Of a stretch of DNA of 36,636 nt, positions 1-36,636 are shown one piece after another; within the stretch, counting starts at the first letter, position 1; each line of letters starts with the position of its first letter. Origin of the DNA: Clostridiales bacterium (GTDB lineage Bacteria > Bacillota > Clostridia > Lachnospirales > Lachnospiraceae). The position numbers were made by a program, and so were the translations under genes. The notes beneath the pieces were generated by a model that saw nothing but the letters and a program-made list of their open reading frames with translations, was not told the DNA's origin and did not search any database. The stretch covers positions 1 through 36,636 of the forward strand of contig JAAYPX010000218.1 of assembly GCA_012519565.1 (NCBI GenBank), given 5' to 3'.

Positions 1-2
1 AG

Positions 3-1346
3 ATGGGAAAATATTTTGGTACTGATGGATTTAGGGGAGAAGCTAATGTGGATTTAACCGTGACACATGCTTATAAAGTTGGTAGATTCTTGGGGCATTA
101 TTATGGTGAGAATCATAAGGCTAAAGTAGTCATAGGAAAAGATACAAGAAGATCCAGTTATATGTTCGAGTATGCTTTAGTATCCGGTCTAACAGCAAGC
201 GGAGCAGATGTATACCTATTGCATGTGACTACCACACCCAGTGTATCCTATGTAGTAAGGACCGAAGGATTTGATTGTGGAATTATGATATCAGCCAGTC
301 ATAACCCTTATTATGATAACGGAATTAAAATCATCGATGGTAACGGATGCAAATTAGATGCTGAAATAGAGAAACTAATTGAAGATTACATAGATATGGA
401 TGAAGATATAATACCACTGGCCACTAGAGAGAATATCGGACGAACAGTGGATTATGCGATGGGTAGAAATAGATACATTGGTTATTTAATATCCCTCGCA
501 ACTAGATCCTATAAGGATATAAAGGTAGGGCTCGATCTTGCCAATGGTTCTGCAACGGCCATTGCCAAAGGGGTATTCGATGCCTTGGGCGCTAAAACCT
601 ATGTTATCAATGCAGAGCCTGATGGAACTAATATAAACAACAATTGTGGGTCTACCCATATTGAAATATTGCAAAAATATGTTATTGATAAGAATTTAGA
701 TGTAGGATTCGCCTATGATGGTGATGCAGATAGATGTTTGGCAGTCGATGATAAGGGTAACATTATAGATGGAGATATTATTCTTTATTTATGTGGTGTT
801 TATGCTAAGGAAAGGAATGATTTAGCCAATAACACAATTGTAACAACAATTATGTCCAATATGGGACTTTATAAGGCTTTAGAAAAAAAGGGAATCAAGT
901 ATGAGAAAACTGCCGTTGGAGATAAATATGTATATGAAAATATGATGAAAAATGGGCACTCCATCGGTGGAGAGCAATCGGGCCATATTATCTTTAGTAA
1001 ACATGCAACAACCGGTGATGGCATTTTAACTTCTATTAAATTAATGGAAGTCATGCTGGAAAGCAAGGCTAAATTATCTGAACTTCATAAGGAGCTTGTA
1101 ATATTTCCTCAAATATTAAAGAATGTAAGAGTAAAGGATAAGAAAGCAGTTAAAGAAGATATAAAAGTAATTGAAGCTACTAAACTAGCAGAGCAAGAAC
1201 TGGGTGATGATGGCAGGGTATTGGTAAGAGAAAGTGGAACAGAGCCTGTAATAAGGGTAATGGTAGAAGCTAAAACTAAAGAATTATGCCAAAAGTATGT
1301 GGATCAGATTGTAGCTGTAATAGAGCAAAATGGCTATACAATTTAG
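3..1346 (+). CDS. glmM: Phosphoglucosamine mutase GlmM
   Basis: 447-aa alpha-D-phosphohexomutase, expected to convert glucosamine-6-phosphate to glucosamine-1-phosphate for UDP-GlcNAc and peptidoglycan synthesis in the cytoplasm. The catalytic phosphoserine loop ISASHNP places the phosphoserine at Ser99. The metal loop DGDADR spans residues 239-244 with three Asp ligands, and the C-terminal phosphate-binding loop reads ESGTEPVIRVMVEA. The N-terminus MGKYFGTDGFRGEANV and the RVMVEA ending favour GlmM over phosphomannomutase or phosphoglucomutase. The length is normal for the family. The ATG is two bases inside the window, so its ribosome binding site cannot be seen, but the N-terminus matches the family start. 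A 171-bp gap separates it from tig; it is probably not part of the clp cluster. Confidence 0.9.
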   Translation: MGKYFGTDGFRGEANVDLTVTHAYKVGRFLGHYYGENHKAKVVIGKDTRRSSYMFEYALVSGLTASGADVYLLHVTTTPSVSYVVRTEGFDCGIMISASHNPYYDNGIKIIDGNGCKLDAEIEKLIEDYIDMDEDIIPLATRENIGRTVDYAMGRNRYIGYLISLATRSYKDIKVGLDLANGSATAIAKGVFDALGAKTYVINAEPDGTNINNNCGSTHIEILQKYVIDKNLDVGFAYDGDADRCLAVDDKGNIIDGDIILYLCGVYAKERNDLANNTIVTTIMSNMGLYKALEKKGIKYEKTAVGDKYVYENMMKNGHSIGGEQSGHIIFSKHATTGDGILTSIKLMEVMLESKAKLSELHKELVIFPQILKNVRVKDKKAVKEDIKVIEATKLAEQELGDDGRVLVRESGTEPVIRVMVEAKTKELCQKYVDQIVAVIEQNGYTI

Positions 1347-1517
1347 GGAAAATAAAAGATTTAAAATTATTATAGTATTTACGAATTAATTATGTTATAA
1401 TATATAATTGTCATAATCTCTGTTCAAAAATGAAAAATACACTTTTAATATACAATGTGTGGAACTGACATAAATGGAAAAAATATAGGTACTTAAATCA
1501 AGGAGGAAAATACAAAG

Positions 1518-2804
1518 ATGAGTTTACAGGTTGAAAAACTGGAAAAAAATATGGTTAGGCTTACAATAGAAGCTTCAGCTGAAGAATTTGAAAATGCTCT
1601 TCAGAATTCATATTTAAAGAATAAGGGCAAGATAAATATTCAAGGTTTTAGAAAAGGAAAGGCACCCCGTGCGGTTATTGAAAAAATGTACGGACCAGAA
1701 ATTTTTTATGAGGATGCTGCTAACGAGATAATTCCTGAAGCATACGAAAAGGCAGCCGAAGAAAGTAAATTAGAAATTGTATCAAGACCTGATATTGATG
1801 TTGTTCAGATTGAAAAAGGTAAAGCATTTATTTTTACTGCAGAAGTAGCTGTTAAACCTGAAGTTACTTTAGGGGATTATAAGGGAATTGAAGTAGAGAA
1901 GAAAGAAATTACTGTAACAGAGGAAGAGATCGAAGAACGTATTAATAGAGAGAGAGAGCAGAACTCCAGACTTATTACTGTTGATGATAGAGCAGTTCAG
2001 GATGGAGATATTGCTATAATCGATTTTGAAGGCTTTGTTGATGGGGTGGCCTTTGAAGGTGGTAAGGAAGAGGACTATTCCTTAACCATAGGATCACGCT
2101 CCTTCATTGATAACTTCGAGGAGCAATTAATTGGTAAATCTATAGGTGAAGAAGTAGGAGTTAATGTTACCTTCCCTGAAGAATATCATGTGGCTGATCT
2201 TGCTGGAAAGCCTGCATTGTTTAAAGTAAAAATTAAAGAAGTTAAGGTTAAAGAATTACCTGAATTAAATGATGATTTTGCTCAGGATGTATCTGAATTT
2301 GACACCTTAGAAGAGTATAAAGAAAGTATCAAAAAATCCATAGAAGAAAGCAAAGAGAAAGATGCTAAGAGAGCTATGGAAGATGAAATTATAGAGAAAA
2401 TCATTGAAAATGCTTCAATGGAAATTCCAGAAGCTATGGTTAATACACAGGTAAGTCAAATGGCTGATGATTTTGTTCAAAGATTACAATATCAAGGTTT
2501 ATCATTAGAGCAGTATTTCCAATTTACTGGTATGGATTCCAAGAAGTTTATTGATAGCTTAAAACCTCAAGCTATGAAACGTATTCAGACCAGATTAGTA
2601 CTTGAAGCTATCGTTAAGGCAGAAAACATTGAAGCTACTGATGAGGATCTTGATAAGGAAATAAACGAAATGGCTAAAACCTATCAAATGGAAGCTGATA
2701 AGATGAAAGAACTAATTGCAGATAGAGAAAAAGAGCAAATCAAATTAGACATTGCTGTACAAAAAGCAGTTGATTTTGTAGTTGAGCACGCTAAAGAAAA
2801 ATAA
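1518..2804 (+). CDS. tig: Trigger factor, ribosome-bound chaperone and peptidyl-prolyl isomerase
   Basis: 428-aa trigger factor, which binds the ribosome exit tunnel and shields nascent chains. The ribosome-docking signature GFRKGKAP is at residues 43-50. An FKBP-type peptidyl-prolyl isomerase domain follows at about 150-245 (AIIDFEGFVDGVAFEGG; VTFPEEYH), and then a long helical, Glu/Lys-rich C-terminal chaperone domain. The length is typical. AGGAGG at about 1501-1506 precedes the ATG at good spacing. It leads the conserved tig-clpP-clpX order, joining folding of new chains with ClpXP degradation. A TATAAT hexamer at 1396-1401 lies upstream, but I see no convincing -35 box. Confidence 0.96.
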   Translation: MSLQVEKLEKNMVRLTIEASAEEFENALQNSYLKNKGKINIQGFRKGKAPRAVIEKMYGPEIFYEDAANEIIPEAYEKAAEESKLEIVSRPDIDVVQIEKGKAFIFTAEVAVKPEVTLGDYKGIEVEKKEITVTEEEIEERINREREQNSRLITVDDRAVQDGDIAIIDFEGFVDGVAFEGGKEEDYSLTIGSRSFIDNFEEQLIGKSIGEEVGVNVTFPEEYHVADLAGKPALFKVKIKEVKVKELPELNDDFAQDVSEFDTLEEYKESIKKSIEESKEKDAKRAMEDEIIEKIIENASMEIPEAMVNTQVSQMADDFVQRLQYQGLSLEQYFQFTGMDSKKFIDSLKPQAMKRIQTRLVLEAIVKAENIEATDEDLDKEINEMAKTYQMEADKMKELIADREKEQIKLDIAVQKAVDFVVEHAKEK

Positions 2805-2870
2805 TTTGTTAAAAATACACCTTGGTATAGGTGGCGTAACTTATAATAAACAATGATAGGAGGATTTCAT

Positions 2871-3452
2871 ATGAGTTTAGTACCTTATGTAATTGAACAG
2901 ACTAGTCGTGGTGAGAGAAGTTACGATATATTTTCAAGATTACTAAAAGAGAGAATCATTTTTCTTGGAGAAGATGTTAATGATACAACTGCAAGTTTAA
3001 TTGTGGCTCAATTGCTTTTCCTAGAATCAGAAGATCCTAATAAAGATATACATTTTTATATAAACAGCCCTGGTGGTTCTGTATCTGCAGGTTTTGCTAT
3101 ATATGATACAATGAATTATATCAAATGTGATGTTTCAACTATATGTATTGGTATGGCAGCAAGTATGGGTGCATTTTTACTGGCAGGTGGCACCAAGGGT
3201 AAGAGATTTGCTCTTCCCAATGCTGAAATAATGATTCATCAGCCTTCAGGGGGAGCTAGAGGTCAGGCTACAGATATTAAAATTGTAGCTGATAATATTC
3301 TTAAGACCAGAAGAAAATTAAATGAAATATTATCAAATAATACAGGTAAACCTCTAGAAGTAATTGAAGTAGATACTGAAAGAGATTATTATATGAGTGC
3401 GGAAGAGGCCCGTGATTATGGCTTAATCGATAGTATTATCACAAGCAGATAA
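2871..3452 (+). CDS. clpP: ATP-dependent Clp protease proteolytic subunit ClpP
   Basis: 193-aa serine peptidase that forms the tetradecameric chamber used by ClpX and ClpC. The catalytic triad is visible: Ser98 in GMAASMG, His123 in MIHQPSGG and Asp172 in [12 protein letters not shown] chose the start at 2871 ([20 protein letters not shown]) rather than the in-frame ATG at 2853. AGGAGG at 2858-2863 lies 7 nt before 2871 and would be inside the longer reading frame, and the shorter form matches the normal ClpP N-terminus that makes the axial loops. The gene follows tig by 66 bp and precedes clpX by about 40 bp. Confidence 0.96.
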
Positions 3453-3493
3453 TTCGATATGTTTTTGCACTACAGAGAGTTGAGGTGAATACA

Positions 3494-4789
3494 TTGGCTG
3501 GAAAAGTTGACGATAGAAAACAGCTCCGTTGTTCTTTCTGCAACAAAACCCAAGACCAAGTAAGAAAGCTTATTGCTGGTCCTGGTGTCTATATCTGTGA
3601 TGAATGTATAGAAATCTGCAGTGAGATAATTGATGAGGAATTCGAGGGAGATGCTGTAACAGGAACTAACATAAATCTTATGAAACCGGCAGAAATTAAA
3701 AGTTTCTTAGACCAGCATGTTATCGGACAGGAGGATGCCAAGAAAGTTTTAGCTGTTTCTGTCTATAATCATTACAAAAGAGTCTTAGCTGAAAAAGACT
3801 TGGATGTTGAACTACAAAAGAGTAATATCTTGATGATTGGTCCCACTGGGTCTGGTAAGACATTTTTAGCCCAAACCTTAGCTAAGTTACTAAATGTTCC
3901 ATTTGCAATAGCAGATGCAACAGCATTAACAGAAGCTGGTTATGTAGGAGAAGACGTAGAAAATATTCTCCTAAAGATTATTCAAGCAGCTGACTATGAT
4001 ATTGAACGGGCTGAACACGGGATAATTTATATTGATGAGATTGATAAAATCACCAGAAAATCAGAAAACACCTCTATAACTAGAGATGTTTCTGGAGAAG
4101 GGGTTAAACAGGCTCTTCTTAAGATTTTGGAAGGAACAGTAGCTTCAGTACCTCCGCAGGGAGGAAGAAAGCATCCTCATCAAGAGTTCATTCAGATAGA
4201 CACCACCAATATACTATTCATCTGTGGTGGCGCTTTTGATGGTTTAGAAAAAATAATAGAATCTAGAATTGGCAAGAAATCTATCGGATTCAATGCCCAT
4301 ATTATAGATAAAATGAAAACTAATGTTGGTGAGTTGTTCCGTCAGGTTATGCCCCAAGATTTTATTAAATTTGGCTTAATACCTGAATTTATAGGAAGGG
4401 TTCCAGTATGTGTAGCCTTGGATATGTTAGATGAAGAAGCATTAATGAGGATACTAACAGAACCCAAGAACGCTATAACTAAACAATATAAGAAACTATT
4501 TGAGCTGGATGGAGTAGATCTGGAGTTTGAAGAAGAGGCATTAAAGGAAATAGCCAAAAAGTCATTTAGCAGAAAAATTGGAGCTAGAGGGCTTCGAGCT
4601 ATAATGGAAAATGTAATGATGGACTCCATGTACACAATACCATCTAATGATAAAGTAACTAAGCTTATCATAACCAAGGAAGCTGTATTAGGTGATGATA
4701 AACCTTTAGAGATTACTGTAGATGAGGCAGTGACAAAAAAGACTATTACCAAAAGAACGACTAAGAAAACTAAGGATGAAATAGCATAA
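3494..4789 (+). CDS. clpX: ATP-dependent Clp protease ATPase subunit ClpX
   Basis: 431-aa AAA+ unfoldase that feeds substrates to ClpP. The N-terminal zinc-binding domain has Cys13, Cys16, Cys35 and Cys38 (CSFC...CDEC). Walker A GPTGSGKT is at about 116-123, the GYVG pore loop at about 149-152 and Walker B IYIDEIDK at about 178-185. A GGRKHPHQ loop and the IGF-type ClpP-docking loop KKSIGFNA follow. Start choice: a GTG at 3485 is in frame, but GAGGTG at 3482-3487 looks like the ribosome binding site and would serve the TTG at 3494 with 6-nt spacing, giving [16 protein letters not shown]. The C-terminus has a basic Thr/Lys-rich tail ([15 protein letters not shown]). The next gene is engB, with lon absent. 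Confidence 0.95.
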
Positions 4790-4800
4790 AAATAAAATCA

Positions 4801-4886
4801 GGGGGCTGTTTCAAAATGATCTAGGGTGCAGGGATATTTCCTTATGGGAACACCAATAGGCAATAGCGTCATTTTGAGATGGCCCC
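4801..4886. repeat. MITE-like or IS-remnant element with imperfect terminal inverted repeats
   Basis: GGGGGCTGTTTCAAAATGA at 4801-4819 and TCATTTTGAGATGGCCCC at 4869-4886 are inverted copies matching at 15 of 18 positions. The three mismatches would be G-U pairs in RNA. About 49 bp of non-coding DNA lies between. Ends of the GGGGCTGT...CAAAA type recall terminal repeats of several transposon families, so this may be a miniature or decayed element. No target duplication is obvious. Alternatively it is a hairpin acting as a weak clpX terminator, although only three T residues follow. The element starts 11 bp after the clpX stop and ends 19 bp before the engB start. Confidence 0.5.
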
Positions 4887-4905
4887 TTTGAAAGTAGGTG
4901 ACAAT

Positions 4906-5517
4906 ATGAAAATTAAAAATGTAAGTCTAGAAACGGTATGTGGTATCACCAGTGTATTACCAGTTAACGACAAACCAGAGATTGCATTTGCTGGCAAGTC
5001 TAATGTTGGAAAATCGTCCTTAATTAATTCCTTAATGAATAGAAAGTCATTGGCTAGAACTTCATCTCAGCCAGGAAAAACTCAGACAATCAATTTTTAC
5101 AATATAAATGATGAATTGTATTTTGTATATCTGCCAGGGTATGGATATGCCAGTGTTTCAATGGCCATTAGGCAGAAATGGGGGGGAATGATAGAGAACT
5201 ATTTAAAGAGCTCACAGCAATTAAAAGCGATTTTCTTGCTTATAGATATTAGACATGAGCCTTCTGCCAATGACAAGGATATGTATGACTGGATTGTCCA
5301 TTATGGCTTTAAGCCGATCATAATTGCTACTAAACTGGATAAGATTAAGCGAAGTCAAAAGGATAAACATATAAAGATGATTAGGGACAGCTTACAAGCA
5401 ATTCCAGGAACAGTAATCATACCTTTCTCTTCTCTTACTAAACAAGGGAAAGATGAAATATACCATTATGTTGAGAAGGCCTGTGGATTAAACTCATTCC
5501 AAGAGGGTGGAGAGTAG
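4906..5517 (+). CDS. engB: Ribosome biogenesis GTP-binding protein EngB (YsxC/YihA)
   Basis: 203-aa TRAFAC-class GTPase required for large-subunit assembly in many bacteria. G1 is GKSNVGKSS at about 30-38, the G2 region is QPGKTQTINFY, G4 is TKLDK and G5 lies near SSLTKQG. The G3 motif reads VYLPGYG where the family normally has VDLPGYG, so the usual Walker B Asp is Tyr75 (codon TAT at 5128-5130). I chose the ATG at 4906 because AGGTG at 4896-4900 is well spaced. The earlier in-frame ATG at 4879 lies inside the upstream inverted repeat and would add nine unusual residues. The 3' end overlaps the convergent DUF4364 gene by 24 bp. Confidence 0.93.
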   Translation: MKIKNVSLETVCGITSVLPVNDKPEIAFAGKSNVGKSSLINSLMNRKSLARTSSQPGKTQTINFYNINDELYFVYLPGYGYASVSMAIRQKWGGMIENYLKSSQQLKAIFLLIDIRHEPSANDKDMYDWIVHYGFKPIIIATKLDKIKRSQKDKHIKMIRDSLQAIPGTVIIPFSSLTKQGKDEIYHYVEKACGLNSFQEGGE

Positions 5518-6012
5518 ATAGGCATAAATATCTGAACTCTTTTCCCTCCAATTATTACAAAGTTTAATTGCCTCTTCTTCTGTGGTAACATTTAAGGTGA
5601 TATCCATAAGGGGGGTACCCCGCTCGTATACTTGTAAATGGGCTGCAAACTCACCTTTTTTTACCTGATAATAATTAGCCAGTGTAGATACTTCTTCCCT
5701 AAGTTCGTATTGATTCTCTTGAAGGTAGGTATCAATATCTTCCTTAATTCCTGGTGAAATCATATTATCAAAAAGTGAGAGGGTATCTAATCCTGTTTCT
5801 GTTATAAAGTACAAGGAACTATTACGGATGGTTTTATTTACGATATATGCATCATCAATTAATTCAGAGATAACTTGTTGAATATTGAAATAATTAGTAT
5901 ATCCTTTATCTAAAATAAAGGACGTTAATTGGGAATTGGTCAAAGGAAAGTTTACCCTGCTTAAGGTATATAATATCATTAGTTTATATAACATAAAGGT
6001 ATCAGATTTCAT
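5494..6012 (-). CDS. DUF4364 family winged-helix protein
   Basis: 172-aa protein of the DUF4364 type found in clostridia; function unknown. The N-terminal half (MLYKLMILYTLSRVNFPLTN, then a predicted recognition-helix region NYFNIQQVISELIDDAYI) looks like a winged helix-turn-helix. The second half carries beta strands (HLQVYERGTPLMDITLNV). No membrane segment or signal peptide is visible. A ribosome binding site AAGGAGG precedes the start. It is the last of three co-directional genes after malic enzyme and the radical SAM gene, and its 3' end overlaps engB head-on. A DNA-binding regulator is plausible but unproven. Confidence 0.8.
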   Translation of the reverse strand: MKSDTFMLYKLMILYTLSRVNFPLTNSQLTSFILDKGYTNYFNIQQVISELIDDAYIVNKTIRNSSLYFITETGLDTLSLFDNMISPGIKEDIDTYLQENQYELREEVSTLANYYQVKKGEFAAHLQVYERGTPLMDITLNVTTEEEAIKLCNNWREKSSDIYAYLLSTLLE

Positions 6013-6039
6013 AGGTATTCCTCCTTCTTATTCCTAAAC

Positions 6040-7002
6040 TTAGTAAAAGCATCTGCCTTGCCAAGTGTTCCGTTTTTTCATTTCCTGTTGAATTCGGTTT
6101 AAAACCAGTTTTTTGTTCCCACTCCAGTTTGGGGCTAGAAGTAAGCTTTTAGGACCATCACCAGTGATACGATGAACTATTATTTCCTTAGGAAGATGTT
6201 CTAGACAGGTGATAACCAGGTCCACATATGCTTCTAAGGTAAGAACCTCCTTTAGCTTACCAGTTTCGTACAAGGTACCAAGATCCGTACCTTTTAATAT
6301 ATGCAGAAGTTGAAGCTTTATGCCCTGTATATTCTTACCACCAATATAATTCATAGTAAGGAGAATGTCTGCTGGGTTTTCTCCTGGTAGTCCTAATATG
6401 GTATGAACTATAACTGGAATATCAAGCTGGTTTAACTTCTTTAGGGCGGTTTCAAAAGCAGATAAGGGATAGCCTCTTCTTATAAACTGTTCCGTTTTTT
6501 CGTGTATAGTTTGTAGTCCTAATTCAATCCATACAGGCTTTATCTGATTTAATTCATTAAGTAGTTTTAGGACATCGTCACCAAGGCAATCCGGTCTGGT
6601 TGCAATGGATAGTATTAAGATATCAGGGTGCATAATTGCCTCAGTGAATATTCTTCGTAAATAATCCACTGGACCATGGGTATTGGTAAAGGCTTGAAAG
6701 TATGCAATATACTTTCTATCTATCTCATCTGCTTTTATTTTAGCCGATATAAGCTGTTTGGCTTCTTCAATTTGCTCTGTAATAGTAAGTCTATTGGAAG
6801 CAGCAAAATCTCCAGAGCCACCTTTACTGCAGAAGATGCAACCTTTAGTATCGATGGTACCATCTCTATTGGGGCAACTCATTCCACCATTAAGGGAGAG
6901 CTTATATATTTTTTGACCATAGGTTTGCTTCATATGGTAGTCTAGGGAATGGAAACGTTTATTATCCCATAATATTTTCCCGTTTTTAGTGGTCTTATTC
7001 AT
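6040..7002 (-). CDS. TIGR01212 family radical SAM protein (YtqA-like)
   Basis: 320-aa radical SAM enzyme. The iron-sulfur cluster cysteines are Cys43, Cys55 and Cys58 in an unusual CX11CX2C spacing (CPNRDGTIDTKGCIFC), typical of the YtqA/TIGR01212 group related to the Elp3 family. Downstream are GGSGDF, a partial SAM-binding TIM barrel with RPDCL and WIELGLQTIHEKT, and HTILGLPGE. From memory, B. subtilis YtqA has been tied to wobble-uridine modification of tRNA; I treat that as a hint only. The gene starts 2 bp after the malic enzyme stop, with GGAGGT inside the end of that gene, so the two are translationally close. The partner methyltransferase YtqB/MnmM is not in this window. Confidence 0.88.
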   Translation of the reverse strand: MNKTTKNGKILWDNKRFHSLDYHMKQTYGQKIYKLSLNGGMSCPNRDGTIDTKGCIFCSKGGSGDFAASNRLTITEQIEEAKQLISAKIKADEIDRKYIAYFQAFTNTHGPVDYLRRIFTEAIMHPDILILSIATRPDCLGDDVLKLLNELNQIKPVWIELGLQTIHEKTEQFIRRGYPLSAFETALKKLNQLDIPVIVHTILGLPGENPADILLTMNYIGGKNIQGIKLQLLHILKGTDLGTLYETGKLKEVLTLEAYVDLVITCLEHLPKEIIVHRITGDGPKSLLLAPNWSGNKKLVLNRIQQEMKKRNTWQGRCFY

Positions 7003-7004
7003 TG

Positions 7005-8159
7005 CTACCTCCCTATGTTTTCAAGTACTGCTTGGCTAACGGCATCACAAATCCTACTATCAAAAGCATAGGGGATGATATAGTCCTCATTTAACTGGCT
7101 ATCACTGACTAAGTCTGCAATGGCCCTAGCAGCTGCTAATTTCATTTCTTCTGTAATCTGCTTAGCTTGAGCTTCCAAAGCGCCTTTAAATATCCCAGGG
7201 AAGGCCACTACATTATTAATCTGATTTGGAAAATCTGAGCGACCAGTGGCAACAACTTTAGCCCCAGCTTTTTTGGCAATATCAGGCAGGATCTCTGGAT
7301 CTGGATTAGCCATGGCAAAGATTATGGGATCAGCTTTCATAGATGCAACCATCTCTGGTGTAACAATATTAGGAGCAGATACACCGATAAAGATATCTGC
7401 ATTAATTAAAGCATCTGCAAGGGTGCCCCTTTGGTTTTGGAGATTTGTTACCTGAAGCATCTCCTTCTGTATCCAGTTTAAATTAGGATAATCTTTTGAT
7501 ATTATACCATGAAGATCACATAGGGTTACATCAGTGAAACCATAGGTTAGTAAAAGCTTTGCAATAGCAATACCTGCAGAGCCTGCGCCGTTGATAACAA
7601 CTTTACACCTATCCTTAGTTCTGCCAGTTACTTTAAGAGCATTGATTACTCCAGCCAGTACAACAATGGCTGTACCATGTTGGTCGTCATGGAAAACAGG
7701 GATATCCAGCATTGATTTCAAGCGATCTTCGATTTCAAAGCATCTTGGGGCAGATATATCCTCTAGATTAATGCCCCCAAAAGCAGGAGCAATATTTACA
7801 ATTGTATTGATTATCTCTTCGGTATCTTGGGTATCAAGACATATGGGAATTGCATTAACACCACCGAATTCCCTAAATAGTACTGCCTTACCTTCCATAA
7901 CGGGCATTGCAGCATGGGGGCCTATATTACCAAGCCCTAAGACAGCGCTTCCATCTGAGATTACAGCTATGGTATTAGCTTTCATGGTATATCTATAACT
8001 GGCTGATTTATCAGCAGCTATAACTTTACATGGTTCAGCTACCCCAGGGGTATAGACCAAAGCTAAATCTTCTCTGGATTTTATGGAGAACTTAGACTTA
8101 ATTTCTAACTTACCGTTTAGTTTTTCATGAAGTTGTAGCGCATTTTCCTTAATATTCAT
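7005..8159 (-). CDS. NAD(P)-dependent malic enzyme, short bacterial type
   Basis: 384-aa malic enzyme that oxidatively decarboxylates malate to pyruvate and CO2. Visible features are the catalytic Tyr36 in VYTPGVAEPC, the catalytic Lys91 in VMEGKAVLF, metal ligands around LEDISAP and FHDDQHGTA (Asp158/159), and the nucleotide-binding loop GAGSAG at 191-196. The coenzyme cannot be decided by eye. I set the start at the ATG at 8157-8159: an upstream in-frame GTG (8169-8171) is part of the AAGGTGG ribosome binding site. It is the first gene of a three-gene minus-strand set and is divergent from rho. Confidence 0.93.
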   Translation of the reverse strand: MNIKENALQLHEKLNGKLEIKSKFSIKSREDLALVYTPGVAEPCKVIAADKSASYRYTMKANTIAVISDGSAVLGLGNIGPHAAMPVMEGKAVLFREFGGVNAIPICLDTQDTEEIINTIVNIAPAFGGINLEDISAPRCFEIEDRLKSMLDIPVFHDDQHGTAIVVLAGVINALKVTGRTKDRCKVVINGAGSAGIAIAKLLLTYGFTDVTLCDLHGIISKDYPNLNWIQKEMLQVTNLQNQRGTLADALINADIFIGVSAPNIVTPEMVASMKADPIIFAMANPDPEILPDIAKKAGAKVVATGRSDFPNQINNVVAFPGIFKGALEAQAKQITEEMKLAAARAIADLVSDSQLNEDYIIPYAFDSRICDAVSQAVLENIGR

Positions 8160-8312
8160 GGAGTATTCCACCTTATGTATTTAAATTTAGTTATAAATAA
8201 ACACATGTTTAATATTAACACTAATATTTATTGATAAACATATTTTATCATAACATTTAGACGTAGCTAAATCAAGTAGTACCTATTTTTTGAAAATTTA
8301 TAAAAATACACT

Positions 8313-8340
8313 TTGCATTAATTAGCAAAAGGTGTATAAT
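8313..8340 (+). promoter_or_regulatory. SigA-type promoter for rho
   Basis: TTGCAT at 8313-8318, a 16-bp spacer and TATAAT at 8335-8340. It lies in the divergent region between malic enzyme and rho and leaves a rho leader of about 120 nt. The rest of the 311-bp gap (8160-8470) is AT-rich and shows no gene. Confidence 0.65.
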
Positions 8341-8470
8341 ATATGTACACATTTATTAACACAATGTATATCATGATAAAATCTAATTCATATCTATATC
8401 TATTATAAATTCCGATAGCGAATCCAATTTTATAGATTATTATTGATTATTTATTAAAGGAGCAAAATAT

Positions 8471-10000
8471 ATGGAAAAGCAATATGATTCGATGACCCTG
8501 GCCAATTTAAGGGTAATTGCCCGGGATAAAGGGTTAAAAAACATTTCTACTTTAAAGAAAAAAGAGTTAATTGAAGCACTTAAACTACATGATACACAGA
8601 GTTATGATTCCCGCCATATGGATTCGAGAGGGAAGGAAGTAGGAGAGGAAAGTAATAACGAACATAATACCAGTGACAGTACTAGCGATAGTAATAATAA
8701 GGATGACCAAGATAGTCATAGCAACAAAGGTAATTCTAGTAATAGCCATGGTCATACTAATCAAGGAAATACTGGCCATGGCAGCAGCGGCAATAGTAAT
8801 ACTGGCAATGGCCATACCCACATTAATAATACCAGTATTAATACTGGAAACAGTGAGATGGAACAACTGGACAGTGGTGAAACCAAGGAAGGCATTTTAG
8901 AAGTTTTGACTGATGGATATGGCTTCATAAGATGTGATAATTATTTACCCGGAGAAAATGATGTCTACGTGTCCCCGGCACAGATTAGAAGGTTTAATCT
9001 AAAGACAGGGGATATAGTTACAGGTAACACAAGAATCAAAAGCCAAAATGAAAAATTTTCTGCCTTATTATATATAAAAGCTGTTAATGGATTTCCTCCT
9101 AATGAAGCACAAAAGCGGAATAAGTTCGAAGATCTGACACCAATCTTCCCCAATGAGCGAATTTATCTGGAAACCCCTGGGGCTGGGATAGCTACCAGAA
9201 TTGTAGATTTGGTATCACCTATAGGAAAGGGTCAAAGGGGAATGATTGTATCCCAGCCTAAGGCTGGTAAGACAACACTTTTAAAACAGATTGCAAAATC
9301 AATAACCATAAATCATCCGAATATGAAGGTTATTATTTTGCTAATTGATGAACGACCAGAGGAAGTTACCGATATAAAGGAATCTATTCAAGGGAAAAAT
9401 GTGGAAGTTATATATTCTACTTTTGATGAATTACCAGATAACCATAAGAGAGTATCTGAGATGGTTATTGAGAGGGCTAAGCGGCTAGTTGAACATAAGC
9501 AGGACGTTATTATCCTACTGGACAGTATAACAAGACTGGCTAGAGCATATAACCTAACTGTACAACCTAGCGGAAGGACCTTATCAGGTGGTCTAGATCC
9601 TGCTGCCCTATATATGCCTAAGCGTTTCTTTGGTGCGGCAAGAAATATGCGAGAAGGTGGTAGCTTAACTATTCTTGCAACTGCATTGGTAGATACAGGC
9701 AGTAGGATGGATGATGTGGTATTTGAGGAATTTAAAGGTACGGGTAATATGGAGTTGGTGCTGGATCGTAACTTGTCTGAGAAGCGTATTTTCCCTGCCA
9801 TCGATCTGCCAAAATCCAGTACCAGAAGGGAAGACTTGCTACTTAGTCAATCGGAATTAGAAGCTTCTTATTTGATGAGAAAAGCTCTAAGTAGTATGAA
9901 GTCAGAAGAAGCCCTGGAGAGAATCATCGATATGTTTATCAAAACCAAATCCAATGAAGAGTTTGTTGAAATCATAAAAAAGACTAAAATTGTCTTTTAA
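8471..10000 (+). CDS. rho: Transcription termination factor Rho with a low-complexity N-terminal insertion
   Basis: 509-aa Rho, the hexameric RNA helicase that ends transcription. The N-terminal Rho_N helical domain (about 1-38, MTLANLRVIARDKGL) is followed at about 41-136 by a disordered insertion. Residues 61-130 hold 17 Asn, 15 Ser, 9 Gly and 7 His. The RNA-binding cold-shock-like domain starts near 140 (GILEVLTDGYGFIRCDNYLPG). The P-loop QPKAGKTT is at about 262-269 and the ATPase core continues with LLIDERPEEVTD, LLDSITRLARAYN and GSLTILATALVDTGSRMD. All core motifs are intact. The start has a modest AAAGGAGC site 8 nt upstream. The insertion is common in shape, but not in sequence, among some clostridial and actinobacterial Rho proteins. 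Confidence 0.95.
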   Translation: MEKQYDSMTLANLRVIARDKGLKNISTLKKKELIEALKLHDTQSYDSRHMDSRGKEVGEESNNEHNTSDSTSDSNNKDDQDSHSNKGNSSNSHGHTNQGNTGHGSSGNSNTGNGHTHINNTSINTGNSEMEQLDSGETKEGILEVLTDGYGFIRCDNYLPGENDVYVSPAQIRRFNLKTGDIVTGNTRIKSQNEKFSALLYIKAVNGFPPNEAQKRNKFEDLTPIFPNERIYLETPGAGIATRIVDLVSPIGKGQRGMIVSQPKAGKTTLLKQIAKSITINHPNMKVIILLIDERPEEVTDIKESIQGKNVEVIYSTFDELPDNHKRVSEMVIERAKRLVEHKQDVIILLDSITRLARAYNLTVQPSGRTLSGGLDPAALYMPKRFFGAARNMREGGSLTILATALVDTGSRMDDVVFEEFKGTGNMELVLDRNLSEKRIFPAIDLPKSSTRREDLLLSQSELEASYLMRKALSSMKSEEALERIIDMFIKTKSNEEFVEIIKKTKIVF

Positions 10001-10003
10001 CTC

Positions 10004-10032
10004 TTGCATTAAAAAAAAACCTATGATATAAT
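10004..10032 (+). promoter_or_regulatory. Extended -10 promoter for rpmE
   Basis: TTGCAT at 10004-10009, a 17-bp spacer and TATAAT at 10027-10032, with TG one base upstream of the -10 box (TGATATAAT). It begins 3 bp after the rho stop codon and gives rpmE its own start, about 78 nt upstream of the gene. Confidence 0.75.
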
Positions 10033-10117
10033 TAACAAGCTGTTTATATGATGGAAATGATTATATACCATAGATTAGGTATTGTTTCGTAAGATTGATA
10101 TTAAAGAGGTGAAAAAA

Positions 10118-10327
10118 ATGAAACAAGGTTTACATCCAGAATATTATCAAGCTAAAGTAGATTGTAACTGCGGTAATGAGTTCGTAACTGGATCAACAAA
10201 GGAAAATATCCACGTAGAAATCTGCTCCAAATGCCATTCATTCTATACTGGTCAGCAGAAGGCAGCAGCTGCCCGTGGTGCTATTGAGAAATTTAATCGC
10301 AGATATGGTTTAAATCAAGATAAATAA
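10118..10327 (+). CDS. rpmE: 50S ribosomal protein L31 (zinc form)
   Basis: 69-aa L31. Four cysteines at 16, 18, 36 and 39 (CNC and CSKC) mark the zinc-binding C+ form rather than the zinc-free paralogue made under zinc starvation. I chose the start at 10118 ([14 protein letters not shown]), because GAGGTG at about 10106-10111 is well spaced and the family begins this way; an earlier in-frame ATG at 10082 would add 12 residues. The rho-rpmE neighbourhood is standard in Firmicutes. Confidence 0.95.
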
Positions 10328-10420
10328 GTTAATAGAAGAAAACTTCTATTGGCGGTTATAGCTTGATATTTATGCTAAAATCTATTACTTAAATAAGAAA
10401 ACTATAAAGCGCTAAAAATT

Positions 10421-10450
10421 GGGTTGAGGTTTACTTCCTCAGCCTATTTT
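10421..10450 (+). terminator. Intrinsic terminator after rpmE
   Basis: GGTTGAGG at 10422-10429 pairs with CCTCAGCC at 10437-10444 (one G-U pair, 7-nt loop), followed by TATTTTT. It separates rpmE from the DUF1385 gene. Confidence 0.75.
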
Positions 10451-10528
10451 TAAATAACGAATAATTATAGACTAAAGAAATTAGAAATACGATTCAAGAG
10501 ATAATAATAAGAAAGGTATGGGTGCATT

Positions 10529-11614
10529 ATGAAGCCATCAGGAGTCGGTGGAATGGCTGTTATCGAGGGCGTTATGATGAAACATAAAGATCAGTACGCT
10601 GTGGCAGTCCGTAAGCCAGATAATGAAATAGTTATAGAAAAAAATACCCAAAGAAATTTTGCTGATAAAGTGAAATTATTTAAACTTCCTATATTTCGAG
10701 GTATATTAGCTTTCGTGGACTCTCTTGTAACAGGAATTAAGGTACTAAACTTCTCTTCCAGCTTTTTTGATGATGAGGAAACAGATAATCAGAATAATGT
10801 ATCTGATACTGATAAATCAAACACCCTACTTATGGTAGGGGCGGTTGCATTGTCAATTATAATTTCTATTGCCTTGTTTATGGTGCTTCCAGTACTAATA
10901 TCCAGTTTATTTTCTAAACATATAACAACCAAATTTTCTATGTCTCTATTAGAGGGGCTAATTCGATTAACAATATTCATTATATATATAATAGCAGCTT
11001 CCCGCATGAAGGAAATAAATCGGGTTTTTATGTATCATGGGGCTGAGCACAAGACTATTAATTGTTTAGAAAATGGATTTGAACTTACTGTTGACAATGT
11101 AAAGTGGCAATCTAGACGTCATAAAAGATGTGGAACAAGTTTTATGTTGTTGGTTATGGTAATCAGTTTAATATTTTTTATCATACTACCAACCAAGAAT
11201 TTGACATGGAAAATAATATCCAGGATTTTGCTGGTACCCCTTATAGCTGGTATTTCCTATGAATTTATTCGGCTGGCGGGTAAAAGTGATAATATAATCA
11301 TCAATATAATAAGTAAGCCTGGCCTATGGCTGCAGAGTTTGACAACAAAAGAGCCAGATGATGATATGATTGAGGTGGCTATTGCATCGGTTGAAGCAGT
11401 TTTTGACTGGAGAAGTTTTTTAGAATTAGAGACATCAGATCAGACTTCCGGGGAAGATATTGAAGATGAGGATCTTGTTGATACTAATGTTAATTATAGT
11501 TTAGAAGATGCAGAAAATATTTTAAAAGATGTAGAGCTAGATTATAATATATTAGATACCGATGAAGAAGAGGATGATGATATTCTGAAAGCTTTGGATA
11601 AATATTTAAATTAG
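10529..11614 (+). CDS. DUF1385 domain membrane protein (YqhQ-like)
   Basis: 361-aa membrane protein of the DUF1385 family; function unknown. The N-terminus GGMAVIEGVMMKHKDQYAVA and the motif HGAEHKTINCLENG with RRHKRCGTSFMLLVM are family hallmarks. The conserved His/Glu/Cys residues suggest a metal or catalytic site. About four to five hydrophobic segments can be seen (near 95-125, 135-152, 205-230 and 235-250). An acidic C-terminal tail ends in DTDEEEDDDILKALDKYLN. It sits between rpmE and prmC-prfA, a frequent clostridial order, and stops 20 bp before prmC. Confidence 0.85.
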   Translation: MKPSGVGGMAVIEGVMMKHKDQYAVAVRKPDNEIVIEKNTQRNFADKVKLFKLPIFRGILAFVDSLVTGIKVLNFSSSFFDDEETDNQNNVSDTDKSNTLLMVGAVALSIIISIALFMVLPVLISSLFSKHITTKFSMSLLEGLIRLTIFIIYIIAASRMKEINRVFMYHGAEHKTINCLENGFELTVDNVKWQSRRHKRCGTSFMLLVMVISLIFFIILPTKNLTWKIISRILLVPLIAGISYEFIRLAGKSDNIIINIISKPGLWLQSLTTKEPDDDMIEVAIASVEAVFDWRSFLELETSDQTSGEDIEDEDLVDTNVNYSLEDAENILKDVELDYNILDTDEEEDDDILKALDKYLN

Positions 11615-11634
11615 AGTAATCTAGAGAGGTCGGA

Positions 11635-12471
11635 ATGAATACTTATAGGCAATTATTAAACATTGCACAATCAAAGTTAAGGGAAAAGAATATCTTAGAT
11701 GCTGATGTAGATGCATGGTATTTGCTGGCCCATACCTTTGGCATAAGTCGGCATGAGTTTATACTAAACGGAGATAAAGAAGTTTCAGTTGAGGATAGTA
11801 AAAGGTATATGGATCTGATAGAACTAAGGGCATCCCACATACCTCTTCAGTATATTACTGGCACCCAAGAGTTTATGGGGCTAGAGTTTGAAGTGTCTAA
11901 AGATGTTCTTATTCCCAGACAAGATACAGAATGTTTAGTGGAGGAAGTTCTAAAGATTTGCGACAATAAATCAGTGTTAGATATGTGTACTGGCTCCGGG
12001 TGTATAATAATAAGCTTGGCCAAGCTTGGAAGACTTAAGGAGGCCTATGGCGCAGATATCTCAGAAAAAGCATTGGCACTTGCAACCCGTAATGTCAATA
12101 AGCATAAAGTAGATGTAAAGCTGATACAAAGTGATCTCTTCCAGAATATAGAAGGAACATATGATATCATTGTGTCTAATCCCCCATATATTCCATCGGA
12201 TGAAATCAGAAGTCTAATGCCTGAAGTTAGGGATTATGAGCCAATGATTGCTTTGGATGGAGCTTGTGATGGATTGGATTATTATAGAAGGATCATATCA
12301 TCCCTAAAGGATTTTCTTAATCCTGATGGATGGGTTTTCTTTGAGATAGGTTATAATCAAGGTATGGATGTGAAAAGACTTCTTGAGAAAGAAGGTTTTT
12401 CTGATGTTTTCATAAAACAAGATTTAAGTGGATTAGATCGAATTGTGTGTGGTAGGAGATTGTATATATAG
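11635..12471 (+). CDS. prmC: Peptide chain release factor N5-glutamine methyltransferase PrmC
   Basis: 278-aa SAM-dependent methyltransferase that modifies the GGQ glutamine of release factors. An N-terminal helical domain binds the release factor. The SAM loop DMCTGSGC lies at 116-123, GADISEKAL follows, and the catalytic NPPY is at 182-185. The gene is placed directly before prfA, which encodes its substrate RF1. AGAGAGGT precedes the ATG. The length is normal. Confidence 0.95.
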   Translation: MNTYRQLLNIAQSKLREKNILDADVDAWYLLAHTFGISRHEFILNGDKEVSVEDSKRYMDLIELRASHIPLQYITGTQEFMGLEFEVSKDVLIPRQDTECLVEEVLKICDNKSVLDMCTGSGCIIISLAKLGRLKEAYGADISEKALALATRNVNKHKVDVKLIQSDLFQNIEGTYDIIVSNPPYIPSDEIRSLMPEVRDYEPMIALDGACDGLDYYRRIISSLKDFLNPDGWVFFEIGYNQGMDVKRLLEKEGFSDVFIKQDLSGLDRIVCGRRLYI

Positions 12472-12490
12472 AATTATTTGGAGGTAATTT

Positions 12491-13564
12491 ATGTTTGATA
12501 AATTAGAAGACATACTATTACGATATCAAGAGATTGAACAGGAGATGCTTAATCCTGATATTGTAAATGATCAGGTTAGATATACTAAACTAAGAAAAGA
12601 ACAAGCTGACTTATATGATATAGTGGAAAAATATAAGGAATATAAAGAGACACAACAGACTATTGAGGATAGCCTAACTATCCTTGAAGAAGAAACTGAT
12701 GAAGAACTTTGTGAAATGGCTAAGGAAGAACTAAGCCTCAGTAAGCAAAGGATCGTTAAGATTGAGGAAGAATTAAAGATATTACTTTTACCTAAGGATC
12801 CTAATGATGAGAAGAATGTTATTGTAGAGATAAGAGCTGGTGCTGGTGGCGATGAAGCAGCCCTATTTGCAGCAGAACTGTATCGTATGTATTGTCAATA
12901 TGCGGATAGTAACCGTTGGAAAACCGATATGATGAGTTTAAATGAAAATGGTATAGGCGGTTTTAAAGAAGTTGTATTTATGATCAATGGCAAGGGTGCC
13001 TATTCAAAATTAAAATATGAAAGTGGTGTTCACCGGGTACAAAGAGTTCCAGTAACAGAATCCGGAGGAAGAATTCATACATCTACAGCTACAGTAGCTA
13101 TTATGCCAGAAGCTGAAGATGTGGACGTGGAATTGGATCTTGCAGATTGTAAATTTGATGTATTTAGATCTTCTGGTAATGGTGGTCAGTCTGTTAATAC
13201 TACAGACTCTGCTGTTAGACTTACCCATATTCCAACAGGAATAGTTATAACCTGCCAAGATGAGAAGTCTCAATTAAAGAATAAGGATAAGGCTATTAAA
13301 GTCCTTCGTTCCAGACTTTATGATTTGGAATTGCAGAAGGCTCAGGATGCTGAAGCTCAAGCTAGAAAGAGCCAAATAGGTACAGGAGATCGTTCCGAAA
13401 AGATAAGAACTTATAATTTCCCTCAAGGTCGTGTAACTGATCACCGTATAAAATTAACTCTCCATCAGATTGATGCTATAATGAATGGAGATCTAGATGA
13501 GATAATTGATAGTTTAATTGCTGCAGATCAGACTGCAAAATTAAGTAAAATGCAAGAGGATTAA
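12491..13564 (+). CDS. prfA: Peptide chain release factor 1
   Basis: 357-aa RF1, which reads UAA and UAG. The codon-recognition tripeptide PVT at 187-189 marks RF1 rather than RF2 (SPF). The peptidyl-hydrolysis motif GGQ is at 231-233 in [17 protein letters not shown], and the C-terminal region carries [19 protein letters not shown] precedes the start, 19 bp after prmC. The downstream RNA methyltransferase starts 7 bp after the stop. Confidence 0.97.
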
Positions 13565-13571
13565 TATTATC

Positions 13572-14378
13572 ATGAAGCGGAAAGATGTAATAAGCAGCAT
13601 AAGTAATCCCCAGATGAAAAACCTGTTTTTGCTGCAAAAGAAGCCTAAAGCCAGGAAAGAACAGGGGTTATTTGTCATTGAAGGATTAAGGATGTTTGAG
13701 GAGGCAAAGGAAGCAGGAATTGTTCACAAGGCCTATGCTACTGAGGAATTTTTTCAGGAAAAGACAGCCCATCAAGCAGATTATTTCAAGGGACTAAACT
13801 GTGAACTGGTAAGTACTTCGGTATTCAAAGAGGTATCGGATACAAAGACACCCCAAGGTATTATGGCTACGGTAAGGACTACAGAATATTCCCTAGAAGA
13901 TATCCTTAAGGATGACAGGGCCTATCTTCTTTTGCTGGAGGATATTAGGGACCCTGGTAATTTGGGGACTATAATTAGAACGGCAGAAGGCGCTGGTATT
14001 ACAGGAATTATAAGTAATAAATCCTGTGTAGATCTATATAATCCTAAGGTGGTACGCTCCACTATGGGGTCTATTTATAGAATGCCCTATTATCAGGCAG
14101 AGAATTTTGCTGAGGTATTAAGGGAAGTAAAGGCTCAGGGGATTGAAATATTTGCTGCCCATCTGCAAGGAAGAGTCTACGATACAGAAGGAAGTTTTAC
14201 TGGCAAATGTGCATTTCTTATAGGTAATGAAGCCAATGGTTTAAGTAATGAAAGCTCAAAACTGGCTGATACCTGGATAAGGATTCCGATGGCTGGTAAA
14301 GTGGAATCTCTTAATGCAGCAGTGGCCGCTGCAATTTTAATGTATGAGGGAGCCAGACAACGAAGATATACTAAATAA
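13572..14378 (+). CDS. TrmH/SpoU-family RNA 2'-O-methyltransferase
   Basis: 268-aa SPOUT methyltransferase. The N-terminal substrate-binding domain reads SNPQMKNLFLLQKKPKARKEQGLFVIEG. The knotted SAM domain shows LLEDIRDPGNLGTIIRTAEG, then IGNEANGLS and IPMAGKVESLNAAVAAAILMYE, which are motifs 1 to 3 of SpoU. It probably methylates ribose in rRNA or tRNA; the exact target cannot be read from sequence. It sits 7 bp after prfA with its ribosome binding site (AAGAGG) in the end of that gene, so it is likely co-transcribed. A strong terminator follows. Confidence 0.9.
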   Translation: MKRKDVISSISNPQMKNLFLLQKKPKARKEQGLFVIEGLRMFEEAKEAGIVHKAYATEEFFQEKTAHQADYFKGLNCELVSTSVFKEVSDTKTPQGIMATVRTTEYSLEDILKDDRAYLLLLEDIRDPGNLGTIIRTAEGAGITGIISNKSCVDLYNPKVVRSTMGSIYRMPYYQAENFAEVLREVKAQGIEIFAAHLQGRVYDTEGSFTGKCAFLIGNEANGLSNESSKLADTWIRIPMAGKVESLNAAVAAAILMYEGARQRRYTK

Positions 14379-14388
14379 GATATTTGTA

Positions 14389-14456
14389 GGTTACTATAGA
14401 TATAATAGTAAAGTGTAAATTGATTATACTATTATATTAAGTTAGTAACCTTTTTT
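14389..14456 (+). terminator. Long two-part intrinsic terminator
   Basis: The outer stem GGTTACTA (14389-14396) pairs with TAGTAACC (14443-14450). The inner stem TATAATAGTA (14401-14410) pairs perfectly with TACTATTATA (14427-14436). Six T residues follow at 14451-14456. It ends the rpmE-to-methyltransferase cluster. Confidence 0.85.
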
Positions 14457-14565
14457 ACTTGCTCCTCTTAGATTAAAATTAAATTAGAATTATCTATTAA
14501 CTATTGTTTAATAAAATGTAATAAAGTAAAATTAAAGTATATCAAACTAGAAAGGGGGAAGCTTT

Positions 14566-15024
14566 TTGTCAAATTCAATTTACTGGTTAATTATACTTGC
14601 AGTATTAATTGCCATTGAGTTTTTTACATTGGGGCTTACTACTATATGGTTTGCAGGCGGAGCTTTGGTTGCCTTTATTGTCTCCTTGTTCATGGATATT
14701 TTATTCTTAGAGATAGTATTGTTCATTGCTGTTTCCCTAGCTTTATTATTCTTTACAAGGCCTATTGTGATAAAATATTTTAACCCTAAAAGGGTAAGAA
14801 CTAATTATGAACGAATTATCGGTAAGGAAGCCTTGGTGACCCTTAAGATTGATAATATTAATGCTGCCGGAGAGGTTATAGTGGAAGGGCAGTATTGGAG
14901 CGCTAGATCTGTAGAAGGTAATATAATTGAAGAAGGAAGCAGGGTAGTTGTTGAAGAGGTACAGGGAGTCAAGTTAATGGTAAGACCTGTTTTAAATTTA
15001 AATATCAATAAGGAGGAAAAGTAA
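14566..15024 (+). CDS. NfeD-like membrane protein
   Basis: 152-aa NfeD short form. Two or three membrane segments lie in the first 65 residues (WLIILAVLIAIEFFTLGLTT; IVLFIAVSLALLFFT), and a soluble C-terminal OB-fold (about 80-145, GKEALVTLKIDNINAAGEVIVEG) follows. TTG is the start, with AAAGGGGG about 8 nt upstream. It sits one base before a slipin gene, the classic NfeD-stomatin pairing linked to membrane microdomains and stress resistance. Confidence 0.92.
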   Translation: MSNSIYWLIILAVLIAIEFFTLGLTTIWFAGGALVAFIVSLFMDILFLEIVLFIAVSLALLFFTRPIVIKYFNPKRVRTNYERIIGKEALVTLKIDNINAAGEVIVEGQYWSARSVEGNIIEEGSRVVVEEVQGVKLMVRPVLNLNINKEEK

Positions 15025-15025
15025 T

Positions 15026-15958
15026 ATGGAAGTAATTTTTCTGATATTTTTGATTTTGATATTAGTTATTATTGCATCTTGTATTCGCATTGTGCCTCAG
15101 GCCAATGCCTATGTGGTTGAACGGCTAGGAGCATATCTAACTACTTGGGATGTAGGTATACATGTGCAGGTGCCTTTAATTGATCGGATAGCTAAGAAAG
15201 TACCATTAAAGGAACAGGTGGCTGATTTTCCACCTCAACCAGTGATTACTAAGGATAATGTTACTATGAAGATTGATACGGTAGTATTTTTTCAAATTAC
15301 AGATCCCAAGCTATATGCTTATGGAGTGGAGAGGCCTTTGATGGCTATAGAGAATCTTACTGCTACTACTTTGCGTAATATTATAGGTGACTTAGAGCTG
15401 GATGAAACTCTAACTTCTAGGGAAATAATTAATACGAAAATGAGGATAACACTAGATGTGGCTACTGACCCATGGGGAATTAAGGTTACCAGAGTGGAAC
15501 TTAAGAACATTATTCCTCCTGCGGCTATACAAGACGCCATGGAAAAGCAAATGAAGGCAGAGCGGGAACGTAGGGAGTCTATCTTAATAGCTGAAGGTGA
15601 AAAAAGATCGGCAATACTGGTGGCAGAAGGTAAAAAGGAAGCAGCTATTTTGGAAGCTGAAGCGGAAAAGCAATCAGCTATACTTAGGGCTGAGGCTATG
15701 AAGGAAGCTACAATTAAAGAAGCGGAAGGTCAGGCTGAGGCTATCCTTACAGTGCAAAAGGCCAATGCTCAGGGTATCCAGTTCCTAAATGAAGCTGCAC
15801 CTCAAAATGCAGTAATTCAGTTAAAGAGTTTAGAAGCGTTTGCAAAAGCAGCTGATGGTAAAGCAACTAAGATTATAATACCTTCTGAGATACAAGGACT
15901 AGCGGGACTAGTGAAATCCTTAACAGAAGTAGGTAAAGAAGACGAACTAAATGACTAA
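15026..15958 (+). CDS. SPFH/Band 7 slipin protein (QmcA/stomatin-like)
   Basis: 310-aa membrane-anchored SPFH protein. A single N-terminal hydrophobic segment (about 2-20) precedes the Band 7 domain (IVPQANAYVVERLGAY; DNVTMKIDTVVFFQITDP; IIPPAAIQDAMEKQMKAERERR). An Ala/Glu-rich coiled coil at about 175-255 has repeated AEGEK/AEAEKQ units, and a short C-terminal region follows. It forms large oligomers in the membrane and pairs with NfeD, one base upstream; its AGGAGG lies inside the end of that gene. A perfect terminator follows. Confidence 0.93.
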   Translation: MEVIFLIFLILILVIIASCIRIVPQANAYVVERLGAYLTTWDVGIHVQVPLIDRIAKKVPLKEQVADFPPQPVITKDNVTMKIDTVVFFQITDPKLYAYGVERPLMAIENLTATTLRNIIGDLELDETLTSREIINTKMRITLDVATDPWGIKVTRVELKNIIPPAAIQDAMEKQMKAERERRESILIAEGEKRSAILVAEGKKEAAILEAEAEKQSAILRAEAMKEATIKEAEGQAEAILTVQKANAQGIQFLNEAAPQNAVIQLKSLEAFAKAADGKATKIIIPSEIQGLAGLVKSLTEVGKEDELND

Positions 15959-15978
15959 ATTATTAAATGATTAGGATT

Positions 15979-16026
15979 AAATCGTATCAGGGAGGAGTAT
16001 GCTGCTTATTCCTGATACGATTTTTG
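15979..16026 (+). terminator. Intrinsic terminator after the NfeD-slipin operon
   Basis: AAATCGTATCAGG at 15979-15991 pairs perfectly (13 bp) with CCTGATACGATTT at 16011-16023, followed by T residues. Confidence 0.88.
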
Positions 16027-16278
16027 TGTGTAGGATAAATATAACATCACTTCATTTACTTGCTACAAATGGTAACAATAATCTATATATTAAGAAAAAA
16101 TTAAGAGATTTTATATTGCTTTAAAGTTTTTATTGAGATATTATATTTCTACGACAAAACAAACTTTTTGTATTTACTGTATACTGCTATAGATATTCCA
16201 AATTCGAGATTTATAGCAAGTGCCATAGTTACATTTAAGACAGATTAAGGATGCTTTAATGAAAGGTATGATAAGAAC

Positions 16279-18366
16279 ATGAAGAATGTAAAAGCTTTTT
16301 TATCCTCACCTTATATGATAGCCATATTGTTCATGATTAAAATGATGGTTTACTATTCTCTTATTAAAGTTAATTATATGCAGCTTGTTCTAATTATGAT
16401 TAGCTTATCAATATGGGCTTTTATTTTTGTTTGCTTTAGTAAGAGTGGATTAAAAAGGAAAAGAGGAATTTTCCTTTTAGTTTATGTATTATTAAGTCTG
16501 GTAATGTTTGCTGATACTATGTACTATAATTATTACCATCAGACAGTATCTATCCGGCAACTATGGCAGGTGAAGAGTGTTACAGCGGTACCTAAGAGTT
16601 TTATTGCAACCTTAATACCTTCTAGTTTTTTGCTTTTTGTGGACATCCCTTTTACTTATCATTATTTTAAAAAATATTCATCTGCACCAGTGCAACATGA
16701 ATGGGCCTTTCGTCGAAAGATAAAATATATAACCTATGCCATAATAGCAATTTTGATCACTGTTATTGCCAATCCCTTTCATTCTACTGCTTTTGAAAGG
16801 GTTAATAGTATGGAGTTTTTCACAAGTCATTTTAATGATATATACGAGACAATTACCGAACATATAGCTACAGAGCGAATGGATGAAGAAGAGATTTTAG
16901 AAGTTCTACAGGAGGTTAATCCTAATTTATCCTTGCTAGGCGATGATGAGCCTTCGCCAGATCAGGCAAATCCTGATAATGAAAGTAGGGATAACAAAGA
17001 CTTAGATAATAAAGACTTAGATAATAAAGACTCAGATGATAAAGATTTTGATGATAAAGACTTAGCTGATATAGACTCAGATGTTGAAGATATTGATAAT
17101 AAGGGAGATCAAGATTTATCTAAAGACGGACAGGAGTTACCCCCAGCACAGAACACCCAAGATAACCAGGAACTTGCCAAACACTATGGAATTGGAAGAG
17201 GGAAAAATTTAATTGTTATTCAACTGGAAGCATTTCAGGAGTTTGTAATTAATAGGGAATATGAAGGTCAGGAGATAACCCCGAATTTAAATAAATTATT
17301 GGAAAGGGACACAATCTTTTTTGATCGCTATTATTCCAATACTGGTAAAGGCAATACTGCCGATGCTGAATTTACCAGTATGAATAGTCTATATCCATTA
17401 ATAGATGGTGAGATATATAGATTATATGAGAAGAATACATTCCGTGGTTTACCTTGGTTATTAAAGGAGCAGGGATATGATACCTTTGTGGTCCATGGAT
17501 TTGAGGGTGAGTTTTGGAATCGGGAAAATGCTTATCCTTATCAGGGCTTTAATGATTATATCAGTATGGAAGATTTAGAGCAGGATGAAATAATCGGAAT
17601 GGGGATATCAGATAAATCCGTATTTAGGCAATTATCTGAGATATTAAAGGTACAAAAGGAACCATACTTCTCCTTTGTCATTACCCTAACTAACCATCAT
17701 CCCTATGTTCTAGAAGAACAATTTCAGACCTTGGAATTAAAAGAAGAGGATCAAGGAACTGCCTTTGGTTCTTATCTTCAAACAGTTCGCTATACTGATG
17801 AAGCTATAGGCCAGTTTATCGATGATTTGAAAGCAATGGGCTTATATGACAATACCGTAATAGCCTTATATGGTGATCATCATGGTCTTAATTGCGGTAT
17901 GGAGGAAAATCAGACAAGAATGACAGAATTTCTAGGCAAGCCTTATGATTATGATGAGATGTTAAATGTACCACTGATTATCCATGTACCTGGTAGCGGA
18001 GTTAAGGAAAAAAACAGTATCACTGGTGGTCAAATAGATTTTATGCCAACTATCTCCAATATTATGGGGATAGATATAGATGATGCATTCATTGTAGGTC
18101 AGGATCTGGTCAATGCAGAGGAAGGTTTTGTAGCATTTACTACTTATTTATTTGAAGGTTCTTTTGTCAAGGATGACCTTATGTTCCAGATTTCCAGAGA
18201 AGGAATTTTTGAAGGAAGTAGGGCCTGGAATATAGAAACTGGTCAAGAGGAAGATGCATCTCTTTATAAAAAGGAGCATGAAAGGGCATTATTATTAAAG
18301 AAAATATCAAAGGAAATATTGGAGCAAAATTTAATTGAAAAATATACAAGCCGCGATGAATATTAA
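16279..18366 (+). CDS. LTA synthase-like phosphoglycerol transferase (sulfatase family)
   Basis: 695-aa membrane enzyme of the LtaS/alkaline phosphatase superfamily, expected to build or modify glycerolphosphate polymers outside the cell. Five or so membrane segments fill residues 10-170. An acidic, repetitive linker runs from about 225 to 300 (repeats around DNKDL). The extracellular sulfatase domain starts near 308. Glu317 in IQLEA and Thr360 in NTGKGNTADAEF match the metal ligand and catalytic Thr of LtaS, and YGDHHG and TLTNHHPY supply further ligands. The length is near that of LtaS enzymes. The ATG at 16279 has only a loosely spaced AAAGGT upstream. It is monocistronic by appearance. 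Whether the polymer is true LTA is unknown. Confidence 0.88.
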   Translation: MKNVKAFLSSPYMIAILFMIKMMVYYSLIKVNYMQLVLIMISLSIWAFIFVCFSKSGLKRKRGIFLLVYVLLSLVMFADTMYYNYYHQTVSIRQLWQVKSVTAVPKSFIATLIPSSFLLFVDIPFTYHYFKKYSSAPVQHEWAFRRKIKYITYAIIAILITVIANPFHSTAFERVNSMEFFTSHFNDIYETITEHIATERMDEEEILEVLQEVNPNLSLLGDDEPSPDQANPDNESRDNKDLDNKDLDNKDSDDKDFDDKDLADIDSDVEDIDNKGDQDLSKDGQELPPAQNTQDNQELAKHYGIGRGKNLIVIQLEAFQEFVINREYEGQEITPNLNKLLERDTIFFDRYYSNTGKGNTADAEFTSMNSLYPLIDGEIYRLYEKNTFRGLPWLLKEQGYDTFVVHGFEGEFWNRENAYPYQGFNDYISMEDLEQDEIIGMGISDKSVFRQLSEILKVQKEPYFSFVITLTNHHPYVLEEQFQTLELKEEDQGTAFGSYLQTVRYTDEAIGQFIDDLKAMGLYDNTVIALYGDHHGLNCGMEENQTRMTEFLGKPYDYDEMLNVPLIIHVPGSGVKEKNSITGGQIDFMPTISNIMGIDIDDAFIVGQDLVNAEEGFVAFTTYLFEGSFVKDDLMFQISREGIFEGSRAWNIETGQEEDASLYKKEHERALLLKKISKEILEQNLIEKYTSRDEY

Positions 18367-18453
18367 TTAATAATATATCGTTCCAGATTTGTTATATAAG
18401 TCCATAGTATACCATTATACTTACGTTGATATATTAAATTTTATATATAATAC

Positions 18454-18482
18454 TTGACAGTTCATAAAAAAAGGAATAATGT
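18454..18482 (+). promoter_or_regulatory. Possible argF promoter
   Basis: TTGACA at 18454-18459 is a perfect -35 box. At 17 bp lies TAATGT, a weak -10 box. The roughly 165-nt leader that follows contains GGATAG/CTATCC at 18564-18569 and 18580-18585, and three CATGG copies spaced 20 bp apart. No T-box sequence is present. Confidence 0.4.
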
Positions 18483-18652
18483 ATAAAATATCAATTATAA
18501 GTATAATTATTAATCAGCTCTCTGTATCTGTTATTAATTCAACTACGCTTTATCATGGTTGTTGGATAGAAGTCATGGGCTATCCTATGGTAACATGGTT
18601 CCTATAAAAGGCTATATCATCAGTGGGGAGCATATTAAGAATGGAGGATATT

Positions 18653-19588
18653 ATGGATTTAAAGGGACGGAGTTTATTAACGTTAAAGGATTATAAAGCA
18701 GAAGAGATTGACTATTTAATTAATTTGGCAGCAGAATTGAAGGCTAAGAAGAAACAGGGGATCCTTGGGGATAGTTTAAAAGGAAAGAATATTGCTTTAA
18801 TATTTGAGAAACCTTCTACAAGAACTCGCTGTGCCTTTACAGTGGGATGTATTGATGAGGGGGGACATCCAGAGTATTTGGGTAAGGATGATATTCAATT
18901 GGGCCATAAGGAAAGTATTGAAGATACAGCTAGGGTCTTGGGTAGAATGTTCGATGGTATACAGTTTAGAGGATATTCCCAGGAAACAGTAGAGAAGTTA
19001 GCCCAGTATAGTAAAGTTCCGGTTTGGAATGGGCTTACAGACACTTACCATCCTACACAAATTCTAGCGGACTTATTGACTTTAAAAGAACAGTTTGGTA
19101 CTCTAAAAGGGTTAAAGCTTGTATATGTAGGAGATGGCCGCAATAATATATCTAACAGCCTTATGATTGGAACATCTAAATTGGGTATTAACTATACAAT
19201 ATTGGCACCTAAATCCTTATGGCCAAATCAAGAATTAATAGAAACTTGTAAACAATATGCCAAGGAATCTGGTAGCTGGATAGAAATTTCTGATTCTCTT
19301 GATGGGGTAGAAGGGGCTGATGCTATCTATACTGATGTATGGTGTTCCATGGGCGAGGAAGCCTTAGCAGCTGAGCGGATAGCAATACTTAAGCCTTATC
19401 AAGTCAATCCTGCTTTAATTGAAAAAACAAAAAAAGAAAATACCATATTATTACATTGCCTTCCTGCAGTAAAAGGAAATGAGGTTACTGAGGAAGTATT
19501 TGAGAGATTTGCTGATGTTATTTTTGACGAGGCAGAAAATCGCATGCATACAATAAAGGCTGTTATGGTTGCGACAATAGGAAAATAA
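18653..19588 (+). CDS. argF: Ornithine carbamoyltransferase
   Basis: 311-aa transcarbamylase that makes citrulline from ornithine and carbamoyl phosphate. The carbamoyl-phosphate motif STRTR is at 55-59; HPTQ and the ornithine-site [11 protein letters not shown] are also present. SMG in DVWCSMGEE supports ornithine rather than aspartate as substrate. I chose the start at 18653, with GGAGG at 18643-18647; an in-frame GTG at 18623 lacks a ribosome binding site. No other arg genes are near, so the role (biosynthesis, or catabolic arginine deiminase use) cannot be decided from context. Confidence 0.93.
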
Positions 19589-19600
19589 GGAGTCGATAAA

Positions 19601-19942
19601 GTGGTTGAGGATAGGATTGTATTATGTGCCAGTAGCGCTTATGAGAAAAAATATTACTTCAATGAGGAGTTTAATTTATTACCAGAAAGGGTAAAGCAGG
19701 AATTACAGATTATGTGTGTGCTATTTACAGAGGATGTAGGCGGCATTCTATCCTTAGAATTTGAAGAAGATGGTTCCTTAATATTTAGAGTAGAGGCTCA
19801 TGAAAGTGATTATCTATATGATGAGATAGGAAGTGCGTTAAAGATCAAAGAAATGAGAAGGAAAAAGGCAGAGTTGTTAGAAGCCTTAGAAACCTTCTAC
19901 AAAGTTTTTTTCCTTAATGAAGATGCATCTCTTATCGAGTAA
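19601..19942 (+). CDS. DUF6145-like small acidic protein
   Basis: 113-aa soluble protein without signal or membrane segment. I believe it belongs to a small Lachnospiraceae family annotated DUF6145, but I recall this only from memory. It reads as alternating strands and helices (VGGILSLEFEEDGSLIFRVEA; a C-terminal helix KIKEMRRKKAELLEALETFY). GTG start with AAGGAG 8 nt upstream, 12 bp after argF and 41 bp before coaX, so it is likely in an argF-coaX-dus operon. Function unknown. Confidence 0.75.
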   Translation: MVEDRIVLCASSAYEKKYYFNEEFNLLPERVKQELQIMCVLFTEDVGGILSLEFEEDGSLIFRVEAHESDYLYDEIGSALKIKEMRRKKAELLEALETFYKVFFLNEDASLIE

Positions 19943-19983
19943 AGGTAATAAGTCTTATTACGATTGTATAATGGAGGTGTATA

Positions 19984-20757
19984 ATGTTACTGGTAGTTGA
20001 TATAGGTAATACAAATATTACCTTAGGTGTCTTTGATGATTTGAATTTAGTGGCGAATTTTCGAATTACCACAGCGGTAACAAGGACATCTGATGAATAT
20101 GGAATTCTATTGTATGAATTTTTTAATTTGAAGAATATTAATATAAAGGATATAGATTCTGTAACGGTTGCATCGGTTGTGCCTAAGATAATGTATTCAT
20201 TTACATCGGCTTTAGCTAAATATCTAGGTATAACTCCTTTGATTGTAGGCGCTGGTACAAAAACAGGAATTAAAATTGTAACGCCTAATCCTAAGGAAAT
20301 AGGAACTGATCGGGTTGTTGATGCTGTTGCAGCTTATGAAATATATGGTGGACCAGTTCTGGTTATAGACTTTGGAACAGCTATTACCTATGATTTAATT
20401 ACAGAGGATGGTTCATTTATTGCAGGGGTGACCAGTCCTGGGCTTCAGATATCAGCCAACGCCCTATGGAGAGATACGGCTAAGCTACCTGAGATAGAGA
20501 TAGCAAAACCCAGTACCATATTGGCCAAGGATACTGTAACCAGTATGCAAGCAGGCTTGGTCTTTGGATGTATTGGACAGACAGAATATATAGTTACAAA
20601 TATGTTGAAAGAAGCTAAAATTCAAGATTGTAGGGTTGTAGCTACTGGAGGTTTAGGAAAAATTATTGCTGATTCTACTGATGTGATTGAAGTTTACGAT
20701 CCGACCTTAACTTTAAAGGGCTTGAAAATAATCAGTGACAAGAATAAAGGGAGATAA
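19984..20757 (+). CDS. coaX: Type III pantothenate kinase
   Basis: 257-aa ASKHA-fold kinase for the first step of coenzyme A synthesis. The phosphate-binding loop DIGNTN is at 6-11, the pantothenate-site sequence [13 protein letters not shown] follows, and [10 protein letters not shown] and ATGGLGKII are also present. The length is standard. GGAGGT precedes the ATG. The dus gene follows by 8 bp. Confidence 0.95.
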
Positions 20758-20765
20758 TATAGATA

Positions 20766-21737
20766 ATGTGTATTTACATTGGAAATGTAAAAGTAGATGG
20801 AAAATTATTTTTAGGTCCCATGGCAGGTGTAACAGACCTGCCATTTCGCTTATTGTGTAAGGAAAAGGGAGCCGATTTTCTATGCACAGAAATGGTAAGT
20901 GCCAAGGGGATACATTATAATAATCAAAATACAGAAAATCTGCTAACTATAGCTGAGGAAGAGAGACCTGTAGCTATCCAACTCTTCGGATCTGATCCCC
21001 ATATTCTTGGGGAGACAGCCAAACGGATTGAAGAGAGAAATTTTGATGTATTGGATATCAATATGGGTTGCCCAGTTCCCAAGGTAGTAAATAACGGGGA
21101 AGGTTCTGCTCTTATGAAAAATCCCAAGTTAGTGGGCGAGATTGTTCGAGAAGTATCCAAAAGTATTAGTAAACCTGTAACTGTTAAGATAAGAATAGGT
21201 TTCGATGAAAGTCATATTAATGCCGTGGAAATAGCTAAAATAGCAGAAGATAATGGAGCTAAGGCTATTGCAGTCCATGGTAGAACCAGGGAACAATATT
21301 ACAGTGGGGAGGCTGACTGGGAGATTATCCGTAAGGTGAAAGAAGCAGTCTCTATACCGGTTATAGGAAGCGGTGATGTATTTAGTCCCATAGACGCTAA
21401 AAGAATGATTGATATAACAGGCTGTGATGGAGTAATGATTGCCAGAGGAGCAAGAGGCAATCCCTGGATATTTGAACATATTAAGGCTTATCTGGAGACT
21501 GGCATTATAATGGATAAACCGGATTTTGCTACAGTGAAAGAGATGATCTTGCGTCATGGAAGTATGGCAGTAAAGTATAAGGGTGAATTTACAGGTATAA
21601 GAGAAATGAGAAAACATGTAGCTTGGTATACAGCTGGATATCCTGGTAGCTCTAGATTAAGAAGAATGGTCAATGAGATAGAAACTATGGAAGACTTGAA
21701 AAATCTTCTAGAGGATTTTGATATCAGAGAAAAATAA
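20766..21737 (+). CDS. tRNA-dihydrouridine synthase
   Basis: 323-aa FMN-dependent TIM-barrel enzyme that reduces uridine in tRNA D-loops. It shows the FMN-site N-terminus LGPMAGVTDLPFR, the catalytic Cys in NMGCPVPKVVNNGEGSALM, VHGRTREQYYSG, and GSGDVFSP with GVMIARGARGNPWIF. It is DusB-like. The ATG at 20766 sits 8 bp after coaX, with AAAGGGAG overlapping the coaX end at rather long spacing. Probably the last gene of the argF-coaX-dus run. Confidence 0.93.
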   Translation: MCIYIGNVKVDGKLFLGPMAGVTDLPFRLLCKEKGADFLCTEMVSAKGIHYNNQNTENLLTIAEEERPVAIQLFGSDPHILGETAKRIEERNFDVLDINMGCPVPKVVNNGEGSALMKNPKLVGEIVREVSKSISKPVTVKIRIGFDESHINAVEIAKIAEDNGAKAIAVHGRTREQYYSGEADWEIIRKVKEAVSIPVIGSGDVFSPIDAKRMIDITGCDGVMIARGARGNPWIFEHIKAYLETGIIMDKPDFATVKEMILRHGSMAVKYKGEFTGIREMRKHVAWYTAGYPGSSRLRRMVNEIETMEDLKNLLEDFDIREK

Positions 21738-21807
21738 CCAAATGAAAACCCATAAAGTCTAGTAAATTATCGTAATCTACAAATATAATAATTTAGACAA
21801 AAAAATA

Positions 21808-21835
21808 TTGATTTTTGAAAAAATTATAGTATACT
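21808..21835 (+). promoter_or_regulatory. Promoter for asd
   Basis: TTGATT at 21808-21813, a 16-bp spacer and TATACT at 21830-21835, about 45 nt upstream of the asd start. Confidence 0.6.
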
Positions 21836-21886
21836 TACAAGAAAGACAAATGTATGCCATACAAGAACAGATTGGGAGGAATTTAA

Positions 21887-22969
21887 ATGGAAAAATTAAG
21901 AGTAGGTATCCTTGGTGCTACTGGTATGGTAGGCCAAAGGTTTATTTCATTATTGGATAATCATCCATGGTTTGAAGTTGTTACTGTAGCAGCAAGCCCT
22001 AGAAGTGCTGGTAAGACTTATGAAGAGGCTGTAAGCGGACGCTGGAAGATGGCTAGTCCTATGCCTGAGTCAGTAAAGAAACTGGTGGTATTAGATGTTA
22101 ATAATGTAGAAGAAGTAAGTAAGAGTGTGGATTTTGTATTTAGTGCAGTAGATATGACTAAGGAAGAGATCAAGGCCATAGAAGAGGCTTATGCTAAAAC
22201 TGAGACTCCTGTTGTATCTAACAATAGCGCCCATCGCTGGACTCCTGATGTACCTATGGTAGTACCAGAATTAAATCCAGAACATCTGGAAGTTATTGAG
22301 AGTCAGAAGAAACGTCTTGGAACCACTAGAGGTTTTGTTGTAGTTAAACCAAATTGTTCTATCCAAAGTTACGCTCCAGCATTACATGCTTTAAGAGAAT
22401 ATGGGATTAAAGTTGTTGTAGCTACTACTTATCAGGCAATCTCAGGGGCTGGTAAGAACTTTGATGATTGGCCAGAGATGGTCGATAATGTGATACCATA
22501 TATCGGTGGTGAAGAAGAAAAAAGTGAGCAAGAACCCCTTAGAATATGGGGTAAGGTAGAGAACGGAGAAATCATTAAGGCATCTTCTCCAATTATCACA
22601 ACTCAATGTATCCGTGTACCAGTTACTGATGGTCACACTGCAGCTGTTTTTGTAAGTTTTGATAAGAAACCTACTAAAGAAGCGATTCTAAAAGCATGGG
22701 CAGAGTTTAAAGGTCTACCACAAGAATTAAAGCTACCCAGTGCCCCAAAGCAATTTATCAAATATCTAGAAGATGATAATAGGCCTCAAGCTAAACTGGA
22801 CCGTGATTATGAAAATGGCATGGGAGTTACAGTAGGAAGACTCCGTGAAGATAGGGTTTACGACTATAAATTTGTAGGCTTATCCCACAATACTGTTAGA
22901 GGTGCCGCAGGAGGGGCTGTACTAATTGCTGAGCTATTAAAGGCCCAAGGATATATAACAAAAAAATAA
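21887..22969 (+). CDS. asd: Aspartate-semialdehyde dehydrogenase
   Basis: 360-aa enzyme that reduces aspartyl phosphate to aspartate semialdehyde, feeding lysine, diaminopimelate, threonine and methionine synthesis. The NADP loop GATGMVGQ is at 10-17, the catalytic Cys157 is in KPNCSIQSY, and a late GHTAAV carries the likely catalytic His. The WTPDVPMVVPELN insert and overall length fit the archaeal/fungal-type subgroup also found in clostridia. GGGAGG precedes the ATG. It has its own promoter and terminator, so it is monocistronic. Confidence 0.95.
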   Translation: MEKLRVGILGATGMVGQRFISLLDNHPWFEVVTVAASPRSAGKTYEEAVSGRWKMASPMPESVKKLVVLDVNNVEEVSKSVDFVFSAVDMTKEEIKAIEEAYAKTETPVVSNNSAHRWTPDVPMVVPELNPEHLEVIESQKKRLGTTRGFVVVKPNCSIQSYAPALHALREYGIKVVVATTYQAISGAGKNFDDWPEMVDNVIPYIGGEEEKSEQEPLRIWGKVENGEIIKASSPIITTQCIRVPVTDGHTAAVFVSFDKKPTKEAILKAWAEFKGLPQELKLPSAPKQFIKYLEDDNRPQAKLDRDYENGMGVTVGRLREDRVYDYKFVGLSHNTVRGAAGGAVLIAELLKAQGYITKK

Positions 22970-22985
22970 TATAATTTGATATATA

Positions 22986-23027
22986 AAAATCTCATTTACA
23001 AGGTTAATAGATGTAAATGAGATTTTT
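22986..23027. terminator. Bidirectional terminator between convergent genes
   Basis: AAAATCTCATTTACA at 22986-23000 pairs with TGTAAATGAGATTTT at 23012-23026. T-runs flank the stem on both strands, so it can serve asd (+) and the unknown gene ending at 23048 (-). Confidence 0.85.
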
Positions 23028-23047
23028 TATCTTCAATATTATTATAA

Positions 23048-23770
23048 TTAAGGGAAGATATTAAATAAATACCTAATATACTCCACTGAATTATGTTTAT
23101 AATTGGAGTTTGCCACAATTCCTATGATATAGGGATCCTTAGTATAGGCACTATATAAATCTAAATCAGTAAGATAGATACCGTATACACGCTTTTCAGG
23201 ATTAGCCTGATTTGCATCAATATCGTCTTGGTTTGAAGCAATATAAAATGAATTAGTTAAGGCGCTGTATAAATCTGTAGGTAATTGATCGGAAAGATCA
23301 TCAAAGAAGCCAATATAATTTAAGCTCTGAAATTCGCTTTCCGGTGCAATAATAACATCAATTTCTTTGTTGGCCACGTAAACTTGTAATGCCTGCCTCA
23401 TAGCTATACTATATTCTGAGGGGCTGCCAAAGTAAAAACTATCATTAAAGAAAACCTCTTCTAATTCAGGGTCTAGATTAAGGTGTTCATGAAATTCCGT
23501 CTGATACTCCTTAAGTGAATCTGGATTAATGGGACTATTAATAAATGCAGCATAAAATCTGGTTTCAATATCAGGAGTTATAAGCTTATAGAAAATATAT
23601 ACTATTAAAGAAATAGATAGCACTATAACTAGCCCGTGTACCCTATAATAGTCCCATAGGTAACTAACTCTATCCCTCCATGACATTTCCCTAAGTTTTT
23701 CTTTTTCTGATTTCATTTCTCTATGTTGATAAATATTAGCACTTTCATCCAGTCTTGTCTGTTTCCGCAT
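23048..23770 (-). CDS. Membrane-anchored protein of unknown function
   Basis: 240-aa protein I do not recognise. A basic, charged cytoplasmic N-terminus (about 1-44) contains WRDRVSYLWDYYRVHG. A single membrane segment lies at about 45-63, and an extracellular domain of about 175 residues follows. That domain has alternating strands and helices (VYVANKEIDVIIAPESEFQSL) that recall a periplasmic-binding-like fold, and it lacks cysteines and obvious catalytic motifs. I chose the start at 23770 (MRKQTRLDES) with GAGG upstream; an in-frame start at 23818 has no good ribosome binding site. The gene is alone and divergent from a CPBP protease. Confidence 0.8.
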   Translation of the reverse strand: MRKQTRLDESANIYQHREMKSEKEKLREMSWRDRVSYLWDYYRVHGLVIVLSISLIVYIFYKLITPDIETRFYAAFINSPINPDSLKEYQTEFHEHLNLDPELEEVFFNDSFYFGSPSEYSIAMRQALQVYVANKEIDVIIAPESEFQSLNYIGFFDDLSDQLPTDLYSALTNSFYIASNQDDIDANQANPEKRVYGIYLTDLDLYSAYTKDPYIIGIVANSNYKHNSVEYIRYLFNIFP

Positions 23771-24048
23771 GCTATAACCTCGCTTTATTGTATAAATGCC
23801 GATTCTATGTAGAATCACCTAGTTGCATTATAGTTTATCATAATTTCATGTATTAAAAAAGAAAATTCTTATTAAAAATCTCTAAAAATCTCTAAAAAAT
23901 AAATTGAATCATAAAGGGCATGGTATAAATTTCCGATTTGCATAATGTTATATTGCTTGATATGCTTAACTATTATATAATTATAAAAATATATAATTTA
24001 AAAAGGGTAATAACAGCATGAGCTAAAATATGAAAGGTGATGTTAATT

Positions 24049-24930
24049 TTGAAGAGGGTTCTAAGGTTTATGGCTGGTTTATCACCGGCGCTGGTGGCGA
24101 TAGGTATACAGGCTTTGGTTATGGCTATTATAGTGTTTTCATATACATTTATAGGAGGACTGGTGTTAGGTTATGAATTTGCTTCCATGGGAATAACTGA
24201 TAATGACATTATTTATAAGGAACTGGCCAAAATGACTGAGATTACTCCGGAAACACAATATGTTTTTGCAGTAATAGCTAGTGTAGTCTGCGGAGTGGTA
24301 TTCTTTTTTTGGTATCGCAGGGTTACAAAATATGAAATTAAGATAAGATTAAACTCTGTTTTTAAATTTAAAAAAATTGGTCTATTTATCTCCTTGGGCA
24401 TTGGTTGTCAGTTATTACTTTCGGGTATCATGAATATTATTCAACCATTTTTGGAAGAACTATTTAAGGAATACTCTAGTGTAATGGAAACTTTATTTAG
24501 TGGCAAGCTAGGGCTAGTGATTTTGTATACAGTTATTATAGCACCTATAGTTGAAGAATTAATATTTCGTGGCTTAATGCTTAAGTTGACTCAGCGCTCC
24601 GTTTCTTTTATGGCTGCAAATTTTATGCAGGCTCTTGTCTTTGGTATATACCATGGCAATCTGATACAAGGTACCTATGCCTTTGGCTTGGGTTTTTTAC
24701 TAGGGCTATTAGCAAGGAAATTCAAGAGCATTATAGCACCAATATTATTGCATATAATAGTCAACGGAAGTGCTTTTCTAATAGGATTTTTACCATCTCA
24801 TCAACTGGTCTATTTTGGAATGATTATATTAGGGGGAGTTTCAGTAGTATTTTCATATATTAAACTGATAGCAGAAGCAGAGGATATAGCTGATTACCAT
24901 AGACCTTTGGATAATAATTATTTTTTATAA
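24049..24930 (+). CDS. CPBP family intramembrane metalloprotease (first copy)
   Basis: 293-aa polytopic protein of the CPBP/Abi/Rce1 family. It carries the EExxxR motif (EELIFR, about 169-174), then FGIYHGN and HIIVNGSAF, supplying the conserved Glu, Arg and His residues. About seven membrane segments. Start choice: GTG 24037 and ATG 24040 overlap the AAAGGTG ribosome binding site (24033-24039), while TTG 24049 has 9-nt spacing. The substrate is unknown; family members cleave membrane peptides or process bacteriocins. The upstream 230 bp contain an AAAAATCTCT tandem near 23874-23896. Confidence 0.87.
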   Translation: MKRVLRFMAGLSPALVAIGIQALVMAIIVFSYTFIGGLVLGYEFASMGITDNDIIYKELAKMTEITPETQYVFAVIASVVCGVVFFFWYRRVTKYEIKIRLNSVFKFKKIGLFISLGIGCQLLLSGIMNIIQPFLEELFKEYSSVMETLFSGKLGLVILYTVIIAPIVEELIFRGLMLKLTQRSVSFMAANFMQALVFGIYHGNLIQGTYAFGLGFLLGLLARKFKSIIAPILLHIIVNGSAFLIGFLPSHQLVYFGMIILGGVSVVFSYIKLIAEAEDIADYHRPLDNNYFL

Positions 24931-24951
24931 TTTATTCATTTTATTTTTATC

Positions 24952-24980
24952 TTGCAATTATTAATAATTTGTAATATTAT
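24952..24980 (+). promoter_or_regulatory. Promoter for the ECF S component leader
   Basis: TTGCAA at 24952-24957, a 17-bp spacer and TATTAT at 24975-24980. This predicts a leader of about 330 nt before the ECF gene at 25322. Confidence 0.5.
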
Positions 24981-25019
24981 AATAAAACATAATACAATAG
25001 GAACGAAATTTAAGCTTAT

Positions 25020-25313
25020 CCATTGCACACCGATTGGTGGCGGTAGGAAAAGGCCTGTGATTTCAGTGTTCTCTTGTATTAGTAGTTACACATAAATATT
25101 GATAGTCTTGACCCTTAAAGCAAGAGCGGCAGGAACTAAAATCAGATATTCCAAGTGTTGATGGTATTGATCTGCCTGATGATGATGGAGTTTTAGTTTC
25201 ATTTTACATAGAAAGCGCCGACATGCTTTGCCTTGATGGGAGGCTTGTATGTATGGCGCTTCTTATATCTATGGCTCATGTTTTGTAGGGCAACAAATCA
25301 TGAAATGAGGAGG
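25020..25313 (+). promoter_or_regulatory. Structured 5' leader, unassigned riboswitch-like RNA
   Basis: The 391-bp gap between genes holds a series of strong stem-loops. (a) CACC/GGTG, 25028-25039. (b) GGAACTAAAA (25132-25141) with TTTTAGTTTC (25191-25200), enclosing CAGAT (25143-25147) with ATCTG (25170-25174). (c) AAGCGCC (25213-25219) with GGCGCTT (25255-25261), enclosing ACATGC/GTATGT and GCCT/AGGC. (d) TCATG-T-TTTGT (25276-25286) with ACAAA-T-CATGA (25293-25303), ending 3 nt before the GAGGAGG site at 25307-25313. CAAGAG at 25121-25126 can pair with CTCTTG (25071-25076), and its CAAGA part with TCTTG (25106-25110). No T-run follows hairpin (c), so translation control seems likelier than termination. 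I could not match TPP, FMN, THF, preQ1, cobalamin, SAM or T-box signatures. Confidence 0.55.
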
Positions 25314-25321
25314 ATGTAACA

Positions 25322-25954
25322 ATGAAAACAAAAACTAAGACAATCACGAATACCCGTACAATTAAAATGGTGGAGTTGGCACTATTTGTAGCGATTATTA
25401 TTATCATGTCCTTTACCCCTCTGGGCTATATTAAGACCCTGGGGTTATCGATTACCTTATTAGTGGTACCAGTTACAGTGGGAGCTATTTTACTAGGACC
25501 TAGTGGCGGAGCAATACTGGGAGCAGTATTTGGAATAACTAGTTTTATTCAATGTTTTGGTTTAGATGCTTTTGGTACAATGCTATTATCAATTAGTCCA
25601 CTGTCAACATTTATTCTTACTATCGTTCCTAGAGTACTTATGGGGTGGTTTACCGGTCTAATTTTTGTACAGCTAAGAAAGAATTCTAGTACAAATAAGT
25701 TATCTTTTCTACTGACTAATCTAGCTGGACCTTTATTAAACACCTTATTATTCATGCCTACCTTTGTACTACTATTTTATAATACAGACTTTATACAGCA
25801 GCAGTATGTTCAGCCCTCTGGGGCAAGCAATGTGTTTGCATTTATAGTTGCATTTGTTGGTATCAATGGGTTAATAGAAGCTGGGGTATGCTTTGTACTA
25901 GGAACAGCAATATCAAAAACATTGGATGTATTAAAAAGTAAAGCTATTATATAA
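25322..25954 (+). CDS. ECF transporter S component
   Basis: 210-aa membrane protein of the ECF substrate-binding subunit type, used with shared EcfA, EcfA' and EcfT to import vitamins. The family features are a basic N-terminus, six hydrophobic segments, an Ala-rich first helix (MVELALFVAIIIIMSF), PVTVGAILLGPSGGAILGAVFGITSFIQ and PRVLMGWFTGLIF. The substrate cannot be read from the sequence; a folate, pantothenate or other vitamin-like compound is possible. The ATG follows GAGGAGG by 8 nt. The structured leader suggests control by its own ligand or a related metabolite. No ECF energy-coupling genes are nearby. Confidence 0.9.
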   Translation: MKTKTKTITNTRTIKMVELALFVAIIIIMSFTPLGYIKTLGLSITLLVVPVTVGAILLGPSGGAILGAVFGITSFIQCFGLDAFGTMLLSISPLSTFILTIVPRVLMGWFTGLIFVQLRKNSSTNKLSFLLTNLAGPLLNTLLFMPTFVLLFYNTDFIQQQYVQPSGASNVFAFIVAFVGINGLIEAGVCFVLGTAISKTLDVLKSKAII

Positions 25955-25960
25955 AATATA

Positions 25961-25990
25961 TTGACAAATATTATTATGCTGTGATATAAT
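25961..25990 (+). promoter_or_regulatory. Extended -10 promoter of the infC operon
   Basis: TTGACA at 25961-25966, an 18-bp spacer and TATAAT at 25985-25990, with TG at 25982-25983 forming TGATATAAT. The leader to infC is about 230 nt. Confidence 0.85.
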
Positions 25991-25996
25991 AAATGC

Positions 25997-26182
25997 GTTG
26001 TGACTAATTATATGATTAGTTATTTAGAAAGAAGAGAATCCATCTCTCACCCATAGCGTATTTACATTTATAATAAATGTATACTGTGAAAGGGTTAATA
26101 AGTAGATTGCACGAGGCTGTTTTTTCGGGTAATTATGTAGTTGACTTATAGATGGATAATCTTTTTTATCCATCTTTTTTTA
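25997..26182 (+). promoter_or_regulatory. infC leader attenuator (L20-leader type)
   Basis: The leader holds a hairpin ACTAAT/ATTAGT (26003-26020), a hairpin ACATTTA/TAAATGT (26064-26080) and an intrinsic terminator: GATGGATAA (26151-26159) with TTATCCATC (26166-26174) plus a T-run. ATCCATC at 26038-26044 is a perfect complement to GATGGAT at 26151-26157, so it can form a competing antiterminator. Control of infC-rpmI-rplT by L20-dependent termination is known in B. subtilis; the switch here is inferred from sequence. Confidence 0.75.
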
Positions 26183-26225
26183 TTGTAGAAACTCATTATT
26201 TAACAACCTATGGAGGTGCAGTACT

Positions 26226-26732
26226 ATTAGCGATTTAATGATTAATGAACAAATCAGGGACAAAGAGGTACGCCTGATTGGTGAAAACGGAGAGCAGCTG
26301 GGGATTATGTCAGCAAGGGAGGCCTTAAAGTTAGCTAAAGAAGCTAATTTGGACCTTGTTAAGATTGCTCCAACAGCAAAACCGCCGGTTTGTAAGATTA
26401 TCGACTTTGGTAAATACAGATACGAGGCAGCAAGAAGAGAAAAAGAAGCTAAGAAAAAGCAAAAGGTAACTGAGGTGAAGGAGATTAGATTATCACCTAA
26501 TATTGATGATAATGATCTCAATACAAAGGCAAATCAAGCTCGTAAATTTATCGCTAAAGGTGACAAGGTTAAAGTTACTTTACGATTCCGTGGACGTGAG
26601 ATGGCCCATACAACATCTTCCAAAGTTATTCTGGATCAATTCTATGCTAAACTTGAAGATGTAGCTGTGATAGAAAAATCGGCAAAGCTCGAAGGAAGAA
26701 GTATGACAATGTTCTTATCAGAAAAACGTTAA
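26226..26732 (+). CDS. infC: Translation initiation factor IF-3, ATT start codon
   Basis: 168-aa IF-3, which keeps ribosomal subunits apart and proofreads initiation codons. The N-domain reads SDLMINEQIRDKEVRLIGENGEQLG, followed by APTAKPPVCKIIDFGKYRYE and a Lys-rich linker. The C-domain reads EIRLSPNIDDNDLNTKANQARKF. I set the start at ATT 26226: GGAGG at 26212-26216 lies 9 nt upstream, and the encoded N-terminus matches the family. The first ATG, at 26238, is 21 nt from the ribosome binding site and would remove the first four residues. A rare AUU start, discriminated against by IF-3 itself, is the classic autoregulatory arrangement. Confidence 0.93.
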   Translation: MSDLMINEQIRDKEVRLIGENGEQLGIMSAREALKLAKEANLDLVKIAPTAKPPVCKIIDFGKYRYEAARREKEAKKKQKVTEVKEIRLSPNIDDNDLNTKANQARKFIAKGDKVKVTLRFRGREMAHTTSSKVILDQFYAKLEDVAVIEKSAKLEGRSMTMFLSEKR

Positions 26733-26746
26733 AATACTATATAGCA

Positions 26747-26791
26747 GCATTTTAGGCACTTGATTTATATAATTTTAATTTGCCTAGATGC
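26747..26791 (+). promoter_or_regulatory. Hairpin upstream of rpmI
   Basis: GCAT and TAGGCA (26747-26758) pair with TGCCTA and ATGC (26781-26791), with a small internal loop, between infC and rpmI and ahead of AAGGAGG. It has no T-run. It may be a translational operator or a processing site; the role is unproven. Confidence 0.4.
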
Positions 26792-26815
26792 ATTTATTAT
26801 TAAGGAGGAAACATT

Positions 26816-27013
26816 ATGCCAAAATTAAAAACAAGCAGAGCAGCAGCTAAGCGTTTTAAGAAAACAGGTACTGGTAAATTAAAGAGAATGAAAGCTTATA
26901 AGAGTCATATCTTAACGAAGAAATCCGCTAAAAGAAAAAGAAATCTTAGAAAAGCAACTATGACTGATGCATCAAATATAAAGAACATGAAGAAAATCTT
27001 ACCATATCTGTAA
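26816..27013 (+). CDS. rpmI: 50S ribosomal protein L35
   Basis: 65-aa basic protein with the family sequence [23 protein letters not shown] and [17 protein letters not shown]. It follows infC and precedes rplT in the universal order. AAGGAGG lies 7 nt before the ATG. Confidence 0.97.
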
Positions 27014-27039
27014 TAGATTGGCGATAAGGAGGAATTGAG

Positions 27040-27396
27040 ATGGCAAGAGTTAAAGGCGGATTAAACGCTAGGAGAAAACATAATAAAGTATTAAAGCTAG
27101 CTAAGGGATATAGAGGAGCTAGATCAAAACAATATAGAGTAGCAAAGCAATCTGTTATGAGAGCTTTAGCAACATCTTTCTCAGGTAGAAAAGAGAGAAA
27201 AAGACAATTTAGACAGTTGTGGATTGCTAGAATTAACGCGGCTGCAAGAATCAATGGATTATCATATAGCAAATTTATGCATGGTTTAAAATTAGCCAAT
27301 ATTGATATTAACAGAAAGATGCTTTCTGAGATGGCTATCAATGATGCTGAAGGTTTTGCAGCACTAGTTGAAGTTGCTAAGTCAAAGTTAGCTTAA
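27040..27396 (+). CDS. rplT: 50S ribosomal protein L20
   Basis: 118-aa early-assembly protein of the large subunit and the likely autoregulator of this operon. Basic N-terminal extension ([33 protein letters not shown]), then a globular domain with [31 protein letters not shown] precedes the ATG. 26 bp after rpmI; a large hairpin follows. Confidence 0.97.
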
Positions 27397-27435
27397 GCGG
27401 TATAATAATATATCAGTAAATTATATAAGAAAAAT

Positions 27436-27487
27436 TAAGAGGATGTAGTAGGGCTATAGATTGGCTATACCTTACTACATCCTCTTA
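27436..27487. terminator. Long terminator hairpin between convergent rplT and PII-like genes
   Basis: TAAGAGGATGTAGTA (27436-27450) pairs perfectly with TACTACATCCTCTTA (27473-27487), and CTAT units add pairing inside. On the minus strand a run of T follows and the PII-like stop codon touches the stem. On the plus strand the T-run is weaker. It probably serves both directions. Confidence 0.8.
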
Positions 27488-28183
27488 TTATATTGTTGTT
27501 TCTAAACCTAGGGTTGCATTAACTGGCATTGAGAAACATATTCCTTTACCTGGAGTTGATAATCCAACTTCATGGGTAATAGTTTCCATAATTTTTTGCC
27601 TGTATTCATGGGGAGTTAGGATAAGTACAATGTCTTTTTCTGGCTGTATTGTAATGCCAAGAAACTTAGCAGCTTCCTTAGAACCTAAACCTCTTCCGTG
27701 TATTAAAGTACCACCAGTTGCTCCAGCAGATTTTGCTGCATCCATGACCTGGTCAAAATACCCTGTATTTACAATTGTAATAATTAGATCATAAGCGTTT
27801 TTCTGAACCATAGTTTCCTCCTCCACTACAGATTTCATGTCCTGGTCTGATGATATACATATCTTTGATAAAATATTACTAATACTATTGATGGGTATAG
27901 TAAAGGCTATACCCCTCCCTGGTTTGTTTAAATTCATTTTGTTATTCAATAATTTAAATACATGTTTAGATTTTCTTTCACTTAAAACGCTAAGAATTAT
28001 TGATTTTTTGCTCTCTCCAAATCCCAGAATATCGAAAATTTCAGAAGTAGCTGCCCCTTTACCATGGGTAATTAAACTAACAGGAAGATTGTTATTTTGA
28101 TAAAGATCTATAAATGAGTTGGCAACACTATAATCGGTTATTGATATCATCAATTCAAGTAAAATATCAGTTTTTTGATCCAT
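27488..28183 (-). CDS. Tandem PII-like (GlnB-fold) regulator
   Basis: 231-aa soluble protein made of two PII-like domains in one chain. Domain 1 (about 1-112) has THGKGAATSEIF at about 39-50 and NKPGRGIAFTIP at about 86-97. Domain 2 (about 128-231) has IHGRGLGSKEAAKF at about 161-174 and STPGKGICFSMP at about 209-220. These correspond to the region before the T-loop and the phosphate-binding C-terminal region of PII. The T-loop is short and the usual uridylylated Tyr is not visible, so nucleotide or metabolite sensing would have to work without classic uridylylation. GGAGG precedes the ATG. It lies 33 bp after a DUF1538 membrane protein in the same operon, so it probably gates that transporter. 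Confidence 0.82.
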   Translation of the reverse strand: MDQKTDILLELMISITDYSVANSFIDLYQNNNLPVSLITHGKGAATSEIFDILGFGESKKSIILSVLSERKSKHVFKLLNNKMNLNKPGRGIAFTIPINSISNILSKICISSDQDMKSVVEEETMVQKNAYDLIITIVNTGYFDQVMDAAKSAGATGGTLIHGRGLGSKEAAKFLGITIQPEKDIVLILTPHEYRQKIMETITHEVGLSTPGKGICFSMPVNATLGLETTI

Positions 28184-28216
28184 TAGTCAACCTCCATTCC
28201 TTATTGAAGCTTCCTC

Positions 28217-30019
28217 TCAATTGTTATTATATCTCAATGTATCATCTATATCTATTGGTTTATCAATTTCTAATGTAAGATCTTCGATATTTACATCGGA
28301 TATAACTTTTGTATTGGCAACAGTATCATCCATATGTGGGTCTACATCCATATGGGGGTCAACTTCTAAACTGGCGCCACCTTCCGTATATGAATCAGCT
28401 ACCATATCTACATCTGCTTCAATATCTGTATAGGTTGCTGCATCCATAGTGGTTGAAATATTATTGTCAGCTTCATTAGCTACATCAGCGGTAAGGGTAT
28501 TATCCGCAGCAATAGGCCTATCATATTCGATAATAATATCATCAACCACTGGTTCAACGTTCTCAGAGGCGAGCCGGGCTGATTTTATACGGTAAATAAC
28601 ACCAAAACATAGTATTGTAATTACTGGAGTTAAGGCTATAATAGCTACAATACCGAATGCATCTGTAAATATATTGCCACCAACAGCTTCGCTTGCTCCT
28701 ATTGCTAAGGGCAATAGAAATGTAGCAGCCAAAGGCCCAGAAGCTACAGTGCCAGAGTCAAAAGCGATGGAGGTAAATAGAGGAGGAACAATGAGCGTAA
28801 GTATTAGTGCTATTGTATATCCTGGGATAACTAAATATAGGATAGAAAATTCATATATAACACGGAGCATAGATAAACCTACGGATAGGCCAACACCTAT
28901 GGATAGGCCTATACCCATAGCTTTTGCTGAAATTGCGCCATCTGTTATATCTTCTACTTGATGTTTTAGTACGAACACAGCTGGTTCAGCAGCCACAATA
29001 AAGAATCCTAGTATCAAACCCATCAGAACTAAGAACCATGGGCTGGTATGCTCAACCAATGAGTTTCCTATTAAGTAACCAGTTGGCATGAAACCAACAT
29101 TTACACTGGCTAAAAATAAAACCAAACCAATATATGTATATATAGTTCCTACCAACATTTTTAATAAGGTTTTCTTCTTTAAACGGAGTCTAACAATTTG
29201 GAAAATTATAAATAGCAATATTATTGGAAGTAATGCTATAGCAACTTCCTTTAAATAAGTAGGAAAGCTACTAAAAGTCAAATTAAGCAAATCAGAAAAA
29301 CTATTAATATTAGGTACGGATAAGGCACTGCCACCAGAAGGCTTGTAAAACATTCCTAGTATAAGCACTGCTATAATTGGGCCAATTAAACAGAAAGAAA
29401 TTAGTCCAAAACTATCCTCTTCTGTAGTTTTATCACCACGGACAGAAGCCATACCTAAGCCTAAAGCCATTACAAAAGGAACCATAATAGGGCCAGTAGT
29501 TACACCACCAGATTCATAAGCTATTGATAAGAAATCTGTGCTAGTGAAGAATGATAAAACAAAGATTATCCCATATAAGATGATTAGAATATATGATAAT
29601 CTTATCTGTAATAGTACGCGAAGGAATGAAAGTACTAATGCAATTCCTACACCAACTGCTACAGTTATAATTAATGCCATATCAGGTACACCATTAACTT
29701 GACTGGCAAGTATCTTTAAATCTGGTTCTGCTATAGTTATAAAAATCCCTATAATAAGAGTTATGAATATAATAAATGGGAGATTGCGAGATTTTACTAA
29801 GGAGGAACCAACTTTCTCCCCCATGGGCATCATAGAAGTATCAACACCCAAATTAAAAAATGTAATTCCTAATATAACTAATATTGAACTCAGGATAAAT
29901 AACATTAAAGTGTAGAAAGGCATTGGTGTTACAGTGAAATGTAAAATACCTACTATGATCATAATGGGAACAACGGATAATACAGATTGCGAAAGCTTTT
30001 CTAATAACATTTTCTTCAT
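28217..30019 (-). CDS. DUF1538 membrane protein, internally duplicated, with acidic tail
   Basis: 600-aa polytopic membrane protein with two DUF1538 repeats, about 1-225 and 260-480. Matching motifs are IAEPDLKILASQV (96-108) with AAEPAVFVLKHQV (343-355), and SGGVTTGPIMVPF (170-182) with SGTVASGPLAATF (422-434). From memory, a DUF1538 pair, UmpA/UmpB of Halomonas, was reported to act as a two-component Na+(Li+, K+)/H+ antiporter; here both halves are fused. About 120 acidic, low-complexity residues follow (about 481-600), with two similar motifs, EYDRPIAADNTL (498-509) and EIDKPIDIDDTL (584-595). AGAGGTG precedes the ATG. Followed by a tandem PII-like gene. Confidence 0.85.
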   Translation of the reverse strand: MKKMLLEKLSQSVLSVVPIMIIVGILHFTVTPMPFYTLMLFILSSILVILGITFFNLGVDTSMMPMGEKVGSSLVKSRNLPFIIFITLIIGIFITIAEPDLKILASQVNGVPDMALIITVAVGVGIALVLSFLRVLLQIRLSYILIILYGIIFVLSFFTSTDFLSIAYESGGVTTGPIMVPFVMALGLGMASVRGDKTTEEDSFGLISFCLIGPIIAVLILGMFYKPSGGSALSVPNINSFSDLLNLTFSSFPTYLKEVAIALLPIILLFIIFQIVRLRLKKKTLLKMLVGTIYTYIGLVLFLASVNVGFMPTGYLIGNSLVEHTSPWFLVLMGLILGFFIVAAEPAVFVLKHQVEDITDGAISAKAMGIGLSIGVGLSVGLSMLRVIYEFSILYLVIPGYTIALILTLIVPPLFTSIAFDSGTVASGPLAATFLLPLAIGASEAVGGNIFTDAFGIVAIIALTPVITILCFGVIYRIKSARLASENVEPVVDDIIIEYDRPIAADNTLTADVANEADNNISTTMDAATYTDIEADVDMVADSYTEGGASLEVDPHMDVDPHMDDTVANTKVISDVNIEDLTLEIDKPIDIDDTLRYNNN

Positions 30020-30029
30020 TTCATCACCT

Positions 30030-30119
30030 CTAAGTTATATATTTATAGGTAAAAAAATGACATAATGGGTGTTCTGAAAAATGATCTAACGAGCCTTTAT
30101 ATTGAGAAATAAGAAACAT
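30030..30119 (-). CDS. 29-aa small ORF leading the DUF1538-PII operon
   Basis: ATG at 30117-30119 with a near-perfect ribosome binding site AAGGAGGTG 5 nt upstream. The frame encodes 29 residues (MFLISQYKGSLDHF...) and ends in TAG at 30030-30032, within the ribosome binding site region of the DUF1538 gene, 10 bp before its ATG. The first codon is about 18 nt after the predicted transcription start. The peptide is aromatic-rich and has no clear membrane segment. It may be a leader peptide coupling translation of the transporter, or a small protein in its own right. Confidence 0.55.
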   Translation of the reverse strand: MFLISQYKGSLDHFSEHPLCHFFTYKYIT

Positions 30120-30143
30120 TAGGGCACCTCCTTATTTGTTATA

Positions 30144-30171
30144 ATTATAGCAACAATTTTAAGTATAACAA
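30144..30171 (-). promoter_or_regulatory. Extended -10 promoter of the DUF1538-PII operon
   Basis: Read on the minus strand: TTGTTA (30171-30166), a 16-bp spacer, then TATAAT (30149-30144) preceded by TG one base upstream (TTGCTATAAT). Confidence 0.7.
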
Positions 30172-30463
30172 AAAAATATATATAAGACAATGAAAAAGTA
30201 AGTTAAAATTTTGACAAGTCGAGAGAAGTCAGAAAACAATGATAATTGTCTGGAAATACATCTTTTAATAAGATAATATATATATATATATCAGTATTTC
30301 TGGGTTTAAGTATGGTATAAATATAGTGATAATTATGTGATAAAACTAGAAAATTAACATTTGTAGCTTGTAATAAGCATATGATTAAAGTATCATATAT
30401 ATGGGATTATATACCAGAGTATAAATGAGATTATATAGAACTATATGAAAGGGTGGGTAGTAG
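30172..30463. other. AT-rich divergent intergenic region
   Basis: This stretch separates the minus-strand DUF1538 operon from the plus-strand LiaF-like operon. It holds a TTGACA at 30211-30216 without a convincing -10 box, a small palindrome ACAAT-GATA-ATTGT (30236-30249) and an (AT)n run near 30276-30291. I see no gene in it. The promoter of the LiaF-like gene must lie here but could not be placed. Confidence 0.5.
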
Positions 30464-31201
30464 ATGAGCAATAGAATTTCTAATATGTTATGGGGCTTGG
30501 TATTTATTGTACTTGGTATGGCAATAGCTGCTAAGTCCATATGGGATGTTGATATTTTTTTTAAAGGATGGTGGACCTTATTCATTATCGTGCCTAGTTT
30601 TATAGGCATGCTTAAAAGTAGGTTTGGTGTAGGCTCTACTGTAACATTTATTGTAGGTGTATACCTGCTACTGGCATCGCAGCCAGTATTTGGTTTTGGC
30701 GTACGAAAACTATTATTGCCAACCATATTTATTTTTATAGGATTACGAATTATATTTCAGAGCGCTGGATATAAGCGCTATAGATTAGAATATAAAGGTG
30801 AACCAGGACAAAATAATAATGTAGAGGGGGAAGTAATTTACAATCAAGATGTATATAGGGATGATGGAGCGAGAAACGATGGTTTACCTGAATATAACGC
30901 TACTTTTACCAGTAATAGTATAAATATACAAAATAATTTCTATGGAGCAAGTTTGAATTCTGTATTTGGATCTCTTGTTTTAGATTTAAGGAATGCAAGT
31001 ATAAATCATGATGTGGAGATTAATGCTACAGCAATTTTTGCTGGTATTGATATATATATTCCGGAAAATGTAAACATTAAGATAAATAGTGTGCCGATAT
31101 TTGGAGGAGTAAGTAATAAAGTAAACAGGCCTTATAACCATGAGCTACCTACAATTTATTTGAGCTCCACATGCATGTTTGGAGGGATTGATATTAAATG
31201 A
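30464..31201 (+). CDS. LiaF-like membrane protein
   Basis: 245-aa protein with about four N-terminal hydrophobic segments (NMLWGLVFIVLGMAIAAKSIW; WWTLFIIVPSFIGML; VTFIVGVYLLLAS; LLLPTIFIFIGLRII). A short linker and a beta-rich C-terminal domain follow (about 155-245: SLNSVFGSLVLDLRNASI, AIFAGIDIYIPENVNIKI, VPIFGGVSNKV, CMFGGIDIK). That pattern matches the LiaF C-terminal domain of cell-envelope stress systems. No histidine kinase or response regulator is adjacent, so the usual LiaRS partners are missing here. The stop overlaps the next start by 4 bp (ATGA), so the two genes are translationally coupled. Confidence 0.85.
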   Translation: MSNRISNMLWGLVFIVLGMAIAAKSIWDVDIFFKGWWTLFIIVPSFIGMLKSRFGVGSTVTFIVGVYLLLASQPVFGFGVRKLLLPTIFIFIGLRIIFQSAGYKRYRLEYKGEPGQNNNVEGEVIYNQDVYRDDGARNDGLPEYNATFTSNSINIQNNFYGASLNSVFGSLVLDLRNASINHDVEINATAIFAGIDIYIPENVNIKINSVPIFGGVSNKVNRPYNHELPTIYLSSTCMFGGIDIK

Positions 31202-32061
31202 ACAGCTTTCAGAAGGTAATTAAGTATATAGCAATGGGATTTGCTGTTTTATTGACTGTGGGAATTGTCTCAGCAATTGTTAATACAGCTATATTTGCAT
31301 CTAACATAATAAGTGGTAATATATTCAATTATAATAAAGAGGAAGGATATATGAATTTTTCAGAAAATTTTACGGATGTTACCAATCTAGATATTAATAT
31401 TGATGCTGGTGTACTAATTATTAAAGAAGGAACAACTTTTGTAGTGGAAGGCATGAATGTAAGTGATGATTTTTCTGCTACAGTAGGCAGAGATGGGACC
31501 TTGAAAATTAAAGAAAGTAAAGCTAGAAAGGTTTTAAACAATATATTTAACTGGGCTACTTGGTCTAATAATAATAGCAAAACTAGAGTTATAATATATT
31601 TGCCTAAGGATTTTGTAGCAGAAAGTGTAAGAATTGAATCAGGTGCATGTAATATTGATATTGAAGCATTAGATACGGATAAATTGATTATTGATGCAGG
31701 AGCTGGTAATATAAAGGGAAGTCAGATGAAGATAGATAAACTAGATTTGGATGGTGGAGTTGGAAATATTATATTTTCTAATGTTATATTTCAAGATATA
31801 GATATTGACTGTGGTGGAGGTAATCTTGAAATAGATGGTGAATTATATGGTAATAATCAGATAGATTGTGGACTTGGTAATGTCACCCTGCTAATCAATG
31901 GGAATATGGATGAATATGATTTAAGAATAGATGCTGGTATAGGTGATGTTCGCTTAAATGGTGATAAAGTTAATAATTATAATAATAGAGGAAAACATGC
32001 AAGACATAAACTAGATATTGATGGTGGAATTGGTAATATAGCCCTTAAATTTTTGAATTAA
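31198..32061 (+). CDS. DUF4097-family beta-strand repeat protein
   Basis: 287-aa protein with an N-terminal membrane anchor (about 8-35). A repeat domain of about eight units follows, such as IIDAGAGNIKGS, LDLDGGVGNIIFS, DIDCGGGNLEIDG, RIDAGIGDVRLNG and LDIDGGIGNIAL, spaced roughly 20 residues. This fits the DUF4097 putative adhesin or beta-helix fold on the outside of the membrane. It is coupled to the LiaF-like gene by an ATGA overlap. A terminator follows. Function unknown; an envelope-stress sensor or modulator is plausible. Confidence 0.85.
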   Translation: MNSFQKVIKYIAMGFAVLLTVGIVSAIVNTAIFASNIISGNIFNYNKEEGYMNFSENFTDVTNLDINIDAGVLIIKEGTTFVVEGMNVSDDFSATVGRDGTLKIKESKARKVLNNIFNWATWSNNNSKTRVIIYLPKDFVAESVRIESGACNIDIEALDTDKLIIDAGAGNIKGSQMKIDKLDLDGGVGNIIFSNVIFQDIDIDCGGGNLEIDGELYGNNQIDCGLGNVTLLINGNMDEYDLRIDAGIGDVRLNGDKVNNYNNRGKHARHKLDIDGGIGNIALKFLN

Positions 32062-32102
32062 GTCTGAAGAAGTAGTATAATAATAATTAAATCAGTTATA
32101 AT

Positions 32103-32150
32103 AATAGGGGACGTTAATATTATTCGTAACGTCCCTTATTGTTAATTTTT
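32103..32150 (+). terminator. Terminator after the LiaF-like/DUF4097 operon
   Basis: GGGACGTTA (32108-32116) pairs with TAACGTCCC (32127-32135), with further A-T pairs outside, followed by a T-rich tail ending in seven T residues. Confidence 0.75.
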
Positions 32151-32204
32151 TTAATATTAGGCGTTTAACTGACAATTTTGTATTAAATAAATAAGGAGAT
32201 AGGA

Positions 32205-33446
32205 ATGAATAAAAAGAATATTCTTGCATTAATCCTTTCTGCTTGTCTGATAACACTGGTCTTAATATTCAGTGTTAATATTATGATAGACCTAGGGACA
32301 AGGGCTGATGCGAATCAAAATCAATCCTTTACTACAGAAGAAATCAGTTATAATAAAGACGGAAATGATACTAATTTAAACAACTCTGCTTCTAATAATA
32401 AGGATTTATCAGGTCCATTAATAGACATTACTGAAACAGAGCCCTGGCTTTTAACTAATCCAGATGATATGGGATTTGATAACCAAGCCTATGCTAATGT
32501 AATAGATGAAGATACCGCAACAAAAAATACCCTGGGTGGAGCTCTACTGCCTGCGCCAGATCTATCGCTTATCCTAGACAGTGATGAAGTGGATTATATG
32601 GCATATATACCTATCATGCAGTATGATAGCCAAATTGAGGCAGCTTTAGATATTGAGAACCCTGATATATCAATTAATGCCAAGTCAGCCATGCTAATAG
32701 ATGTTAATAGTAAACAAGTTTTATATCATAAAAAAGCAGTAGAACCGACATTTCCAGCCAGTACGGCTAAGTTATTATCGGCTCTAGTCACCTTGGACTG
32801 GTGTGAGTTAGATGAGGAGATAACTGTGGGGGATGAGATTAAGATGATACCATCTGATTCTTCCATAGCTCATCTTAAAATTGGACAAATACTTACAACT
32901 GAAATATTGTTAAATGCCATGCTGCTACCATCGGGTAATGATGCTTCATATGTTGCGGCAGTCTATGTGGGTAGAAAATCACTGGATAATCAATCAGCAG
33001 ATAAGTTAGATGCGGTATTGGAGTTTACCAGGTTAATGAATGAAAAGGCTAAAGTGTTAGGGGTAAAAAACTCCTGCTTTAAAACCCCTGATGGATACGA
33101 TGCCTTGGGTCAATATACTACTGCTTATGATATGGCTTTAATTGGGGTTGCAGCGGTAGAAAATGAGATTATAAAGGAAATATGCTCTCAGGGAAAAGCA
33201 AGAAGCATTTTACCTAGTGGACAAGATATTACTTGGTATAATACCAATTCCCTTATTAAAAATAGTAGTGGTAATTATTATCCTTATGCCACAGGCTTAA
33301 AGACAGGAACCAGCACAATGGCAGGTAAATGTTTAATAGCTTCTGGGGAGAAGGATGGTAAAGAGGTACTATGTGTTATCTTATATTCCACCACTCATGG
33401 AAGATGGCAGGACGCTAGAAAACTTTTGGATTATGGCTTACAATAA
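32205..33446 (+). CDS. Serine-type D-Ala-D-Ala carboxypeptidase (peptidase S11)
   Basis: 413-aa low-molecular-weight penicillin-binding protein that trims peptidoglycan pentapeptides. A signal or anchor segment lies at about 6-27, then a long Asn/Asp/Ser-rich spacer (about 35-150), then the catalytic domain. The three penicillin-binding motifs are present: SxxK as STAK at 186-189, SxN as SGN at 243-245 and KTG at 366-368. The usual C-terminal beta domain and amphipathic anchor of DacA seem absent, since the protein ends 45 residues after KTG; the N-terminal segment probably anchors it instead. AAGGAG precedes the ATG. Confidence 0.92.
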   Translation: MNKKNILALILSACLITLVLIFSVNIMIDLGTRADANQNQSFTTEEISYNKDGNDTNLNNSASNNKDLSGPLIDITETEPWLLTNPDDMGFDNQAYANVIDEDTATKNTLGGALLPAPDLSLILDSDEVDYMAYIPIMQYDSQIEAALDIENPDISINAKSAMLIDVNSKQVLYHKKAVEPTFPASTAKLLSALVTLDWCELDEEITVGDEIKMIPSDSSIAHLKIGQILTTEILLNAMLLPSGNDASYVAAVYVGRKSLDNQSADKLDAVLEFTRLMNEKAKVLGVKNSCFKTPDGYDALGQYTTAYDMALIGVAAVENEIIKEICSQGKARSILPSGQDITWYNTNSLIKNSSGNYYPYATGLKTGTSTMAGKCLIASGEKDGKEVLCVILYSTTHGRWQDARKLLDYGLQ

Positions 33447-33475
33447 ATAAGGAAAAATATAAGGGGGAAAATATA

Positions 33476-34384
33476 ATGGAAGAAGATTACAATATTGGTA
33501 AACGAGTAAATAGAATTGGCTTTTCTCTGCTTGCCATGGTTTTAGCAATTTTTATATCACAAGTGCTTATTGATTTTCTTGTAAAAATGATTGCTCCTGA
33601 TCTTAAGGCTACTGACTGGTATATTTGGGCGGTGACAGCTATTACCATGGTTGGTATTGGGTTACCAGTTATATATAGTATTGGCCGGAGTATACCCTCC
33701 TATAATCAAGGTGAAGTTAAAAAATTAAAACTTAGTGAATTTGGAATGATATTTATTATAAGTGCAGCCCTGATGTATGTATCAAATTATGTAGGTGTCT
33801 TTATCAATTTACTTATTTCAATGTTAATTGGGCGGCCCTTAATAACTTCCTTCCAAGATATTATTTTAAATAGTAATATGCTTTTTACCTTTTTATATGG
33901 ATGTATAGTAGCCTCGATTGTGGAAGAGCTTATATTTAGAAAGCTTCTTCTTAGTAAGCTCCGTTACTATGGAGATTTACCTGCAATCTTGTATACTGGT
34001 ATAGCCTTTGGATTAATACATATGAATCTTTCTCAGTTTTTCTATGCAACAACCTTGGGTATAGTCTTTGCCTACGTGACAATTAGGACTAATACAATAA
34101 AATACTCCATAATATTGCATATGATGATTAATTTTATTGGAGGGGTTATAGCCCCTTTGGTACTTAAAAGCCAGAACCTAGGAGTTATAATGTTAATAGG
34201 CATATGGGTTATCACTGCTATAACATTAGGGATAGTTCTTCTTATATTAAATTTTAAAAAGATAAAACTAGTTAAACCGCCAATGGCAATACAGAGAAAA
34301 TCGGTTTTCCTGTTTAATATAGGAACAGTTTTATTTATAGGGTTTTGTATGGTAAATATGGCATTATCAATACTTAATAGCTAG
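33476..34384 (+). CDS. CPBP family intramembrane metalloprotease (second copy)
   Basis: 302-aa polytopic protein with EELIFR at 150-155, FGLIHMN and ILHMMINFIGG, the conserved Glu, Arg and His set of the CPBP family. About eight membrane segments. It follows the carboxypeptidase by 29 bp with AAGGGGG upstream and precedes a CDF transporter. It is distinct in sequence from the copy at 24049. The substrate is unknown. Confidence 0.88.
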   Translation: MEEDYNIGKRVNRIGFSLLAMVLAIFISQVLIDFLVKMIAPDLKATDWYIWAVTAITMVGIGLPVIYSIGRSIPSYNQGEVKKLKLSEFGMIFIISAALMYVSNYVGVFINLLISMLIGRPLITSFQDIILNSNMLFTFLYGCIVASIVEELIFRKLLLSKLRYYGDLPAILYTGIAFGLIHMNLSQFFYATTLGIVFAYVTIRTNTIKYSIILHMMINFIGGVIAPLVLKSQNLGVIMLIGIWVITAITLGIVLLILNFKKIKLVKPPMAIQRKSVFLFNIGTVLFIGFCMVNMALSILNS

Positions 34385-34420
34385 AGGCATGTGTCTTAAG
34401 AGTATATGGGGGGGCCATTG

Positions 34421-35599
34421 ATGACAGAGTTATTAGTAAAAATATTTATAAAAGATAAGGATAAGGTAGAAAATCCAGAGGTAAGAACTGCCTATGGGGT
34501 GCTAGCCAGTATTGTCGGTATAATATCTAACGTTTTTTTATTTGGGATTAAATTAGCTATTGGCATCATAATGAACAGTGTTTCTATTATGGCCGATGCG
34601 TTTAATAATCTATCGGATGCTGCTTCGTCCATAGTTAGTTTCATTGGTGTAAGGCTGGCCAGTAGGCCAGCTGATAAGGAACATCCCTTTGGTCATGGAA
34701 GATCAGAGTACATTGCAGCCCTTATAGTATCATTCTTGATATTATATCTAGGGATTACACTATTTATTAGTTCCTTTAAAAAGATATTAAACCCTGAGGA
34801 CATCGCCTTTGAGCCGATTTTAATAGTGTTTTTGATTTTATCTATCCTGGTTAAATTATGGTTGATGCTCTTTAATAGAACCTTAGGTAGAAGAATAAAT
34901 TCTACAGTTATGCTGGCTACGGCAGCAGACTCCCGAGGTGATGTTCTTGTTACATCGGTAACAATAGTATCGGCCATAGTATCAGGGCTTACCGGAATTT
35001 CCATTGATGGCTATATGGGGGTAATTGTATCAATCTTTGTTATTTTATCAGGTTATAATATAGCAAAAGAAACCTTGGAGCCTTTAATTGGACAGGCAGT
35101 AGATAGAGAATTATATCTAAAAATAACTGAAATGGTAGAAAGTTATGAGGGGATTGTGGGAAGTCATGATTTAATAATTCATAACTATGGTCCTACTCAC
35201 AGAATGGCCACAATCCACGCAGAGGTACCTAATGATATAGATTTTGAGCAGGCCCATGAAACCATCGATCAAATTGAAAGGGATATCTTAGAAAAACTAG
35301 ATATTTTCATGGTAATTCATATGGATCCCATTGAGGTAAATGACAAAAAAGTATTGGAAAACAAAGAGATGATTATTAATATTATATCTGAGTTAGATTC
35401 CCGAGCATCCATTCATGATTTTCGCATGGTCAATGGGGAACATCATATAAATCTTATTTTCGATCTGGTAGTACCATTTTCATATACGAAAGAAGATGAG
35501 CAGGCATTTCTTTCAAAAATTGTAGAACAAGTAAGAAGAAAAAATTCTAGATATCAATGTATTATTACCTTGGAGAATAGTTATATAGCGGATAAGTAG
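34421..35599 (+). CDS. Cation diffusion facilitator (CDF) metal efflux transporter
   Basis: 392-aa CDF protein that exports divalent cations such as Zn, Mn, Co or Fe in exchange for protons. Membrane domain of about six segments at 25-210, with metal-site residues in DAFNNLSDAASS and AADSRGDVLVTS, and HPFGHGRSEY between. The cytoplasmic C-terminal domain (about 215-300) reads SHDLIIHNYGPTHRMATIHAEV. An additional ~75-residue extension (DSRASIHDFRMVNGEHHINLIFDLVVP) is longer than a basic CDF. I chose ATG 34421, just after the GGGGGG site at 34408-34413; ATG 34406 overlaps that site. The metal cannot be assigned by eye. Confidence 0.92.
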   Translation: MTELLVKIFIKDKDKVENPEVRTAYGVLASIVGIISNVFLFGIKLAIGIIMNSVSIMADAFNNLSDAASSIVSFIGVRLASRPADKEHPFGHGRSEYIAALIVSFLILYLGITLFISSFKKILNPEDIAFEPILIVFLILSILVKLWLMLFNRTLGRRINSTVMLATAADSRGDVLVTSVTIVSAIVSGLTGISIDGYMGVIVSIFVILSGYNIAKETLEPLIGQAVDRELYLKITEMVESYEGIVGSHDLIIHNYGPTHRMATIHAEVPNDIDFEQAHETIDQIERDILEKLDIFMVIHMDPIEVNDKKVLENKEMIINIISELDSRASIHDFRMVNGEHHINLIFDLVVPFSYTKEDEQAFLSKIVEQVRRKNSRYQCIITLENSYIADK

Positions 35600-35631
35600 A
35601 AGGCTTTTTTACTCTTCTCTGCTATATAACT
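35579..35631. repeat. Palindrome spanning the CDF stop codon
   Basis: AGTTATATAGC (35579-35589) is a perfect inverted copy of GCTATATAACT (35621-35631), with AGAAG/CTTCT inside. The CDF TAG stop lies within it. No T-run follows, so a terminator role is uncertain. Confidence 0.5.
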
Positions 35632-35728
35632 TATTGCAAATCAATATAAAAAGCAAGGATGAAAAATATACCAGAAAATAAAAAAACAGGTAAGTTGTAA
35701 AATAAAGTGTCGGGAAATTGAATAAAAA

Positions 35729-35758
35729 AAGACACATGGTAGTTCTTCATTGTATAAT
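35729..35758 (+). promoter_or_regulatory. Probable transposase promoter
   Basis: AAGACA (35729-35734), an 18-bp spacer and TATAAT (35753-35758). Transcripts would start near 35765, past the left arm (35732-35744) of the inverted repeat that covers the transposase start codon. Confidence 0.4.
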
Positions 35759-35799
35759 GTAATCACCACAAAAACATTTACAAAGGAGAAGCAACTACC

Positions 35800-36636
35800 A
35801 TGTGTAAAACTAATAATATCACAAATGATACAAAATATAAACATTTAACTGAGAAAGAAAGATACAAAATTGAGGCTTACCTTAAGGATAAAAAGAAAGC
35901 GTGGCAGATAGCTGAATTAATAGGAAAGAGCGAGCGTACTATTCAGCGAGAAATCAAGAGAGGAACAGTGATACTGCTTGATACAGAGCTTAGAGAATAT
36001 AAGGCATACTGTGCCGATACAGCACAACGTAAATATTATGAGAAAGCTGCAAATAAAGGAAGATGCTACAAAATCGGAAGTGATCATAAATTAGTTGAAT
36101 ATATTGAGCGAAAGATTATTGATGAGAAATATTCACCTGATGCCGTTATAGGAAGGATAAAGCTAGAAGGGAACCGGTTTAAAACTACTATCTGTACAAA
36201 AAATTTATACAATTACATTGATGCAGGGTTGTTCTTGCACTTAACCAACAAGGATCTTCCAGTAAAGAAGGATGGAAAGAAACGTACTTACAGACGAACA
36301 AGAATAGCATTAAAAAATCTAAAAGGTACTAGTATAGAGGAACGACCTAAGGAGATTGAAAATAGGGATGAGTACGGTCACTGGGAAATGGACTGTGTAG
36401 TTGGAGGAAAAAACAAAGGAAAGGCTGTATTGCTTGTATTAAGTGAGAGAAAGAGCAGAGAAGAGATAATATTTAAGATGAAGAGAAAATCTCAAGAATG
36501 CGTTAAAAAGGCGATAGATAGCCTTGAAAAGAAACTAGGTTATAATAAATTTGCTGAGACATTTAAGACAATCACAGTGGATAATGGAAGTGAGTTTCTT
36601 GATTTTAAGGGTATCGAAACATCAGTTAAGAGAAGA
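35800..36636 (+). CDS. IS30-family transposase, 3' end beyond the window
   Basis: 279 codons are present and the frame is open to the window end. An N-terminal helix-turn-helix of the HTH_38 type (about 14-55, HLTEKERYKIEAYLKDKKKAWQIAELIGKSERTIQREIKRG) precedes the DDE catalytic domain. The first Asp is Asp198 in HWEMDCVVG and the second is Asp261 in TVDNGSEF; the third residue, Glu, would lie past the edge. AAAGGAG is 11 nt upstream of the ATG at 35800. It appears intact so far. Confidence 0.9.
   Translation, partial: MCKTNNITNDTKYKHLTEKERYKIEAYLKDKKKAWQIAELIGKSERTIQREIKRGTVILLDTELREYKAYCADTAQRKYYEKAANKGRCYKIGSDHKLVEYIERKIIDEKYSPDAVIGRIKLEGNRFKTTICTKNLYNYIDAGLFLHLTNKDLPVKKDGKKRTYRRTRIALKNLKGTSIEERPKEIENRDEYGHWEMDCVVGGKNKGKAVLLVLSERKSREEIIFKMKRKSQECVKKAIDSLEKKLGYNKFAETFKTITVDNGSEFLDFKGIETSVKRR

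Follow-up and report, generated by a model that had tools for sequence, protein, structure and literature searches.

UmpAB of Halomonas zhaodongensis is a Na+(Li+,K+)/H+ antiporter of the DUF1538 family, reported as a heterodimer and active in E. coli from a vector that carries only umpA and umpB (PMC5484666). PII is mentioned zero times in the available text of that paper, nor is a PII described among the four ORFs carried by the cloned 4.2-kb fragment (PMC5484666). PII proteins themselves are known to lock the transporters AmtB and SbtA, and a review states that PII use appears restricted to trimer-capable transporters, yet lists two ABC transporters (PMC10710835). The coding of a PII subgroup beside a cation/proton antiporter also has a precedent, as PII-NG proteins are encoded beside the CzcABC proton/metal antiporters (PMC7726332, citing Sant'Anna et al. 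2009). The locus studied here resembles UmpAB in having two DUF1538 domains, UmpA having seven predicted helices and both UmpAB subunits being required (PMC5484666), but UmpAB consists of two separate proteins whereas the present protein is fused and scores under the equivalog cut-offs for UmpA and UmpB. It shares with PII-NG the pairing of a PII subgroup with a proton-driven cation antiporter and no proposed nitrogen role; PII-NG, as described, differs in its heavy-metal exporter target, its proteobacterial clade and the metal sensing proposed for it (PMC7726332). As in SbtA–SbtB and AmtB–GlnK, a PII-type protein would act directly on a secondary transporter, but those transporters are trimeric (PMC10710835), whereas the present one is predicted to be an antiparallel two-domain protein and its PII, often in tandem form, lacks the canonical B-loop. 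Finally, the DUF606/small multidrug resistance series also comprises lone dual-topology proteins, antiparallel pairs and fused pairs within a family; the DUF1538 unit differs by its 7 helices and by its soluble partner, which likewise comes in single, paired and fused forms (PMC3962082).

The window, i.e. the whole 36,636-nucleotide stretch that was analysed, carries two genes on a common strand, 33 bp apart: a fused two-domain, UmpA–UmpB-like DUF1538 membrane protein of 600 aa (28217..30019, minus strand) and a tandem PII-like protein of 231 aa (27488..28183, minus strand). PF07556 matches the 600-aa product in two stretches with 429.4 bits (cut-off 22.6), which places it in the DUF1538 family, and the PII-like product has an N and a C domain, so that the initial annotation was right in describing one unit in which both partners are duplicated. 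The same DUF1538 protein reaches 178.7 bits with NCBIfam UmpA (NF041627, equivalog cut-off 490) and 120.5 bits with UmpB (NF041628, cut-off 500). An open frame joining DUF1538 and PII was found in none of 126 loci. Riboswitch control was rejected: the Rfam scan gave no match in the window, and in 11 of the relatives the only riboswitch apart from T-box leaders elsewhere was a c-di-AMP aptamer, located some 3.8 kb downstream of the two genes in one locus (L028).

The two DUF1538 halves have opposite charge biases. In fused proteins half 1 has an excess of positive charge on the N-side in 66 of 66 cases and half 2 has the reverse in 66 of 66, while split UmpA proteins show the N-side excess in 38/43 (two reversed, three ties) and split UmpB proteins the reverse in 43/43; lone copies show little K+R bias. 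This opposite positive-inside bias suggests that the DUF1538 pair is an antiparallel repeat. Judged by the K+R bias of its fused relatives, the window protein is predicted to be an antiparallel inverted-repeat transporter, with half 1 in the UmpA position (29348..29965, minus strand) starting inside the cell and half 2 in the UmpB position (28595..29224, minus strand) inverted relative to it. Loops 2–3 and 6–7 of half 1 and loops 1–2, 3–4 and 5–6 of half 2 are predicted to face the cytoplasm. Three acidic residues, E98, E345 and D421, are identical in 25/25 DUF1538 proteins, and no relative of DUF1538 was found among solved structures. The acidic C-terminal tail (28220..28582, minus strand) is predicted to be cytoplasmic and carries a short motif like DDIIIEYD, which is present in the clade of the window protein. 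A docking role for this motif is only a guess, and as a general PII docking site it was rejected since many other PII-paired DUF1538 members lack it.

The pairing of the two genes is near-obligate and far from chance. In 122 of 126 DUF1538 loci the next gene downstream, in the same orientation, is the PII-like one (largest gap 138 nt), three of the four other loci being contig ends, and any other flanking family reaches at most 11/93 loci; these counts include related genomes, unthinned, from a sample that is nearly all one phylum. This type of PII is present in 137 of the 139 genomes that have DUF1538, and in 5 of the 259 that do not. Of these five, four have PII genes linked to CPA2, one of the four having a PII fragment in addition, and the fifth has a gene linked to CitMHS, while the two DUF1538-only genomes are accounted for by a contig end and by a broken DUF1538 gene (G056), this last genome giving no match to the PII profile. 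On plasmid records, PII adjoins DUF1538 in 9/9 cases, three of them alphaproteobacterial. The check across genomes proposed initially thus excludes a pairing confined to this strain. The PII partner may be encoded by one gene, by a pair of genes or as a tandem, and a single PII is found in 20 of 46 split DUF1538 clusters versus 0 of 71 fused ones. The PII tandem state requires 12 changes on the DUF1538 tree, which indicates repeated joining or splitting of the two PII domains. Since DUF1538 fusion happened only once on that tree, its association with two PII domains amounts to a single observation, and repeated co-evolution of fusion in both partners was rejected as a statistical claim. NifI1 and NifI2 are likewise PII-type paralogues encoded side by side, but their target is nitrogenase, not a transporter.

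The PII-like protein belongs to the PII superfamily without being a classical GlnB/GlnK. PF00543 matches it in only one stretch, residues 133–224, with 36.8 bits (cut-off 25); this is the C domain (residues 130–228 approximately, 27500..27796, minus strand). The N domain (about residues 10–112, 27848..28156, minus strand) is not matched by Pfam; it can be aligned with the corresponding domain of 27 relatives, and profiles that we built from the resulting alignment of 28 sequences detect two domains in tandem relatives. It is the more divergent copy, with a mean pairwise identity across these 28 sequences of 0.485 versus 0.706 for the C domain. Among 27 single-domain PII-like relatives, PF00543 matches 24 at E ≤0.01, and the solved relatives of the sensor are only PII chains, at E 5e-7 or weaker. 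In the 28 aligned tandem proteins, E170, K173, E182, K183 and D184 of the C-domain T-loop (about residues 163–184, 27632..27697, minus strand) are all invariant, as is K60 of the N-domain T-loop (about residues 41–60, 28004..28063, minus strand).

In classical PII proteins the B-loop GDGK/R holds the ATP phosphates, and the arginines of the C-loop RIRTG are a functional feature of GlnB/GlnK. The three solved PII chains compared carry GDGK or GDGR; here the motif G[DEN]G[KR] was found in the last 45 residues of 0 of 226 domain hits, and the RIRTG arginines likewise in 0 of 226. This leaves the response to ATP/ADP suggested initially unsupported, as far as the classical PII site is concerned. 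The T-loop was correctly described as short, the family profile being about 4 residues shorter in this region than the solved chain 1ufl. It was also said to have no tyrosine: this holds for both T-loops of the window protein and fails as a family trait, since residue 174 is a tyrosine in 17 of the 28 aligned proteins, and ligand-only control cannot be deduced from its absence when most relatives have a tyrosine in the same loop. The classical combination of a long T-loop, a uridylylated tyrosine and GlnD is not found. In the host draft genome (90% complete) GlnD and AmtB had no match, and none of the three PF00543 matches at E ≤10 is a classical GlnB/GlnK.

We favour, as the more probable reading, a model in which the PII-like protein is a dedicated sensor subunit that gates a DUF1538 cation/proton antiporter, probably switching the exchanger on and off. 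The two genes would encode one membrane machine, made of an antiparallel two-domain antiporter, which by analogy with UmpAB may exchange a monovalent cation for a proton, and of its own PII-like regulatory subunit at the cytoplasmic face. A small ligand would bind between the PII-like domains and reposition the short T-loop, which would lock or release the transporter and so couple Na+/K+/pH exchange to a cytoplasmic signal. We infer the direct binding of PII to DUF1538, the gating, the docking side and the ligand from the genomic pattern, and the cation exchange by the window protein from UmpAB, the DUF1538 pair for which antiport is described (PMC5484666). In favour of the model are the near-obligate pairing and co-occurrence, the turnover of other flanking genes, the pair on plasmids, the repeated changes of the PII tandem state, the related PII-like genes beside CPA2 and CitMHS/ArsB-like transporters, the invariant acidic residues of DUF1538, the weight of DUF1538 in a growth-pH model (PMC13255231) and the locking of AmtB and SbtA by PII proteins (PMC10710835). 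Four observations speak against it: UmpAB is active in E. coli with umpA and umpB only, so that basal transport can do without a dedicated PII (PMC5484666), UmpAB is a heterodimer (PMC5484666) whereas PII use appears, according to the review, to be restricted to trimer-capable transporters (PMC10710835), the DUF1538 and tandem PII genes of one genome (G218) lie on separate contigs (L093 and L132), not adjacent, and the window protein scores under the UmpA and UmpB cut-offs.

The near-obligate pairing would also be expected of a constitutive structural or assembly subunit, contributing to the stability, orientation or pairing of the antiparallel halves without being a ligand-gated switch. The way PII domain number tracks the state of the transporter, the loss of canonical ligand residues and the lower conservation of the N domain are all compatible with such a role, which we nevertheless consider unlikely: invariant C-domain T-loop residues are what sensing or docking would predict, UmpAB needs no co-cloned PII for its activity in E. 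coli (PMC5484666), and the link between DUF1538 fusion and two PII domains counts only once. Still less likely, DUF1538 might move an organic or nitrogenous solute and not Na+/K+, with PII reporting the carbon/nitrogen state. Indeed, no assayed DUF1538 pair other than UmpAB appears in the available open-licence literature, the window protein falls below both cut-offs, and PII classically serves nitrogen uptake (PMC10710835); yet GlnD, AmtB and classical GlnB/GlnK are not found in the host draft, related PII-like genes accompany CPA2 antiporters, and a model of bacterial growth pH has DUF1538 among its 20 most heavily weighted Pfam families (PMC13255231). All the evidence being genomic, and coming from unthinned loci of nearly a single phylum, the pairing could in principle reflect shared expression or old synteny with no functional link. 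This is very improbable, as flanking genes turn over while PII is retained, the pair is present on plasmids of another phylum, and the genome with the broken DUF1538 gene gave no PII match.

If the PII-like protein is the gating subunit that we propose, its significance may extend beyond DUF1538. Among the loci inspected for related PII-like genes, all 30 of one group have a CPA2 antiporter alongside and all 3 of another a CitMHS/ArsB-like transporter; CzcABC, the neighbour of PII-NG, is an RND exporter. It is conceivable, although we put this forward tentatively and would not bet on it, that short-T-loop PII-like proteins devoid of the canonical ATP loop form a class of gating subunits that serves proton-coupled cation transporters in general, across unrelated families (DUF1538/UmpAB, CPA2, CitMHS/ArsB-like and, as a published fourth, PII-NG/CzcABC). 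They would link ion and pH homeostasis to a signal in the cytoplasm and act on antiparallel or dimeric, and not only trimeric, transporters, the DUF1538 sensor being duplicated and fused like its transporter. To our knowledge, the cytoplasmic control of bacterial Na+,K+/H+ antiporter activity is largely open. Gating by PII would provide a cytoplasmic sensor for these antiporters in roughly one in three of the phylum's sampled genomes (DUF1538 is present in 139 of 398), and would extend direct PII control from nitrogen and bicarbonate uptake to ion and pH homeostasis. It would also contradict the restriction of PII use to trimer-capable transporters stated in the available text of the review (PMC10710835). 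The open-licence literature, covered mostly by listing, yielded no paper on DUF1538 together with PII, and genes annotated 'P-II family nitrogen regulator' beside DUF1538 are candidates for a role other than nitrogen control.

A 29-aa ORF with a strong ribosome site lies upstream of the pair (30030-30119, minus strand); it was discarded since no similar ORF is present in 23 relatives, 4 of which have other small ORFs.

In this work we find that a DUF1538 membrane protein and a PII-like protein are encoded side by side with near-obligate regularity. In the window, a 600-aa protein with two DUF1538 domains (PF07556, 429.4 bits; 28217–30019, minus strand) is encoded 33 bp ahead of a 231-aa tandem PII-like protein (27488–28183, minus strand). 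The C-terminal domain of the latter is above the Pfam P-II cut-off (36.8 vs 25 bits), and its N-terminal domain, missed by Pfam, can be aligned to the N domain of 27 relatives. The fused DUF1538 transporter and two-domain PII-like protein proposed in the initial annotation are thus borne out.

Of 398 same-phylum genomes, 139 contain DUF1538 by family search, and 93 of these, among the matches listed, gave one stretch each; together with 33 relatives from a scan of genome contigs they make up 126 loci, taken without thinning for relatedness. Downstream of DUF1538, 122 of these (32/33 and 90/93) carry a same-strand PII-like gene; measured to the most upstream start, the distance has a median of −9.5 nt and never exceeds 138 nt. 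Three of the four misses are contig ends (loci L037, L047 and L120), and the sole real one is L093, in genome G218, where DUF1538 has no adjoining PII. The tandem PII of G218 is on a separate contig (L132); it lies beside an endonuclease III-like gene (by eye) and is transcribed away from a 455-aa frame in which Pfam has no match. As a synteny control, flanking open frames of at least 100 aa in the 93 loci were grouped by blastp (E 1e-8, single linkage), and the largest family was present in 11/93 loci. With an E-value limit of 1e-8, a profile of the DUF1538-linked PII (A3), built from retrieved loci, matched 142 of the 398 genomes: both partners are present in 137, DUF1538 only in two, PII only in five and neither in 254. 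The two DUF1538-only genomes are G304, cut by a contig end (L047), and G056, where the gene is broken, with six stop codons in the match, and where the PII profile has no match; this decayed gene lies at L142 3576–4182. Among the PII-only genomes, G001, G205, G222 and G049 carry CPA2-linked PII genes (G049 has in addition a PII fragment, L137), and G367 has a CitMHS-linked PII. PII also adjoins DUF1538 on all nine DUF1538 plasmid records (seven by annotation, two unannotated ones by tblastn position). Three of these, two from Methylocystis and one from Chelativorans, are alphaproteobacterial and carry two DUF1538 genes followed by a single PII; the first DUF1538 gene of the Chelativorans plasmid is annotated at only 273 nt. 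In one genome a c-di-AMP riboswitch aptamer (L028 12173–12303, + strand) lies about 3.8 kb from the pair.

The two partners occur in various states of fusion. Among 131 clusters, fused DUF1538 accompanies a tandem PII in 67 and two PII genes in four; two separate DUF1538 genes accompany one PII in 20, two PII genes in nine and a tandem PII in 17; six clusters have one DUF1538 and one PII, and the remaining eight are truncated, atypical or lack PII. A single PII domain is thus found in 0/71 PII-bearing fused clusters vs 20/46 split ones. A rapidly built tree of 109 DUF1538 proteins has the DUF1538 fusion as one change (SH-aLRT 100), so that the link between the two fusions counts as a single event in history, to which no probability can be assigned. 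The tandem PII state requires 12 changes on this tree and the one-or-two state five; this repeated joining or splitting suggests that both PII domains act within one particle. In the tandem proteins the C domain has a higher mean pairwise identity than the N domain (0.706 vs 0.485, 28 sequences).

By hydropathy each DUF1538 domain has seven helices, as published for UmpA of the Halomonas DUF1538 pair UmpAB (PMC5484666). Loop Lys and Arg, counted by side, lie on the N-terminus side of half 1 (the UmpA position) in 66/66 fused proteins (mean 7.7 vs 1.4) and on the opposite side of half 2 (the UmpB position) in 66/66 (2.2 vs 11.4). Split UmpA proteins show the half-1 bias in 38/43, with two reversed and three ties, and split UmpB proteins the half-2 bias in 43/43; judging from these charges, the membrane part is predicted to be antiparallel. 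In six lone DUF1538 proteins the bias is slight (6/5, 5/4, 3/4, 7/5, 2/6 and 2/6), and their scores against the two halves are similar; the family search gave one DUF1538 match apiece in the lone-DUF1538 genomes G209, G345 and G366. The same series of near-zero bias, opposite pair and fused form has been reported in DUF606 and families related to it (PMC3962082). E98, E345 and D421 are invariant in 25/25 DUF1538 proteins, all of which have E or D at residue 169; this pattern would fit cation and proton binding. DUF1538 is also listed among the 20 most heavily weighted Pfam families of a published growth-pH model (PMC13255231).

The DUF1538-linked sensor does not look like a classical nitrogen PII. 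In classical PII, the B-loop and RIRTG residues hold the ATP phosphates. Neither the B-loop motif G[DEN]G[KR] nor the RIRTG arginines occur in any of 226 PII domain hits, whereas three solved PII chains aligned to the family profile show GDGK or GDGR. The initial annotation had deduced ligand-only control from a short T-loop lacking the uridylylation Tyr. The T-loop is indeed about four residues shorter than in the solved chain 1ufl, and the window T-loops contain no Tyr, but 17 of 28 sequences have Tyr at residue 174, in the C-domain T-loop, and the argument from its absence is therefore weak. GlnD and AmtB had no match in the host draft genome (2.77 Mb, 90% complete). Besides the window protein, a search of this genome at E up to 10 gives two P-II-like hits: L005, which we take to be akin to the c-di-AMP receptor DarA/PstA, and L144, beside a CPA2 antiporter.

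This second host protein, encoded by a 142-aa gene directly ahead of the CPA2-type cation/proton antiporter gene (L144 2577–4186), led to another PII-like subfamily. Its profile (A5, built from five sequences) matched 83/398 genomes at E up to 1e-8; eight of the nine weakest rows (E above 1e-11) coincide with A3-type places. Of the best 30 loci, five of which come from genomes that supplied the profile, every one has a CPA2-type antiporter no more than 182 nt away on the PII strand, 27 downstream of the PII and three upstream; these antiporters were identified with phmmer, using as queries the L138 and L144 neighbours, both of which show PF00999. In three genomes an A3-type PII lies directly ahead of a 442–445 aa CitMHS/ArsB-like transporter (L133 3658–5589 and L135 1831–3705 by Pfam, L134 3494–5355 by eye). 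Citing Sant'Anna et al. (2009), one paper describes a PII-NG protein encoded by the first gene of the Geobacter czcABC operon and states that most PII-NG genes are found in clusters with CzcABC proton/cation antiporters (PMC7726332). Proton-coupled cation transporters of several unrelated families therefore have accompanying PII-like proteins. As separate observations, the L133 and L135 transporters score below cut-off with the MamN model, and at L136 420–3547 (G102) a single DUF1538-type PII-like gene follows that of an 837-aa protein matching PNTB, the proton-translocating transhydrogenase beta.

Alongside the observed pairing, architectures, charge bias and lost residues, we infer a contact, a ligand and a direction of control: in the simplest reading, the PII-like subunit would dock on the cytoplasmic face of the DUF1538 antiporter, and its binding or losing a ligand would lock or release transport. 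CPA2 antiporters are dimers. UmpAB, reported as a Na+(Li+,K+)/H+ antiporter that makes E. coli KNabc salt- and lithium-tolerant again when UmpA and UmpB are both present, is described as a heterodimer (PMC5484666). In the known cases GlnK plugs AmtB and AMP-bound SbtB locks SbtA, and PII use is apparently restricted to transporters able to work as trimers (PMC10710835), so the docking geometry must differ here. Control of transporters by PII is already known, and the literature also has a PII subgroup encoded next to a metal/proton antiporter; among the open-licence papers searched, we found none on the DUF1538–PII pair. What is new is a monovalent-cation antiporter family as a near-obligate PII partner, together with a tandem sensor.

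In the window the pair points toward an rplT-like gene (by eye; 27040–27396, + strand) and away from LiaF-like and LiaG/DUF4097-like genes (30464–32061, + strand), which are divergent from the DUF1538 gene. A strong ribosome site precedes a 29-aa ORF (30030–30119, minus strand) that has no counterpart in 23 relatives and ends 10 nt ahead of the DUF1538 start. Two genes for CPBP-like membrane proteins lie farther out on the + strand, one at 33476–34384, recognized by eye only, and one at 24037–24930, with an Rce1-like match.
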